This document shows, in pieces, positions 1-64,000 of a DNA stretch of 64,000 bases. Under the pieces are notes generated by a model that was not told where the DNA came from, ran no database searches, and worked only from the letters and a program-made list of their open reading frames with translations. Position numbers and translations under genes: made by a program. The DNA comes from Adlercreutzia caecimuris B7 (GTDB taxonomy: Bacteria > Actinomycetota > Coriobacteriia > Coriobacteriales > Eggerthellaceae). The stretch covers positions 1,017,226-1,081,225 of the forward strand of contig NZ_KE159646.1 in assembly GCF_000403355.2 (NCBI RefSeq), given 5' to 3'. Position 1 is the first letter of the stretch; the number at the start of each line of letters is the position of its first letter.

Positions 1-839
1 GGAATCACCCGGTCGGCCAGATACACGCTCGTGGCACGCCGGCGGGCATCCAAATCCACCGACGAGTTCCACGGCACGTAATGGGACACGTCGGCGATAT
101 GCACCCCGAGCCGCCACAGCCTCTCGTCCTCCAGATAGTCCAGCGACAGCGCGTCGTCGAAGTCCTTGGCGTCGGCGGGATCGATGGTGAATACGAAGCG
201 CTCCGTCAGATCGCGATAGCCCGCGACGAGCGCCCCTTCCGCATCCAGCACGGCCGCAGCGGCCTCGGCAAGCGCTCCGTCCGAGAACACCGTCTCCAAT
301 TTGTGGCGCGCCACAATGAGATCCACTCCCACCCGCACCTCGTCGGCCGCATCGGCGATAACCTCCTCGATATGCCCCGTAGCCGCGCTCTTGCGCGTGG
401 GAAACTGGGCGATGCGCACGCGCACGAGGGCCCCGTCGGGCACCTCCGGATAGTCGGAGCGCAAGGTGAACACGTCGTAGGGAATGCGCGGGTCGGCGGG
501 CACCACCACGCCGAAGGGCTCGGCCACCTCGTAACGGCCCACCACCGTGTCATGGGCCCGGTCGATCACCCGCAGTACCCGGGCCGCCGGAAGCCCGGCC
601 CCCTCGCCTGTGGCACCCGCCCGTGCGCCGGCCCTCCCGTCTCCCTTGGAGGCGCCCTTGCGCGAGATCGGCGCCAGCTCAACCAAATCGCCGTCGAACG
701 CGCCGGCCATGGCGCTGTGCGGAACGAAGTACTCCCCCTCTGCCGTGGCCACGAACCCGTAGCCCTCGGCCCGCGAGACAAGCACGCCGGTCGGATTCGC
801 CTTGGGCTTGCGGCGCACGGCCTTTCTCCCCTTTGCCAT
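1..839 (-). CDS. rnr: Ribonuclease R, N-terminal part (runs off the window)
   Basis: Processive 3'-5' exoribonuclease of the RNB family. The visible 279 or so codons start MAKGRKAVRRKPKANPTGV and continue through the cold-shock/OB region (a VSRAEGYGFVATAEGEYFVP stretch) into the start of the RNB catalytic core, where FTIDPADAKDFDDALSL carries the metal-binding aspartates of the family. The start at 839 is chosen because it lies 9 bp after the stop of the CtpA-like gene and opens a basic N-terminus typical of RNase R. The frame is open at base 1, so the C-terminal S1 domain is not seen. It is the last visible gene of the secA-prfB-ftsEX-ctp-rnr run. In related genomes smpB often follows rnr; that is expectation only. 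Confidence 0.9.
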   Translation of the reverse strand, partial: MAKGRKAVRRKPKANPTGVLVSRAEGYGFVATAEGEYFVPHSAMAGAFDGDLVELAPISRKGASKGDGRAGARAGATGEGAGLPAARVLRVIDRAHDTVVGRYEVAEPFGVVVPADPRIPYDVFTLRSDYPEVPDGALVRVRIAQFPTRKSAATGHIEEVIADAADEVRVGVDLIVARHKLETVFSDGALAEAAAAVLDAEGALVAGYRDLTERFVFTIDPADAKDFDDALSLDYLEDERLWRLGVHIADVSHYVPWNSSVDLDARRRATSVYLADRVI

Positions 840-848
840 CGGCCGCGC

Positions 849-2156
849 CTACTTTGCCTTCTTCGCGAGGCTGCGGGCCGTATCCACCGCCAGAGCCATC
901 TGCTCGTCGGCGCCATCCGCATCGCCTGTCACCACGGTCACCTGGGGCACGATGCCCACGCCGTCGATAGCGTTCCCGCGCGGCGTCAGATAGTAGGCGG
1001 CCGTGTAGCGCACCGCACCGCCGAAATCCAGCTCGCGCACCACCTGCACCGAGCCCTTGCCGAGCGTCGTCTCGCCCACAACCGTCGCCCGCTGATTGTC
1101 CAGCAGGGCCGCGGCGAGCACCTCGGCGGCAGCGGCCGTGTACTTGTTCACAAGCACCACCATGGGCGCCTCGGTGATGGACACGCCCGCGGCGCTCTTC
1201 TCCGTGGGCTCGCCCTCGTTGTTCTGCACCTCCACGAGCACGCCGCTCGACACGAACAGGCTCGCAATGTCCACCGCCTGGGTAAGATACCCGCCGGGGT
1301 TGTCCCGAAGATCGAGCACGAAGGCCGTAGCCCCCTGGGTCGTGAGCGACTCGACCGCCTGCTGCACAAGTTCGGCGGCGTTGCTCGTGATCTGGCGCAG
1401 CTTGATAACGCCCACCTTGCGCGTCAGATCGGTGGTGAGGTTTGCCTCCTCGTACACCTTGCACACAAGCGCGGTGGTGAACTGGTCGCCGGTCTGGGCA
1501 TCCAGGCTCGAGGGGCGCATCCAGGTGATGGACACGTTATCGCCCTCGTCTTTGGCCAGCGCGTTCACCACTTCGGTCATCGACCAGGCGGACACGTCGG
1601 TGCCGTCGATGGTCATGAGGAAGTCACCCTGCTGCACGCCCTTGGCCTCGGCCTCGGAGCCCTCGAACACATCGGCCACGTAGGCACGGCCGTTGTAGTC
1701 GGCGAACACCACTCCAATGCCCGCGTAGCTGCGGTCGGTGCTCTCCTTGATGTAGTTGTTGTACAGGTCGGGGTTGTAGTAGGCGGCATAGGGGTCGCCG
1801 GTTGACTTCATCAAGTCGGCGAGCATGGTGTAGGTCGCCTCGGTCAGGTTGATCTCGTCTAGGCTGTAGGTGGACAGAATCTGCTCCACGTCGCGCACCC
1901 GCGCGGTGATGGAGGTATCGTAGGACTCGCGATTGGCGGCGGTGGCAAGAGCCTCGCTCTCCTCATCGCTCACGGGAATGCCCCAGCTGTCGATGAGATC
2001 GGTCTGGCTGCGCAGGGCAAAACCGCCGCAGAAGGCCGCTGCCGCCAAGATGACAGCGATGGACAAGCGGAGTATCAGCTGATTGGAGGCGCGCTCTCCC
2101 CGGCGCTCCCCCCGCGCTCGGGCGTTGGGCGCATTGTGCCTGCCTTTGGTCTCCAT
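849..2156 (-). CDS. S41 (CtpA-like) family protein lacking the catalytic serine
   Basis: 435 aa. A single membrane anchor lies at about residues 27-50, a PDZ domain at about 140-230 and an S41 core at about 245-405. The LDLRDNPGG motif and the general-base lysine (K367 in GETTLGKGSVQ) are present. The nucleophile motif, normally (S/T)ASAS/A-E after VLVN, reads TAAAAE here (T340-E345), so the serine position (A342) is alanine. As read, the protein should not be an ordinary Ser/Lys protease; T340 as a substitute nucleophile is speculative. It lies after ftsEX and 9 bp before rnr. In Gram-positives CtpA often neighbours ftsEX and acts on envelope proteins, so a scaffold or binding role is possible. 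Family assignment is secure, activity is not. Confidence 0.9.
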   Translation of the reverse strand: METKGRHNAPNARARGERRGERASNQLILRLSIAVILAAAAFCGGFALRSQTDLIDSWGIPVSDEESEALATAANRESYDTSITARVRDVEQILSTYSLDEINLTEATYTMLADLMKSTGDPYAAYYNPDLYNNYIKESTDRSYAGIGVVFADYNGRAYVADVFEGSEAEAKGVQQGDFLMTIDGTDVSAWSMTEVVNALAKDEGDNVSITWMRPSSLDAQTGDQFTTALVCKVYEEANLTTDLTRKVGVIKLRQITSNAAELVQQAVESLTTQGATAFVLDLRDNPGGYLTQAVDIASLFVSSGVLVEVQNNEGEPTEKSAAGVSITEAPMVVLVNKYTAAAAEVLAAALLDNQRATVVGETTLGKGSVQVVRELDFGGAVRYTAAYYLTPRGNAIDGVGIVPQVTVVTGDADGADEQMALAVDTARSLAKKAK

Positions 2157-2187
2157 AGCGGGGCACCCCTCTCTTCATATACCGAAA

Positions 2188-2220
2188 CGCGGCCCCCGGG
2201 GCTTATCCCCAAGGGCCGCG
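2188..2220 (-). terminator. Stem-loop after ftsX
   Basis: GC-rich hairpin between ftsX and the CtpA-like gene. Strong complementary arms (CGCGGCCC / GGGCCGCG, with an inner GGGG/CCCC) are followed on the minus strand by a short TTTCGG. The T-tract is weak, so it may attenuate rather than stop transcription. Confidence 0.5.
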
Positions 2221-2246
2221 CCAAGGGCCGCGGTACGTCCGAGGTC

Positions 2247-3161
2247 CTACACTTTCAGATAACGCCGCATGGCGAAGGCCGAACCGAGAAGGCCGATGAC
2301 CAGACCGGCCACCACGAGCACGACGTAGATCATCACATAGACATGCCCGCCCACATCGAGCGAGAGGAACGAGAGCGCTCCTTGCAGCTTCGGCATGGCG
2401 TACATGCGCAGAAGCTGGAGCACGCCCACCGCCAGAAGAGAGCCGATGATAGCGTGCAGGGCACCCTCCATGAGGAAGGGGCCGCGGATGAACCCGTTGG
2501 ACGCGCCCACCAGACGCATAATGGCGATTTCCTTGCGGCGCGCCATGATGGCCAGGCGAATGGTGTTGTTGATGAACACGAGCGCGATGAACACGAGCAG
2601 GAGCACGAGGGCCACGCCGAGGTAGCGCACGTACTTCGTCACCGAGAACAGGCGATCCACCGTCTTCTGACCGTACTTGAGCGAATCAGCCGGATTGTCG
2701 GGCTCGTCGCAGATGGACTTGAAGGTCTCGTCGGCGGCGATGGCCCCGGCGATCTCGTCCACCTTCTGCGGGTCGGACAGGTTCACATCGATGGAGGCCG
2801 GCAGCGGATTCGTGCCGTCGAGCTGCTCGATGATCTCGGGATTGGTGGTCATCGACTCCTTGAACTTCTCAAGAGCCTGATCCTTGGTGGTGAACCCGAC
2901 GCTTTCCACGCCGCCCATGCCCTTGACGGTGTTCATAACCGCATCGATGGACTCCTGGGGCGCGTCATCGGCCACGTAGGCGGTAATGGACACCTCGTTC
3001 TCGATGGAGGACACGAGGCGCTCCACGATGGTGCCGCCCACCAGAAACACGCCGATGATAAGCAACGACAGGAAGATGGTGACGATGGAGCCGAGGGTCG
3101 TGGAGAGGTTCCGCGCAAACCCCTGGAGCGACTCCTTGAAGAAATAGAACAGACTAGACAT
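2247..3161 (-). CDS. ftsX: Cell-division ABC transporter permease FtsX
   Basis: 304 aa integral membrane partner of FtsE. One membrane segment lies near residues 22-44, followed by an extracytoplasmic domain (about 50-170) and three more segments at about 180-205, 230-250 and 270-295, the FtsX four-helix layout. The cytoplasmic coupling loop contains [15 protein letters not shown], the usual FtsX signature. In other bacteria FtsEX transmits a signal to peptidoglycan hydrolases at the division site. Its start overlaps the end of ftsE by 8 bp, implying translational coupling. Confidence 0.95.
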
Positions 3162-4041
3162 CGAAGCCGTACACCCCCCGGTCCTGGTCGCGGGTCAGAT
3201 GCCCGCGATCGAGCGCGATCACGCGGCGGCGCATGTTGTCCACCATCTCGCGGTCGTGGGTGGCCACGAGCACCGTGGTCCCCGTGCGGTTAATACGCTC
3301 CAGCAGGTCCATGATGCCGCGGGAGGTCTGGGGGTCCAGGTTTCCCGTGGGCTCGTCGCAGATGAGCAGCGGCGGGCGGTTCACGATGGCACGCGCGATG
3401 GACACGCGCTGCTGCTGGCCGCCGGAAAGCTGGTCGGGGTAGCTGTTCAGCTTGTCGGACAGGCCCACGAGGCGCAGCACCTCGGGCACCTGCGTCTTAA
3501 TGACGTGCCGGCTCTTCCCGATTACTTCCAAGGCGAAGGCCACGTTCTCGAACACGGTCTTGTTCGGCAAAAGCTTGAAGTCCTGGAATACGCAGCCGAT
3601 GTTGCGGCGCAGGTAGGGCACGCGCCAGTTGCGCATGGTGGTCAGATCCTCGTCCGCCACGTAGATCTTGCCCGAGGAGGGCTTGATCTCGCGGGTAAGC
3701 AGGCGGATGAAGGTGGATTTGCCGGACCCGGAATGGCCTACAAGGAAGATGAACTCGCCGGCGAAGATCTGCAGCGTGACATCGTGCAGGGCCGGCTTGC
3801 TCGGCTGGGCCGGGTAGGTCTTGGTGACGTGGTCGAAGGTGATGACCGGGGCGCCCATGGGGGCGGCCATGTCGTCCACTTCCAGCATGGGAAGCGACCG
3901 GGACAACTGCGAGGTCATCGACGCCGCAGGCGCATGGCCGGCGCGCGGTGCCCCGGCCCGGGCCCGGGGGTTGCCCTGCCCGGACACGCCGGCGTGACGG
4001 CCGGTGCGACCAGGAGCGGCCTGGTTCGGTTCATTCGTCAC
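3154..4041 (-). CDS. ftsE: Cell-division ATP-binding protein FtsE with N-terminal extension
   Basis: 295 aa ABC ATPase. It has Walker [10 protein letters not shown], signature LSGGQQQR, Walker [13 protein letters not shown] and a switch histidine in [10 protein letters not shown]. The core starts at about residue 68 ([12 protein letters not shown]). FtsE is usually about 230 aa, so there is an extra segment of about 65 residues rich in Pro, Gly, Ala and Arg. The GTG at 4041 is taken as start because GGAG lies about 8 nt upstream; an internal start close to [12 protein letters not shown] would give the normal length and cannot be excluded. It forms a complex with FtsX, which overlaps its 3' end. 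The upstream transketolase subunit ends 42 bp away. Confidence 0.93.
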
Positions 4042-4083
4042 AGCTTGCTCCGTTCGTGTTGACTGTACTGAGACCGAATAATT

Positions 4084-5061
4084 TTAGCAGACGCCCTTGC
4101 GGGAGACGGCCTTTTTCACAGCATCGACAATGGCAGCGGCGTCGATGGAGAAGTAGGCGAGCAGCTCCTCGAACTCGCCGGACTTGCCGAAGCGGTCGCG
4201 CACGCCCACGAGCTCGACGGGCACGGGGCACCCCTCGCAGGCCAGCTCGCACACTGCCGCACCGAGGCCGCCCATCACGGAATGCTCCTCGGCCACCACC
4301 GCGCAACCGGTCTTCGCCAGCGACGCGCCGATGGTCCCTGCATCGAGGGGCTTTACCGAGAAGGCATCGACGACCTCGGCGGAGATGCCCTCGGCGTCAA
4401 GCTGCTCGGCCGCGGCCAGCGCCTCGCGGATCTCCACGCCATTGGCCACGATAGTGACATCGGTTCCCTCGCGCAGCACGTAGGCCGCGCCGATTTCCAG
4501 CTCCACCTCGTCGTCGTAGACGCAGGGAACCGCCGCGCGCCCCATGCGCACGTAGACCGGCCCCTCGGTGGCGGCGGCCAGCTTGATGGCGGCCCGGGCC
4601 GCGGCAAAGTCGGCGGGCACGAGCACGCGCATGCCGGGCAGGCCGCGCATAAGGGCCACGTCCTCGAGCATCTGGTGGCTGCCGCCGTCCGGACCTACCG
4701 AGATGCCCGCATGGGTGGGCGTGATCTTCACGTTCAGGTTGGAGTAGCACACCGTGTTGCGAATCTGGTCGTAGGCGCGCCCGGTGCCGAACACGGCGAA
4801 GGAGCCGGTGAACGCCACGTTGCCGGCCAGGGAGAGCCCTGCGGCCACGTCCACCATGTTCTGCTCGGCGATGCCGCAGTTGAACAGGCGGTCGGCATAT
4901 CCCGCATCGGCGAGCTTCTTCATCGTAGTGGAGCCGGTCAGGTCGGCATCCACCGCCACGACGGGCACGCCGGCATCGGCGAGCTCGGCCAAGGTGGCGC
5001 CGAGGGCGGCGCGGGTGGCCTTCTTCTGGGCAGCAGCCTCAGCAGTTGCGAGTTTCACCAT
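4084..5061 (-). CDS. Transketolase, C-terminal subunit
   Basis: 325 aa. It corresponds to the pyrimidine-binding and C-terminal domains of transketolase; the glutamate that activates thiamine diphosphate is expected in FNCGIAEQNMVDVAAGLS. Together with the next gene upstream it makes a split two-subunit transketolase for the non-oxidative pentose phosphate pathway. The ATG at 5061 is chosen over an upstream in-frame ATG because AGGAGG lies 6 nt before it. Its start is 10 bp from the stop of the N-terminal subunit. DXS is an alternative for isolated halves, but the paired split genes fit transketolase better. Confidence 0.9.
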   Translation of the reverse strand: MVKLATAEAAAQKKATRAALGATLAELADAGVPVVAVDADLTGSTTMKKLADAGYADRLFNCGIAEQNMVDVAAGLSLAGNVAFTGSFAVFGTGRAYDQIRNTVCYSNLNVKITPTHAGISVGPDGGSHQMLEDVALMRGLPGMRVLVPADFAAARAAIKLAAATEGPVYVRMGRAAVPCVYDDEVELEIGAAYVLREGTDVTIVANGVEIREALAAAEQLDAEGISAEVVDAFSVKPLDAGTIGASLAKTGCAVVAEEHSVMGGLGAAVCELACEGCPVPVELVGVRDRFGKSGEFEELLAYFSIDAAAIVDAVKKAVSRKGVC

Positions 5062-5071
5062 GTCGGGCCTC

Positions 5072-5905
5072 CTATTCCGCAGCGGCGGCAAGCTCCGCCA
5101 GAGCCGTTTCCAATTCCTCGGGCTTGGGAGCCTTGCCATGCCAGCCGGCCTCGTTCTCCATGAAGGAGACGCCCTTGCCCTTCACCGTCTTGGCAATGAC
5201 AGCCACGGGAGCGGCCGTATCGACGGCCTCGGCCTTCAGCGCGGAGAGCATGTCGACGAGCGCGGACACGTCGTGGCCGTCCACCCGCGCCACGCGCCAG
5301 CCGAAGGCGGCGAACTTCTCGCCCAAGTCCCCCGGGTCGCACACGTCGTGGATGCAGCCGTCGATCTGCAGCTCGTTGTTGTCGATGATGGCGATGAGGC
5401 GGCCGAGCTTCTGGTGGGCGGCGAACATGGCGGCCTCCCACACCTGGCCCTCCTCGCACTCGCCGTCGCCGAGCACGGTGAACACGCAGCCCGCCTCGCC
5501 GGAAAGGCGCAGCCCGGCGGCAAGACCCGCCGCCACCGAGAGCCCCTGGCCGAGCGAGCCGGTGGACACCTCCACACCGGGCACGAGGTTGGAGTCGGGA
5601 TGTCCCTGCAGGCGCGTGCCCAGCTTGCGCAGGCTCGCGAGCTCGTCGATGGAAAAGTAGCCCGCATGGGCCAGCGTGGCGTACAGAGCCGGGGCCGCAT
5701 GGCCCTTGGCCAGGATAAACCGGTCGCGGCCCGTCCTCTGCGGGTCGGCCGGATCGTAATCCAGCACGCCGCCGAAGTACAGCGCCGTGAGAATATCGGT
5801 GCACGAGAGCGACCCGCCCGGGTGCCCGCTGCCCGCCTCGGTGATCATGGTCAGAATATCCCTGCGAATGTCGGTGGCCTTCCCCACCAGCTGCGCCGTA
5901 TCCAT
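5072..5905 (-). CDS. Transketolase, N-terminal subunit
   Basis: 277 aa thiamine-diphosphate-binding half of a split transketolase. Visible motifs include SGHPGGSLS near the start, the metal/ThDP motif GDGECEEGQVWEA and the downstream NN of IDNNELQIDG. The ATG at 5905 (MDTAQLVGKA) has GGGAAAGG just upstream and gives the usual family length; an earlier in-frame ATG lacks family similarity. The gene lies 19 bp after prfB. The split pair sits between prfB and ftsE, which are direct neighbours in many actinobacteria and firmicutes, so it looks inserted into an old gene order. Confidence 0.92.
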   Translation of the reverse strand: MDTAQLVGKATDIRRDILTMITEAGSGHPGGSLSCTDILTALYFGGVLDYDPADPQRTGRDRFILAKGHAAPALYATLAHAGYFSIDELASLRKLGTRLQGHPDSNLVPGVEVSTGSLGQGLSVAAGLAAGLRLSGEAGCVFTVLGDGECEEGQVWEAAMFAAHQKLGRLIAIIDNNELQIDGCIHDVCDPGDLGEKFAAFGWRVARVDGHDVSALVDMLSALKAEAVDTAAPVAVIAKTVKGKGVSFMENEAGWHGKAPKPEELETALAELAAAAE

Positions 5906-5924
5906 GGCCCGCCTTTCCCTTGGA

Positions 5925-7025
5925 CTATTGACTTGACACTCTCCACGTATGATACCCGATGATGAAAGGTTCCAGAGCGCCGCCGAGCACTGCGTCCACA
6001 TTTCCCGTCTCAACGCCGCTGCGCAGATCCTTCACCAGCTGGTAGGGAAACAGCACATAGTTGCGAATCTGGCTGCCGAAGGAGTTGTCCATGCGGACTC
6101 CGCGCAACTCGTCGAGCTCTTCCTGGCGCTTGCGCTCTTCCAACTCGTACAACTTGGCGCGCAGCACCCGGAAAGCGGCCTCCTTGTTCTGCAGCTGGCT
6201 CTTCTCGTTCTGGCAGGTGACCACGATGCCCGTGGGCTCGTGGGTCAGCCGCACGGCCGAGTCGGTCGTGTTCACGCACTGGCCGCCGGGGCCCGAGGAG
6301 CGGTACACGTCCACGCGCACGTCGGCGGGGTTCAGGTCCACCTCGATATCGTCGGTGAGCACCGGCAGCACCTCCACCGAGGCGAACGTGGTCTGGCGGC
6401 GCTTCTTCGCGTCGGTGGGGGAAATGCGCACGAGGCGGTGGATGCCGATCTCGCTGCGCAGCATGCCGTAGGCGTAGCGGCCCTCGATCTGGATGGTGGC
6501 ACGGTCGAGCCCGATACCCTCGCCGGGCACCAGATCGAGCACCGTGACCTTCCAGCCCTTGTCCTCGGCGTAATGGACGTACATCTGGTAGAGCATCTCG
6601 GTCCAGTCCTGGGCCTCGAGGCCCCCTTGGCCCGGGTTCACCGTCAGGATGGCGTCGCCCGCGTCGAACTCGTCGGAAAACCACGACTCGATCTCCAACT
6701 GGTCGAGAAGAGCCGCCAGCTCCCCGGCCGCCGCAGCCGCCTCCTCGGCGAAGGACGCGTCGTCGCCGGCCAGCTCTATCGCCGTCTGGGCATCCTCCAG
6801 CAGCGCGGCTGCCCGCTCGTAGTCCTCGATGGTGGCCCGCAGGTTGGCCGCCTTCTTGCTCACCGCCTGAGCCGTGTCTGCATCGTTCCAGAAATCGGGC
6901 GCGGCGGCCTGCGCATCGAGCCCATCCAGCTCGGCGCGTTTCTCCTCGATGTGCAGGAACGAGAAGGCATCCTCCACGCGGGAGGACGCCGTCTCAAGCT
7001 CCTTTTGAATGTCTCTCAGTTCCAT
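5925..7025 (-). CDS. prfB: Peptide chain release factor 2
   Basis: 366 aa class-I release factor for UGA/UAA. The catalytic GGQ (residues 247-249, in SSGPGGQCVNTTDSAVR) is intact. The reading frame is continuous, with no in-frame UGA near codon 25, so the classical +1 programmed frameshift is absent. The stop-recognition tripeptide, SPF in most RF2, reads SPT here (202-204, in HRLVRISPTDAKKRRQTTF). Length and family are normal. An intergenic repeat element separates it from secA; tktN follows after 19 bp. Confidence 0.95.
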   Translation of the reverse strand: MELRDIQKELETASSRVEDAFSFLHIEEKRAELDGLDAQAAAPDFWNDADTAQAVSKKAANLRATIEDYERAAALLEDAQTAIELAGDDASFAEEAAAAAGELAALLDQLEIESWFSDEFDAGDAILTVNPGQGGLEAQDWTEMLYQMYVHYAEDKGWKVTVLDLVPGEGIGLDRATIQIEGRYAYGMLRSEIGIHRLVRISPTDAKKRRQTTFASVEVLPVLTDDIEVDLNPADVRVDVYRSSGPGGQCVNTTDSAVRLTHEPTGIVVTCQNEKSQLQNKEAAFRVLRAKLYELEERKRQEELDELRGVRMDNSFGSQIRNYVLFPYQLVKDLRSGVETGNVDAVLGGALEPFIIGYHTWRVSSQ

Positions 7026-7059
7026 GCCTTGCCCTCAATTTCCTCGAAGCTCTCCGGAG

Positions 7060-7175
7060 GCGGAGCCGCCGGGTACCTTGATTCGCTCAAACAGTCCTCG
7101 CTTCGTGGAACAGGACATTAAGTCCTGTTCCAGTCGCTGCGGAACTCGCTCGATCAAGGCACCCGCCGCCTCCGC
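7060..7175 (-). repeat. Nested-hairpin intergenic element, copy A (secA/prfB gap)
   Basis: The outer arms 7060-7082 and 7153-7175 are largely complementary: three mismatches in 23, of which the A/C at 7075 becomes G-U in minus-strand RNA. The inner arms 7106-7116 and 7122-7132 form 11 perfect pairs with a 5-nt loop. Between them lie the conserved left module (TCGCTCAAACAGTCCTCGCT) and right module (GTCGCTGCGGAACTCGCTCG) shared with copies B, C and D. Confidence 0.8.
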
Positions 7176-7201
7176 TCGACTCATCTATAGTCGATAGGGC
7201 G

Positions 7202-10009
<2,808 letters not shown>

Positions 10010-10314
10010 GGGTGACGTCTTCTTTCTCTGCGATAGCGTGTTCGGTTTTCGAAGAAGCCAGCTCCCCCGGCGAGCCGGCGGCGCTCCTTCGCGTAAATCC
10101 GCTCCACTCTATCACAGAGGGCAGGTAAGCCAGTGAATTTCACAGGGTTTGCAGGGAACCCGGGCCGCCCCGCCGCGCAAAAACGCAGACCGCCCCGCCG
10201 CGCCGCAGCTGGCGCCTCCCGCTTCTCGCTTCCCAGCTCCCCGCGATGGGCGGCGCCCCAGGCTGCAGCCCGTCGGCCCCGACATCCGAGCCCGATTGCA
10301 GGGCATCCCGATGC
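10010..10314. other. secA upstream region, no gene seen
   Basis: 305 bp between the thioesterase stop and secA. It must hold the secA promoter; a weak candidate on the minus strand is TTCACT, 18 bp, GATAGA, close to base 10115. A 14-bp sequence (CCGCCCCGCCGCGC) occurs twice as a direct repeat at 10165-10178 and 10190-10203. No convincing ORF or RNA gene. Confidence 0.5.
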
Positions 10315-10728
10315 CTACTCCTCGGGCGGCAGCACGAACAGCGTGAACGTGGCCTCGGTGAGCAGCTTGCCGTCGGGTGCCTCCACCCGGCAACGGGACA
10401 CGATGGTGCTGCGACCCGCATGGGACACCTCGCCGCGCACGATAAGCGGGCCGACGGGAGCGCGCTTGATGAAGTTCACCGCACTCGTGAGCGCCACGTT
10501 GTTCAGATCGAGCGTCGTCGCCACCATACCGGCAGCTACTTCGAGAAGGGTCGCGAGGAAGCCCCCGTGCACCGAACCGTGGTAGTTCGCCACCGTATTC
10601 GGCGCGTCGATGGCAAACGCGATGCGGCCCGGTGCGGCCTCGGTGATGCGCAGCGAGGCCATCTCCGCCTGAGCCGTCACGTTCTTCATCGCCCGCCGAG
10701 CGAGCTTCTCGTCCAATTCCGCAACCAC
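10315..10728 (-). CDS. PaaI-type hotdog thioesterase
   Basis: 137 aa single hotdog domain. The signature region NYHGSVHGGFLATLLEVAAG contains the HGG of acyl-CoA thioesterases of the PaaI/YbgC superfamily, with the helix following it. It probably hydrolyses an aryl- or acyl-CoA; the substrate cannot be read from sequence. Start GTG 10728 is chosen because AGGAGG lies 4 nt upstream and the product then has normal length; an ATG at 10689 is the alternative. It appears to stand alone, with repeat-rich spacers on its upstream side. Confidence 0.8.
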   Translation of the reverse strand: MVAELDEKLARRAMKNVTAQAEMASLRITEAAPGRIAFAIDAPNTVANYHGSVHGGFLATLLEVAAGMVATTLDLNNVALTSAVNFIKRAPVGPLIVRGEVSHAGRSTIVSRCRVEAPDGKLLTEATFTLFVLPPEE

Positions 10729-10815
10729 CGATCCTCCTCTCCGTTGCCGACTTCCCCACTCTATTCCCCCTGGACGCCAGAGCAAACCACCAGAACGAGC
10801 TTCTTGTCCCTTTTT

Positions 10816-10949
10816 GCCCGATTTGCATAGGTTCGCTGCAGAAAAAGAGCCCGTTTGCACAGGTTGCCCCTCATAGAGCACCGAAAAACCGTACATATCG
10901 GACTGTTTCATGCATTGATGCTTATTTAGGCCCGATTTGCACTAATGCT
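10816..10949. repeat. Three degenerate copies of a GCCCGATTTGCA motif
   Basis: A sequence close to GCCCGATTTGCATAGGTTCG occurs at 10816-10835, 10849-10867 and 10930-10949, all in the same direction. The surrounding bases are unusually AT-rich for this window. The second copy is preceded by an A-rich run (GAAAAAGA) that recurs as GAGAAAAGA after the third. Function unknown. Confidence 0.6.
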
Positions 10950-10974
10950 CCGAGAAAAGAGCCGGGCTGTGCGC

Positions 10975-11160
10975 CCGGAGAAGGGAAAAAGCCGTGGCTA
11001 CACGCCTGGCGAAAGAGAAAGGGCCGCGACTACGCGCGCTCGGAGAAAGAGAGAGCGAAGGCCGCACGCCTGGCGAAATGGAGGAAGCGGGAGCCGCGCG
11101 CTCGGAGAAAGAGGGGGGGGGTCGGGGCCGCACGCCCGGAGAAAGAGAGGGGGGTCGGGG
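10975..11160. repeat. Degenerate tandem repeat, 30-34 bp unit
   Basis: About six imperfect copies of a unit resembling CTCGGAGAAAGAG followed by a G-rich run and GGCCGCACG. Copies alternate between a CTCGGAGAAA and a CCTGGCGAAA head. The purine-rich strand is plus. Unit length varies and there are no constant spacers, so it is a minisatellite and not a CRISPR array. Confidence 0.65.
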
Positions 11161-11178
11161 CTGCATGCCCCGACCCCC
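11150..11178 (-). terminator. Hairpin downstream of cydB
   Basis: Perfect 12-bp stem (11150-11161 with 11167-11178) and a 5-nt loop, followed on the minus strand by CTCTCTTTCTC. Likely end of the cydAB transcript, although the tail is C/T-mixed. A second G-rich copy of the left arm at 11116-11127 could compete for pairing. Confidence 0.6.
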
Positions 11179-11260
11179 TGTGCAGCCCCGGGCCTTCCAA
11201 GAACCCTGGGGCAACTCCGCGATCTGCCTCTCGCAAATCGGCTCAATGGCGGACGCCGAC

Positions 11261-12295
11261 TCAGTAGTGCGTCAGATCCTCCGAATTCACGCGGCCGCGG
11301 AACGTGCGGTAGATGATGACGTGGTAGGCCAGCACGAGCGGCAGGCCGATGCACAAGATGATGGACATCCACGTCAGCGACAGCTCCGAGGAGGCCGCGT
11401 TGAAGATGGTGATGGCCGGGCCGACGGAATCGGGCGTGGCGTTCACCAGCACGGGGAACATCGAGCAGGCCAAAAGCGCCACCAACGCGACCATCACCGC
11501 CGACTGGGCCAGAAACGCCTTCAGATCGTCGTCCCGGAAGCGCCCCACGGCAACAGAGGCGGCCAGTCCCACCACCACAAGGGCGGCGAACAGCCAGCGC
11601 AGCACCGAGAGCGCGGGATCCATCTCGGTTCCCACGATGGCCAGAGCGTACACCGATACCACGGCGAACAGGGCAAGCGCGATCACCTGCAAGGGCACGC
11701 GCAGGCGCACCGCGCGAGCCCGCAGCTCGCTTCCGAGCGGTGCCTTCAGGGCAGTCCAGGCAGCACCGGCGGCCAGGAACATCGCCAGGCCCAGAAGGCC
11801 TGTCAGCAGCGTAAAGGGCGTCACAAGGCCCAGCAGGGGCACGCCCGCGTAGTCGCCGATCGCATCCATCGGGATACCCGCGAAGATGTTGCCCACGGCC
11901 ACGCCGAGCAGCAGCGCCGGCAGAAGCGATCCGATAAAGAAGCAGCCGTCCCACAGCTTCGCCCAACCCGGATCGCCCGCGCGAAACTCGAAGGACACCG
12001 CGCGCACGATAAGGCCGAACAACACGAGCATCACCGCGAGGTAGAAGCCTGAGAACGTCGTGGCGTAGGCGTTCGGGAAGGCCGCGAACAGGGCGCCGCC
12101 CGCGGTGAGCAGCCACACCTCGTTGCCGTCCCACACCGGGCCGATGGCCCGGCGCAGCACCGCACGCTCCCCGTCGTTTCTCGCGATGAAGGGCGAGAGC
12201 ACGCCGACGCCCAGATCGAACCCGTCCAGCACGAAGTAGCCGGCGATAAGCACGAAGATGAGGAAGAACCACAGCACGCTTAGGAACTCGAACAT
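11261..12295 (-). CDS. cydB: Cytochrome bd ubiquinol/menaquinol oxidase subunit II
   Basis: 344 aa hydrophobic protein with eight or nine membrane helices, the partner of CydA. The N-terminal FVLDGFDLGVGVLSPF stretch is the family signature, and WDGNEVWLLTAGGALFAAFP follows. The start at 12295 lies 2 bp after the cydA stop, so the two are co-translated. Cytochrome bd is a high-affinity quinol oxidase that in largely anaerobic gut bacteria scavenges oxygen. Confidence 0.95.
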   Translation of the reverse strand: MFEFLSVLWFFLIFVLIAGYFVLDGFDLGVGVLSPFIARNDGERAVLRRAIGPVWDGNEVWLLTAGGALFAAFPNAYATTFSGFYLAVMLVLFGLIVRAVSFEFRAGDPGWAKLWDGCFFIGSLLPALLLGVAVGNIFAGIPMDAIGDYAGVPLLGLVTPFTLLTGLLGLAMFLAAGAAWTALKAPLGSELRARAVRLRVPLQVIALALFAVVSVYALAIVGTEMDPALSVLRWLFAALVVVGLAASVAVGRFRDDDLKAFLAQSAVMVALVALLACSMFPVLVNATPDSVGPAITIFNAASSELSLTWMSIILCIGLPLVLAYHVIIYRTFRGRVNSEDLTHY

Positions 12296-12297
12296 GG

Positions 12298-13758
12298 CTA
12301 CTCGCCTCCCCTCTCGACGGCATCGCCCGCAGCCGCGGCAGCCGGCGCCGCCTCGTCCAGCTGGCGGTCGAGCACGTCATCGCCGCCCTCGACGGGACCT
12401 TCCTTGATGAAACGGCCGATCACACGCGCCCAACCCACGAGCAGCACCGCGTACACCAGCACGAACAGCGCAAGCGTCAGCCACAGCTCGGGAGCCGACA
12501 CCGACATCGAGATGCCGTCGGCGGTAAGCAGCGACACGCCCTCAGGACCGGTCACGCTCGGGTATACCACCCAGGGCTGGCGCCCCACCTCGGCGGTGAT
12601 CCACCCGGTCTGGATGGCAATGAACGGCCAGATCGGCGAGAGCACCGCAGCCCACTGCAGCCAGCGCATCTTCGCGATACGGCCGCCTCGGAACGTGAAC
12701 ACGAGCACGAGGATGCTCGTGAGCATGATGAGCCCGTACATGGCCACCATGAGGTGGTAGCTCTGGAACACCAGATTCACCGGCATGTCCTCCACCACCA
12801 TGTCGCCGTACTCCTCGGTCTGAGCGAGCTCGTTGAGACCCGGGTATTCCGTCTCGAAGTTGCCCGTGGCCAGAAAGCTCGTACCACCGGGAATGGCGAA
12901 GGGGGCGATGACCTCCTGGGTTTCCTCGTCCACGATGCCCACGGCGTAGAGCGGGGGCACCTCGGAGTCGTACATGCCCTCCATCATGGCGAGCTTGGTG
13001 GGCTGCTCCTCCCATACCACCACGGCCGAGGCGTGGGCGAACACGATCATGGCGCAGGAGGTGACGATGCCCACCACCGCGGCGATGCGCATGGTCTTCA
13101 TGGCGAACTCGGCATGGCGGCCCTTCAGCATGTACCAGCCGGCCACGGCCATGGCCACGAACGCGCCCATGATGAGCAGCGCGTCTACCGTATGGGTGTA
13201 ACGGGCGAAGATGGACGGATTGAAGGCAGCCGCGAAGAAATCGGTGATGACCGCCTCGGTACCCTCGGCGTTCAGCTCGCCGCCGGCGGGCGTCTGCATC
13301 CACGAGTTCGCGATGAGGATCCACAGAGCCGACAGGCACGATCCGGCCCAGACGAGCCAGGCGGACACCATGTAGAACTTCGGCGAGACGCGCTTGCGCC
13401 CGAACAGCAGCACGCCGAGGAAGACAGACTCCAGGAAGAAGGCGAACAGCGCCTCGGCGGCCAACGGCGCCCCGAAGATATCGCCTACGAACCGCGAGTA
13501 GTTCGCCCAGTTCGTGCCGAAGGAGAACTCCATGGTAATGCCCGTGGCCACTCCGATGGCGAAGGTCGCGGTGAACACTTTCACCCAGAACTTCGTCGCC
13601 GCAGCGTCCTCGGGTTTGCGGGTGCGATAGTAGCGCGTCTCGTTGATGGCCAAAATGAGCCCGAGTCCGATGGACAGGGGCACGAACAGGAAGTGGTAGG
13701 CCACCGTCAGCGCGAATTGAATACGCGACAGCAGCGCCACATCAGCGAAAGCCTCCAT
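12298..13758 (-). CDS. cydA: Cytochrome bd oxidase subunit I
   Basis: 486 aa. Conserved features: the haem-ligand histidine region VAYHFLFVPLSIGLGL near the N-terminus, a second histidine in RYTHTVDALL, the GRQPW motif (EVGRQPWVVYPSV) and a menaquinol/quinol-binding loop of the short type. About nine membrane helices. The ATG at 13758 has AAAGGGGG 7 nt upstream. It is the first gene of cydAB and is preceded by a promoter-like region, with a SARP-type regulator gene immediately upstream on the same strand. Confidence 0.96.
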   Translation of the reverse strand: MEAFADVALLSRIQFALTVAYHFLFVPLSIGLGLILAINETRYYRTRKPEDAAATKFWVKVFTATFAIGVATGITMEFSFGTNWANYSRFVGDIFGAPLAAEALFAFFLESVFLGVLLFGRKRVSPKFYMVSAWLVWAGSCLSALWILIANSWMQTPAGGELNAEGTEAVITDFFAAAFNPSIFARYTHTVDALLIMGAFVAMAVAGWYMLKGRHAEFAMKTMRIAAVVGIVTSCAMIVFAHASAVVVWEEQPTKLAMMEGMYDSEVPPLYAVGIVDEETQEVIAPFAIPGGTSFLATGNFETEYPGLNELAQTEEYGDMVVEDMPVNLVFQSYHLMVAMYGLIMLTSILVLVFTFRGGRIAKMRWLQWAAVLSPIWPFIAIQTGWITAEVGRQPWVVYPSVTGPEGVSLLTADGISMSVSAPELWLTLALFVLVYAVLLVGWARVIGRFIKEGPVEGGDDVLDRQLDEAAPAAAAAGDAVERGGE

Positions 13759-13854
13759 GGCACACCCCCTTTCGCAATCGGTCCGGCGCACCCCTCGTTT
13801 GCAGCCGGACGCCAATAGATGATGAGCCGCCTTGTCGAAAAGCGGCCATCGTCC

Positions 13855-13899
13855 ATAATACCTATTTTCCAGAGCACGCCAAGTGTCAGCCTCGTGACA
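13855..13899 (-). promoter_or_regulatory. Candidate cydAB promoter with inverted repeat
   Basis: On the minus strand TTGGCG (13877-13882), a 16-bp spacer and TATTAT (13855-13860) make a sigma-70-like promoter about 97 bp before cydA. Directly upstream is an inverted repeat TGTCA-6-TGACA (13884-13899), placed where an activator could bind. The adjacent SARP regulator is the obvious candidate; this is inference. Confidence 0.55.
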
Positions 13900-13908
13900 G
13901 CGGCCCGG

Positions 13909-16488
13909 CTAGGCCAACACGCCCGGCTCCTCTTCGATTACCCGCTGGTAGAGGGCTCCCAGCTGCCGCGAGGGATCCAATCCCAGAGAGTCGGCCAGAT
14001 GCCGGCGGCAGGCGTGATAGGTCGCCACAGCCCCGCTGCGCTGGCCGGCGCCCAACTGCGCCTCCATGAGCGCCGCGTAGGCGTCTTCCCGGCTCGCATC
14101 GCGCTCGAGCGCCGCACGGGCGAACCAGAGCGCGCCTTGGGGCTCGCCGGCGGCGCGCAGCCGAACCGAGGCCGCCACGAGCCCGTCGACGAGCTCCAGC
14201 GAGAAGCGCTCGCGGAAGCCGTCGATAACTTCGTTACCCGTCTCGGACGGGGCGAGCTCGCCTGAGAACATCGTTCTCACCTGCTCGAAAAGCCGCTCCC
14301 AATTGGTCGTGAGCGCGGCGGAGCCGAACAGCAGCTGACGCACCACGTCCTGAAACTCCATGACGTCGCTGGTAAACAGCGCCGGATCCAGCCGGCATCC
14401 GTAGCGGTCGCGCACCAGATAGGGGCAGGCGCCGTCCGCCGAGAGAATCGACTGCAGGTTCTGCCAGAGCCGGTAGAAGCTCTTGCGACCGGTGCGCGCA
14501 TCGGCGTGCGGCCACAACATGGCCACCAGGTCCTCGCGGGCAAGCTCGCAACCCCGGTGCAGCGCGAGCAGGGCGAGCAGGGCGCGGGATCTTCGGCTCG
14601 CCAGCAGCCGGGGCGACACCTCGCGCCCGCCGATAAAGGCGCGCACGCCCCCGAACAGACGCACTTCCAGAAGCGGCGTGGCGCGGACAAGCGGCGCGGC
14701 GGACACCCCGGCCCGGCGCATCGGGCGACCGCCCGTGGACACGGGAAGCGCCGCAGCATCCTCGGCGCGTGCGGTCCCGGCCGCGCGCTCGCGGCGTACC
14801 CGCGCCGCACACGCCTCCTCCACCAGACCGACCGCAGGCCGCGGAGCGCCGAGCGCCTCCAGCCAGGAGCCGACGCGATCGAGCGCCAGCACGGCCTCTT
14901 CCCCGCCAAAGCCCAGCGAGCGGCCCTCGACGGCGCGCTCCTCGACGATCCCGAGCGCCCAGCGGGCCAGGTAGGCGACTTCATCGGCCTCCTCCCCCGA
15001 GCACGCCGACTCGGGCATCCCACGGGATGCCCGAGCATCGATCGCCCAGGCAACGGCAAGCAGGCAGCCCTGCGCCTCCTCGGTCAGAGCACCCGCCCAC
15101 GATGCGTCGCCCAGACGGCGGCGGCACAGCGTAGAGGCCCTGCTGCCCTCCCGATCGAGCGAAACCTCCACAAGCAGCGCCAACAGCTCGTCGGACGGAC
15201 AGCCCTTGTGCCCGGCCCCGGCATCTCCGCGCCGCGCCTCGAGCCAAGGGACCATCACCTCCTCCATGCGGCGACGCACCTCGGCAGTTCCCTGACGATG
15301 GGCGCACAGGGCCGCGGCGACCTTCAGCGAAGTCGGAGCGAGCGTCGCCGACACTACCTTGCGGGCGAAATCGAGCGCTTGGGCGCGACGGCCCAGCTGG
15401 GCGTAGGCGCAGGCCACCATGGCATTGACCGAGAAGCGCTCGGCCAGCTTCGCACGGCAGGCCACCTCGTAGAGCCGGCACACCTCCCCGGCCGCGCCCT
15501 GGCGCACCAGCTCCCAGCCGCACCGGCCGAGCCACGCCCCCACCGTGGCCCGCGGCGCCACGGCGCCCACCAGCGATGCGGCCCGCGGCCCCTCCCCCGC
15601 GCTGAGAAGGCGGTCGGCCAGAAGGCACGTCAAGTCTCCCCGGCGCCCGCATCCCACCGCCCGGGCCATCGGTTCCATGGCCCCCGCGAAGGCCCGCACG
15701 ACCACTCCCAGATCGAGCGGTGCCGCCCGAAACGTCTCCTCGTCCTCGTCGATGCCGAGAAACGGGTAGGCCGCGCCCAGACAGGCCCACGCCTCGTCGC
15801 CCCGATCGGCTCCCAGAAGCGCCCGCAGGTCGCCTTTTTGGCCCCGCCCCATCACGAGCATGGCCCAAAGGGCAGCACGCAGATCGGCGGGCAATTCCTC
15901 ATGGGCGCATCCCTCTGCGAGAAACGAGGGGCCATCGGCGGCCCAGATCAGGCATGCCACGCGCGCCGCAGGCTCCTCGGGAAGGGACCCGGCGGCGCAC
16001 TCCCCCTCGTCGACCAGCAGCAACGACCCGTCCACGACAAGCGCATCGGGCACCAGGCCGCTTGCGCTGTCGCAGCCCGGCGTCGTCGTCGCCACCACTT
16101 CGATATGCGCCGCCATCAGGTTGCCGACAAGGGCGGCAAAACGCTCGGCGCGCTCCTCGTCCAGCAGCGGCACATCGGCGAAGACGACGAGCGCCGTCTT
16201 CTCGTCGACTGTTTCCAAGTTCGCCGCCAAGCTTCCCTCGTCCAGATCGCGCAGGAAGCAGGGCGACGCGGCGTTGATCCAGAACACATGGCGAAAGCCG
16301 AACATCGTCTCGGCGTACTCGGCTGCCAGCATCGCCTTGCCGAAACCGTGCGGCGCGACCAGGAAGCGGGCACGCCGTCGCTCGCGGGCGAGCAGCGCCA
16401 CCCGCGCGGGACGGCTGTGGTAACGCGGGGCCTGAACGCGGGCGGGACGCTGGCCGCGGCACGCGCTCTGATATACGAAACGGGTCAT
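13909..16488 (-). CDS. Large SARP/BTAD regulator with degenerate NTPase domain
   Basis: 859 aa. The N-terminal part resembles a STAND/LuxR-LAL ATPase: FLVAPHGFGKAMLAAEYA keeps the P-loop lysine (K51) but has Ala instead of Ser/Thr after it, and TALVVFADVPLLDEE follows as a Walker B-like strand. The middle (about 250-590) is helical and repeat-like. The C-terminus holds an OmpR-type winged helix (about 607-685, beginning LEVRLFGGVRAFIGGREVSP) and a bacterial transcriptional activation domain (about 705-855, ending LADSLGLDPSRQLGALYQRV). Start ATG 16488 has AAAGGAG 7 nt upstream. It sits just before cydAB on the same strand, suggesting it regulates them; the effector is unknown. Confidence 0.85.
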   Translation of the reverse strand: MTRFVYQSACRGQRPARVQAPRYHSRPARVALLARERRRARFLVAPHGFGKAMLAAEYAETMFGFRHVFWINAASPCFLRDLDEGSLAANLETVDEKTALVVFADVPLLDEERAERFAALVGNLMAAHIEVVATTTPGCDSASGLVPDALVVDGSLLLVDEGECAAGSLPEEPAARVACLIWAADGPSFLAEGCAHEELPADLRAALWAMLVMGRGQKGDLRALLGADRGDEAWACLGAAYPFLGIDEDEETFRAAPLDLGVVVRAFAGAMEPMARAVGCGRRGDLTCLLADRLLSAGEGPRAASLVGAVAPRATVGAWLGRCGWELVRQGAAGEVCRLYEVACRAKLAERFSVNAMVACAYAQLGRRAQALDFARKVVSATLAPTSLKVAAALCAHRQGTAEVRRRMEEVMVPWLEARRGDAGAGHKGCPSDELLALLVEVSLDREGSRASTLCRRRLGDASWAGALTEEAQGCLLAVAWAIDARASRGMPESACSGEEADEVAYLARWALGIVEERAVEGRSLGFGGEEAVLALDRVGSWLEALGAPRPAVGLVEEACAARVRRERAAGTARAEDAAALPVSTGGRPMRRAGVSAAPLVRATPLLEVRLFGGVRAFIGGREVSPRLLASRRSRALLALLALHRGCELAREDLVAMLWPHADARTGRKSFYRLWQNLQSILSADGACPYLVRDRYGCRLDPALFTSDVMEFQDVVRQLLFGSAALTTNWERLFEQVRTMFSGELAPSETGNEVIDGFRERFSLELVDGLVAASVRLRAAGEPQGALWFARAALERDASREDAYAALMEAQLGAGQRSGAVATYHACRRHLADSLGLDPSRQLGALYQRVIEEEPGVLA

Positions 16489-16677
16489 ACGGGGCTCCTT
16501 TCCCAGAACCAACGAGATACGCTGCCACCCTAGGACCGGCGCGCCGTCCCGGCAACGGGCAATGGCGCCGCGCAGGCTCCTGCGCCCCATCGGCAGGTTT
16601 CGCGCAGGAGGAGGACAGCCCCGCCCGCAGGTCATTCTCCCCGCCTGCAGCGGCGTCAGCCGGATCGTCGCGCGCCA

Positions 16678-16710
16678 CCTCCAGGTTGCCTCCAGGTTGC
16701 CTCCAGGTCG
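16678..16710 (-). promoter_or_regulatory. Triple 11-bp direct repeat, candidate SARP operator
   Basis: Three head-to-tail 11-bp units, CCTCCAGGTTG twice and CCTCCAGGTCG once on the plus strand. One helical turn per unit is the spacing typical of sites bound by SARP-family activators. The array lies about 190 bp upstream of the SARP start. A GACGAT hexamer 8 bp beyond the last repeat could be a poor -10. Function is inferred. Confidence 0.55.
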
Positions 16711-16861
16711 GACAGGCTGCCATCTGCTCGCTGCGCCCAGGCAGCCGCGAGGAAGCCGACAGGGCATCGGCGCAGGGCACGCAGCGGAATCGGGAGCGCG
16801 AAAAGGGGTGTGCGCCACGACTTCTCCACGGTTCGGGCGAACCGCACCCGATTTCGCCCCG

Positions 16862-16897
16862 AAACGAAAAGAAGCCGGAAGCTCTTCGCCTCCGGCT
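16862..16897 (-). terminator. Terminator of the rplU-rsfS cluster
   Basis: Stem AGCCGGA/TCCGGCT with a GC-closed inner part, followed on the minus strand by TTCTTTTCGTTT. It lies just after the rsfS stop. Confidence 0.75.
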
Positions 16898-16920
16898 CCT
16901 CTCGCGTGGCAATCTCGGCT

Positions 16921-17361
16921 CTAGGCCGGCGTTTTCCCGAGCATCTTCGCGATGCGGTCGGAGTAGGTCAGATCGGGAAGACCGGCCTCGGCGGCCAAGT
17001 CCACCGTGGGCGCGTCGTTCCACAGCGCCTCGAGACGGTAGTACTCGCGAGTCTCGGGCATGAACACGTGCACCACGATGTTGCCGTAGTCGAGCAGCGA
17101 CCAGCTGCCGTCCGGCGACACCTCCCGGTGGCTCGGCTTGATGCCCGCCTTCTCGCGCAGCTCATCCTCGATCTCGTCGATGATGGCATCCACCTGGCGC
17201 GAGTTGGCGGCCGTGGCAATGACGAAGTAGTCGGTTACCCCGATGAGCTCGCGCACCTCCTGCACCATGATGTCGGTGGCCTTCTTCTCGTCAGCGGCCT
17301 GGGCTGCGATAATCGCGCACTTCCGCGAGAAGGCTGCCTGCTCGGCAACGGCGTCGGTCAT
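16921..17361 (-). CDS. rsfS: Ribosome silencing factor RsfS
   Basis: 146 aa member of the RsfS/DUF143/Iojap family, which binds ribosomal protein L14 and blocks subunit joining under nutrient limitation. The core VTDYFVIATAANSRQVDAI and SLLDYGNIVVHVFMPETREYY are typical. The ATG at 17361 (MTDAVAEQAAF) has GGAGG about 6 nt upstream and gives the family length; an upstream in-frame start lacks support. It is the last gene of the cluster, after nadD/yqeK, a widespread gene order. Confidence 0.95.
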   Translation of the reverse strand: MTDAVAEQAAFSRKCAIIAAQAADEKKATDIMVQEVRELIGVTDYFVIATAANSRQVDAIIDEIEDELREKAGIKPSHREVSPDGSWSLLDYGNIVVHVFMPETREYYRLEALWNDAPTVDLAAEAGLPDLTYSDRIAKMLGKTPA

Positions 17362-17443
17362 AGCTATCCTCCCATTCCCAAGGAACGTCTCGTATTCGAA
17401 TTGCACAGCTTAGCACAAGGTTGTGAAGACCCGCTGCACCGGA

Positions 17444-18775
17444 TCAGGCACGGCCGTAGGGCATCGGGTCGTCGGAGCCGCTGGCAACGAAGGGGCGGCG
17501 GGCGGGCATGTACGCGTTCCAAATGTCCACGGTCTTGGAGTAGATGTGGCTTTTGCGCTCCATCATCAGCTCCACCCAGTAGGCGTACACCTCCACGAAC
17601 AGCTCGCGCAGGCCCATCTTGCCGATCTGGCGGCGCAGTTTCTCCACCCGCTTGCCCTCGCGTCCCGGCTCCAGCGCATCGGCGATGTAGAGCACCATGT
17701 CCAGATCGCTCATATCCGGAGCACCCAGGGTATGGCGCTCGATGGCCTGCAGGAGCGCCGGCGAGAGCTCGGGGAAATCGCGGCCCAAAGCGCGGGCGGC
17801 CGTGATGCCGTGAAGCACCCGCGGCATGGATCGCAGCTCGTCGGATAGCTCCAGACCAAGCTCGTCAGCTCGAGCGAGAATACCCGGGTCGTCGAGGCCC
17901 TTGTCCCAGTCGTGCAGAAGGCCGGCCAAGCGGGCCTCGCCCTCATCGACCCCGTAGACGCGCGCAAGCTCGCCGGCAGCGTCGGACACCCCGAGGCTGT
18001 GGCGGAACCGGCGCGGCCCCACGCGACCCTGCAGCTCGTCACGCCGCGCGGCGAAAAACGGCTCGTCGTTGCGGGCGGCATCTCCGCCGCCTCCCTGCTT
18101 CGCGCCCACGGCCCTCTCCCCTTCCCCGCGCGCTTCGTAAAGCCCGCGTCTCTCGATAAAGCTCGCCACCTCATCGGGCACCAGATAGCGAATCGGCTCG
18201 CCGGCCGCCACCCGCGCCCGCAGCGCACGGGAGGCGATGTCCAGCGGCGGGACCGGCACCAAGACCGGCTCGATGCCGCACGCCGCGCGGATGCGGGCCA
18301 GCGCAGGCGCGTCCACCGTCGCCCCGGGACGCGTGGCCACGGCGAAGGAGGCGAGGCCCCCCAAGGAGGCGGCCTCGTGCCAGCGGTCCAGCGTCAGGAA
18401 GCTGTCGGCGCCCATGATGAAGACGATCTCGCAGCCCGCGGGCAGCCGGCGACGCAACTCGCGCAGCGTGTCGGCGGTGTAGGTCACCCCGGCACGCTCC
18501 ACCTCGAGCCCACTGTAGGCCAGACGGGGGTTGTCCGCCACGGCCAGATCGGCCATGGACAGGCGGTCCTCCGCGCTCGCCGCCGCGGTATCCCGCTTGA
18601 AAGAGGGAACGCCGGCGGGCATGAGCACCACCCGGTCGAGCCCGAGGGCGGCTCCCACCGCCTCGGCGCAGACGAGATGCGCCGCATGCACCGGATCGAA
18701 GGTGCCCCCGAGGATGCCGATGCGTCGGCCTTCCTCCTTCTCGGGCACCCATTCGTTGGAGCGAACGTGGCCCAT
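17444..18775 (-). CDS. nadD: Fused nicotinate-nucleotide adenylyltransferase and YqeK HD hydrolase
   Basis: 443 aa two-domain protein. Residues of about 18-215 are NadD: GILGGTFDPVHAAHL holds the GxFDPxHxxH nucleotide-binding motif, MPAGVPSFKRD follows, and IASRALRARV takes the place of the ISSTxIR motif. Residues of about 245-425 are a YqeK-type HD domain, with RRFRHSLGV at its start and the metal-binding HD in LAGLLHDWDKG. NadD makes nicotinate adenine dinucleotide for NAD synthesis; YqeK homologues cleave diadenosine tetraphosphate symmetrically. The two are normally separate neighbouring genes. The start lies 5 bp after the proA stop. Confidence 0.92.
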   Translation of the reverse strand: MGHVRSNEWVPEKEEGRRIGILGGTFDPVHAAHLVCAEAVGAALGLDRVVLMPAGVPSFKRDTAAASAEDRLSMADLAVADNPRLAYSGLEVERAGVTYTADTLRELRRRLPAGCEIVFIMGADSFLTLDRWHEAASLGGLASFAVATRPGATVDAPALARIRAACGIEPVLVPVPPLDIASRALRARVAAGEPIRYLVPDEVASFIERRGLYEARGEGERAVGAKQGGGGDAARNDEPFFAARRDELQGRVGPRRFRHSLGVSDAAGELARVYGVDEGEARLAGLLHDWDKGLDDPGILARADELGLELSDELRSMPRVLHGITAARALGRDFPELSPALLQAIERHTLGAPDMSDLDMVLYIADALEPGREGKRVEKLRRQIGKMGLRELFVEVYAYWVELMMERKSHIYSKTVDIWNAYMPARRPFVASGSDDPMPYGRA

Positions 18776-18780
18776 GGCGC

Positions 18781-20082
18781 TTAGGCCCTCACCTGGCCGT
18801 CGCCGCGCAGCACGTACTTGTAGGAGGTGAGCGCGTCGGCGGCGAAGGGGCCGCGGGCGTGGATCTTCTGGGTGGAGATGCCGATCTCGGCCCCGAGGCC
18901 GAACTGGCCTCCGTCGGTGAAGGCCGTGGAGGCATTGGCGTACACCGCAGCGGCATCCACCTGGGAGAGGAAGGCCTCGATGACGGCCTCATCCTCGGCG
19001 ACGACGGCCTCGGAGTGCTTGGTACCGTAGCGGTTCACGTGCTCGATGGCCTCGTCGGACCCTGCCACCGCATGCACGGCCAGATGGGGCCCCAAATACT
19101 CGGTCGCCCAGTCCTCCTCCGTGGCCGGTACCACCGCCGGCGCGGCCTCGTCGGACCTATCGGACAGGGGCAGCCCCGCGGCCTCCGCGATGGCGCGCAC
19201 AGTCGCATCCCCGTGCACGGTGATGCCCGCCTCCAGCAAATCGCGCAGGATAGGCGGCAGCATTTCCGCGGCGGCCGACTCGTCTACCAGCAGCGTCTCG
19301 GCAGCGTTGCACACGCCCAGACGGCGGCACTTCGCATTCATGATAATGTCGTGCGCCATGGCCGGATCGGCCGAGGCGTGCACGTACACATGGCAGTTGC
19401 CCGTGCCCGTCTCGATCACCGGCACCTTCGCGTGCTCCACGCAATGGCGGATGAGCCCGGCACCGCCCCGGGGAATGAGCACGTCCACCAGGCCGTGCAG
19501 CTCCATGAGCACATCGGTGGCGGCGCGGTCGGTGGTGGTGACGGCGCAGATGGAGCCCTCGGGCAGGCCGGCTGAGACGGCGGCTGCGGCCAGAATGTCG
19601 GCGATGGCCTCGTTGGAGCGGGCCGCCAGGCTTCCGCCCCGCAGCACGCAGGCGTTGCCCGACTTCACGCACACACCGGCCGCGTCCGCCGTGACGTTCG
19701 GCCGCGCCTCGTAGACCATGGCCACCACGCCCAGAGGCACGCTCACGCGCCGCAGGCGGATACCGTTGTACAGCGTGGACTCCAGACTCACCTGGCCGAG
19801 CGGATCGGGCAGCTCCCGCAGCTCGTCCAGGGCATCGGCCATGGCGGCCACGCGAGCATCGTCCAGCATGAGCCGGTCGAGCAGGGCCTCGCTCGTGCCC
19901 GCCGCCCGGGCTGCATCCATATCGGCCCCGTTGGCCGTTACGATCTCGGCCGTATGCTCCCGCAGAGCCGCCGCCATAGCCGCAAGCGCCTCGTTGCGCT
20001 CCTCGGCCGTCGTCACCGCCAGCTTCGCGCTGGCCGCCTTCGCCTCCGCCGCCAACAGCGTTATCTCGTCGCGCAACGTCAT
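18781..20082 (-). CDS. proA: Glutamate-5-semialdehyde dehydrogenase (gamma-glutamyl phosphate reductase)
   Basis: 433 aa NADPH-dependent enzyme of proline synthesis, reducing the glutamyl phosphate made by ProB. The catalytic cysteine lies in RRLGVCNAAETLLVDES; the family stretch VYEARPNVTADAAGVCVKSGN precedes it. ATG 20082 (MTLRDEITLLAAEAK) has AAAGAGGG upstream and matches the family start; a further upstream ATG is inside repeat element B. It follows proB with repeat copy B between them, and nadD/yqeK follows after 5 bp. Confidence 0.97.
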   Translation of the reverse strand: MTLRDEITLLAAEAKAASAKLAVTTAEERNEALAAMAAALREHTAEIVTANGADMDAARAAGTSEALLDRLMLDDARVAAMADALDELRELPDPLGQVSLESTLYNGIRLRRVSVPLGVVAMVYEARPNVTADAAGVCVKSGNACVLRGGSLAARSNEAIADILAAAAVSAGLPEGSICAVTTTDRAATDVLMELHGLVDVLIPRGGAGLIRHCVEHAKVPVIETGTGNCHVYVHASADPAMAHDIIMNAKCRRLGVCNAAETLLVDESAAAEMLPPILRDLLEAGITVHGDATVRAIAEAAGLPLSDRSDEAAPAVVPATEEDWATEYLGPHLAVHAVAGSDEAIEHVNRYGTKHSEAVVAEDEAVIEAFLSQVDAAAVYANASTAFTDGGQFGLGAEIGISTQKIHARGPFAADALTSYKYVLRGDGQVRA

Positions 20083-20108
20083 TCGTGCCCTCTTTCTGAC
20101 TTTGCCGG

Positions 20109-20234
20109 GGTGCCCCGCCGGAGGCCCCACGTGCTCAAACAAGTCCTCGCTTTCGTATCTGAAGGTGTGGAAATTTTACACCTTCAGATACGAGACTGCG
20201 GAATCTGCGCGCGAGGGGCCTCCGGCGGGGCACC
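20109..20234 (-). repeat. Nested-hairpin intergenic element, copy B (proB/proA gap)
   Basis: The outer arms 20109-20128 and 20215-20234 are 20 perfectly complementary bases. The inner arms 20153-20168 and 20178-20193 are 16 perfectly complementary bases with a 9-nt A/T-rich loop. The left module (TGCTCAAACAAGTCCTCGCT) and right module (GAGACTGCGGAATCTGCGCG) are diverged forms of those in copies A, C and D. Both stem sequences differ entirely from the other copies, yet the architecture is kept. Confidence 0.8.
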
Positions 20235-20350
20235 TCGCTCGGCCAACGTTGCCGATCTACTCGAAACCCAACGTCGCGCCCAAAACAAGGGGCACGGGCA
20301 GGTGCAGCGTCGGCAGGCCCGTTCGTCCCACAAGGGCGAACGGAACCCGT

Positions 20351-21483
20351 TTACTCGAACAGCACCAGGTCGTCGCGGTGGATGACCGACCGGTCAACGA
20401 GCGGCGACAGGATGCCGTTGGCCGCCAGCTCTTCGCGGGTCTTGCCGCAGGCCAGCGCTATCAGATCGCTGCCGGCGGTCACACGCCCCCGGGCGAACAC
20501 ATGACCGGTGGCATCGGCCACGTCCACGATGCCGTCGGCGTCGAAGCGGCCCCGCACCTCGGCGATACCCACCGACAGCAGCGACTTGCCACGTTCCACG
20601 AGGGCCACGCGGGCCCCCTCGTCCACCACGAGCGTGCCGTGGACGGCATCGCCCAGGGCGATCCACAGCTTCTTCGGCGTGATCTCGTGGGGGCGCTCCG
20701 GGGCCGTGAACAGCGTGCCCACCGGCATCCCGGCCGCCGCATCCACCACGCAATCGGAGCGGCGCCCCTGGCAGATGACCATGGGAATGCCCGCGGCCAT
20801 GAGCACCCGGGCCGCCTTGATCTTCGTGATCATGCCGCCGGAACCCACCCCCGACACCGCCCCGCCAGCTGCAGCCAGAATCTCACGGCCCACTCGATCA
20901 ACCTGAGGTATCAGCTCGGCCGCCGGATCGATGAGCGGATTGGCTGTGTACAGTCCGTCGATGTCCGACAGAATGACCATGAGATCGGCATCGATCAGGC
21001 AGGCTACGAGCGCAGCCAGCGTATCGTTGTCGCCGAAGCGGATCTGTTCCACGCTCACCGTGTCGTTCTCGTTCACGATGGGCACCACCGCAAGTTCCAG
21101 CAAGCGGTTCAAGGTGTCGCGCGCATGCAGGTAGGCCGAGCGGTCGGCGGTATCGCGCCGGGTGAGCAGCACCACGCTCGTAAGCATGTCCCGCGCGCCG
21201 AAGGCCTCGGCGTAGGCCGTGGACAGGGCGCTCTGCCCCACCGAGGCCGCCGCCTGCAGGCTCGGCATATCGGTCGGCCGCTTGGCGATGCCGAGGGCCT
21301 CCAGACCGCAGGCGATAGCCGCCGAGGTGACGACGACCACATCCCAGCCGGCCGCGCGCACCCGCGCGATCTGATCGGCCAGATCAGCCAGAAATCCATA
21401 GTCGATAGAGCTCTCCGAGGTGGTCAGCGTGGCCGAGCCGATTTTCACCACCAGGCGCTTGCGCGTCCGTCCGCGCCCCGCCA

Positions 21484-21484
<1 letters not shown>
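20351..21484 (-). CDS. proB: Glutamate 5-kinase
   Basis: 377 aa first enzyme of proline synthesis, phosphorylating glutamate. Residues 1-260 are the amino-acid kinase fold (RLVVKIGSATLTTSESS, PIVNENDTVSVEQIRFGDND, GVGSGGMITKIKAARVLMAA); a C-terminal PUA domain lies at about 280-355. The family is feedback-inhibited by proline. Its ATG overlaps the obg stop as TAATG, so the two are translationally coupled. The hairpin element B separates it from proA. Confidence 0.96.
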
Positions 21485-22893
<1,409 letters not shown>

Positions 22894-22917
22894 TTAGAGA
22901 CAAGCTGTGCAAACTAT

Positions 22918-22949
22918 ACAACAATGCCCCCTGGGAATGCAGGGGGCAT
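22918..22949 (-). terminator. Hairpin between rpmA and obg
   Basis: Ten-bp perfect stem (22924-22933 with 22940-22949), 6-nt loop, followed on the minus strand by TTGTTGTATAG. A TATAGT just after it could serve as the -10 of a separate obg promoter. Confidence 0.7.
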
Positions 22950-22992
22950 CGGGTGAGCGCTTGATGTTACGCAGTCGTTGAAACTAGAGCGT

Positions 22993-23253
22993 TTAGGCGG
23001 TCTGCTCGGCGGGGATCACGTGGATCTTGCGCTTGACGCCGCGCGTGAACTTCAGAGTGCCGTCGCAGAGGGCGAACAGGGTGTCGTCCTTGCCGCGGCC
23101 CACGTTCTCACCGGGATGGAACTTCGTGCCGCGCTGACGCACGATGATGTTGCCAGTGCGAACGCGCTCGCCGGCGAACTTCTTCACGCCGAGTCGCTGT
23201 GCGTGGGAATCACGACCGTTACGGGTAGAGCCCAAGCCTTTCTTGTGTGCCAT
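22993..23253 (-). CDS. rpmA: 50S ribosomal protein L27
   Basis: 86 aa. It starts [20 protein letters not shown] and keeps the [21 protein letters not shown] core of bL27. The N-terminus has no cleavable firmicute-type extension. It lies 21 bp after rplU. Confidence 0.98.
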
Positions 23254-23274
23254 GAGATGTTCCTCCTAACCCGT

Positions 23275-23595
23275 TTACTCGGCCTTGGCCGTTCCGACGG
23301 ATTCGATCTTCACGCGAGTCAGGTTCTGACGATGACCGCGCAGCTTCTTGTAGTTCTTGCGCTTCTTGAACTTGAAGACCAACTGCTTGTCGCCCTTGAA
23401 CTGCTCAAGGACGGTGGCCACGACCTTGGTCTTGGCGGCCTTGGCCGGATCGGCCTCCACCTTGTCGCCGTCCACGACGCAGATGGCCTCGAGCTCCACC
23501 TTGTCGCCGGGCTCCACGTCGAGCTTCTCGATGTTGATCTTGTCTCCGGGGGCGACCTTGTACTGCTTGCCGCCCGTCTTCACGATTGCGTACAT
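23275..23595 (-). CDS. rplU: 50S ribosomal protein L21
   Basis: 106 aa bL21. It starts MYAIVKTGGKQYKVAPGDKI and ends with the basic HRQNLTRVKIESVG segment. It is the first gene of the L21-L27-Obg cluster, directly behind a strong promoter. Confidence 0.98.
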   Translation of the reverse strand: MYAIVKTGGKQYKVAPGDKINIEKLDVEPGDKVELEAICVVDGDKVEADPAKAAKTKVVATVLEQFKGDKQLVFKFKKRKNYKKLRGHRQNLTRVKIESVGTAKAE

Positions 23596-23633
23596 GTAAG
23601 TTTCTCCTTGAATGTGACTAAACGCAAGGCGAT

Positions 23634-23662
23634 ATCTTACCAGCGTGACCCACCCGCGTCAA
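23634..23662 (-). promoter_or_regulatory. rplU promoter
   Basis: Minus strand TTGACG (23657-23662), 17-bp spacer, TAAGAT (23634-23639), about 40 bp before the rplU ATG. A near-consensus vegetative promoter. Confidence 0.75.
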
Positions 23663-23805
23663 TGATTTTCTTCCCCAATTTCCCACCGTTCACCGACGCT
23701 CTACATATATACGAGTCCCGGCGAAAGGCAGGGCGCCCGGTTGCCCGGACGCCCCGTAAGGAAGGATGACAGCCGGCAGGCTGTTATCGCTTTGCTGCGC
23801 CCATC

Positions 23806-25413
23806 CTAGGCCGCGCCGGGCAGGATGAGCATGGCGGCAGTCAGGATGACCATGCAGACCACACCGAGCACCACGAACAGCTTCGCGCCGAACTTGAGCC
23901 AGGTGGAGTACTCGATCTTGGCCAGGGCCAGGCCGCCCATGATGGCGCCGGAGGTGGGCGTGAACAGGTTCACGAGACCGTTGCCGGCGGAGTAGATCAT
24001 GACCATGGTCTCGACCGAGAAGTTCAGCTGGTGGGCCAGGCCGCCCATGATCGGGATGGACACCGTGGCCATGCCCGAGGAGGACGGGATGAGGAACGAC
24101 AACACCACGTACAGCAGGAAGGACAACGGCGCGAAGATGATGGCCGACATGCCGTTCAAAGCCGCGGCGGCGTTGTTCAGGATCCACATGTCCAGGCCGG
24201 TGGAGGCCATGAGCACGGTGATGGAGCGGGCCAGGGCGATGATGAGCACGACCGACATCATGTCGGCGGCGCCGTTGATGAAGGCCTTCACGAAGCGGCT
24301 CTCGGACACGCCGCCGATGACGCCGATGATGAGGGCCATCAGCAGGAACCAGGTGGAGGCCTCGTCGAAGTACCAGCCGCCCAGCGGCACGCCCGTGAGG
24401 AACGAGGACCACGCGGGCTGTACGGTCTCCTCGGAGACCGAGGTGGCCTCAACAGGCTCGGCGATGGTGGTCACCGTGGCGCCGTCGTTGGCATCGTCGA
24501 TGGCGGTGGTGATCTCCTCGCCGGTCATCGTGGTGGTCACCTCTTCGGTCACCTGGCCAGCCTCGAAGATATCCACGCCCAGATCGGTCCAGGGGATGAA
24601 GGACACGATCATGATGACGAAGGTCAGCGCGAAGACCACGAGCGCGCCCTTCTGGCGGCCGGTCATCTTCGGGGTCGCGGCGGCCTGGCCGTCTGCGGCC
24701 TCGGCCTCGGACTCCTTCATGCCCCACTCGTTCATCATATCCTGCTGCTCCTGCAGAGACAGGAAGGTGGAGCCCTTATCGTTCATGACCTTCTTCGCGT
24801 AGCGCATCACGAACACGATGGAGATGGCCAGGGTCACGATCCAGAGGATGGCGCCCAGCGCGATGATGATGGCCTGGTTCACGGCGATGCCCACGCCCGA
24901 CAGGGCGTCGACGGCCACGCCCACGGCGAACGGGTTCACCGTGGAGCCCAGCACGCCGCAGCCGGCGCCGAGGAGCACCACGGCCGCGCCGGTGAGGCTG
25001 TCGAAGCCCGCGGCTACCATGGTGGCGGCCAAGAGCAGGTAGAAGGGCACCGTCTCCTCGCACATGCCGTAGGTGGTGCCGCCGATGGAGAAGATGATCA
25101 TGAGGATCGGGATGAGCACGAGCTCGTTGCCCTTGAGCTTGTGCACCAGCGCCGCGATGCCGGCGTCGAGCGCGCCGGTCTCGGTGATGATGCCCAAAAA
25201 GCCGCCGAGGATCATGACGAACAGGCACACGCCGATGGCGTCCTGGAAGCCGAACACCGGGGCGGTGAGCACGCCGGAAAGCGTCGCGCCCTCCACACCC
25301 TCAACGCCCATTGCGCCCATGATGACGGTCACGATGGCGAGCACCACGAGGATGATCAGCAAAATAGTGAACGAAGAGAGGCTCGCGCGCTTCTTCTTCT
25401 TTGTCTCTGCCAT
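23806..25413 (-). CDS. YfcC/DcuC-family transporter, likely arginine-ornithine exchanger
   Basis: 535 aa with about 12 membrane segments. LFVMILGGFLGIITETGALD, the TTYGMCEETVPFY segment and ASTGLDMWILN are characteristic of the YfcC/C4-dicarboxylate-carrier-like superfamily. A hydrophilic region between helices in the middle (about 305-370) is rich in Thr, Glu and Val and looks like an unusually long loop. ATG 25413 (MAETKKKKRASL) has AAGGAG 6 nt upstream. The gene follows arcA, so an arginine uptake or arginine/ornithine exchange role is the natural inference; the family also contains dicarboxylate carriers. Confidence 0.85.
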   Translation of the reverse strand: MAETKKKKRASLSSFTILLIILVVLAIVTVIMGAMGVEGVEGATLSGVLTAPVFGFQDAIGVCLFVMILGGFLGIITETGALDAGIAALVHKLKGNELVLIPILMIIFSIGGTTYGMCEETVPFYLLLAATMVAAGFDSLTGAAVVLLGAGCGVLGSTVNPFAVGVAVDALSGVGIAVNQAIIIALGAILWIVTLAISIVFVMRYAKKVMNDKGSTFLSLQEQQDMMNEWGMKESEAEAADGQAAATPKMTGRQKGALVVFALTFVIMIVSFIPWTDLGVDIFEAGQVTEEVTTTMTGEEITTAIDDANDGATVTTIAEPVEATSVSEETVQPAWSSFLTGVPLGGWYFDEASTWFLLMALIIGVIGGVSESRFVKAFINGAADMMSVVLIIALARSITVLMASTGLDMWILNNAAAALNGMSAIIFAPLSFLLYVVLSFLIPSSSGMATVSIPIMGGLAHQLNFSVETMVMIYSAGNGLVNLFTPTSGAIMGGLALAKIEYSTWLKFGAKLFVVLGVVCMVILTAAMLILPGAA

Positions 25414-25481
25414 GAGATTCTCCTTATGGGAGTGGCGGCCGACCCCTCCCCGAATGCGACCGCCCGATGAATATTGCAAGG

Positions 25482-25505
25482 GGCGGGACGCGCACGCGCC
25501 CCGCC
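25482..25505 (-). terminator. Stem-loop between arcA and the transporter gene
   Basis: GGCGGG..CCCGCC palindrome, 24 nt long, 21 bp after the arcA stop and followed on the minus strand by CCTTGCAATATT without a T-run. More likely a processing or attenuation hairpin than a full terminator. Confidence 0.45.
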
Positions 25506-25526
25506 GTCAGCTCCGGAATGCGATCC

Positions 25527-26750
25527 CTACAGGGCCTCGCGCCAGGCCGGCATGGACATGCAGCGCGGGCCGCCGCGGCCGCGGGAGAGCTCCGCGGACG
25601 GCATGACCAGGCAGTTGATGCCGTTCTTGTAGAGCACGTCGTTGGTGACGTTGTTGCGCTGGTAGACCACCACGGTGCCGGGACGGACGCACAGCGTGTT
25701 GGAGCCGTCGTTCCACTGCTCGCGCTCCGCGGCGATGCGGTCGCCGCCGCCGCAGGGGATGAGCTGCACGGGCTGGCCGACGTACTCGGTCAGGATGGAC
25801 TCCAGGTCCTCGTCGCGCTCGCGGATCTTGGTGCCGCCCTTGCCGTCGGGGGTAATCTCGAAGACCGTCAGCGGGCCCATGATGCCGGGGTGGATGGTGA
25901 ACTTGTCGTAGTCGATCTGGGTGAACACCGTGTCCAGGTGCATGAAGGCGCGGGACACCGGGATGTTGAAGGCCAGGATGGTGTCGATGGTGGACGTCTC
26001 ATCGCTGAACACGTTGTGGGCCAGCTGGTCGATGGCGTCGGGCTCGGTGCGCTGGGAGATGCCGATGGCCAGCACGTGGTCGTTGATGTTCAGCACGTCG
26101 CCGCCCTCGACGTGGAAGGTGTTCTCGCGGCTGTAGTACTGCGGCACGTCCTTGAAGTCGGGGTGGTAGTTGAAGATGTAGGAGCCGTAGATGGTCTCGC
26201 GGTTACGGGTGGTGCTGTACATGCGGTTGATGCCCACGCCGTTGCCGATCATGTTGAACGGGTCACGGGTGAAGTAGAGGTTCGGCATCGGCGCGCACAC
26301 GAGCTTGGTGCGGTCGGACACCATGTCCACGAGCAGGTTGGTGTGCTGCTGCGGGAGCTCCTGGAGGTTGATGCCCGCCATGGTCTTCATGACCATGTCC
26401 TTGGTGCCGGCGTACTCGGAATTGATGTAGTCCTTGATGATGTCGGTGTACAGGTCGGTGCGGATGCCGGCCTCGTAGATCCACTGGTTCAGGAACTGCT
26501 CGCGCAGGGCCGGGTCGGTGTCGAGCGCCTCGGCCATGAGGTCCTCGAGGTAGACGACCTCCACGCCCTCGTTGCGCAGGATGTCGGCGAACGCGTCGTG
26601 CTCGGCCTGGGCAACTTCCAAGAACGGGATGTCGTCGAACAGCAGCTCCTCCAGGGTGTTCGGGGTGAGGTTGAGAAGCTCATTGCCCGGGCGATGGAGG
26701 ATAACCTTCTTGAGGTTGCCGATCTCGCTCTTGACGTTTACTCCTTGCAT
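25527..26750 (-). CDS. arcA: Arginine deiminase
   Basis: 407 aa. It converts arginine to citrulline and ammonia, the first step of the ATP-yielding arginine deiminase pathway. NLYFTRDPF, the histidine region ENTFHVEGGDVL, HLDTVFTQID and the C-terminal catalytic cysteine in GRGGPRCMSMP are all present. Start ATG 26750 (MQGVNVKSEIGNLKKV) follows GGAGA and matches the family start. No arcB or arcC lies in this window, so the later enzymes must be elsewhere. A long AT-rich control region separates it from the divergent LuxR-type regulator. Confidence 0.97.
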   Translation of the reverse strand: MQGVNVKSEIGNLKKVILHRPGNELLNLTPNTLEELLFDDIPFLEVAQAEHDAFADILRNEGVEVVYLEDLMAEALDTDPALREQFLNQWIYEAGIRTDLYTDIIKDYINSEYAGTKDMVMKTMAGINLQELPQQHTNLLVDMVSDRTKLVCAPMPNLYFTRDPFNMIGNGVGINRMYSTTRNRETIYGSYIFNYHPDFKDVPQYYSRENTFHVEGGDVLNINDHVLAIGISQRTEPDAIDQLAHNVFSDETSTIDTILAFNIPVSRAFMHLDTVFTQIDYDKFTIHPGIMGPLTVFEITPDGKGGTKIRERDEDLESILTEYVGQPVQLIPCGGGDRIAAEREQWNDGSNTLCVRPGTVVVYQRNNVTNDVLYKNGINCLVMPSAELSRGRGGPRCMSMPAWREAL

Positions 26751-27141
26751 GTGACTCTCCGATCTGGCGCAGGCGCGCCTGTCGATGTGCCGGCTGCCGT
26801 GGTTTCCCTCCACGGCCATCGCTTCCTTGGCGATGCTTGGTGAGACCAATGTGCAGGAAAGTCAGGGTTTGCGAAAGGTCTAAACCAGGTGTAGGGCCAC
26901 GTGTATGTTGCGCCTATGCATGAAACTGTCTCCCTACAACCTTCATAAACCCCAGTTCAAATATACATTTTTACTTCACAGAGTTTTGACATGCCGTCAG
27001 CATATTGAGCACTGTTACCTTTCTGTTGACTACTCTGATCAAAATTCTGAAGCTCGGGATGATTCTAAGACGCACCGGCGCGTTGGTATATAATGAAGGT
27101 CGTAGCTCAACATCTGCACGCTGGCTGGAACGAGGGGGCTC
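26751..27141. promoter_or_regulatory. AT-rich divergent control region, arcA / luxR-type gene
   Basis: 391 bp between divergent starts, visibly more AT-rich than the surroundings from about 26870 to 27095. A plus-strand TATAAT at 27089-27094 fits the LuxR gene, though no good -35 is seen. A 13-bp interrupted palindrome TGAC-5-GTCA lies at 26987-26999. No ORF with a credible product. Confidence 0.5.
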
Positions 27142-28107
27142 ATGGGGCTTGTCATCTTCTACGAAACGTTGCTGGTCATCTTGGTCTCGGTGCTCACGGC
27201 GGCGGTCTGTCTCTCATCGTATTTGGTGACACGACGCCGCACCATGCTCTTCGCCTGCGCCGCCTTCCTCTTCTACTTCCTCGATGTGGCCTCCATCCTG
27301 CAAGACGACTACGCCGCCCGCGCCCTCGGGCCCGACCTGTCCCCCGAGTACCTCTTCTTCCGCTCCATTTACACCCTCGTCACCGGGGCAGGCTTCCTCG
27401 GCGCCTTCTGGCTCATGGTCTGCGAGTACATCGGGGAGCGAAACCGCACGGTGCGCATAGCCCCCATCGCGGTGTTCTGCATCGTCTCCTTCGTGCTGCT
27501 GCTCATCTCCGGCGAGAGCAAGGTGCTGCGCTTCTGCTTCTACAACTGCCGCGCCTGCCTCATGTTCTGGATCCTTCTCTACGGGGGCGTCTACTACCTG
27601 CGCACCCGCGACGAGGTAGAGCGCCAGCGGCTGGCCCGCTATCTCCCCCATTGCGTGGCCCTGGCGTTTCTAGGGCTGCTCATGATCTTCGAAGACGTCA
27701 TGTTCTTCCTCGTGCTGTCCTGCGACACCATCACGGTGGGGCCGTTCACCCTCACGGCCGAGCGCAACTACGCCGAGAACCTGCTCATGCTCATCTGCGC
27801 CGCCATGACCTGCCACTTCGCGTTGCGTCAGCTCGATATCCGCTCGCACACCTCCCCGGTGGTCGACGACACCAAGCGCTACCACCAGACCGCCGAGGAT
27901 CTGCTCATCTACGCCCGGCGCCACTCATTGACCGCCCGCGAGCAGGAGGTACTCGACTACATCCTGCGCGACCAGGACAACCAGAACATCGCCTCGGCCA
28001 TGTCGCTGGCCCCCTCCACGGTGAAGGTGCACGTGCACAACATCCTCCAGAAGACCGGCCATGGCAACCGCCAGGAGCTCATCCAGGATTTTTGGAAGAC
28101 AGTGTAG
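27142..28107 (+). CDS. Membrane-bound LuxR-family transcriptional regulator
   Basis: 321 aa, the only plus-strand gene. The N-terminal 230 residues contain about seven hydrophobic segments with short loops; the C-terminal 65 residues are a LuxR/GerE helix-turn-helix (SLTAREQEVLDYILRDQDNQ, then ASAMSLAPSTVKVHVHNI). Membrane LuxR proteins of this kind are abundant in Eggerthellaceae and usually act on neighbouring genes. Divergent placement from arcA suggests control of arginine catabolism by a membrane-sensed signal. ATG 27142 has GAGGGGG 4 nt upstream. Confidence 0.88.
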   Translation: MGLVIFYETLLVILVSVLTAAVCLSSYLVTRRRTMLFACAAFLFYFLDVASILQDDYAARALGPDLSPEYLFFRSIYTLVTGAGFLGAFWLMVCEYIGERNRTVRIAPIAVFCIVSFVLLLISGESKVLRFCFYNCRACLMFWILLYGGVYYLRTRDEVERQRLARYLPHCVALAFLGLLMIFEDVMFFLVLSCDTITVGPFTLTAERNYAENLLMLICAAMTCHFALRQLDIRSHTSPVVDDTKRYHQTAEDLLIYARRHSLTAREQEVLDYILRDQDNQNIASAMSLAPSTVKVHVHNILQKTGHGNRQELIQDFWKTV

Positions 28108-28140
28108 GGCCCCGCCCGGCGTTAAGGCAAGCGGAGCCTA

Positions 28141-30768
28141 TTAGTGCGCCTCGGCCCAGGTGGGGCCCCAGTTGACATCTACGAGCAGCGGCACACGCAG
28201 GTCGGCCACGCTCTCCATCACCTCGCGCACCATGGCCGAGAGGCGCTCCACTTCATCGGCAGGCACCGAGAAGTCCAGTTCGTCGTGGACCTGGATCATG
28301 AGCTGGGCCGCGAAGCCCTCGGCGAGCAGGCGGCGCTGAACCTCATTCATGGCCATCTTGATGATGTCGGCTGCGGTGCCCTGCATGGGATGGTTCATGG
28401 CCGTACGCTCGCCGAAGGAGCGTTGCTGGCGGTTCGTCGAACGCAGCTCGGGAATATGGCGCTTGCGGCCGAACATCGTTTCGGCGAAGCCGTTCTCCTT
28501 GGCCTCGCGCACAGTCTCGTCCAGGTAGGCGCGCACGCCCGGGTACACCTCGAAGTAGCGATCGATCATGTCCCTCGCCTCGGCCATGGGTATCTCCAAC
28601 GTCTGCGAGAGCCCAAAGGCCTGCTGGCCGTACACGATGCCGAAGTTCACCGCCTTGGCGCGGCTGCGCAGAGCCGGCGTCACATCCTCGGGAGCTACGC
28701 CGAACACGCGGGCGGCCGTGGAGGTGTGCAGGTCGGCCCCGGAGTTGAAGGCGGCCACCAAGTGCTCGTCGGCCGATAAGTGCGCGAGCAGCCTGAGCTC
28801 GATCTGCGAGTAGTCCGCCGACAGGAACAGCTCCCCTTCCCGCAAGGGCACAAAGCAACTGCGAATCTGGCGCCCGAAGTCGGTGCGCACGGGAATGTTC
28901 TGCAGGTTCGGGTCCGATGAGGACAGGCGCCCCGTCGTGGTCACCGTCTCGTTGAACTGGGTGTGCACGCGCCCGTCAGCCGCCCGCATGCGGGGCAGGG
29001 CGTCGATGTAGGTGTTCTTGATCTTCGAGAACTCCCGATAGCGCAGGACCAGATCGGGCAGCGGGTGAATGGCCGAGAGCTCCGTGAGCACCTTCGCGTC
29101 CGTGGAGTAACCGCGCTGGTTCTTCTTCTTGGCCGGCAGTTCCAGCACTTCGAAGAGGATGTGGGCCAGCTGCTTGGGCGAGCTCAGGTTGAAGGTCTCG
29201 CCGGCCAGTTCGTAGATCTGGGCCGTGAGGTCGTCCACCTCGGCCTGGGCTGCGCGCCCGAGCTCTTCCAGACGCGGCACGTCGATAGCAGCCCCCACCC
29301 GCTCCATGCAGGCGAGCACGCCCACCAGCGGCAGGTCGATGTCAGCGTAGGCCTCCCAGGTGCCATCCCTCCTCAGGGCCTCCTCCAAAAGACCTTGGAG
29401 CATGCGCGCCGCCGTGGCCCGCACGGCCGCGCGCTCGCCGTCGGTCTCAGCAGCGGGCAGCGTGGCCCCGGCCACCGACTCCATCAGGGAATCGTAGGTA
29501 TAGGCACTCGTGGAGGAGTTCAGCACATAGCCGGCCAGCCCCAGATCGAAACCGGCCATGGCGAGCACCTCCTCGTCGGTCACGCGGGCCGCCTCGGCGG
29601 TATCGACCGGATACACCCGGTGCACGTCGGCCTTCACATCCAAGGCGCAGAAGGTTCCCTCGCGTACGATGGACGCGAACAGATCGAGAGCACGCTCCCC
29701 CTCGGCCATCACCCGGGCCGAGCCCGTGACGAAGGCGGCCGTGGCGCCGTCGTTGAACAGCGACACCTGCTCGGGATCCACGAAGGCGACGCCGATGACC
29801 TCGCCGGCCGCGCAGGCGCGCTCGATCTCGGCGGCGCCGTCGGCCCCTTCCAAGGCAGGGGCCAAGGTGAATTCGATCTCGCGGGAGGGAGGCTCGGCGT
29901 CGATCATGGACAGCACCCGGGCCAGAGGGCTTGCCAGCTGGTACTTCCCGAAAGCCTCCTCCACATCGGCCGCATCGAAGGCCGGGAAGGCAGCGCCCTC
30001 CAGATCCAGGGGGAAGTCCAGGTCGCGCACGATGGTGGCTATCTCGCGCGACAGGAAGGCCATCTCGCGGCTGTTCTCCAGGTTCTCCCGCTGCTTGCCG
30101 CGCAGCTCGCCGATATGCTCGTAGATGCCCTCCATGGAGCCGTAGGCCTGCAGAAGCTTCGTGGCCGTCTTCGGGCCGATGCCGGGTACGCCGGGGATAT
30201 TGTCGGAGGAGTCGCCCATCAGCCCCAGGTAGTCGATGAACTGGGCCGGGGTCACGCCGTAGCGCTCCTCCACTTCGGCCGGGCCGTTCACGGTGATGTC
30301 GGTGATGCCCTTCTTGGTGGTCACGATACGGGTCAGATCGGTCGCCAGCTGGTAGGCGTCCTTGTCGCCGGTCACGAGCAGCGTCTCGAAGCCCAAGGCC
30401 TCATCCCGGGCGGCGATGGTGCCCAAGATGTCGTCGCCCTCCCAGCCCGGTACCTTCACCACGGGAACGGCCATGGCCGCCAAAAGCTCCTCCATAACGG
30501 GGAACTGCACGCGCAGGTCGTCGTCCATGGGAGGCCGCTGGGCCTTGTACTGCTCGAGGGCCTTAATGCGGTGCACCGGCTTGCCGGCATCGAAGGCGCA
30601 CACCACCGCATCGGGCTCGGCAATCTCGATGAACTTGCAGAACATGGAGAGGAAGCCGAACACGGCGTTGGTGGGAGTGCCGTCCTTGGCGGTCATGGGC
30701 GTCTGCACGGCATGGTAGGCGCGGTGCATCAGCGAGTTGCCATCGATGACGGCGATCTTCTTCGACAT
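28141..30768 (-). CDS. polA: DNA polymerase I
   Basis: 875 aa. The 5'-nuclease domain occupies about 1-290 (YLGLMGDSSDNIPGVPGIGP). The region equivalent to the 3'-5' proofreading exonuclease (about 300-465) lacks the DxE metal site (it reads IGVAFVDPEQVSLF), so proofreading is probably lost, as in several other bacteria. The polymerase domain keeps motif A SADYSQIELRLLAHLS, motif B RSRAKAVNFGIVYGQQAFG and motif C MIQVHDELDF. Convergent with the LuxR gene, with only 33 bp between stops. Confidence 0.97.
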   Translation of the reverse strand: MSKKIAVIDGNSLMHRAYHAVQTPMTAKDGTPTNAVFGFLSMFCKFIEIAEPDAVVCAFDAGKPVHRIKALEQYKAQRPPMDDDLRVQFPVMEELLAAMAVPVVKVPGWEGDDILGTIAARDEALGFETLLVTGDKDAYQLATDLTRIVTTKKGITDITVNGPAEVEERYGVTPAQFIDYLGLMGDSSDNIPGVPGIGPKTATKLLQAYGSMEGIYEHIGELRGKQRENLENSREMAFLSREIATIVRDLDFPLDLEGAAFPAFDAADVEEAFGKYQLASPLARVLSMIDAEPPSREIEFTLAPALEGADGAAEIERACAAGEVIGVAFVDPEQVSLFNDGATAAFVTGSARVMAEGERALDLFASIVREGTFCALDVKADVHRVYPVDTAEAARVTDEEVLAMAGFDLGLAGYVLNSSTSAYTYDSLMESVAGATLPAAETDGERAAVRATAARMLQGLLEEALRRDGTWEAYADIDLPLVGVLACMERVGAAIDVPRLEELGRAAQAEVDDLTAQIYELAGETFNLSSPKQLAHILFEVLELPAKKKNQRGYSTDAKVLTELSAIHPLPDLVLRYREFSKIKNTYIDALPRMRAADGRVHTQFNETVTTTGRLSSSDPNLQNIPVRTDFGRQIRSCFVPLREGELFLSADYSQIELRLLAHLSADEHLVAAFNSGADLHTSTAARVFGVAPEDVTPALRSRAKAVNFGIVYGQQAFGLSQTLEIPMAEARDMIDRYFEVYPGVRAYLDETVREAKENGFAETMFGRKRHIPELRSTNRQQRSFGERTAMNHPMQGTAADIIKMAMNEVQRRLLAEGFAAQLMIQVHDELDFSVPADEVERLSAMVREVMESVADLRVPLLVDVNWGPTWAEAH

Positions 30769-30818
30769 TCTGACTCCTTTGCGTCAATCGCAAGCGAACG
30801 AGCGGCTCATCGCCGGTC

Positions 30819-30928
30819 GGAACCGCCGGGTATTCCAATTCGCTCAGACAGTCCTCGCTTTGGAGAACAGCCCACCGGGCTGTTCTCGTCGCTGCGGAAC
30901 TCGCTCGGTTGGAACACCCGCCGTTTCC
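30819..30928 (-). repeat. Nested-hairpin intergenic element, copy C (upstream of polA)
   Basis: Outer arms 30819-30838 and 30909-30928: 17 of 20 match, and one mismatch (A/C) is G-U in minus-strand RNA. Inner arms 30863-30873 and 30877-30887: 11 perfect pairs with a 3-nt loop. Modules read TCGCTCAGACAGTCCTCGCT and GTCGCTGCGGAACTCGCTCG. It lies between the orphan response regulator and polA. Confidence 0.8.
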
Positions 30929-30971
30929 TCTACACCCTTACATTTTCGATATACCTTTCATGCGCTCGGCC

Positions 30972-31646
30972 TTACGCATTCCACAAATAACCGACACCGC
31001 GCACCGTTTCCAGGCGCTGGGCCAGCTCGGGGCCGAGCTTGGCGCGCACGCGACGCACGTGCACGTCCACCGTGCGGCTGCCGCCGTAGTAGTCGAAGCC
31101 CCACACGCGGCGCAGAAGGGCGTCGCGCGAGTAGGTGCGCCCGGGGTGTGTGACGAGGAAGGCCAGAAGCGCGTACTCCAGATAGGTGAGATCCACCGGC
31201 TCGCCGCCCACCTTCACCTGATAGGTGGCCAGATTCACCGTCATGTTGTCCACCGAGATATAGTCGGCCGACGAGCCCTCGTTGCCCGGCCACAAAAGCT
31301 GGCGAATGCGCTGGGTGCACTCGGCTGCCGAAGCCCCGTGCACCACGAAGTCGGCCTTGCAGGACACGGGCAGGCGGAACTCGGCCAGCTGGTCCTCGTT
31401 CACGATGACGAGCATGGCGCCCGAGCCCTCCTCGGCCAGCACCGATTCTGCCGATGCGAGCGTGCCCAAATGGTCGCCACGGGCCTCGTAGATGATCAGG
31501 TCGTGGGTCGGATGGGCCGCGAGCAGCTTCTTGAACTGCGCCGACGAACCCGCTGCCACATCCACGTCCAGCTTCGAGAGCACCTGCTGGAACTTGTGGG
31601 CGTTGTCCAGGCTGTCGGCGATGAAGATGACGGTCTTGCGCTGCAT
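30972..31646 (-). CDS. Orphan OmpR-family regulator, GlnR-like
   Basis: 224 aa. The receiver-like N-terminus has lost its phosphorylation site: the acceptor position is Glu (E54 in HDLIIYEARGD), only one acidic-pocket Asp remains (D11), and the conserved Lys is His (H103). The C-terminus is an intact OmpR/PhoB winged helix (LTYLEYALLAFLVTHPGRTY and the following RRVWGFDYYGGSRTVDVH). It starts 1 bp after the glnA stop. Actinobacterial GlnR is likewise a phosphorylation-independent OmpR-type nitrogen regulator, so a GlnR-like role is plausible but inferred. Confidence 0.82.
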   Translation of the reverse strand: MQRKTVIFIADSLDNAHKFQQVLSKLDVDVAAGSSAQFKKLLAAHPTHDLIIYEARGDHLGTLASAESVLAEEGSGAMLVIVNEDQLAEFRLPVSCKADFVVHGASAAECTQRIRQLLWPGNEGSSADYISVDNMTVNLATYQVKVGGEPVDLTYLEYALLAFLVTHPGRTYSRDALLRRVWGFDYYGGSRTVDVHVRRVRAKLGPELAQRLETVRGVGYLWNA

Positions 31647-31647
31647 G

Positions 31648-32991
31648 CTACAGCACCGCCAAATCGCGCTCGAGCTCCCAGGGGGTCACAATGCCCTGGT
31701 ACGCCTCCCATTCGGCGCGCTTGGCGCGCACCAGGTAACTATGGATATGCTCGCCAAGCACCTCGCGCATGAGCGTGCTTTCCGCAAACAGCTCCACCGC
31801 CTCGCCCAAACTCTCGGGCAAGGTGGCAATGCCGCGGGCGCGATGCTCATGGCGGCTGCAGCCCAAAGGCGCCGCATCGTCCACGGGCGCCATGAGCTCA
31901 AGACCCTCCTCGATACCCGCCAGGCCGGCGGCGAGCATGACGGCGAAGGCCAGATAGGGGTTGGCCGCCGGGTCGGGACTGCGCAGCTCCACGCGGCAAG
32001 CCGCCTCGCTGCGCGGACGATAACCCGGGATGCGCACGAGGGTCGCGCGGTTGCGGGCGCCCCAGCTGATGCAGGTGGGAGCCTCCCCTCCCGGGCGCAG
32101 ACGCTTGTAGGAGTTCACGTACTGGTTCGTGACCAGAGTGTACTCCGGAGCGTACTTCAAAAGACCGGCGATGTAGCTTTTCGCCGTGGCCGATAGGTTG
32201 TAGCCGGACGGATCGTTCTCGTCGAAGAACACGTTGTTGCCGTCCAGGTCGGTGAGGCTCTGGTGCACGTGCATGCCGTTGCCCGGCGCATCGGCCATGG
32301 GCTTGGGCATAAACGAGGCGTACACCCCGTGCTTCATGGCGATTTCCTTCACCACCTGCTTGTAGGTCATCACCGCGTCGGCCATGGAGAGCGCATCGGC
32401 CGAGCGCAGGTCTATCTCGTGCTGCGAGGGACCCTTCTCGTGGTGCGAGTACTCCACGGGAATGCCCATCTTCTCCAAGGTGAGCACCGTGTCGCGCCGC
32501 AAGTCGCTGGCCGAGTCGAGCGAGGTGAGATCGAAGTAGCTGCCCCGATCGAGCACCTCGGTGCCCTGGGCGTCCTCGAAGTAGAAGTACTCGAGCTCGG
32601 GCCCCACCACGAACGCATAGCCCATTTCGGCGGCCTTGCGCACCATACGGTCGAGCACAGAGCGCGGATCGCCCTCGTAGGGCGCTCCCTCCGGCGTGCG
32701 GATGTTGCATATCATACGGGCCACGGCGTTGGCCTGGGGACGCCACGGCAGCACCTGGAAGGTAGAGGGATCGGGGAAGGCCAGCATGTCCGACTCGCTT
32801 ACGGCCGAGAAGCCCTCGATGCAGCTGGCATCGAAGCCCATGCCGTTTTCGAAGGCGGCTTCCAACTCGCCGGGCACCACGGCGAAGGACTTCATGTTCC
32901 CCAGCACGTCGGTGAACCAGAAGCGCACGAAGTGCACATCCCGGCTCTCGATGGTCTTCAGCACGAAATCTTGCTCTGGGGTGGTTACCAC
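31648..32991 (-). CDS. glnA: Glutamine synthetase, type I
   Basis: 447 aa. It makes glutamine from glutamate, ammonia and ATP. Metal- and substrate-binding motifs include VVGPELEYFYFE, SHHEKGPSQHEIDLR, GNGMHVHQSL and SWGARNRATLVRIPGYR. The short length and absence of an NLYDLP-like tyrosine site match the GSI-alpha type, not controlled by adenylylation. Start GTG 32991 has GGAG 7 nt upstream. The regulator gene follows immediately. Confidence 0.95.
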   Translation of the reverse strand: MVTTPEQDFVLKTIESRDVHFVRFWFTDVLGNMKSFAVVPGELEAAFENGMGFDASCIEGFSAVSESDMLAFPDPSTFQVLPWRPQANAVARMICNIRTPEGAPYEGDPRSVLDRMVRKAAEMGYAFVVGPELEYFYFEDAQGTEVLDRGSYFDLTSLDSASDLRRDTVLTLEKMGIPVEYSHHEKGPSQHEIDLRSADALSMADAVMTYKQVVKEIAMKHGVYASFMPKPMADAPGNGMHVHQSLTDLDGNNVFFDENDPSGYNLSATAKSYIAGLLKYAPEYTLVTNQYVNSYKRLRPGGEAPTCISWGARNRATLVRIPGYRPRSEAACRVELRSPDPAANPYLAFAVMLAAGLAGIEEGLELMAPVDDAAPLGCSRHEHRARGIATLPESLGEAVELFAESTLMREVLGEHIHSYLVRAKRAEWEAYQGIVTPWELERDLAVL

Positions 32992-33026
32992 GTCACACTC
33001 CTCGCCGTCGTCGTTTATTCCGAATC

Positions 33027-33032
33027 ATTATA
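33027..33032 (-). promoter_or_regulatory. glnA -10 element
   Basis: Perfect TATAAT on the minus strand, about 36 bp before the glnA start, without a clear -35. This is what one would expect of an activator-dependent promoter. Confidence 0.5.
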
Positions 33033-33071
33033 GTTCGCGCCCCGCAGCACCCTCGCCCAAATTTACGAGAC

Positions 33072-33110
33072 TGCAAAAGAAAAGACCCGCCGCAGATGCG
33101 ACGGGTCTTC
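33072..33110 (-). terminator. rpmE terminator
   Basis: Stem AAGACCCG/CGGGTCTT extended by GC pairs, followed on the minus strand by TTTTCTTTTG. Lies between the rpmE stop and the glnA promoter. Confidence 0.85.
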
Positions 33111-33128
33111 GCATGCGAGAAGCAAGGC

Positions 33129-33611
33129 CTACTCGGCAGCCTCCACGGCCTCGGCGACCTCGCCCTCGGTCAGCTCCACGCCGGGAGCCTCCTCGGTCGT
33201 GGCCTCGGCAGCGGCGTCCTCCATGTTCTGAACGTCCTGCTCGGCCTCGGCACGGGCGGCCTCCTCGGCGGCCTTGGCGGCAAAGGCGGCGGCGCGCTCG
33301 GCCTTAGCGGCGGCCTTGGCCTCGCGCTCGGCCTTCTTGGCAGCCTCGCGCTCGGCGATCTGAGCGGCGCGCTCGGCCTTCTTGGCAGCCTCGCGCTCGG
33401 CGACGACGTCCTTGGCGGAGCCGAAGCGATCGGCAAAGCGCTGCACGCGGCCACCGGTATCGATCAACTTCTGGGTGCCGGTGTAGAAGGGATGGCACGC
33501 GTTGCAGATGTCGATCTTCAGCTCGGGCTTCGTGGAGCGGGTGGTGAAGGTGTTACCGCAGCTGCACTTCACAACGCAGTCCACGTACTCCGGATGAATG
33601 TCCTGCTTCAT
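33129..33611 (-). CDS. rpmE: 50S ribosomal protein L31 with long charged tail
   Basis: 160 aa, more than twice the usual 70 or so. Residues 1-75 are zinc-type bL31 with cysteines in [11 protein letters not shown] and [12 protein letters not shown]. The remaining 85 residues are low-complexity: a Lys/Arg/Glu/Ala helix with a repeated [10 protein letters not shown] unit (probably coiled coil), then an acidic Ala/Glu tail. Start ATG 33611 ([12 protein letters not shown]) has GGAG 6 nt upstream and matches the family; an upstream in-frame start would translate the leader hairpins. Confidence 0.93.
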
Positions 33612-33627
33612 GGGTTCTCCTATCTTC

Positions 33628-33694
33628 CCTTGGTTTCCGACCAAGGAGTCCGAATGCGGCTTGGTTTCCGACCAAGCCAGAGACAAGCTTGTCT
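33628..33694 (-). promoter_or_regulatory. rpmE leader with two near-identical hairpins and a palindrome
   Basis: Two hairpins with the same TTGGT...ACCAA stem and loop lie at 33628-33646 and 33659-33677, between promoter and ATG. A perfect 14-bp palindrome (AGACAAGCTTGTCT, 33681-33694) overlaps the expected transcription start. From memory, L31 autoregulatory leaders have been described in several lineages; this may be one. Confidence 0.65.
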
Positions 33695-33722
33695 ATATTA
33701 GCACCCCCTCCGTGCAATGCAA
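33695..33722 (-). promoter_or_regulatory. rpmE promoter
   Basis: Minus strand TTGCAT (33717-33722), 16-bp spacer, TAATAT (33695-33700). Confidence 0.6.
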
Positions 33723-33760
33723 GAAAAAAGACCCGCATTACACGGGTCTTTCAAGAATTG
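33719..33760 (-). terminator. Desulfoferrodoxin gene terminator
   Basis: Stem AAAGACCCG/CGGGTCTTT with a short loop, then TTTTTTCTTG on the minus strand. It abuts the rpmE promoter. Confidence 0.85.
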
Positions 33761-33777
33761 CCGGGGAGCGGCGCGTT

Positions 33778-34158
33778 CTACAGCTCCGTCACCCACAGGC
33801 CGTGCAGGTTGCAGTGCTCGTACACGCGCAGCGGTTTCTCGCCGGCGGGCACCACGAACTCGGCATGGGGAGCATCGGCCGGCGTCAGCGGCTTGATCTG
33901 GTAGCCCTTGTCGGTCACCAGGCAGATGAACTGGATCCAGTGCTCCTCGGTCATGGGATGGTCCACGCTGCCCACGTTCACGACCACCTTATCGCCGTCC
34001 ACCTCGACGGCGGGCACGTGCTTCTCCAGGGCGGCGTCCTGGGAGTCGGCCACCAGCTCCACCATCTTCTCGCCGCAGCACACCAGCGGCACCCCGGCAT
34101 CGAACACCTTCACGGCAATATTGCCGCAGTGCATGCATTTGAAGAACTTCACGTCCAT
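33778..34158 (-). CDS. Desulfoferrodoxin (superoxide reductase)
   Basis: 126 aa two-iron protein that reduces superoxide without making oxygen, typical of anaerobes. The N-terminal rubredoxin-like FeS4 site has cysteines in FKCMHCGNI and LVCCGEKM. The catalytic Fe(His)4(Cys) site uses His of EKHVPAVE and HPMTEEHWI and the CNLHGLW motif. Start ATG 34158 (MDVKFFKCMHC) has GAGGTG upstream. It appears monocistronic, with a TACAAT -10 candidate at 34234-34239. Confidence 0.95.
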   Translation of the reverse strand: MDVKFFKCMHCGNIAVKVFDAGVPLVCCGEKMVELVADSQDAALEKHVPAVEVDGDKVVVNVGSVDHPMTEEHWIQFICLVTDKGYQIKPLTPADAPHAEFVVPAGEKPLRVYEHCNLHGLWVTEL

Positions 34159-34356
34159 ATCGCACCTCGCATTTCTCATTGTCGTTCTCGCAAAGGCCGT
34201 GGTACCCGTCGGGCTATTCCACAGCCGTCGACCATTGTACGGGAAGCTGTCGCCGTACCCTCAAGAGCCACATAATCGACAACGGGACGTAACGAAGGCA
34301 CATCCCGCCCGCGGGGCGCAACATACGGGGCGCCGTTGGGGCCGTGCGAGAAATCG

Positions 34357-35226
34357 CTAGGAAGGATCCTCGGGAGACGCAGGTTCGAGCGGCTCGGGAG
34401 GGCGGACAAAGCGGCGCGGACCTTCTTGGGGCAACTTGCGTTTCGCGGCGTACACCAGCATGGCGACGCCCGCAATGACGAGCGGAGCCGACAGCACCTG
34501 GCCCATGGTCAGCCAGCCGCCCCACAAGTAGCCCAGCTGCGCATCGGGCTCGCGCACGAATTCGATGAGGAAGCGGAACACGCCGTAGAGCAGCAGGAAC
34601 GCGCCGACGAACGTGCCACGGGGGCGCGGGGGCATCTTTCGCGACAGAGCGAACAGCACGCAGAAGATGACCAGGCCCTCGAGCACCGCCTCGTAAAGCT
34701 GGCTCGGGTGGCGCGGCATCATACCGGCAGCCCCGCCGAACACCACGCCGATGGGCCAGTCGGTCGGCGCCCCCCACAGCTCTCCGTTCACGAAATTGGC
34801 GCAACGGCCGAAGAACAGCCCCAACGGCGCGGCAATAGCGCCCAGGTCGGCCAGCGTGAGAAATGGGATCTCCGTGAGGCGCGCGGCTACCGCCCCTCCG
34901 GCGAGCAAGCCCGCAAGCCCCCCGTGAAAGCTCATGCCACCCTGGTTGAAGGCGAAGATCTCGAGCGGATGGGCGAAGTAGTAGCCGTCGCCGTAGAAGA
35001 GCACGTAACCTGCGCGCGCGCCGAGCACCACGCCGATAATGGCGCACACCATAAGCGTGAGCAAGTCGTCCTCGGTCATGCCAAGCCGCCAGCGCTTCGC
35101 GACGCGGTAGATGACGAAGGCGGCCAGGGCGAAGCCGAGCACGTAGGCCAACCCATACCAGCGCACGACAAGCGGCCCCAGCGAGAAGGCGACAGGATCG
35201 AGGTTTTGGTAGATTTCGTTCAGCAT
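34357..35226 (-). CDS. lgt: Prolipoprotein diacylglyceryl transferase
   Basis: 289 aa membrane enzyme that attaches diacylglycerol to the lipobox cysteine of prelipoproteins. The catalytic loop GGMSFHGGLAGLL, the signature GRCANFVNGELWG and PSQLYEAVLEG are all present, with about seven membrane helices. The ATG at 35226 overlaps the stop of the zinc-ribbon gene as TAATG. The C-terminus is a short basic and proline-rich tail. Confidence 0.96.
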   Translation of the reverse strand: MLNEIYQNLDPVAFSLGPLVVRWYGLAYVLGFALAAFVIYRVAKRWRLGMTEDDLLTLMVCAIIGVVLGARAGYVLFYGDGYYFAHPLEIFAFNQGGMSFHGGLAGLLAGGAVAARLTEIPFLTLADLGAIAAPLGLFFGRCANFVNGELWGAPTDWPIGVVFGGAAGMMPRHPSQLYEAVLEGLVIFCVLFALSRKMPPRPRGTFVGAFLLLYGVFRFLIEFVREPDAQLGYLWGGWLTMGQVLSAPLVIAGVAMLVYAAKRKLPQEGPRRFVRPPEPLEPASPEDPS

Positions 35227-35465
35227 TACAGATTCCCCTCGTGAGCGCCCATGCCGGCGCCCAACTCGATAGCGGCGAACTGGACTTCCTCGCGCAGCGC
35301 GGCGGGAATGGGCTGCATCGCCGAGATACGGACGGCGCAATGGGGGCACGTGAGCGTAAAGAGCGCCAGGTCGGGGCGAAGCACCATCATAGAGTCATAG
35401 GCGCGCACATCCATATCCGAAGCGCCGCACGCCGGACAGGTCAGGGTCGATCTCACCGCGCTCAC
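35226..35465 (-). CDS. Small zinc-ribbon protein
   Basis: 79 aa. Two CxxC pairs (CPACG at the N-terminus and CPHCA in the middle) suggest one zinc site. The rest has no recognised domain. It is coupled to lgt by a TAATG overlap, but a functional connection is unclear. Confidence 0.65.
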   Translation of the reverse strand: MSAVRSTLTCPACGASDMDVRAYDSMMVLRPDLALFTLTCPHCAVRISAMQPIPAALREEVQFAAIELGAGMGAHEGNL

Positions 35466-35564
35466 CGCCTTTCCCTCCGATCGCGCCGATTTCTTCCATT
35501 GTAACAGAGCCGGCAGCGCCGGCAGCGGAACCGCAACGCGCCTGCGACGACGCAGCGCCGAGCG

Positions 35565-35858
35565 CTACAGGATGAAGCGGTTGCGGCCGCTGAACTTCTC
35601 GCGGCCGTTCGGCGCATTCGGGTCGATGTCGGGGCCGTGCACGAGGAAGTGTTCGCAGAAACGGCACACCTGCTTGACGGCGGCCTCGTAGTTGCGCTTC
35701 GGGTTCAAGAGCACGCCGAAGTCCTCGCACACCACGTGAGTCGGCCGATGGCAGGCGGCGTAGTGGCAATCGGCCGGACATGGCTCGCCGGACACGTTGT
35801 GCGGGCAGCGGCCCTGCATCTCATCGTCGCATCCGCGACGGCTCCAACAGCCTTCCAT
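35565..35858 (-). CDS. Cysteine-rich protein of unknown function
   Basis: 97 aa with about nine cysteines, spread through CWSRRGCDDEM, RCPHNVSGEPCPADC, YAACHRPTHVVCEDF and QVCRFCEHFL. The pattern suggests metal or Fe-S binding. Start ATG 35858 has GAGAGG 8 nt upstream; it is preferred over an earlier in-frame ATG that lies in the upstream terminator. I do not recognise the family. Confidence 0.65.
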   Translation of the reverse strand: MEGCWSRRGCDDEMQGRCPHNVSGEPCPADCHYAACHRPTHVVCEDFGVLLNPKRNYEAAVKQVCRFCEHFLVHGPDIDPNAPNGREKFSGRNRFIL

Positions 35859-35873
35859 TCGCCAGCCTCTCTC

Positions 35874-35902
35874 GTAAAAAAGCGGGCCCCGCAGAGCCCG
35901 CT
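35874..35902 (-). terminator. Terminator of the NFU scaffold gene
   Basis: Stem AGCGGGC/GCCCGCT followed by seven T on the minus strand. Confidence 0.85.
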
Positions 35903-35924
35903 CGCTTCTCATTGTCGTTGCCGC

Positions 35925-36155
35925 CTAGGCAGCCGGCACCACGCTCGTCACACCGGGCACGCGCTCCTTCAGAATGCGCTCCACGCCGTTGGCCAGCGTC
36001 ATCTGGGACATGGGGCAGCCCTTGCAGGCACCCTGCAGCTCCACGGTGACCACGCCGTCCTCGGATACGTCCACCAGCTGCACATCGCCGCCATCGGCCT
36101 GCAGGCTCGGGCGGATCAGTTCCAGCACGGCAGCCACATCGGACTTCTCAACCAT
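35925..36155 (-). CDS. NifU C-terminal (NFU) domain Fe-S scaffold
   Basis: 76 aa single NFU domain. The cluster-binding CxxC lies in LQGACKGCPMSQMTL, after LQADGGDVQLVDV. It should carry Fe-S clusters to apo-proteins. No other Fe-S assembly gene is adjacent. ATG 36155 has AAGGAAG upstream. Confidence 0.93.
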   Translation of the reverse strand: MVEKSDVAAVLELIRPSLQADGGDVQLVDVSEDGVVTVELQGACKGCPMSQMTLANGVERILKERVPGVTSVVPAA

Positions 36156-36209
36156 AACACACTTCCTTTCAAGAAGCAGCTCGCAAATCCTCGGGCATCA
36201 TAGCACAGC

Positions 36210-37724
36210 CTAGGCGGCGGAAATCCAGTCTTGGCCGATAATCACGAGAACGTCGGTGTTGAAGCTGTAGAAGTCGCCGCCGTTCACCACGCGCCCAGCC
36301 GACAGGTCGCTCACCACGGCTTTGGCGGCCAGCTCGTTCTCCTCGCCGCGGTAGATGACGAGCGTCTCGGGGTAGGCGGTGCCGTCGTCCACGTTGCCGA
36401 CGCCCTCCACCGCATAGCCGTCCGTGGTCAGAAGCTCGCCGCAGCGGGCCGCCGCTCCCTGGATGCCCGAGCCGTTGCGCACCTCCACGCTCACCGTCGC
36501 CCGATCCATGTTGGCCACGTTGCCCTCGGCGCTCTCGGGAGCGTTGCCGGCGCGGACCGCCTCCATCATGCTCTCCAGCTCCTCGCCGAACACCTCGTAG
36601 GAGAGCGCACCGTCGGTCTCGGCCAGACGCCCCGGCACCACCGACGCGTACACTGTCGCCTCGGCAAGGGGGCGCAGAGCATCCCCCAGGGCGATGAGCT
36701 GAGCGCTCGACCAGTCGGTGCTCACCGCCGAGGCGCCGTCGCCGATGATGCTCGCAAAGCTCAGGCCCTCCCCCGACGTGGCGCGCCCGGCCAAGTTAAC
36801 CGTGAAGGCCGCGCGGTTCTTGGCCTGAGCCTCCAACCCATCGGCGAAGTTCGAGGCGCGCAGCAGCGTAAGAGCCTGATCAGCGTCGAGGACCTGCTCT
36901 CCCGCCTTGATGACCTGGATGCCAGCCCGCGGGTCGTCCACTTCCTCGGAAACAAGCACCGGCACGCCGCCCGCCAAATCGACCAGACGCGCCAGGCCGT
37001 CCGCATCGGTGCGGGCAAAATGCGCGATCTCCACACCGAGAAGCTCCTCCACCTGGTCGATCAGCTCGGCATCGCCGCCCACGGCACGGGCGTCGCTCAA
37101 GGGGTGCACTTGCCCGTCGGACAGCGATACCATGATTTGCGGAGGCACCGATACGAAGGTGAGCACGCGCGCCGCCTCGTCGATGCGCACGACGAGATAG
37201 GCCTCCCCTGCCGCCGCATCCGGCTCGACCGCGGTGCCGAGCGATGCCGTGCACAGCGCGTAGTACGGCTCGCCCTCAGCAGGCGCGGTCAGGGCGTCCT
37301 TCGCATTGGAGTCACCGAGCGAGAGCTGGGAGTCGGAGAAGAAGAAGTAGGCCGACACCCCCGCGAAGACCGCTACGGCCACCACGGCCACGGCGATGAC
37401 GACGCCTGCCGCCAATCGCCGCTTGCGCGCTTGGGACTGGATCTGCTCCACATAGCCGCGGCGGCTGGTGCGACGGGCGAAGTCGGCGTCGCTCTCGCCG
37501 CTCGTGGCCTGGGGATCCACCTGATCGACATAGCCGCGCGTCGCTCGCCGCGAGCGACGCCCATCGGAAAAGTCGACCTTCGAGGTGCCGGCATCGGGGC
37601 GCCCCGCGGCGTGACGGCCCCGCGAGGCCGAACGCTCCACATGGGAGCCGATCATGGAGTCGCTCATGCGACGCGAGGTGCGTTTGGTCTGGGAGGCGGA
37701 GAACCCCTTCTTGCGAAAACCCAT
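36210..37724 (-). CDS. LytR-CpsA-Psr family protein with degenerate active site and LytR_C domain
   Basis: 504 aa. It has a basic cytoplasmic tail of about 100 residues with two RGYV(D/E)Q repeats (around 63 and 90), a single membrane helix at about 103-128, an LCP-like domain at about 150-310 and a LytR_C domain near 405-500 (SVEVRNGSGIQGAAARCGEL). LCP enzymes attach polymers to peptidoglycan and need an R-S-D-T motif and the arginine of SIPRD. Here these read as unrelated sequence (VSVPPQIMVS at the second site), and the later R-x-R region (LTLLRASNFADGLEAQAKN) has also lost charged residues. Probably a non-enzymatic LCP relative. It follows murA after 9 bp. Confidence 0.82.
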   Translation of the reverse strand: MGFRKKGFSASQTKRTSRRMSDSMIGSHVERSASRGRHAAGRPDAGTSKVDFSDGRRSRRATRGYVDQVDPQATSGESDADFARRTSRRGYVEQIQSQARKRRLAAGVVIAVAVVAVAVFAGVSAYFFFSDSQLSLGDSNAKDALTAPAEGEPYYALCTASLGTAVEPDAAAGEAYLVVRIDEAARVLTFVSVPPQIMVSLSDGQVHPLSDARAVGGDAELIDQVEELLGVEIAHFARTDADGLARLVDLAGGVPVLVSEEVDDPRAGIQVIKAGEQVLDADQALTLLRASNFADGLEAQAKNRAAFTVNLAGRATSGEGLSFASIIGDGASAVSTDWSSAQLIALGDALRPLAEATVYASVVPGRLAETDGALSYEVFGEELESMMEAVRAGNAPESAEGNVANMDRATVSVEVRNGSGIQGAAARCGELLTTDGYAVEGVGNVDDGTAYPETLVIYRGEENELAAKAVVSDLSAGRVVNGGDFYSFNTDVLVIIGQDWISAA

Positions 37725-37733
37725 GGAGCTCCC

Positions 37734-39017
37734 CTAGCAATCGACGTCGTCTGCGGCCACGCGACGGATATCCGCCCCGAGCGAGGCAAGCTTGCCCACA
37801 TAGTCCTCGTAGCCGCGGTCGATATGCTCCAAGTGGTGCACCCGGGTCTCTCCGTCGGCCACGATGCCCGCGAGCACGAGAGCGGCACCGGCGCGAAGAT
37901 CGGTGGAAGACACCGGGGCGCCCTCCAGCTCTTCCACGCCGCGTACGATGGCATGGTGCTCGTCCAGAATCACATCGGCGCCCATGCGCATGAGCTCGGC
38001 AGCGAACATGAAGCGGTTCTCGAACACGTTCTCGGTGATAACCGACACATCGTCGGCCAGGGCCGCCAGCAGCATGAACTGGGCCTGCAGGTCGGTGGGG
38101 AACCCGGGATGCGGCAGCGTTTGGATGTCCACCGCGTGCAACGGGCCCGTGCGCGTAACGCGCACCCAGTCCTCACCGCACTCCACCGCACAGCCCATGG
38201 CCCGCAGCTTCATGATGGCCATGCGCAAGAAGGCCGGATCGATACCGTGCACCGTAACGGGGCCGCCGGTAAGCGCGCCGCCCACCAGGAACGTGCCCGC
38301 CTCGATGCGATCGCCCACGCAGGTGTGATCGCAGGGGTGCAGACAAGCCAGCGGCACGCCCTCAACCTCGATGAGCGACGTGCCCGCGCCGGACACCTTC
38401 GCACCCATGGCGTTCAGCATGTTCGCCAAGTCCTCGATCTCCGGCTCGCAGGCGGCATTCTCGATGGCCGTGTGGCCCTCGGCGGTCACCGCAGCCATAA
38501 GCATGTTCTCGGTGGCGCCCACCGAGGGGAACTCCAGGTACACATGGGCGCCGTGCAGTCCATCGGGCGTCGTAGCATGCAGCACCCCGTGATCCACGTC
38601 GAAGCGCACGCCCAGAGCCTCCAGGCCCACCAGGTGCATGTCGATCTTGCGGGCGCCGATCTGACAGCCGCCGGGCATGGCCACCCGCGCCTCGCCGAAT
38701 CGCCCGATAAGCGGGCCGAGCACGGAAATGGACGCGCGCATCTTCGAGACGAGCTCGTAGGGAGTCTCGCACGAATCGACGGATGCGGTATCGATGGTAA
38801 GCGTGTGCCCCTCGCGCGCGACCGCGGCCCCGAGGCGATCGAGCACCTCGCCCATGATCTCGATATCGGAGATGACGGGCACGTTGCGAATCGTGGAGAC
38901 GCCCTGGCCGAGCAACGAGGCGGCCATGAGCTTGAGGGCCGAGTTCTTGGCGCCGGCCACGGTCACGTCACCGGAAAGGGTATGGTTGCCCTGAACGATA
39001 ATGACTTCCTGGTTCAT
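37734..39017 (-). CDS. murA: UDP-N-acetylglucosamine 1-carboxyvinyltransferase
   Basis: 427 aa first committed enzyme of peptidoglycan precursor synthesis. Typical features are the N-terminal GNHTLSGDVTVAGAKNSALK and the active-site cysteine in MPGGCQIGARKID, the fosfomycin target position, with Cys retained. The start at 39017 follows AAAAGGACT. It has its own promoter region and leads into the LCP-like gene. Confidence 0.97.
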   Translation of the reverse strand: MNQEVIIVQGNHTLSGDVTVAGAKNSALKLMAASLLGQGVSTIRNVPVISDIEIMGEVLDRLGAAVAREGHTLTIDTASVDSCETPYELVSKMRASISVLGPLIGRFGEARVAMPGGCQIGARKIDMHLVGLEALGVRFDVDHGVLHATTPDGLHGAHVYLEFPSVGATENMLMAAVTAEGHTAIENAACEPEIEDLANMLNAMGAKVSGAGTSLIEVEGVPLACLHPCDHTCVGDRIEAGTFLVGGALTGGPVTVHGIDPAFLRMAIMKLRAMGCAVECGEDWVRVTRTGPLHAVDIQTLPHPGFPTDLQAQFMLLAALADDVSVITENVFENRFMFAAELMRMGADVILDEHHAIVRGVEELEGAPVSSTDLRAGAALVLAGIVADGETRVHHLEHIDRGYEDYVGKLASLGADIRRVAADDVDC

Positions 39018-39085
39018 TTCTAGTCCTTTTGACGGAACGCGGGGAGCGCTCCTCAGTCATGCCATATGTTCCTATAAGTCTCATC

Positions 39086-39120
39086 ATTATAGAAAAAAAG
39101 CCGCGCACAGGCACGGCCTT
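39086..39120 (-). promoter_or_regulatory. Hairpin with T-run merging into a murA -10 element
   Basis: On the minus strand a GCCGTG/GCGCGGC-type stem is followed by TTTTTTTC and immediately by TATAAT (39086-39091), about 70 bp before murA. Terminator and promoter appear to share bases. The tsf terminator lies only 40 bp upstream, so a second terminator here is puzzling. Confidence 0.5.
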
Positions 39121-39158
39121 TCATGAGGTTTGCAGAACGGATCGGTAACGCGCGGCGC

Positions 39159-39187
39159 AAAAAAGGACGCCCCTTCAAGGGGCGTCC
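39159..39187 (-). terminator. tsf terminator
   Basis: Perfect 11-bp stem (39065+100 region: 39165-39175 with 39177-39187) followed by TTTTTTG on the minus strand. Confidence 0.88.
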
Positions 39188-39213
39188 ACAAAATACGATA
39201 TGTCGCCGGCTGG

Positions 39214-40074
39214 CTACTCGCCCAGGGCGAAGCGGACGAAGCCGGTGATGGCGATGGTGCCGCCCAGCTCCTTGGCGCACTCGTCGGCGTAGGCCGACAC
39301 CGTGAGGTCGGGGTTCTTCACGAAGTCCTGCTCGGCGAGGCAGTTCTCCTTGTAGAACTTGTCCATGCGGCCGAGCGCGATCTTCTCCTGGATGGCCTCG
39401 GGCTTGCCGGACTCGGCGGCCTGGGCCTTGTAGATCTCCATCTCGTGGGCGGCCACGTCGGCGGGCACGTCCTCGCGGGTGGCGGACACCGGGTTCAGGG
39501 CGGCCACCTGCATAGCGATGTCGCGACCGCACTTCTGGAAGCCCTCGGAAGCCGGATCGATGCCCTCGACGGCAAACGTCACGAGCACGCCGATCTTGCC
39601 GCCGCCGTGGATGTAGGCGGCCACGGCCGGGGCCTCCACCACGGCCACGCGAGCCAGCTGGGCGTTCTCGCCCATCACGTGGATGCAGTCGGTCACGACG
39701 GCCTCGACGGTCTCGCCGTCGATCTCGGCGGCCTTCAGCGCCTCCACGTCGGCCGGCTTGGCAGCCAGGGCAGCGCGGGCGATCTTCTCGGCGTAGGCCT
39801 TGAACTTCTCGTTCATGCCCACGAAGTCGGTCTCGCAGTTCAGCTCGACGACGGCGCCGGTGGTGCAGGCGTCGTCCACGATAGCCATGACGGTGCCCTC
39901 GTTGGTGGCGCGGCCGGCCTTCTTGGCCACGGCGGCCAGACCGCGGGTGCGCAGCACGTCGACGGCTTTCTCCATGTCGCCGTCGGCCTCGGCCAGGGCC
40001 TTCTTGCACTCCATCATGCCCGCGCCGGTCATCTCGCGGAGCTCCTTCACCATAGCGGCGGTGATATCAGCCAT
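39214..40074 (-). CDS. tsf: Elongation factor Ts
   Basis: 286 aa nucleotide-exchange factor for EF-Tu. The N-terminal UBA-like domain has VKELREMTGAGMMECKKAL and the core has TDFVGMNEKFK. ATG 40074 has AAGGAGG 6 nt upstream. It follows rpsB by 31 bp, the near-universal order, and ends in a strong terminator. Confidence 0.97.
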   Translation of the reverse strand: MADITAAMVKELREMTGAGMMECKKALAEADGDMEKAVDVLRTRGLAAVAKKAGRATNEGTVMAIVDDACTTGAVVELNCETDFVGMNEKFKAYAEKIARAALAAKPADVEALKAAEIDGETVEAVVTDCIHVMGENAQLARVAVVEAPAVAAYIHGGGKIGVLVTFAVEGIDPASEGFQKCGRDIAMQVAALNPVSATREDVPADVAAHEMEIYKAQAAESGKPEAIQEKIALGRMDKFYKENCLAEQDFVKNPDLTVSAYADECAKELGGTIAITGFVRFALGE

Positions 40075-40105
40075 GAATTCCTCCTTAGGGAATGAAGGGG
40101 TTTGC

Positions 40106-40930
40106 TTACTCGGAAACAGCGTCGGCCACCACGTCGGCGGCAACCTCGGCGCCCGCGCCCTCGGCCACGTCGGCGGCAGCCTCGACGGCCACCTCGGCGG
40201 CGGCGTCGGCGGCAGCGGCCTCGCCGGCCATCTCGGCGGCGGTCACGTCGGCGCCGGTGCCGGCAATCACGGCGTCGGCCATGAAGTCGGCGAGCAGGCG
40301 CACCGAGCGGATGGCGTCGTCGTTAGCCGGGATGCCGTAGTCCACGTCATCGGGATCGCAGTTGGTGTCCAGAGTGCCCACCACGGGGATGTTCAGACGA
40401 TGGGCCTCATGCAGGGCGATGCCCTCGCGGTTGGTGTCGATCACGAAGATGGCGTCGGGCACCTTCTTCATGTTGCGGATGCCGTTGAGGTTGGTCTGCA
40501 GCTTGGCGAGCTCCTTGTGCAGCAGGATCTGTTCCTTCTTGGGCAGCAGGGCCATGCGGCCGTCGGCATCCATGGCCTCCAGCTCCTCCATGCGGCGCAC
40601 ACGGGTGCGGATGGTGGCGAAGTTGGTGAGCATACCGCCGAGCCAGCGGGCGTTCACATAGGGCATGCCGCAGCGGTTGGCAGCCTCGGACACGGCCTCC
40701 TGGGCCTGCTTCTTGGTGCCCACGAACAGCACGGTGCCGCCCTTGCGGGTCAGGTTGCTCACGAAGGTGTAGGCCGCATCCAGGCCGTAGAGGGTCTGCT
40801 TGAGGTCGATGATGTAGATGTCGCCGCGATTGCCGAAGATATAGGGCTTCATCTTCGGGTTCCAACGGCGGGTCTGATGCCCGAAATGCGCACCGGCATC
40901 GAGCAGCGTGGTGATGCTGACTTTCGTCAT
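40106..40930 (-). CDS. rpsB: 30S ribosomal protein S2
   Basis: 274 aa uS2. It starts [39 protein letters not shown] and the [20 protein letters not shown] end of the core are typical. About 45 extra C-terminal residues are almost only Ala, Glu, Asp, Val and Gly. ATG 40930 has GGAG 6 nt upstream. Confidence 0.97.
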
Positions 40931-41074
40931 GATCGCTCCATTCGTTAGTCCTCTGCCCGAGGTCTTCCCCGTCTGCCGCAGCCTTTTTCCGGTGGCCACT
41001 CGCGGAGGCAGGTCGCCCGAGCATGTGTGATAGTTACCGCTGCATCTTACGACCCTCGCAGACACAGCCTGTCT

Positions 41075-41102
41075 AAAATAGCACAATCGGCCGCTTATGC
41101 AA
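41075..41102 (-). promoter_or_regulatory. rpsB promoter
   Basis: Minus strand TTGCAT (41097-41102), 16-bp spacer, TATTTT (41075-41080), leaving a leader of about 140 nt before rpsB that could hold an S2 autoregulatory structure. Confidence 0.55.
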
Positions 41103-41184
41103 GGGATTGCGCAAAGAAAATGCTTTTATGTGTTACTCGCACGCCCGTTGAAAGGTGAGGGGCCTAAAAGCCTGCGCTCTCGAT

Positions 41185-42009
41185 CTACTTGAGGCGCATC
41201 CAATGGGAATTGGCCTTGCTTTTCGTGTAGCAGCTATTCTTATTGTAGCCCGCTGCCCAGGTTTTATTCGCCAACTTCCAATTGTAAAGGCTCGTCTTGC
41301 CGAAAGGCGCCTTTCCGTCCCAAAAGTAATCCACCTTGTCGTGCCGTCCGTAGTCGTCGGCAAGCACTCCATTCTGATAATAGCGCAACGTCGAGTACGG
41401 AACATTGTTCCCACCAACGCCAATGCAGAGCCCCTTGTACTTAGAAGGGTAGGTGATCGTTACCTTCACTGTAGCCTTCTTGTACACGTGTACTGAAGAC
41501 CACAAGTCGCTTTTGTACTTCTTCCCCCCGGTGAACCTCCACTTGCCGGACTTGACGGTGACGCCCTTGTCGTTGGGCACCTCCAGGCTCTTCCCCGTGT
41601 TGTAATCCACAACAGCGTACCAAATATAGCCAAAAGCCCCGTCATTCCAATTTCCCGACCAATCCTTCATGCCCCTGATCTGTTTTTTCGTAGGCGAGAA
41701 CCTATTGTTGAACACCAGCGTGAAGGTGGCCTTCTTGTAGCCCTTCTTCTTCGCTTTGGAAACCTTCCAGTTCTTAATCGTGGCCGTCATGCCCTCGTAG
41801 CCCGTGTAGCCACCCTTTCCGGCACCCGGCCATGAGGTTTTGAACTTCACCGTTCTGTTCTTCTTCAAATCCCATTTCAAACCCAGTGACTTCATATGGG
41901 GCTTTGTGGCCGCATGAGCCTTCTCCGCGGTGGCGGGCAGCGCCACCATGGTCGACGCCAGCGCCACCGTCGCCAGCACGCACGCAGCCTTCTTGAGCGG
42001 TTTCTTCAT
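41185..42009 (-). CDS. Secreted basic protein of unknown function
   Basis: 274 aa. A clear Sec signal peptide starts MKKPLKKAACVLATVAL and probably ends at an Ala-x-Ala near residue 35 (AEKAHAATKP). The mature part is rich in Lys, Tyr, Trp, Gly and Asn, strongly basic, with only two cysteines, and looks beta-rich; short segments such as KKATFTLVF and KKATVKVTITY suggest repeated strands. I recognise no domain. Its base composition is visibly less GC-rich than its neighbours, which suggests recent acquisition or a special class of surface protein. RBS AAGGAG precedes the ATG. It stands alone between rpsB and the MetRS-like operon. Confidence 0.75.
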   Translation of the reverse strand: MKKPLKKAACVLATVALASTMVALPATAEKAHAATKPHMKSLGLKWDLKKNRTVKFKTSWPGAGKGGYTGYEGMTATIKNWKVSKAKKKGYKKATFTLVFNNRFSPTKKQIRGMKDWSGNWNDGAFGYIWYAVVDYNTGKSLEVPNDKGVTVKSGKWRFTGGKKYKSDLWSSVHVYKKATVKVTITYPSKYKGLCIGVGGNNVPYSTLRYYQNGVLADDYGRHDKVDYFWDGKAPFGKTSLYNWKLANKTWAAGYNKNSCYTKSKANSHWMRLK

Positions 42010-42400
42010 ATTTTTTCTCCTTTTATTCTTAATCCCGGTACCGATGCCGAAAAGATCTCGAGTCGTCCTCCCGGCCCCTCAGCATTCGCGTTTCTATTTC
42101 AGATCCCGTGGAATCGCGGGGCTTTCATGAAATGTGTGTCTCGTCACGGTCTTAGCGACGAACCTGACGCGAAGCGGTTCTTGCCCTTGGCGACATTGGC
42201 ATAGCGGGCGATCGACACCGTTGTATGCGACGGGATAGAGGTCTTCCACCCGGGGACCCGCGGGTGGATGCAATGAACCCCGAGCACGCTGAAAGGGCCC
42301 GAGGTTCACGGGTGTGAGCGCTTTTGGTGATGTACGAGCCATCGGGGCACAGAAGGTGACAGGAGATAGCGCACTTAGCGCTGGAGCTTAGAAGCGGGTG

Positions 42401-42409
42401 CCCCCCCCC
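42401..42409. repeat. Nine-C homopolymer in the leader
   Basis: Nine consecutive C on plus (G on minus), inside a short frame beginning at ATG 42434 with AAGGAG 5 nt upstream. In the given length the frame stops after 19 codons. With one base fewer it would stay open for about 100 codons. Confidence 0.6.
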
Positions 42410-42449
42410 GGATATGCGTCACAGGCATCGCCATGTCAGCTCCTTCAAT

Positions 42450-42481
42450 CCTGTACAGGTGTAGTTCTTTTATAAGTGAAC
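42450..42481 (-). promoter_or_regulatory. Promoter-like region with two palindromes
   Basis: On the minus strand a TATAAA -10 lies inside a near-palindrome GTTCACTTATAAAAGAAC (42464-42481), followed by the perfect palindrome CCTGTACAGG (42450-42459). Position suits an operator for the downstream leader and secreted protein. Confidence 0.5.
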
Positions 42482-42703
42482 TGCTTTGATTATGCTAGCA
42501 TCTCGCCTGGCCAAACGCAAGATGGCCGAACGAGCAGCGCGCTCGCAGGAGCCGCCGCATTCCCCAGAAATGCAACCCCTCCCCATCGGCCGCTTTCAAC
42601 CCCGCCCCGAAAGCCCTCCGCGCACCACCGCAACGCCCGACGCTCTGCCCGTCCGCCGCACTGCGCGCACGGCCGCGATAGCCACCACGACGCCCTCCCA
42701 ACG

Positions 42704-42739
42704 CAAAAAGGTGCGGCGTCCTGGGGACAGCCGCACCTT
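42704..42739 (-). terminator. Terminator of the transaldolase-rho-sppA-metRS-like operon
   Basis: Ten-bp perfect stem (42708-42717 with 42730-42739) followed by TTTTTGCG on the minus strand. Confidence 0.85.
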
Positions 42740-42769
42740 AGAAGATGCTGGGACGCTGCAAACGAGGCC

Positions 42770-44791
42770 TTACTTGTACTGGCTCTCGTGCTTGCGGAAG
42801 AAGTCGAAGCGCGGGGGCAGCTCGTGGATGCGGTGGGCCCCGGCGTCGATCTCCATGGCCGGGCACAGCTCCTCGTTGGAGTCGAAGTCGTAGTTCCAGC
42901 TGAAGAAGTCGGCGAAGTCGAAGCTCATATAATCGCAGATCTTCTCGCAGCCGGCCGGCACGATGGGGTGCATGAGCAGGCAGGCCACGCGCAAGAGGTA
43001 GAACGAGTCCACGAGCACTTGGCGTCGCGCCGCGGCGTCGTCAGCCTCTTCGGCGCGCTTGATCCCGTCGGCCCACCACTTGTTCGACCAGCGGATGAAC
43101 TCGTCGCACAGCGACATCACGCGGTGCAGCTCCACCTTGTGCATGCGCTCCTCGTAGTCGAGCAGAGCCTCGAAGGCGCGGCGGCGCACCTCAGATGTCA
43201 CCAGCCCCAAGGGCATGCAGCCGTCGAAGTTCTTGCCCGCCTCGTAGAAGCAGCTGCGGGCCAGGCGGTTGAACACGTTGGTGAGCAGCGCCCCCTCTTT
43301 GAGCACCGGATCGGCATAGCGCGGATCGTCGCGCTTGGCCTCGTCGGGATCGAAGGGCTTGGGCGAGAAGCCCACGGACTTCTGATCGAGACCGAGGGCC
43401 AGGAAATGGGCCCGCAGCTGCTCGGGAGTGTAGTGCTCCAGCAGCTGCTCGCCGGTGGGCGGCTTCACCGCACCCGACGAGGAGGCCTTCTTTTTCCCGA
43501 ACAGCATGTGGTGGTTGGCGATGAGCGTGGTCTGGCGCATCTGGGAGTCGGGCCCCTCCTCGAACAGGCCGCCCGGGCGCAGGGCCTCCCACAGGGCCGG
43601 CTGGGCCACGCCGTAGAAGTACAGGTTGTCCTGGCCGATGAACTGGTACACGCGCGCATCATCGGAGCACCAGAAGTCGCGCCAGCTCGTGCGCGGCAGG
43701 CCTCGCTCGTCGTTCACCGTGATGGTGAACGAGATGGGAGCCCACAGCGATTCGGGCCAGCACCACACGGTGAGCCCCTCCACGTCGTCGATGACCGGCG
43801 CCGCCACGCCCCACTCGATATTGCCCGTGATGCGGAAGGGAACGAGCGTCTTGGAGGTGCGGAAGCGGATGCCGGCCGCTGCCAGCACTGCGCGGGCCGC
43901 GTCGCGGGCTTCAATGTCGGAAAACTCGATCTCGAAGGACTGCTTGCCCTTCTCGGCCTCGCGGAACCGGTGGGGCGGCAGGCTGTCGGCCAGCGCCTCG
44001 TACTCATCCAAGTGCTCGTTCTTCACGAAGATGACCGGGGGTGCCAAAAACTCCTCGATGGCCTTCACCACCACCGGGCGTACCTCGGGGTCGGCCCTCA
44101 GCTGCTCCACATGAGCCTTGAGGAAATCCTCGAAGCCGGGCAGATCGAAGTACCAGTTCTCCACGGGGCGCATCTCGGGCACGGTGCCCGTAAGCGTGGA
44201 CACCGGCTTGATGAGGTCGACCGGCGCGTACTGGTGGCCCAAGTCGCACTCGTCGGCGTAGGCGTGCTCGGATTTGCAGCCTTGCACGGGGCAGCGTCCC
44301 TGCACCTGGCGGCCGTTCAGGAACGTGTCGGCCTCGGCATCGTAGAACTGCAGCGTGGAATCAAGCTTCAAGTGCCCGCTCTCGTGCAAACGCTCGATGA
44401 ATTGGTCGGTGATCATCTGGTGCACGTCGCCCGCATGCCCGATGCCGCTGCCCTCGTAGATGTCCAGACTCACCTGGAAGGCCTCGAGCGTGGCCTTCTG
44501 GCGCTCGTGGTTCGCGAGCACGTAGTCTGCGATGGTGCCCGAGAACTCGCCGGCCTCCACGAGCTTGCGGTAGCCCTCGTTGATGGGACTGCCGAAGCAG
44601 TCGGTGCCCGACACGAAGCGCACGTTCTCGGCGCCGATACGGTCGCGCAAAAAGCGGGCGAAGGCGTCGGCGGGCACGAACACGCCGCCAATATGCCCGA
44701 AGTGCAGGGGCTTGTTCCCGTAGGGCATACCCGCCGTCACCACGGCCCGGGCGGGCCATTCGACCCGTTTTCTGCTATTCAAGTCCGACAC
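42770..44791 (-). CDS. Divergent methionyl-tRNA-synthetase-like class I protein
   Basis: 673 aa. The N-terminal Rossmann fold has a HIGH-like HFGH (30-33, in GNKPLHFGHIGG). A zinc-binding insertion has C167, C172, C182 and H186. ENWYFDLPGFEDFL, TVWCWPESLWAPIS and FIGQDNLYFY match the MetRS catalytic core. The second signature KMSKS is replaced by KKKASSS (433-439). An extra 60-residue segment (about 255-315) interrupts the MetRS order, and the C-terminal helical domain is short. It may charge methionine, another substrate, or be a paralogue with a changed role; another MetRS could exist elsewhere. It overlaps the sppA stop by 17 bp. Confidence 0.78.
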   Translation of the reverse strand: MSDLNSRKRVEWPARAVVTAGMPYGNKPLHFGHIGGVFVPADAFARFLRDRIGAENVRFVSGTDCFGSPINEGYRKLVEAGEFSGTIADYVLANHERQKATLEAFQVSLDIYEGSGIGHAGDVHQMITDQFIERLHESGHLKLDSTLQFYDAEADTFLNGRQVQGRCPVQGCKSEHAYADECDLGHQYAPVDLIKPVSTLTGTVPEMRPVENWYFDLPGFEDFLKAHVEQLRADPEVRPVVVKAIEEFLAPPVIFVKNEHLDEYEALADSLPPHRFREAEKGKQSFEIEFSDIEARDAARAVLAAAGIRFRTSKTLVPFRITGNIEWGVAAPVIDDVEGLTVWCWPESLWAPISFTITVNDERGLPRTSWRDFWCSDDARVYQFIGQDNLYFYGVAQPALWEALRPGGLFEEGPDSQMRQTTLIANHHMLFGKKKASSSGAVKPPTGEQLLEHYTPEQLRAHFLALGLDQKSVGFSPKPFDPDEAKRDDPRYADPVLKEGALLTNVFNRLARSCFYEAGKNFDGCMPLGLVTSEVRRRAFEALLDYEERMHKVELHRVMSLCDEFIRWSNKWWADGIKRAEEADDAAARRQVLVDSFYLLRVACLLMHPIVPAGCEKICDYMSFDFADFFSWNYDFDSNEELCPAMEIDAGAHRIHELPPRFDFFRKHESQYK

Positions 44792-45890
44792 GGTCTTCCA
44801 ACTCCTTCAAGGCTCGGGTCGTCGTATCCTCGTTCTGCTCGCCCATGATGTCCAGCAAACGAGACAGATCGCTCGTGGAGGACTGCAGGTACACGGTGTC
44901 GGCGTCGGGAATACCGGCCAGCTCGCAGGCCTTGGCCACAGCCTGCTCCAAGGTGCCGATCTCATCGGCCAAACCGTTTTCCACCGCATCGATGCCCGTG
45001 TAGGTCAGCCCGTTGGCCAACGCGAGCACCGCGTCCTCGCCCATATTGCGGCCCTCGGCCACGGTCTCGATGAACACGTCGTTGATCTGGTCCACCTGAG
45101 CCTGGTACCAGGCACGCTCCTCCTCGGTGAGGGGCCGGTTGCCGCCGCCGGCGTCCTTGGCGTCGGCCGAAGTGATGTTGTCTACCGAAATGCCCAGCTT
45201 CTCGTAGAGGCCGGACAGGTCGGTCACCGACATGATGACGCCGATGGAGCCCACCGCCGAGGTCTCGGCCGTGTAGATGTAGTCGGCCTGAGACGAGATC
45301 ATGTAGGCGGCGCTGGCGTCCAGCGAGGCGCAGGACACCACCACGGGCTTGGAGAAGTCGCGCACGTAGCGGCTCATCTCCTCGCCGGCCGTGGCCACCC
45401 CTCCCCCGGAGTTCACCCGCAGCACCACAGCCTTGATATGCGGGTTCTGCTCAGCGGCGTCCAACTGCGCCTTCAAGCCCTCGGGGCTCGAGGTGGTACC
45501 GTCGTACTGGATGGTGCCGTCGATGTTGATGATGCCCACCGTGTCGCCCGTCACCGTATCGGCCCAGGACGGCGACTCGTAGGAAAACGCCCCCACCGAG
45601 CTTGTCATCACCGCGGTGCACGAGGCGATGGAGGCCGCGCCCAAGATAAAGAACGCGAGCACAGCGGCCAGCCCCACGATCCAGCCGCGCCGCTTGGGGG
45701 CCGGAGCCGGGGCGACGGGCGCCGCATAAGCCGGCTGTGGAGCCGCGTAGGTCGGCTGAGCCTGGGGCTGGGACTGAGCTTGCTGCCCTTGGAGCGGGGA
45801 CGCTGCCGGAGACGCGCCCGGTACCGCGGGAGCGCCCTGGGGCTGGCCGGTGCCCCAGGCCTGGTTCTGCCATTGGTTCTGATCGGTCAT
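44775..45890 (-). CDS. sppA: Signal peptide peptidase SppA (S49 family)
   Basis: 371 aa. A Gln/Pro/Ala-rich cytoplasmic N-terminus (about 65 residues) precedes a membrane anchor at about 68-95 and one S49 domain. The nucleophile serine lies in SLDASAAYMIS and the general-base lysine is likely that of NITSADAKDAGGG, by analogy with Bacillus SppA. The enzyme degrades cleaved signal peptides in the membrane. It lies 18 bp after rho. Confidence 0.92.
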   Translation of the reverse strand: MTDQNQWQNQAWGTGQPQGAPAVPGASPAASPLQGQQAQSQPQAQPTYAAPQPAYAAPVAPAPAPKRRGWIVGLAAVLAFFILGAASIASCTAVMTSSVGAFSYESPSWADTVTGDTVGIINIDGTIQYDGTTSSPEGLKAQLDAAEQNPHIKAVVLRVNSGGGVATAGEEMSRYVRDFSKPVVVSCASLDASAAYMISSQADYIYTAETSAVGSIGVIMSVTDLSGLYEKLGISVDNITSADAKDAGGGNRPLTEEERAWYQAQVDQINDVFIETVAEGRNMGEDAVLALANGLTYTGIDAVENGLADEIGTLEQAVAKACELAGIPDADTVYLQSSTSDLSRLLDIMGEQNEDTTTRALKELEDRVGLE

Positions 45891-45908
45891 GGAGTGATCC
45901 CGTGCCTT

Positions 45909-47846
45909 CTACAGCTCGAAGTTGTCGTCGGAACGCCCTTGCTGGGTCTGGGCCTTCTTCGCCGTGCGGATGAGGAACTCCTGGTTGGAGTTCGTCTGCT
46001 TGAGCGACTTGATGAGCATGTCCATGGCGCGCTCGGTGGAGTTCGTGTTCGACAGAATGCGGCGCACGGCCCAAATGAGCGGCGCCTCCTGGGGCTCCAA
46101 CAGCAGCTCTTCCTTGCGGGTGCCCGAGGAAATGGGGTCGATGGCCGGGAAGATGCGGCGATCCGCCAGGTTGCGATCCAGCTTCAACTCCATGTTGCCG
46201 GTGCCCTTGAACTCCTCGAAGATTACCTCGTCCATCTTCGACCCCGTCTCGATGAGCGCCGAGGCCAAAATGGTGAGACTGCCGCCGTTCTCGATATTGC
46301 GGGCGGCGCCGAGGAAGCGCTTGGGCGGATAGAGGGCCGTGGAGTCCACGCCGCCCGAGAGGATGCGGCCGCTCGCGGGCTGGGCCAGGTTGTAGGCGCG
46401 GGCCAGGCGGGTGATGGAGTCCAGCAGAATGACCACGTCCTTGCCCTGCTCCACGAGGCGCTTCGCCCGCTCGATGACGAGCTCGGCCACCTGGATGTGG
46501 TTCTCGGAGGGCATGTCGAAGGTGGAGGACACCACCTCGCCGCGAATGGAGCGCTCCATGTCGGTAGCCTCTTCGGGACGCTCGTCGATGCCCAGGTACA
46601 TGAGGTGCACCTCGGGATTGTTGGCCGTGATGGCCGCGGCGATGTCCTTGAGCACCGTGGTCTTGCCGGCCTTGGGCGGCGACACGATGAGGCCGCGCTG
46701 GCCCTTGCCGATAGGCGCCGTCAGGTCGATGACGCGGGCCGTGGTGGTGGTCCTGCCGTGCTCCATCCACAGGCGCTCGTCGGGGAAGATGGGCGTGAGC
46801 TCCGAGAACTTCGGCCGCAGGGCCATCAGCTCCGGCGCATGGCCGTTCACGGCGGTCACCTTCTGCAGGGCGGCGAACTTGTCGTTGGGGCGTGCCGGGC
46901 GGGTGACGCCGGACACCATGTCGCCCTTGCGCAGGCCGCTCTTGCGGATGGTGGCGAGGCCCACGTAGATGTCGTTCTCGCCGGGCAGGTAGCCGGAGGT
47001 GCGCAGGAAGCCGTAGCCGTCGCCCATGATGTCGAGCACGCCGGTGACCTCGGTGAAGCCCTCGGCCTTGCAAATGGCCTCGTAGACGGCGTCCACCAGC
47101 TCGGCCTTCTTCAGGCCGGCACCTTCGACGCCCAGCTCGGCCGCCTTCGCGCGCAGGTCGGCCACCTTGAGCTCGGCCAGCTCCTCCTTGGTCACAGAGG
47201 GCTGCGGCTCGCGATTGCGGTTCTCGTGACGCTGGCGGCGGTTGTTGCGGTCGTGGTTGTTCTTCTTGCCGCCCTGGTTGCTCTTGCCCTGGCCGTTCTG
47301 GCCGTTCTGGCCGCCGTTGCCGCCCTGGTTGTTCTGGCGGCGCTCGGCACGGTCGCCCTCGCCACGCTCGCCGCGGGTGTGCTTGCGCACCACCGCAGTG
47401 CGGGCCGGCTTCTTGGCGGCGTCGGCTTCGGCGCTCTCGTCGGAGACCGCCCCGGCCGGCTTCTCGGCCGCGCCCTCGTCGGCGTCTTCCGCCTTCTTGC
47501 GCGGACGGCCGCGGCGGGGCTTCTCGACCGCAGCCTCGACGGCCGGTGCCCCCTCGGCAGCTTCGGCCGGCGCCGCACCGTCGGACTCGGCCTTCTTGCG
47601 GGTGCGGCGGGGCTTGGGAGCCTCCTCGGCCGCAGCCTTCCCGGCCGCAGCCTCGCCAGCCTCCTCGGCTGCCTTCGTCGCGCGGCGGCGCACCGGCTTC
47701 TTCGCCGGGGCTTCGGCTCCAACGCCTGCGCCCTCGGCGGCCGCATCCTCGGCGGCTTTCTTGCGCGGACGGCCGCGCTTGGGCTTCTCGGGGGCCGTCT
47801 CCGGGGCGTCGGCGATGGTCATCTGCTTCTCGTCGGCCTCACTCAT
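45909..47846 (-). CDS. rho: Transcription termination factor Rho with long basic N-terminal extension
   Basis: 645 aa hexameric RNA helicase. The core begins at about residue 225: an RNA-binding fold with GVLDIMGDGYGFLRTSGYLP, then the ATPase with P-loop LIVSPPKAGKTTVLKDIA and QASGRILSGGVDSTALYPPK. The first 220 residues are low-complexity Ala/Glu/Lys/Arg with two AT-hook-like GRPRKK units and an Asn/Gly/Gln-rich stretch before the core, as in many actinobacterial Rho proteins. The start overlaps the transaldolase stop by 4 bp. Confidence 0.97.
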   Translation of the reverse strand: MSEADEKQMTIADAPETAPEKPKRGRPRKKAAEDAAAEGAGVGAEAPAKKPVRRRATKAAEEAGEAAAGKAAAEEAPKPRRTRKKAESDGAAPAEAAEGAPAVEAAVEKPRRGRPRKKAEDADEGAAEKPAGAVSDESAEADAAKKPARTAVVRKHTRGERGEGDRAERRQNNQGGNGGQNGQNGQGKSNQGGKKNNHDRNNRRQRHENRNREPQPSVTKEELAELKVADLRAKAAELGVEGAGLKKAELVDAVYEAICKAEGFTEVTGVLDIMGDGYGFLRTSGYLPGENDIYVGLATIRKSGLRKGDMVSGVTRPARPNDKFAALQKVTAVNGHAPELMALRPKFSELTPIFPDERLWMEHGRTTTTARVIDLTAPIGKGQRGLIVSPPKAGKTTVLKDIAAAITANNPEVHLMYLGIDERPEEATDMERSIRGEVVSSTFDMPSENHIQVAELVIERAKRLVEQGKDVVILLDSITRLARAYNLAQPASGRILSGGVDSTALYPPKRFLGAARNIENGGSLTILASALIETGSKMDEVIFEEFKGTGNMELKLDRNLADRRIFPAIDPISSGTRKEELLLEPQEAPLIWAVRRILSNTNSTERAMDMLIKSLKQTNSNQEFLIRTAKKAQTQQGRSDDNFEL

Positions 47847-48535
47847 GCGTTCTGAACCTTCTCCCAGTCCTTAAGGAACGATTCCAGGCCGCGGTCGGTC
47901 AGCGGATGGGACACGCACTTCTTCAGGATGCCGAAGGGCACGGTGGCGATGTCGGCGCCCATGAGAGCGGCCTGGGTCACATGGTTGGCGCTGCGGATGG
48001 AGGCGGCGATGATCTCGATCTTCTCGCCGTTCACCGTATCGGCGGAAAAATCGTAATTGCCGATGGCGGTCACCACGTCCTCCAGCTGGGCCAGGCCGTC
48101 CTCGGAGATGTCGTCGAAACGGCCCACGAACGGCGAGATGTAGCGGGCGCCGGCGCGAGCGGCCAGAATGGCCTGGGGCACGGTGAAACACAGGGTCATG
48201 TTCACCGGGATGCCCTCGTCGGCCAGCTGACGGGTGGCGGCAAGACCCTCCACCATGGTGGGGATCTTCACCACGACGTTGGGGGCGATCTTGGCCAGCT
48301 CGCGGCCGTCGCGCACGATCTCGTCGCGGGTCATGGCCACCGACTCGGCCGACACCGGACAGGCGGGCCCCACGATGTCGCAGATGCGCTTGATGTGGTT
48401 GTGGAAGTCGTCCAGCTTGCCGCCGATGCGCGAGTACAGCGTCGGGTTAGTGGTCACGCCGGCGAGCGCACCCCAGCTGGCAGCCTCCTCGATCTCGGCG
48501 AGATCGGCCGTATCCAGGAAAAACTTCACGTTCAT
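47843..48535 (-). CDS. Transaldolase / fructose-6-phosphate aldolase family
   Basis: 230 aa small TIM-barrel aldolase. The Schiff-base lysine is in NVVVKIPTMVEGL; FLDTADLAEIEEAASWG and GVTTNPTL are typical of the TalC/FSA subgroup. With the split transketolase it can complete a non-oxidative pentose phosphate branch; transaldolase versus F6P aldolase specificity is not decided here. It is the first gene of the operon with rho, sppA and the MetRS-like gene. Confidence 0.92.
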   Translation of the reverse strand: MNVKFFLDTADLAEIEEAASWGALAGVTTNPTLYSRIGGKLDDFHNHIKRICDIVGPACPVSAESVAMTRDEIVRDGRELAKIAPNVVVKIPTMVEGLAATRQLADEGIPVNMTLCFTVPQAILAARAGARYISPFVGRFDDISEDGLAQLEDVVTAIGNYDFSADTVNGEKIEIIAASIRSANHVTQAALMGADIATVPFGILKKCVSHPLTDRGLESFLKDWEKVQNA

Positions 48536-48694
48536 CCTCCTTCTTGAGGTTTACAGGCACGTTGGGATCGGCATCCGAACCGAAGGCGGTACGCACCGAA
48601 AAGCCCAGTCCGCGAGAACGTTGAGATGGGGAATACGGAAAAGGGAGAATGGAAACGAGGTGCACGCCTCTGATACAAGTTCAGAGCTTGAATC

Positions 48695-48723
48695 ATAGTA
48701 GCGCAACTTCTTTCGCCGCACAA
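48695..48723 (-). promoter_or_regulatory. Promoter of the transaldolase-rho operon
   Basis: Minus strand TTGTGC (48718-48723), 17-bp spacer, TACTAT (48695-48700), giving a leader of about 150 nt. The 284-bp gap to hisI holds no other recognisable feature. Confidence 0.6.
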
Positions 48724-48819
48724 GAAAAACCAGCGAGCGTGCGCAATTCGGGCTCTCCGCGCGAGCCTCGACGGAGCGGACGGCCCGCTAACCGCTCTCT
48801 TCTCTTTGAGCGCCTCTCG

Positions 48820-49146
48820 CTACTCCTCCGTCATCGAGCGGTAGAAGCAAGTGCGCGCACCGGTGTGGCACGCCGGGCCGGCGGGGTTCACCAAGGCCAG
48901 CAGCGTGTCGCCGTCGCAGTCGTAGCGCAGATCCACCAGCTTCTGGGTATTGCCGCTCGTGGCGCCCTTATGCCACAGCTCCTGACGGCTGCGACTGAAG
49001 AACACCGTCTCGCCGCGCTCTAGCGTGAGCGCCAGCGATTCCGCGCTCATCCACGCCATCATGAGCACCGCGCCCGTATCGGCGTCCTGCACGATGCAGG
49101 GGATGAGCCCCGCCTCGTTGTACTTCAGCTCGGGAATATTCATCAC
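48820..49146 (-). CDS. hisI: Phosphoribosyl-AMP cyclohydrolase
   Basis: 108 aa, third step of histidine synthesis. [20 protein letters not shown] and [16 protein letters not shown] carry the zinc and metal ligands. It has no HisE (pyrophosphohydrolase) domain, and no hisE gene is seen in the operon. It starts 6 bp after hisF and is the last his gene here. Confidence 0.96.
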
Positions 49147-49152
49147 GGCCCC

Positions 49153-49917
49153 CTACAGGCGCACGGAAATGCCGGCGGCGCGCATGGATTCCTTCACCTG
49201 GCGCACGGTCAGCTCGCCGAAATGGAAGACGCTCGCGGCCAGCACCGCATCGGCCTCGCCGTCGACGATGCCCTCGGCGAAGTGCTCCAGCTTGCCCACG
49301 CCGCCGCTCGCGATGACGGGGATGTCCACGGCCCGGGCCACGGTGCGCGTAAGATGGCAGTCGAAGCCGTCGCGGCTGCCGTCGCGGTCCATGCTCGTGA
49401 GCAGGATCTCCCCCGCTCCGCGCCGGGCCGCCTCGCGCGCCCATTCCACGACGTCGATGCCGGTGTTCTTGCGGCCGCCGGCCACATAGACCTCCCACTT
49501 GTTGGGGTTGCCGGGCACCGCCTTCGCGTCGATGGCCACCACGACGGCCTGGGTGCCGAAGGCCCGAGCCGCTTGCGCGATGAGGTCGGGGTTCGCCACG
49601 GCCGCCGAGTTCACCGATACCTTGTCGGCCCCGGCGGCGATCATCGTCCGAATGTCGGCCACGCTGCGGAAGCCGCCGCCCACGCAATAGGGCAGGTGCA
49701 GCTCGGCCGAGGCATGGCTGGCCAACTCCACCGTGGTGGCCCTATCATCGCTCGTGGCCGTGATGTCGAGGAAGATCACCTCGTCGGCCCTCTGCTCGTC
49801 ATAGGCCCGGGCCAGCTCGATGGGGTCGCCCGCATCCCGCAGGCCCACGAAGTTGACGCCCTTCACGACGCGGCCGTCCTTCACGTCCAGGCAGGGTATT
49901 ACTCTCTTTGTCAGCAT
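49153..49917 (-). CDS. hisF: Imidazole glycerol phosphate synthase, cyclase subunit
   Basis: 254 aa TIM barrel. It starts [20 protein letters not shown] with the first catalytic Asp. With HisH it makes imidazole glycerol phosphate and AICAR. ATG 49917 is chosen by family match; the RBS is weak (GAGACC). Repeat element D lies just upstream, between hisA and hisF. Confidence 0.96.
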
Positions 49918-49936
49918 AGTGGTCTCAATCCGTCCG

Positions 49937-50056
49937 CCGAGCGGGTTCGGCATACCTCGATTCGCTCAGGCAGTCCTCGCTTTGGAGAACAGGACGTTTA
50001 GTCCTGTTCTCGTCGCTGCGGAACTCGCTCGGTCGAGGCACGCCGAACCCACTCGG
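49937..50056 (-). repeat. Nested-hairpin intergenic element, copy D (hisA/hisF gap)
   Basis: Outer arms 49937-49960 and 50033-50056: 21 of 24 match, and all three mismatches become G-U pairs in minus-strand RNA. Inner arms 49985-49995 and 50001-50011: 11 perfect pairs with a 5-nt loop. Modules read TCGCTCAGGCAGTCCTCGCT and GTCGCTGCGGAACTCGCTCG. Confidence 0.82.
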
Positions 50057-50080
50057 CTCTTTTTCCTTCACTGCTCTACT

Positions 50081-50113
50081 CTGCAAAACTCGCTCGGTCG
50101 CAACACCGGCCGT
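50081..50113 (-). repeat. Half copy of the nested-hairpin element
   Basis: CTGCAAAACTCGCTCGGTCG repeats the right module of the family, 25 bp beyond copy D, followed by CAACACCGGCCGT, which resembles a right outer arm. No matching left half is visible, so it looks like a remnant. Confidence 0.55.
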
Positions 50114-50134
50114 CTCGCCGACTACGTTTTCTTG

Positions 50135-50926
50135 CTAGCCTTCCAAATCCTCGATGGTCAGCGGGCGCTCCTCCGCTTCCAAAGCATCGCTCACCTGGTA
50201 GGTGCCCGCGCAGGCGGCCACGCCGTCGGCCACCGAGAGCGTTCCCTCGTAAATGGCGCGGCCGGCGATGACGCCCTCCACCGCGTCGGCGATGGGGGCC
50301 AGGGCGCGGATGTCGGCCGCGGTGGCTATGCCGCCGGACACGATGACCGGGTTGCGGAAGGCCTCGGCAACGTCCGCATAGGCGTGCGGATCCACGCCGG
50401 TCTGCATGCCGTCGCGGGCGATGTCGGTATACACGATGTGCTCGTAGCCCAAGTCGGCCATGCGCGCGGCCAAATCCAGCGCCGACATTCCGGATCCTTC
50501 GATCCAGCCGGCCACAGCGGCCTCCCCCGCCTTCGCGTCGATGCCGGCCACGAGCGCGTCGGGACCGAACTTCTCCATGGCGGCCTGGGCGAAATCGGGG
50601 TCGCGCACAAGGGCGGTGCCCAAGATGACCCGGGTGGCCCCGGCGTCCAGCAAACGGTCGGCCACCTCCAGCGAGCGCACGCCGCCGCCCACTTCCACCT
50701 TCAGCTTCGTGCAGGCCAGAATGCGGCGCACTACCTCGATGTTGTCGGGGTTGCCGGATTTCGCGCCGTCCAGGTCCACCACGTGCAGCCAGGTGGCGCC
50801 GTCCTCCTCGAAGAGCTGGGCCTGGGTGGCCGGGTCGTCGTGGTACACGGTGACGGCATCGTAGTCGCCGCGGGCCAGGCGCACGGCGCGGCCGTCCAGG
50901 ATATCGATGGCGGGCAACAGATACAT
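50135..50926 (-). CDS. hisA: ProFAR isomerase
   Basis: 263 aa TIM barrel that isomerises ProFAR to PRFAR. It begins MYLLPAIDILDGRAVRLARG; the second half has YTDIARDGMQTGVD, and both catalytic aspartates are in place. In some actinobacteria (PriA) the same enzyme also serves tryptophan synthesis; this cannot be decided from sequence here. ATG 50926 lies 2 bp after the hisH stop. Confidence 0.96.
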   Translation of the reverse strand: MYLLPAIDILDGRAVRLARGDYDAVTVYHDDPATQAQLFEEDGATWLHVVDLDGAKSGNPDNIEVVRRILACTKLKVEVGGGVRSLEVADRLLDAGATRVILGTALVRDPDFAQAAMEKFGPDALVAGIDAKAGEAAVAGWIEGSGMSALDLAARMADLGYEHIVYTDIARDGMQTGVDPHAYADVAEAFRNPVIVSGGIATAADIRALAPIADAVEGVIAGRAIYEGTLSVADGVAACAGTYQVSDALEAEERPLTIEDLEG

Positions 50927-50928
50927 GG

Positions 50929-51630
50929 CTACTCCTTTGACAAGACGGTATCTTCCGCCATGGTAGCGGCCGCGCCGCGGCGACCGGCCGCAGCACCGGC
51001 AACGGTTACGAAGTTGGCGAGCAGGCGCGCGCCGGCATCCGAGCTCTTCTCGGGGTGGAACTGCACGCCCCACACGGGACGCCCGGGCACCCGCACGGCG
51101 CAGGGGAACGTGACCGAGTGGGTGGTGCGCCCGATGGTCGCGGCGCTCTCGGGGGCGGCGAAGGAGTGGGTGAAGTAGAAGTACTCCCCGCTTTCCAGGC
51201 CGTCGAACAATGGGTCGGTCTCGTCCCACTCCACGGAGTTCCAGCCCACATGGGGAATCTTATAGGCCGCGCCCGCCTCGTCGGTCTTGGGCATGAGGCC
51301 CACCGTGCCGGGGACGAGGCCCAGGCCCGCGGGCAGGGGCCCGGCCCCGGGCGCGTGCTCGGTACCGGCCTCGAACATGAGGTGCATGCCCAGGCAAATG
51401 CCGAGAAAGGGCGCCCCGGCCGCCACGGCGTCGGTCACAGCCGCGCCCAGGCCGAGCTCTTCCAAAGACGCGGCGGCATCGGCGAAGGCGCCCACGCCCG
51501 GCAGCACCACGGCATCGGCCGCGCGCACCTGAGCCGGATCGTCGGAGACGACGACCTCGGCCCCCGCGCCGCGCAGCCCCCGCTCCACCGAGAGCAGGTT
51601 TCCCTTATGGTAATCAACGACAACGATCAA
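50929..51630 (-). CDS. hisH: Imidazole glycerol phosphate synthase, glutaminase subunit
   Basis: 233 aa class I glutamine amidotransferase supplying ammonia to HisF. The nucleophile cysteine is in FLGICLGMHLMFE and the His/Glu pair in WGVQFHPEKSS. The chosen start is TTG 51630 (MIVVVDYHKGNLLSVERGL) because this is the family N-terminus and GGGGAG lies 8 nt upstream; an ATG about 48 bp further up would add residues without similarity. Confidence 0.92.
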   Translation of the reverse strand: MIVVVDYHKGNLLSVERGLRGAGAEVVVSDDPAQVRAADAVVLPGVGAFADAAASLEELGLGAAVTDAVAAGAPFLGICLGMHLMFEAGTEHAPGAGPLPAGLGLVPGTVGLMPKTDEAGAAYKIPHVGWNSVEWDETDPLFDGLESGEYFYFTHSFAAPESAATIGRTTHSVTFPCAVRVPGRPVWGVQFHPEKSSDAGARLLANFVTVAGAAAGRRGAAATMAEDTVLSKE

Positions 51631-51691
51631 CTTCGCAACTCCCCTCACCGCTACGGTCAACAACGCCGGGCCGTCCATGGCGCGCGGCCGG

Positions 51692-52282
51692 CTACAGCAC
51701 GCCCTTTGTGGAGGGCACCTCGCCGGCGAGCGCCGGATCGATGGCCACGGCCTGGCGCAGGGCGCGGCCGCAGGCCTTGAAGGCGGCCTCGAAGATATGG
51801 TGCACGTTGTCGCCGGCCAGCTGGCGCACGTGCAGGGTGATGCCGGCATTGGCGGCCAGGGCGATGAAGAACTCCCGGGCCAGCTGGGTGTCGAAATCGC
51901 CCACCATGCCGAAGGGCACCTCTACGGCCCAGTGCAGCTGCCCGCGCCCGGATATGTCGAGAGCCGCCAGCACCAGGGCCTCGTCCATGGGCACAAAGGC
52001 GCTGCCGAAGCGCGCGATGCCCGCCTTGTCGCCCAGGGCGGCACCTAAGGCCTGGCCCAGCACGATGCCGGCATCCTCCACGGAATGGTGGCCGTCCACC
52101 TCCAGGTCGCCCTCCACAGACACCGCGAGATCCATGCGGCTGTGGCGCGCGAAGGCGCTCAGCATGTGGTCGAAGAACCCGATGCCCGTGGACAGATCGG
52201 CCCGTCCCGCGCCGTCCAGATTCACCGTGACCGCGATAGCGGTCTCGGCCGTGGTGCGGGTGATGGTCGCCTCTCTCGCCAT
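51692..52282 (-). CDS. hisB: Imidazoleglycerol-phosphate dehydratase
   Basis: 196 aa monofunctional dehydratase, without the histidinol phosphatase domain. The metal-binding motifs FFDHMLSAFARHS, DGHHSVEDAGI and the later GDNVHHIFEAAFKACGRAL are all present. A separate histidinol phosphatase gene is expected but is not in this operon. Confidence 0.97.
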   Translation of the reverse strand: MAREATITRTTAETAIAVTVNLDGAGRADLSTGIGFFDHMLSAFARHSRMDLAVSVEGDLEVDGHHSVEDAGIVLGQALGAALGDKAGIARFGSAFVPMDEALVLAALDISGRGQLHWAVEVPFGMVGDFDTQLAREFFIALAANAGITLHVRQLAGDNVHHIFEAAFKACGRALRQAVAIDPALAGEVPSTKGVL

Positions 52283-52294
52283 GATGCTCCTCCT

Positions 52295-53392
52295 TTAGTC
52301 CCGCGCCGCTTGGGCGCGGCGGCTCCCCCGCTCGGCCACGAAGGCCCGCAGCAGGCTGATGAACCGGTCGTTCTGCTCCGGCGTGCCCATGGTCACGCGC
52401 AGGCAGCCCTCCAAAAGCGGCGTTGCCGAGAAGTCGCGCACGAGCACCCCGTGCTCGTAGAGGTACTCCCAGGCCTCGCCGGCGTCTTCCATGCGCAGCA
52501 GAATCCAGTTGGAGTCCGATGGGAACGGCACGATGCCGGGAGTTGCCCGCAGCGCCTCTGCGACCCGGCCGCGCTCCTCGATGATCTCGCGGATGCCCGG
52601 CTCGAAGCGGGCCCGGTGCTCGAAGACCACCTCGCCCACAGCCTGGGACACCGCATCCACCGAATAGGGCTGGCGCACCTTGACGAACTCGCGGATGACC
52701 GCCGGGTTCGCCAGAATATAGCCGAGCCGCACCCCCGCAAGCGAGAACGCCTTGGAGAACGTGCGCAGGATGACGAGGTTCTCGTGGGTCGCGAGCAAAG
52801 GGCGCGCGGTCTGGCGCGAGAACTCGAAGTAGGCCTCGTCCACCATAACCAGGGCGTCGGTGGCGTCCAGCAGGCGCTCGATGAAGGCCTGGGGGCAGCG
52901 CAGGCCCGTGGGGTTGTTCGGGCTCGCCACGATAACGTAGTCGATGTCGCCGACGGCCAAACGCTCGAAGGCGGCCTCCTCGTCGATGGAGAAGTCCTCG
53001 GTGCGCGCGATGTCCACCACCGCGGTGTTCGTGAGCCGGGCATTGGCCGCGTACACCGAGAAGGTGGGCGGGAAGTTCAGACAGGTGCGCCCCGGGCCGC
53101 CCCAGGCCAGCGCCAGGTTGAACAGCAGCTCATCACCGCCGTTGCCGATGAGCACATGATCGCGGTCGAGGCCGTTGGCCTCGGCGATCATGTCGCGCAG
53201 ACCGCCCGCGAGCGGATCGGGGTAGCGGTTGAGGGGCACCTTCGCGATGCGGCGGCCGATGAGCTCGCGCAGCTCGCCGTCCACGTCCCGCGGGTTCTCG
53301 TTGGCCGACAGGAACGCCTCGGCCGGCAGGTATTTCGGATCGTAGGGCACAAGGCCCGCCAGCTGCGGGGCCGCCGCGCGCACCCTATTCAT
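52295..53392 (-). CDS. hisC: Histidinol-phosphate aminotransferase
   Basis: 365 aa PLP-dependent fold-type I enzyme. The lysine forming the Schiff base lies in LRTFSKAFSLAGVRLGY, with VASPNNPTG and MVDEAYFEF before it. Start ATG 53392 ([19 protein letters not shown]) overlaps the hisD stop by 8 bp; upstream in-frame starts would run through hisD. Confidence 0.95.
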   Translation of the reverse strand: MNRVRAAAPQLAGLVPYDPKYLPAEAFLSANENPRDVDGELRELIGRRIAKVPLNRYPDPLAGGLRDMIAEANGLDRDHVLIGNGGDELLFNLALAWGGPGRTCLNFPPTFSVYAANARLTNTAVVDIARTEDFSIDEEAAFERLAVGDIDYVIVASPNNPTGLRCPQAFIERLLDATDALVMVDEAYFEFSRQTARPLLATHENLVILRTFSKAFSLAGVRLGYILANPAVIREFVKVRQPYSVDAVSQAVGEVVFEHRARFEPGIREIIEERGRVAEALRATPGIVPFPSDSNWILLRMEDAGEAWEYLYEHGVLVRDFSATPLLEGCLRVTMGTPEQNDRFISLLRAFVAERGSRRAQAARD

Positions 53393-54767
53393 CGGCCGAG
53401 CCCGTCGCAGCCGCGCCCGCGCCGGCATCCACCCCGGCCGTCGCCCCGGCCCCGGCCACGCCCGCCTGCTCGGCGGAAAGCAGGCTCTGCAGGCGCAGGG
53501 CCACGGACTGGGCATGGGCCCACAGCCCCTCGTGGGTGGCGATCTGCACCACGGAGCGGGCGTCGTTTCTCAGGGCGGCAGCCGTGTACTGGATGACGGA
53601 GGACTTCTTCACGAAATCGTCCACCGAAAGGGGCGAGGAGTAGCGGGCCGTGCCGCCTGTGGGCAGGGTGTGGTTGGGGCCGGCCACGTAGTCGCCCACG
53701 GCCTCGGGGGTCCACTCCCCCAGGAAGATGGCGCCGGCGTTGTGGATGGCGCCGAGGTGCTCCATGGCGTTCGCCACGTGCATCTCCAAGTGCTCCGGCG
53801 CGATGACGTTCACCGCTTCCAGGGCCTGCTCCATAGTGGGGCACACCACGATGAGGCCGTGGTCGTCCAGGGAAGCGCGGGTGATGTCGGCGCGAGTGGA
53901 GCGCTCCATGTGGTCGGCGATGGCCGCCTCCACGGCATTGGCGTAGGCATCCGAGAAGGTAACCAGGTAGCAGGCGGCCAGAGGGTCGTGCTCGGCCTGG
54001 GCCATGAGGTCGATGGCCACCATGGACGGATCGGCGGTCTCGTCGGCCACGACGCACACCTCCGAAGGGCCGGCGATCATATCGATGCCCACATCCCCTG
54101 AGACGAGCTTCTTCGCCGCGGCCACAAAGGCGTTGCCCGGGCCGGTGATCTTGGCCACGGGGCGGATGGTCTCGGTGCCGTAGGCGAGCGCCGCCACGGC
54201 CTGGGCGCCGCCCACGGTGTAGATCTCGGTAACACCGGCGATCTTGCAGGCGGCCAGCACCGTGGCGTCGAGCGTGCCGTCCTTGGTCGGCGGCGTCACG
54301 CACACGATGCGCTCCACGCCGGCCACCTGGGCCGGCAGGGCGTTCATGAGCACCGTGGAGGGGTACAGGGCCCGCCCTCCCGGCACGTAGATGCCCACGG
54401 AATCGAGCGGTGTCACCTTCGACCCCACGATGGCCCCGTCCTGACGCGCGAAGAACCAGCTCTGCTGGCGCTGGCGCTCGTGGAAGTCGCGGATCTGGGC
54501 CGCGGCCTGGTTCAGGGCGTCGATAGTGTCGGGGTCAACTGCGGCCAGGGCCTCCTCGATGGCGCTCTCGGGCACACGGAAGTCGTCGATGGCCACGCCG
54601 TCGAACTTCTCGGTGTAGGCCCGCAGGGCCGCGTCGCCCTTCGCGCGCACCTCCTCGATGATGGCCGTGGCCGCCTCCAGGGCGCCGGGGTTGAAGGCCC
54701 CCGCCCGATCGATGAAGTCGGCGGTGAAGGGCTCGGTGGGTTGCAGGTCTACGCGTCGCATGGTCAT
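53385..54767 (-). CDS. hisD: Histidinol dehydrogenase
   Basis: 460 aa NAD-dependent zinc enzyme of the last two steps of histidine synthesis. [36 protein letters not shown] and [20 protein letters not shown] are family signatures. The last 30 residues are Ala/Gly-rich. The start (54767) follows GGAGAGACCC. Confidence 0.97.
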
Positions 54768-54830
54768 GGGTCTCTCCTTAGGGGTCGTCGGAAACGGATA
54801 CGCGCCGCCGAGGCGCGGGGGACAAGCGGT

Positions 54831-56549
54831 CTAGCCGGCCGGATTCGATGCGCCGGCGATGGGCGCGTAGCTATGATGGGGGGCGTGGGCCGCCAGCGTG
54901 CGGGCCAGGCCCACGATGCGCTCGTCGGTGCGCAGGGCGCAGCCGTTGGCGAAGAAGCGGGCCGTGGAGGCCAGCACCTCTTCCACGATTTCCAAGTTGT
55001 TCTCGGCCAGGGTGGTGCCTGTGGCCGTGATGTCCACGATGCGCTCGGCGAGCCCCACCATGGGGGCCAGCTCCACGTTGCCGTGCAGGTACACGATCTC
55101 CACCTGGGTGCCGGTCCGTGCGAAGTGCGCCCGGGTGATAGCGGGGTACTTCGTGGCGATGCGCATGGAGCCGAGCTTGCGGTAGCGCTCCTCGATGGCC
55201 GCGGTGGTACCGGCGGCCTCGGCCACCACGAAGCGGCAGCCGCCGAAGCGCAGATCCACGAGCTCCACCACATCGGCCCCCACCTCTTGCAGGGAATCCT
55301 TGCCGCAGATGCCGCAGTCGGCCGCTCCCAGGGCCACGAACACCGGCGCATCGGAGGGGCGCACGATGATGTAGTCGACCCCCGGGTTGGAGATGACGAG
55401 CGAGCGGCCCGGGCTCGCGAGACCGGTCACATCGAGCCCCGCCTCTTCCAGACAGGCGATGGCCTCGGCGTTGAGCGAGCCTTTGGGCACGGCGATGCGC
55501 AACGGACGGGCGGCTCGGCCGCCCGTTGCTGCCGCCTCGGCCGATGCGGCGGCCATGGTCTGCTCCAAATGGAAGGCGAAACCCGCCGCGGGCCGGTCGA
55601 TGCCGTAGGCGCCGATCATGCGATCGTAGCGGCCACCAGATCCCAAAGGCGCCCCCAGGTGGGGCGAGGCCGCCTCGAACACGATGCCCGTATAGTAGTT
55701 GAAGGAGCTGACCACCGAGAAATCCACCAGCAGCCGCTCGGCAAGCCCCGCCGCGGCCAGGCGGTCGCACGTATCTTGGAAGTCGTCCAGATCGGCCACG
55801 CATCCCAGCGGTGCCACCAGGGCCCGCACCTCCTCGATGGCCTCGCGGCCGCCGCGGATGCGGGCGAGACGGCCAATGGCGTCGGCGTAGGCCGGGGCGG
55901 CCGCACCCGGATCGGGCAGCTCGGCCCCGTCCTCGGGACGCCGGCCGGCCACGGCGCCGCATAGACGGTCCAAGGCCACGAAGTCGGAGTCGTGGTAGGC
56001 ATCGAGCACCGCGAGCTTCCACAGCTCGGCGGCGCCGGAGCGCTCGAGAAGGGCCCGCAGCACCCCCACCGTGGCAATGCCCAGCACGAAATCGGTCGCG
56101 CCGGCCAAACGCAGGGCCTCGGCGAACAGGGCCACGATCTCGGCATCCACCGCCGGCCCGCGCTCGCCGATGCACTCCACACCGCATTGGGTGAGCTCAC
56201 GGGCCACGACCTGGTTGTCGGTCTCGGCCTCGCGGAACACCCGCTGGGTATAGCGGAAGCGCAGCGGGCCCTCCTCGGCCGCCATGCGCGTGGCGCAGGC
56301 CCGGGCGATCTGCAGGGTGACGTCCGGACGCATGGCCAGCAGATCGTCGTGGGAGTCGAAGAACTTGAAGGGGGATGCGGGCATACGGCCGCCGGCCCGC
56401 ATGACGTCCATGACTTCCAGAGTGGGAGTCTCGATGGGCACATAGCCGCGAGCGGCGAACAAGTCGGCCACCGCCCGGGTGATGGCCTCGCGGGCGAGCG
56501 CCTCTTCGGCGAGCACGTCGCGGAAACCCGATGGCGTTACTGCGTTCAC
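54831..56549 (-). CDS. hisG: Fused ATP phosphoribosyltransferase, HisZ-HisG
   Basis: 572 aa. Residues 1-345 are HisZ, the HisRS-like regulatory subunit: GFRDVLAEEALAREA, AMRPDVTLQIARACA, and a YTGIVFEAASPHLGAPLGSG region. Residues 350-572 are short-form HisG, the catalytic subunit: RIAVPKGSLNAEAIACLEEA, ADCGICGKDSL, and a C-terminal GTTLAENNLEIVEEV. Short HisG normally needs a separate HisZ; here both are one chain, with an Ala-rich linker at 330-348. It catalyses the first, feedback-regulated step. Start GTG 56549 has GGAGGG 8 nt upstream. First gene of the operon. Confidence 0.94.
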   Translation of the reverse strand: MNAVTPSGFRDVLAEEALAREAITRAVADLFAARGYVPIETPTLEVMDVMRAGGRMPASPFKFFDSHDDLLAMRPDVTLQIARACATRMAAEEGPLRFRYTQRVFREAETDNQVVARELTQCGVECIGERGPAVDAEIVALFAEALRLAGATDFVLGIATVGVLRALLERSGAAELWKLAVLDAYHDSDFVALDRLCGAVAGRRPEDGAELPDPGAAAPAYADAIGRLARIRGGREAIEEVRALVAPLGCVADLDDFQDTCDRLAAAGLAERLLVDFSVVSSFNYYTGIVFEAASPHLGAPLGSGGRYDRMIGAYGIDRPAAGFAFHLEQTMAAASAEAAATGGRAARPLRIAVPKGSLNAEAIACLEEAGLDVTGLASPGRSLVISNPGVDYIIVRPSDAPVFVALGAADCGICGKDSLQEVGADVVELVDLRFGGCRFVVAEAAGTTAAIEERYRKLGSMRIATKYPAITRAHFARTGTQVEIVYLHGNVELAPMVGLAERIVDITATGTTLAENNLEIVEEVLASTARFFANGCALRTDERIVGLARTLAAHAPHHSYAPIAGASNPAG

Positions 56550-56873
56550 GAACCGGTCCCTCCTCGCGCCGATATGGAATCGGCCGCGCTGCGTTCCTTA
56601 CGAAATCCCTCACATTATCCGCTTTCGCGGCGCGCCTGCGCACCGCAGCGGGTGAAAGGCGAATTATCGACAGAGACACGCCGGAAAGAGTCCCGAAGAC
56701 GCGACGAGCGAGATGCGCGGTGCCCGGCGCACGGCCCTTCGGGGCCGCGCCGATGGACCCGGCCTCCGAGGAGACGCGCGGGCTGCGCCCTACGCGCGAC
56801 AACGCGCGACCCGTCGGCATAGCTCTACCGATGCCAATACTTTATCACAGTAGAGTACTAAAGCAATGGTTGT
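56550..56873. other. Leader region of the his operon
   Basis: 324 bp between larC and hisZG. It holds a promoter candidate near larC, then a leader of about 280 nt with GC hairpins (for example GCGCGGCCCC/GGGCCGTGCGC near 56730). No run of His codons in an RBS-led short frame and no T-box box were found. Confidence 0.5.
56839..56866 (-). promoter_or_regulatory. Candidate his operon promoter
   Basis: Minus strand TTGCTT (56861-56866), 16-bp spacer, TAAAGT (56839-56844), in an AT-rich patch just after the larC stop. Confidence 0.5.
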
Positions 56874-57773
56874 TTACGCGAGCGGCTCGATGATCATGGC
56901 GCGCAGGATGCCGGGGGTGTCGTAGGCCCGCTTGCCCGCGCCCATGCCGATACGGCGGATGGCGAAGCGCTCGGGCAGCGCGTCGGCGGTGCGCAGCGCA
57001 CCGGCCACGGCGGCGCCGGTAGGCGTGACGAGCTCGCCCTCCACCGCCACCGGAGTCAAGGGCAGTCCGCAGATCTCGGCGATGAGCGCCGTGGCGGGCG
57101 CCGGCACGGGAATGAGGCCGTGCTGGCAGCGCACCGTGCCGGTGCCGCAGGGCAGGTCGGCCACGACGACGCCGTCGGGCGCCAGATCGTCCACCGCCGC
57201 CGCGATGGCCACGATATCGGCGATGGAGTCCACAGCGCCCACCTCGTGGAAATGTACCTGATCTACAGGCACGCCGTGGGCCCGGGCCTCGGCGTCGGCC
57301 ACGAGCGCGAAGATGCGCCGGGCGATGGCCTTGGCGCCCTCGGTCATGGCCGCGCCCTCGATGATCGCCTCGATCTCCCGGGGACCCCGATGGCGATGCC
57401 CCCCGTCGGGCACAGGGCCGTGTCCGTGCCCGTGCTCGTGGCCGTGCGCGTGGTCGTGGCCGTGCTCGTGCGCGTGGTCGTGCCCGTGCGCGTGGTCGTG
57501 GTCGCAATCGCCGCCTCCTCCCTGCCCGTGGCCGTGGAGATAGGCCATGTCGTGGTCATGGTTCTCATGGGCCGCATCGAGCACCACGTTGAAGTCGCAC
57601 ACGTCCAGGCCCGACTTCACCACTCGTGCGATGTCAACGGAAAACCCCTCCACATCCAAGCTTTCGAGCGCCGCGCGCACCACCTCTTCCCGCGCGCCGA
57701 CGTCCAGCAGAGCTGCCGCGCACATGTCGCCGCTGATGCCCGAAGTGCATTCCAGATACAGAAGCCTGGTCAT
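56874..57773 (-). CDS. larC: LarC-family nickel insertion protein, short form
   Basis: 299 aa. It matches the N-terminal (LarC1) domain: LYLECTSGISGDMCAAALLD at the start, QVHFHEVGAVDSIADIVAIA and LPCGTGTVRCQHGLIPVPAP later. A nickel-binding-like stretch rich in His (about residues 70-130, many HGH/HDHAH units) lies inside. LarC inserts nickel into the pincer nucleotide cofactor of lactate racemase and related enzymes. In Lactobacillus a -1 frameshift joins LarC1 to LarC2; here no LarC2 frame follows, so this is a short form. It overlaps nothing and begins 1 bp after larB. Confidence 0.88.
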   Translation of the reverse strand: MTRLLYLECTSGISGDMCAAALLDVGAREEVVRAALESLDVEGFSVDIARVVKSGLDVCDFNVVLDAAHENHDHDMAYLHGHGQGGGGDCDHDHAHGHDHAHEHGHDHAHGHEHGHGHGPVPDGGHRHRGPREIEAIIEGAAMTEGAKAIARRIFALVADAEARAHGVPVDQVHFHEVGAVDSIADIVAIAAAVDDLAPDGVVVADLPCGTGTVRCQHGLIPVPAPATALIAEICGLPLTPVAVEGELVTPTGAAVAGALRTADALPERFAIRRIGMGAGKRAYDTPGILRAMIIEPLA

Positions 57774-57774
57774 G

Positions 57775-58539
57775 TCAGCTCCTTCGCAAGTTCAAATGGT
57801 TGATGGCGCTTGCCTGGAAGGCGGCGCCGAAGCCGTTGTCGATATTTACCACCGAGACGCCGCTCGCACACGAGTTCAGCATGGCCAGAAGCGCGGCGAT
57901 GCCCCCGAAGGAGGCTCCGTAGCCCACCGAGGTGGGCACCGCGATAACGGGGCACGACACCAGGCCGCCCACCACGCTGGCAAGCGCCCCCTCCATGCCG
58001 GCCACCGTTACCACCACGCGCGCGGCGGCGAGTACGTCGGCGCAGTCGAGCAGGCGATGAATGCCGGCCACGCCCACGTCGTAGAGACGATCCACCTCGT
58101 TGCCGAGGAACTCGGCCGTAAGCGCAGCCTCCTCGGCCACGGGCATGTCGCTCGTGCCGGCGGCAGCCACCACCACGCGCCCGTCGCCGTCGGGTGCGGG
58201 CATGCCGCCGAAGACGAGCAGGCGCGCCGTCTCGTAGTACGCAAGCGGCACCGGCCGAGCCGCCAGTGCCGCCGCCAGCGAGGACGAGCCTTGGGGCGCA
58301 ACTCGCCGTTGCGCCTCGTGCCTTTCCCAAGCCGTCGCCACCACTTGGGCCTTCTCAGCACTCACCCGCGTGGCCAGCACCCGCTCCTGGCCGCCCTCGA
58401 TGAGCGCCGCGGCAATGGCGGCAATCTGCTCAGCCGTCTTCCCCTCGCCGAAAATCACCTCGCCTGCGCCCTGGCGGGCCGCCCGATCGAGATCGGGTCG
58501 GGCGAAGTCGAGGGCAGGGCCGTTGCAATCGGTATCCAC
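57775..58539 (-). CDS. larB: Nickel-pincer cofactor carboxylase LarB
   Basis: 254 aa. It has an AIR-carboxylase/PurE-like C-terminal half ([20 protein letters not shown] and [20 protein letters not shown]) and an N-terminal [19 protein letters not shown] segment typical of LarB, which carboxylates and hydrolyses nicotinate adenine dinucleotide to start pincer synthesis. GTG 58539 with AAAGG upstream gives the usual family length; an ATG at 58626 is an alternative with no good RBS. larE and the client enzyme are not in the window. Confidence 0.9.
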
Positions 58540-58736
58540 AAAGCGCGCCTTTCTTCCCGGCAAATCACATCGGCCGCCCCGGGCCGAATCTTCAACGTCT
58601 ATGATAAATGTTTGAGCTGACTCCATGTCTAGAGAAGAACAGGCAATCGGAGATGCGAATCGAAAGAACAGGGAAGAAAAACGCCCCGGGAAGCCGGGGC
58701 GAGCAAATGCGCGTCGTGCGTCTCGGGAAGAACGCC

Positions 58737-59120
58737 CTATTCCTCGGGGCGCAGGGCGCGCTCGCTGTCGGCCATGATGTCATCGTAGTGATCGATCTTG
58801 TACTGCAAGCGCTCTAAGGCGCGCTCCAGATCGGCTATGCGCTCGCGAATGGCGATGCTCTGGCGGGCGAGCAGCTCCTTGCGGGCCTCCCGCGTGCTGT
58901 CGCCTTGGTCAATGAGCTCCATGTACTCCACGAGCGACTCGATGGACATGCCGGCATCCCGCATGCACTTGACGAACTCCACCGCGTTGCAGCTGGCCTC
59001 ATCGTAGTCGCGGATGCCGCTGCCGTTACGGGGCACATGGCGCAACAGGCCGATGCGCTCGTAATAGCGCAGCGTATCGGTGGAGACACCGTAGCGCTTG
59101 CTGACTTCCGCGATCTTCAT
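58737..59120 (-). CDS. MerR-family transcriptional regulator
   Basis: 127 aa. The N-terminal MerR helix-turn-helix and wing read [20 protein letters not shown] and [20 protein letters not shown]; a dimerisation helix follows to the end. No cysteine pattern for metal sensing is seen in the C-terminal half. ATG 59120 has AAGGGACC upstream. Its own promoter has the long spacer typical of MerR targets. Confidence 0.9.
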
Positions 59121-59175
59121 TCGGTCCCTTTCAACGCAGGAGCTGCATTCAGCCACTCTCGCAGACTGCATGTCA

Positions 59176-59206
59176 ATTAGACCATATGGAGTAGGCTACA
59201 AGTCAA
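59176..59206 (-). promoter_or_regulatory. MerR-type promoter with 19-bp spacer
   Basis: Minus strand TTGACT (59201-59206), 19-bp spacer, TCTAAT (59176-59181). The spacer contains the dyad GTAGgCTAC (59191-59199). The over-long spacer and central dyad are the hallmark of promoters bent by MerR activators, so autoregulation is likely. Confidence 0.7.
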
Positions 59207-59306
59207 GACCGCATCGCCAGATTCCTCCGAATGACTCCCCGCCTGCGCCTCTCGCGCACAGGCGGAGCGCATCCGCGCAAGACCGAGCCCCGCGCCGTTG
59301 GTGCCC

Positions 59307-59924
59307 CTACGCCGAAGGGGTCGCCAACCTGTCGCGCAAGACGCGCAGAGCGCATCCCCGGTGCGAGATGGCGTTCTTCTCCTCCTGGCTCACCTCGGCC
59401 AAAGTGCGCTCGCCGCCGAAGGCATCGGGGAAGAACAGCGGGTCGTAGCCGAAACCCTCCTCGCCGCGCGGTTCGTGGCCGATGGCCCCCTCCACGGTAC
59501 CGCGAGCCACCGTCTCGGTTCCATCTTCGTCGATGAACACGAGAGTGCACGCGAAGCGCGCCGCGCGCTCGCCATCGGGAACCCCCGCTAGCTCCGCGAG
59601 CAACTTCGCATTGTTAGCCGCATCATCGCCGTCGGCGCCCGCATAGCGCGACGAGTACACCCCGGGTGCTCCGTCAAGCGCGTCCACCTCGAGCCCCGAG
59701 TCATCGGCAAGCACCGCGCAGGCAAGACCCGCCGCCTGAGCCGCCGCCCGGGCCGCCTCGGCCTTGATGCGCCCGTTGCCCTCGAAACTGTCGGCGTCTT
59801 CCACGGGGTCGGAGGCAAGCCCCGCCTCGGCAAGCGTGCGAAACTCCCAGCCCTCGAAGTCGAGCGCCGAGCGGATCTCGGACACCTTGTGAGCGTTGTT
59901 GGTGGCGATGACGACGGTCTTCAT
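59307..59924 (-). CDS. rdgB: XTP/dITP diphosphatase (RdgB/HAM1)
   Basis: 205 aa house-cleaning pyrophosphatase that removes ITP and XTP from nucleotide pools. VVIATNNAHKVSEI at the start, VLADDSGLEVDALDGAPGVY and GFGYDPLFF are diagnostic. ATG 59924 follows AGGAGG. It lies 11 bp after murI, a common pairing. Confidence 0.96.
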   Translation of the reverse strand: MKTVVIATNNAHKVSEIRSALDFEGWEFRTLAEAGLASDPVEDADSFEGNGRIKAEAARAAAQAAGLACAVLADDSGLEVDALDGAPGVYSSRYAGADGDDAANNAKLLAELAGVPDGERAARFACTLVFIDEDGTETVARGTVEGAIGHEPRGEEGFGYDPLFFPDAFGGERTLAEVSQEEKNAISHRGCALRVLRDRLATPSA

Positions 59925-59935
59925 GGAAGGTCCTC

Positions 59936-60838
59936 CTAGTTCACGGAAACGGTGGGCAGTTCCACATGCCCCGCCACGTCCATGGGACGGGCGAGCACGC
60001 GGCTGCCGAAACGGCGGAACTCCTCGACATCGGGGCCCGTCGTGAAAAACGCGTGCGCCGGCACGTTGCCCGGGCACGCGAGGCTGTGTCGCCGCCGCAG
60101 AATATGGTCCACGTCGCGCGCAGTCTCGTCAGCCGACGAGACCAAGGTAACGGGGCGCCCCACAACCCCGCCGATGAGCGCCTTCAGGAGCGGGTAGTGG
60201 GTGCAGCCCAGCACGAGAGTGTCTATCTCGCAACGGCGCAAAGGCTCCAGGTACTCGCGGGCGATCTCCTCGAACTCGGGACGGATGTAGACTTTCGAGG
60301 CGTCGGAGAGGTAGTCCTCGATGGGGCCTTCCGCCATTTTCAGCCCCAGCTCGGCAATCTCCACGAAACGCGGCGTGGCCGTCGAGAACACGGTGATGCC
60401 CGCGTCGATATGGCGGATGGCATCGGAGTAGGCGTTGGATTCCACCGTGCCCTTGGTGGCGATGACGCCCACGCGCCGGTTCAGAGTAGCGTGGGCCGCA
60501 GCCCGCGCGCCCGGCTCCACCACGCCCACCACCGGCACCGGGAAGACGCGCTGGGCATGGGCGAGGCCGGCGGCGGTAGCCGTGTTGCAGGCGATGACGA
60601 TCATCTTCACATCGTGGCCCAGAAGCCATGTGCAGATCTGCTGGACGAAACGGTCTACCTCGGCCTGGTCGCGCGGGCCGTAGGGGCAGCGAGCGGAGTC
60701 GCCGAAGTACACGAGGCTCTCCTCGGGCAGGCGCTTCTGGAGCGCCCGGGCCACCGTGAGGCCGCCGTAGCCCGAATCGAAGACCCCGATGGGCCGGTTG
60801 TCGTAGCCGTCGAGGCCGTCGGCGCGCATCTGCTCCAC
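59936..60838 (-). CDS. murI: Glutamate racemase
   Basis: 300 aa. It provides D-glutamate for peptidoglycan. The two catalytic cysteines are in VIACNTATAAGL and LVLGCTHYPLL; the N-terminal IGVFDSGYGGLTVARALQ is typical. Start GTG 60838 lies 10 bp after the L,D-transpeptidase stop; an ATG three codons later is possible. Confidence 0.96.
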   Translation of the reverse strand: MEQMRADGLDGYDNRPIGVFDSGYGGLTVARALQKRLPEESLVYFGDSARCPYGPRDQAEVDRFVQQICTWLLGHDVKMIVIACNTATAAGLAHAQRVFPVPVVGVVEPGARAAAHATLNRRVGVIATKGTVESNAYSDAIRHIDAGITVFSTATPRFVEIAELGLKMAEGPIEDYLSDASKVYIRPEFEEIAREYLEPLRRCEIDTLVLGCTHYPLLKALIGGVVGRPVTLVSSADETARDVDHILRRRHSLACPGNVPAHAFFTTGPDVEEFRRFGSRVLARPMDVAGHVELPTVSVN

Positions 60839-60848
60839 GACAACTGCC

Positions 60849-62576
60849 CTACTTGTGAACGACGACCACGTCGCCGACTTCCAGCACCTCGTGGAGTTCC
60901 TTGGCCTTATCGGGCGGTAGGTTCACGCACCCGTGGCTGCCGTGCTCCTTGTACCACTTGCCGCCGAACTTTGCCTGCCAGCCGGCATCGTGGAAGCCGA
61001 TGGAATTGTCCTTAAAGGGCATCCAGTACTCCACCTCGGTCTCGTAGTCCTTCGTGCCGTCGGGCTTGTAGCCGCGCAGCACCGACTTGCCGTCGTTGGT
61101 CTTGATGTAGTAGGTGCCCTCGGGGGTGTCGCGGCCGTCCTTGGGAAGACCGCTCACGATATCGCTCTCCCACAGCACCTTGCCGTCCTCGTCGAAGAGC
61201 GTGGCGTGCTGCTTTTTCAGATCCACATCGATGTAGCGGCTGCCGAAGTCGCGCCCGTGCTCGTCGGGAGCGGTCGCGGCATTCTGCTTCATCACGATCT
61301 CGATGGTGCCGCCCTCGCCCGCTTCCAGGGCCTCCTTCACCTTCTCGGCCGTGGCCTGGCTGTCGGTGATCCAGCCGTAGTCGCCGCCCTTTACGGTGAA
61401 TTTCTTGCCGTCGGGACGCGTATAGGTGCGCGTGGCGCCCACCGTGTCCATGGCGTTCACCTTCTCCTGAACCATGGACACCAAAGGCGTCGCATCGAAG
61501 GACACCGTCAGGTCGTCGGCCACCTTCACCTGCTCGGCGATGGCCTCCTTGTCGATGGCCAGCACCTCCTTGCCCGCCATGGTCAGCGTAAGCGCGCCGT
61601 CCATGTAGGTGTTGGCCTGCTCGCGGGCCGCGGCCAAGGCCGGATCGTCCTCGGTGACGGACGGCTTGGCGAGCACGGCATCGGTAAGTTTCACCTTCGG
61701 GGCGAAGTTCACCGTGCCCTTGGTCACCTGATCGAGCACTACGTCGGCCAAAAGGGTGTTACCCTCCTCCTCGGGCTCGATCTTGAAGGCCTGGGCGGCA
61801 TCGTCGAAAGCCAAGCTTGCGTTCTTCGGCGCCTGGCCCTTGCTGTTGACGGCGTCTACCGCCGCCTGAATGGTGTCGGCCAACGCCGTCTCCTCGAAGG
61901 TGGAGACCAGATCCTGGGTATCGTCGTGGTTCTGGAACACCTCGTAGGGCCATGCCCACGGATCCATCTGCGAGAGCAGGTTGTCGGCAATGGCCTGGGA
62001 ATCCAAGGTCATGCCCATGTCCTTGGCGGCCAAGGTCAGATCGAGCCCGTGGCCCTCCACTTTGAAGGTGTAGTCTCCCAGCACCCCGTCGAGCATCTCA
62101 TGCACCTCGTCGGGCGTCATGCCCGAGATGTCCATGTCGAGGATGGAGGTATGGGGGAAGAAGCGCCCCATGAAGACGAAGACCCCCGCGAAGTAGATGA
62201 TGGCGACGACGCCGACGAGGGACGCGACGGCAATGCCGAAGATCTTGAGGCCCCGGCGCTTGCCGGAGCCGGGGGGATTGGGGTTCACCTGATAGCCGGG
62301 CACATAGCCGCCCTCGCCCGCGGGCGCCAGATGCGGGGCCTGGTACGGAGCAGGCGGCGCAGGCGGCACGGGGGTTCCTCCCGCCGCACGCTTTGGCGCG
62401 GTGGGCTGCGCGGGCATCGCCGCGGTCGGCTGCACCGCAGGCGCGCCAGAGGGGCGACCGCGCGGCACCTCTATCTTCCCGCTGCGCCCCGCAGGACGCG
62501 CAGGCGCGGGCGCCTGGGCCCCGGAGGGCTGCTGCTCATTCGATTTTCCGTGTCTTCCCTGGTTATGCTTGGCCAT
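60849..62576 (-). CDS. L,D-transpeptidase (YkuD) with membrane anchor
   Basis: 575 aa. A Pro/Ala-rich cytoplasmic tail of about 105 residues precedes a membrane helix at about 110-135, then two putative peptidoglycan-binding domains (about 150-420) and a C-terminal YkuD catalytic domain (about 445-575) whose active site HGSHGCVNLP is intact. It forms 3-3 crosslinks or attaches proteins to peptidoglycan. First gene of the ldt-murI-rdgB group, so wall genes cluster here. Confidence 0.93.
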   Translation of the reverse strand: MAKHNQGRHGKSNEQQPSGAQAPAPARPAGRSGKIEVPRGRPSGAPAVQPTAAMPAQPTAPKRAAGGTPVPPAPPAPYQAPHLAPAGEGGYVPGYQVNPNPPGSGKRRGLKIFGIAVASLVGVVAIIYFAGVFVFMGRFFPHTSILDMDISGMTPDEVHEMLDGVLGDYTFKVEGHGLDLTLAAKDMGMTLDSQAIADNLLSQMDPWAWPYEVFQNHDDTQDLVSTFEETALADTIQAAVDAVNSKGQAPKNASLAFDDAAQAFKIEPEEEGNTLLADVVLDQVTKGTVNFAPKVKLTDAVLAKPSVTEDDPALAAAREQANTYMDGALTLTMAGKEVLAIDKEAIAEQVKVADDLTVSFDATPLVSMVQEKVNAMDTVGATRTYTRPDGKKFTVKGGDYGWITDSQATAEKVKEALEAGEGGTIEIVMKQNAATAPDEHGRDFGSRYIDVDLKKQHATLFDEDGKVLWESDIVSGLPKDGRDTPEGTYYIKTNDGKSVLRGYKPDGTKDYETEVEYWMPFKDNSIGFHDAGWQAKFGGKWYKEHGSHGCVNLPPDKAKELHEVLEVGDVVVVHK

Positions 62577-62886
62577 ATCGTGCTTTCGTGGAATCGCTCG
62601 TCAGGACGGGGCCGCAACGCCCCTCTCTTTGGGAAAGAATTATACGACACTCCCCCGCATGCGAGAACGGGCATCCTCGGCCTCGGCGTTACTTTCACAC
62701 ACGCGCGGCCGCCCGCGCCCCGGCGCGGGCCATTTACCACGGCCTGTCCACGAAACTTACGCGAGTTTCAGAAGTATTCCCAGAACATGACTGGTTTTCT
62801 TAAGATTTGGAAGGCGTCTGCGACGGCTGGGAAAAGAGAAGCCCCTCTGACCAGGCAGGTTTCCAGTCAGAGGGGCCGAACGGTTC
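62577..62886. other. Gap between the L,D-transpeptidase gene and ssrA
   Basis: 310 bp with no protein gene. It holds the L,D-transpeptidase promoter region, with a TATAAT on the minus strand at 62639-62644, and the ssrA terminator. Confidence 0.6.
62830..62876 (-). terminator. ssrA terminator
   Basis: Eleven-bp perfect stem (62841-62851 with 62866-62876) and a 14-nt loop, followed on the minus strand by TTCTCTTTTCCC, just after the 3' end of tmRNA. Confidence 0.85.
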
Positions 62887-63266
62887 TGGTGGAGGCGCGG
62901 AGAATCGAACTCCGGTCCATACTAAATCGTCCACGAGGCTCTACAAGCTTAGTTGGCGATCGGGCTTCGGAGCGGATCGGTTCGCCAACCAACGTGGCCG
63001 CTCCTAGTCGGTTCAATCTTTCCCGCGGCCATACCGACTACGTGCCGCGGGGCATTCCCCTCAAATGACGCCTTGCCCGGTTCGGGGAAACACCGGGGTC
63101 GGCGATCACCAAAAACTGCGGTTAGGCAGCCATGGCGGCCGGCATGTAGTAGCCGGTCTTAGAAGTGTTTTTGCCAATTAACTTGACGTTACCCCTGTTT
63201 AACGTGGCGAGGAGACCACGACCTGCTCCTCGTTTCGGACTTACCATGTCGAAACCAGTCGCCCCC
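62887..63266 (-). ncRNA. ssrA: Transfer-messenger RNA
   Basis: About 380 nt one-piece tmRNA. The 5' end GGGGGCGACTGGTTTCGAC pairs with the 3' end, which carries a T-arm like GGAGTTCGATTCTCC and an encoded CCA. The tag frame (63122-63175) encodes GKNTSKTGYYMPAAMAA and a TAA stop. It rescues stalled ribosomes together with SmpB. The tag ends AMAA instead of the common ALAA. Confidence 0.95.
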
Positions 63267-63282
63267 AAAGGGTTGCCGTCCC

Positions 63283-63310
63283 ATTCTAGCGGCCGCGCCT
63301 TTCCTGTCAA
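63283..63310 (-). promoter_or_regulatory. ssrA promoter
   Basis: Minus strand consensus TTGACA (63305-63310), 16-bp spacer, TAGAAT (63283-63288), 17 bp before the mature 5' end, leaving a short leader for RNase P. Confidence 0.8.
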
Positions 63311-63388
63311 GGGCAGCACAGCCGCCTGCGGTGCGGGTGCGGGCGAGCGCGCGGCCGCCCGCATCCGCGCCAGGCAGCTGGTGGCCGT

Positions 63389-64000
63389 CTACTGGGCCAC
63401 GGTCACCAGCTCGGTGCCGTCCAGATCGTAGTCGTCCAGGCACAGGCTGTGGCGCGCCGGCTCGTCGTAGGTGCACCAGTAGTAGGTGCGGCTCGCCGCG
63501 GAGTAGCAGTCGCTGAACATGGTGTACTCGTAGCGGCCGTCGCCCATCTTGCCGGCGCCCTTGCACATCGAGCAGCCCTCCAAGGTGCGGAACAGGCGCG
63601 TCACGTTCGCGGCCTCGCCCTCCTCGGTCGGGTAGTTCGCGTTCAGGTAGGCGGCGCGCACGAAGCGGCTGGCCGGGTCATAGCCGCCCGGGAAGCCCAC
63701 CATGCCCGCGCCGGTGCCGAAGGCCTTCAGGGTATCGCGGGTCCAGGTGACCGGCTCCGGGTGCTCGTTGCTCACGTGCAGGTAGTTGCGCACGTTCTCG
63801 GCATGCCACGGGAAGGGCGGCTGGTTGGTCAGCACGTCAAGATCGTCGTCGTACACGTGCATGCCGTCGGCCTGGCACTCGATGACGATGGACTCCTTCG
63901 CGTCACCCACGATCCAGTGCAGCTGGGCCACGGCGTAGCCCTCGTTGGGGGCCTTGGCCACGAGCGTGACCTTCTTAAGCGCGGAGCGCACCTCGGCCAC
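63389..64000 (-). CDS. Choloylglycine hydrolase family protein, C-terminal part (runs off the window)
   Basis: 204 visible codons of an Ntn-hydrolase related to bile salt hydrolase and penicillin V acylase. VLTNQPPFPWHAENVRNYL holds the TN(x)P substrate-site asparagine; GFPGGYDPASRFVRAAYLN holds the conserved arginine. The catalytic Cys2 and N-terminus lie beyond base 64000, so activity and any signal peptide cannot be judged. The gut lifestyle makes bile acid or N-acyl amide deconjugation plausible. Confidence 0.88.
   Translation of the reverse strand: MAEVRSALKKVTLVAKAPNEGYAVAQLHWIVGDAKESIVIECQADGMHVYDDDLDVLTNQPPFPWHAENVRNYLHVSNEHPEPVTWTRDTLKAFGTGAGMVGFPGGYDPASRFVRAAYLNANYPTEEGEAANVTRLFRTLEGCSMCKGAGKMGDGRYEYTMFSDCYSAASRTYYWCTYDEPARHSLCLDDYDLDGTELVTVAQ

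Follow-up and report, generated by a model that had tools for sequence, protein, structure and literature searches.

Poly-G/C tracts act as slipped-strand contingency loci in Campylobacter, Neisseria, and Helicobacter. Surface proteins, glycosyltransferases, and DNA methyltransferases are the classic targets of phase variation. The locus described here resembles these contingency loci in having a 9-nt tract near a start codon led by a Shine-Dalgarno (SD) sequence, and its genome is enriched in such tracts, which occur at genes for surface proteins, glycosylation, and DNA methyltransferases. It differs from them in that the frame past the tract is no recognisable gene in any phase, and the tracts here were read from assemblies. 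The locus also shares with leader-peptide attenuators a short SD-led frame within a long leader, but neither a terminator nor an unusual structure was found in this leader (fold z of −0.81). The gene that follows the leader encodes a protein comparable to Ig-like extracytoplasmic proteins such as B. subtilis YxkC and C. difficile CD630_09570, in that it is secreted and is a predicted beta-sandwich. For the related genus Eggerthella, the literature covered reports phase variation through large inversions (PMC13174815) and through prophage recombinases or diversity-generating retroelements (PMC8778435), and not through slippage of homopolymers. A general precedent for homopolymers close to the start of a gene concerns poly(A) and poly(T) tracts (PMC2831843). 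We found no report of homopolymer slippage in Adlercreutzia or Gordonibacter in the open-licence literature.

We analysed a stretch of 64,000 nt (hereafter the window) from a genome of 2.96 Mb, G000, whose nearest named relatives are Adlercreutzia. A gene with metG and rpsB on either side (41185..42009, minus strand) encodes a basic protein of 274 aa, rich in Lys, Tyr, and Trp. It has its own SD, AGGAG (42017..42021, minus), and a signal peptide covering approximately residues 1–34 (41908–42009, minus). We recognised the positive N-region, hydrophobic core, and A-x-A site of this peptide by inspecting the window protein and the alignments by eye. The length, signal peptide, and SD bear out the existence of the secreted protein proposed in an earlier note on this DNA. 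The gene is accessory. Compared with six relatives (G001, G002, and G004–G007), only the window's genome carries it between metG and rpsB. The interval measures 196, 318, and 532 nt in G006, G007, and G001, respectively, contains an unrelated 386-codon frame in G002 and G005, and contains other sequence in G004. The interval (40949–42769 in the window) is thus variable: nearly empty, occupied by the unrelated frame, or occupied by the secreted gene. We placed the insert at approximately 41120–42497 because some 170 nt ahead of rpsB match in all relatives and the metG side matches G004. This segment, to which no strand is assigned, has no nucleotide match in the metG–rpsB interval of the six relatives, whereas its flanks do match. 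Since the region upstream of rpsB (40949..41119, minus) is conserved in all six, rpsB keeps its own leader, and the ribosomal operon is probably undisturbed by the insert.

The secreted gene has a GC content of 53.3%, against 66% in its flank. The earlier note had called it compositionally distinct, which is true but reflects mostly the composition of the protein. Its GC at the three codon positions is 0.41, 0.44, and 0.75, compared with 0.63–0.74, 0.40–0.50, and 0.85–0.95 in the neighbours. The mature part of the family members has 14–20% Lys and much Tyr, and this puts A or T at codon positions 1 and 2. The GC content of the gene is under that of its surroundings in every family member, with flanks ranging from 37% to 66% GC. 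GC1 and GC2 fall in every member, and GC3 is only mildly low (0.75 in the window gene, 0.85 and 0.79 in the paralogues of the same genome). We therefore reject recent transfer as the main cause of the low GC: the first two positions are affected in all members, and the genome's own three copies hold a GC3 of 0.75–0.85. The low GC is largely explained by amino-acid composition, even if some foreign signal may remain.

The window protein belongs to an undescribed and unnamed family present in Adlercreutzia and Lachnospiraceae. It has no Pfam or NCBIfam assignment and no sequence relative in the PDB, and matches to MecA_N in Pfam are weak (E-value of 1.9e-5, 3 of 13 members). Besides the three members in the window's genome, we found others in G003, G007 (two, of which one is cut short by a TAG), and G008, and none in the other 56 of the 60 relatives searched. 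A profile search of 296 genomes of the class identified no member outside the genus. An alignment search added loci from metagenome-assembled genomes of Lachnospiraceae and other Bacillota, unlike a single-sequence search of genome contigs, which gave no family match. These loci are unlikely to be stray Adlercreutzia contigs because the surrounding GC is 0.37–0.53. In the taxonomic family of one of them, 7 of 397 genomes had a match, one of which was only of signal-peptide length. No member was found on phages, plasmids, or viral contigs. Two distant members are extended at the N-terminus by a region that appears Ig-like on inspection by eye. Four Adlercreutzia members (L029, L035, L041, L042) directly adjoin a gene whose product resembles, by eye, a low-molecular-weight protein tyrosine phosphatase. 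In A. equolifaciens DFI.6.87, the copy (L034, 5929–6630) is truncated by a TAG near the C-terminus, and its tail is still recognisable downstream. A LexA-like box (GAAC-N4-GTTC) lies approximately 60 nt upstream of the L035 member (upstream of 3940), and a close match was spotted by eye in L029 but none in the other members; it was dropped as a family feature, being exact in 1 of 13 members.

The leader of the secreted gene contains a promoter-like site, TTGCGT-17-TAGCAT with an extended −10 (TGC), located at 42492..42520 on the minus strand. It was recognised by consensus match only, and its quality was reached in 0.8% of simulated sequences in a post hoc comparison. The leader is probably transcribed because this site is just upstream of a mini-ORF, and it could still regulate the gene. 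The mini-ORF consists of an SD (AAGGAG, 42440–42445), an ATG at 42434, and 19 codons plus a stop, MAMPVTHIRGGAPASKLQR* (42375..42434, minus). It runs through a tract of exactly nine G (C9 on the plus strand; 42401..42409, minus) that lies 8 codons past the ATG and approximately 390 nt upstream of the secreted gene. The tract is long enough for slippage, for which about 8 nt or more are considered necessary. The leader measures approximately 425 nt if counted from the start of the mini-ORF and 480 nt if counted from where transcription likely starts. This agrees with the earlier note, which had described an SD-led short frame meeting a nine-G run on the minus strand and about 100 codons opened by the loss of one base; we count 93 codons (42153..42434, minus, with an approximate end).

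The opened frame is no evidence of a gene. In simulations that keep the dinucleotide composition, 20% of sequences give an opening just as long (82 codons past the tract, in one or other of the alternative frames), and the frame has a negative codon score, −0.87 bits per codon, against +0.44 to +1.02 in real neighbours. Its codon positions lack the high-GC3 pattern of the genome, a Pfam search gave no match, and the tract is not followed by a signal peptide in this frame, which would end approximately 140 nt before the secreted gene. None of the frames after the tract has a coding signal, and the leader was found to hold no intrinsic terminator on its strand (minus). We also discarded two other origins for the leader. 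A riboswitch or known RNA has one chance-level Rfam match only. A decayed known gene would have to account for a coding-like stretch of 53 aa, which has no Pfam match and only chance-level matches in 346 genomes; the best of them (L098, E-value of 2.9e-4 for one genome) was dismissed by eye, its frame reading like the antisense of a coding region. Of the leader DNA, only the 63 nt nearest metG clearly match a relative, and no second genome carrying this leader was found. Among the 12 other family members examined, none has a long G/C run upstream.

The window's genome has 36 G/C runs of at least 9 nt (22 of 9, 10 of 10, then 11, 12, 12, and 13 nt), a fourfold excess over the approximately 9 expected under an order-3 Markov model trained on the window. 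Runs of exactly 8 are fewer than expected (16 against approximately 38). The window alone has two runs of at least 9, where the model expects 0.2 per 64 kb. The second one (G9, 11113–11121) is in an intergenic purine-rich stretch without a gene frame. Counts vary widely between relatives—17 runs of at least 9 and 1 of exactly 8 in G008, 61 and 16 in G011, 1 and 5 in G007—the former being lower bounds from partial surveys with a pattern that misses some tracts. Some tracts lie inside enzymes, namely a family 2 glycosyltransferase (L067) and a UbiA protein (L066), both out of frame, and two N6/N4 DNA methylases, one out of frame (L082) and one in frame (L084). Others lie between an SD-led ATG, a few codons upstream, and a signal peptide, as in a CAP-fn3 protein (L076, in frame) and in L129 and L144 of G005. 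A third placement is the signal-peptide junction (L065, L096, and L069), of which both arrangements recur in G005 and G004. The complete copies there have 9 or 10 nt at codon 35–39; three of those in G004 are in frame, and all others are out of frame.

The first junction arrangement is a multi-copy surface-protein family with C9 or C10 just past the signal peptide (L065 and L096 in G000; L121, L125, L126, L132, L142, and L143 in G005; L149, L150, and L164 in G004). Every copy whose frame was read is out of frame, a bias that may be due to ascertainment, given that the search for copies with exactly 8 was incomplete. The second has the tract at the same position (L069 in G000; L127 in G005; L151, L152, and L160 in G004), with the three G004 copies in frame (C9) and those of G000 (C9) and G005 (C10) out of frame. 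L090 (G13), L092 (G12), and L071 (C12) are the longest tracts and possibly set promoter spacing; they are close to where an fn3-domain secreted protein, a 646-codon frame, and a LytTR response regulator begin. Frame states were read from assemblies, where homopolymer errors may affect individual lengths; such errors are an unlikely source of the excess of tracts. The excess of poly-G/C tracts of 9–13 nt, several of which split or join the frames of real surface or modification genes, makes phase variation by slippage plausible for the organism in general. The tracts of L065, L066, L067, L069, L076, L082, L084, and L096 likely make up a phase-variation repertoire.

The earlier note had gone further and proposed that the nine-G run could be a phase-variable switch for the secreted protein. 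Our results do not show such a switch and weaken the case for it: the opened frame looks non-coding and ends short of the gene, which carries an SD and start of its own, and a comparable tract was found in 0 of 12 other members. We give about an even chance to the reading we favour, in which the tract is most likely a relic that has become part of the leader, rather than a switch controlling the secreted protein. The insert between metG and rpsB encodes a small secreted basic protein that has its own SD and start. The tract would be one of the long poly-G/C tracts of the genome, which elsewhere occupy first codons or signal-peptide junctions, look like slipped-strand contingency sites, and may cause phase variation of the genes that carry them. 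The promoter-like site, SD, ATG, and tract would be what is left at this locus of a different contingency gene's 5' end, which now lies within a leader and lacks the gene body. The same layout of SD, ATG, approximately 10 codons, and tract is found in the in-frame CAP-domain gene L076 and in L129 and L144 of a relative, but these three have a signal peptide after the tract and the window has none. Our searches did not identify a parent gene for the supposed relic.

The tract might instead be a functional leader switch, where slippage would lengthen the leader frame from 19 codons to 93, leaving approximately 220 nt more of the leader under ribosomes and relieving transcription polarity (e.g., by Rho) before the secreted gene. 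The leader is long and otherwise untranslated, the promoter-like site and SD are correctly positioned ahead of the mini-ORF, poly-G/C tracts are apparently in use in this genome, and other long tracts are found upstream of genes for secreted proteins (L090, G13). Yet we find this mechanism unlikely, since the opened frame is no more than chance would give (20%), the RNA structure is unremarkable (z of −0.81), the minus strand lacks an intrinsic terminator, and the other members have no tract. That a slipped-strand system extends across Adlercreutzia and relatives, with the window tract setting the expression of the secreted protein through the extent of leader translation, seems distinctly improbable. 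A chance G/C run with no role in an unconstrained intergenic segment is a doubtful explanation that deserves some weight: the second G9 in the window (11113) likewise lies between genes and has no gene frame, and many of the 36 tracts in the genome occupy non-coding frames. It has to be reconciled with runs of at least 9 being fourfold more numerous than under the order-3 model and outnumbering runs of 8, and with the position of the tract 8 codons past an SD-led ATG.

As for the secreted protein itself, the earlier note had considered it either a surface or a toxin-like protein. Structure prediction gave a pLDDT of 73.7 for the window protein and a beta-sandwich for a compact Lachnospiraceae member (pLDDT of 92.4, pTM of 0.86). 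The note had also suggested searching structure databases, and this gave weak matches to Ig-like beta-sandwiches, none of them beyond common arrangements (best Z of approximately 7). The top Foldseek match, neurexophilin (E-value of 5e-4), and the Ig domains of CD1 are generic beta-sandwiches and were not taken as kin. YxkC aligns over 110 residues with 14% identity and a Z of 6.3, which is within the range of common arrangements; unlike YxkC, 0 of 13 members match DUF4352 at E-values up to 1. The signal peptides seen by eye in the members and the predicted beta-sandwich support a secreted or surface protein. The toxin-like character gained no support. A horizontally acquired toxin or bacteriocin would fit a small, basic, secreted, and accessory protein with a patchy distribution over two phyla, but it is a very remote prospect given that searches gave no toxin family match, the predicted fold is a generic beta-sandwich, one genome has three copies, and pore-forming toxins appear only among very weak Foldseek matches. 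The signal peptide, composition, and predicted fold suggest that the protein is probably a surface-associated or released Ig-like beta-sandwich that binds something extracellular.

In summary, the secreted protein defines an unnamed family common to gut Actinomycetota and Lachnospiraceae. The broader outcome is the non-random presence of poly-G/C tracts in Adlercreutzia genes for surface proteins, a glycosyltransferase, a prenyltransferase, and DNA methyltransferases. If variation in their length is borne out by reads, these tracts would be a directly testable origin of cell-to-cell variation in common gut commensals.
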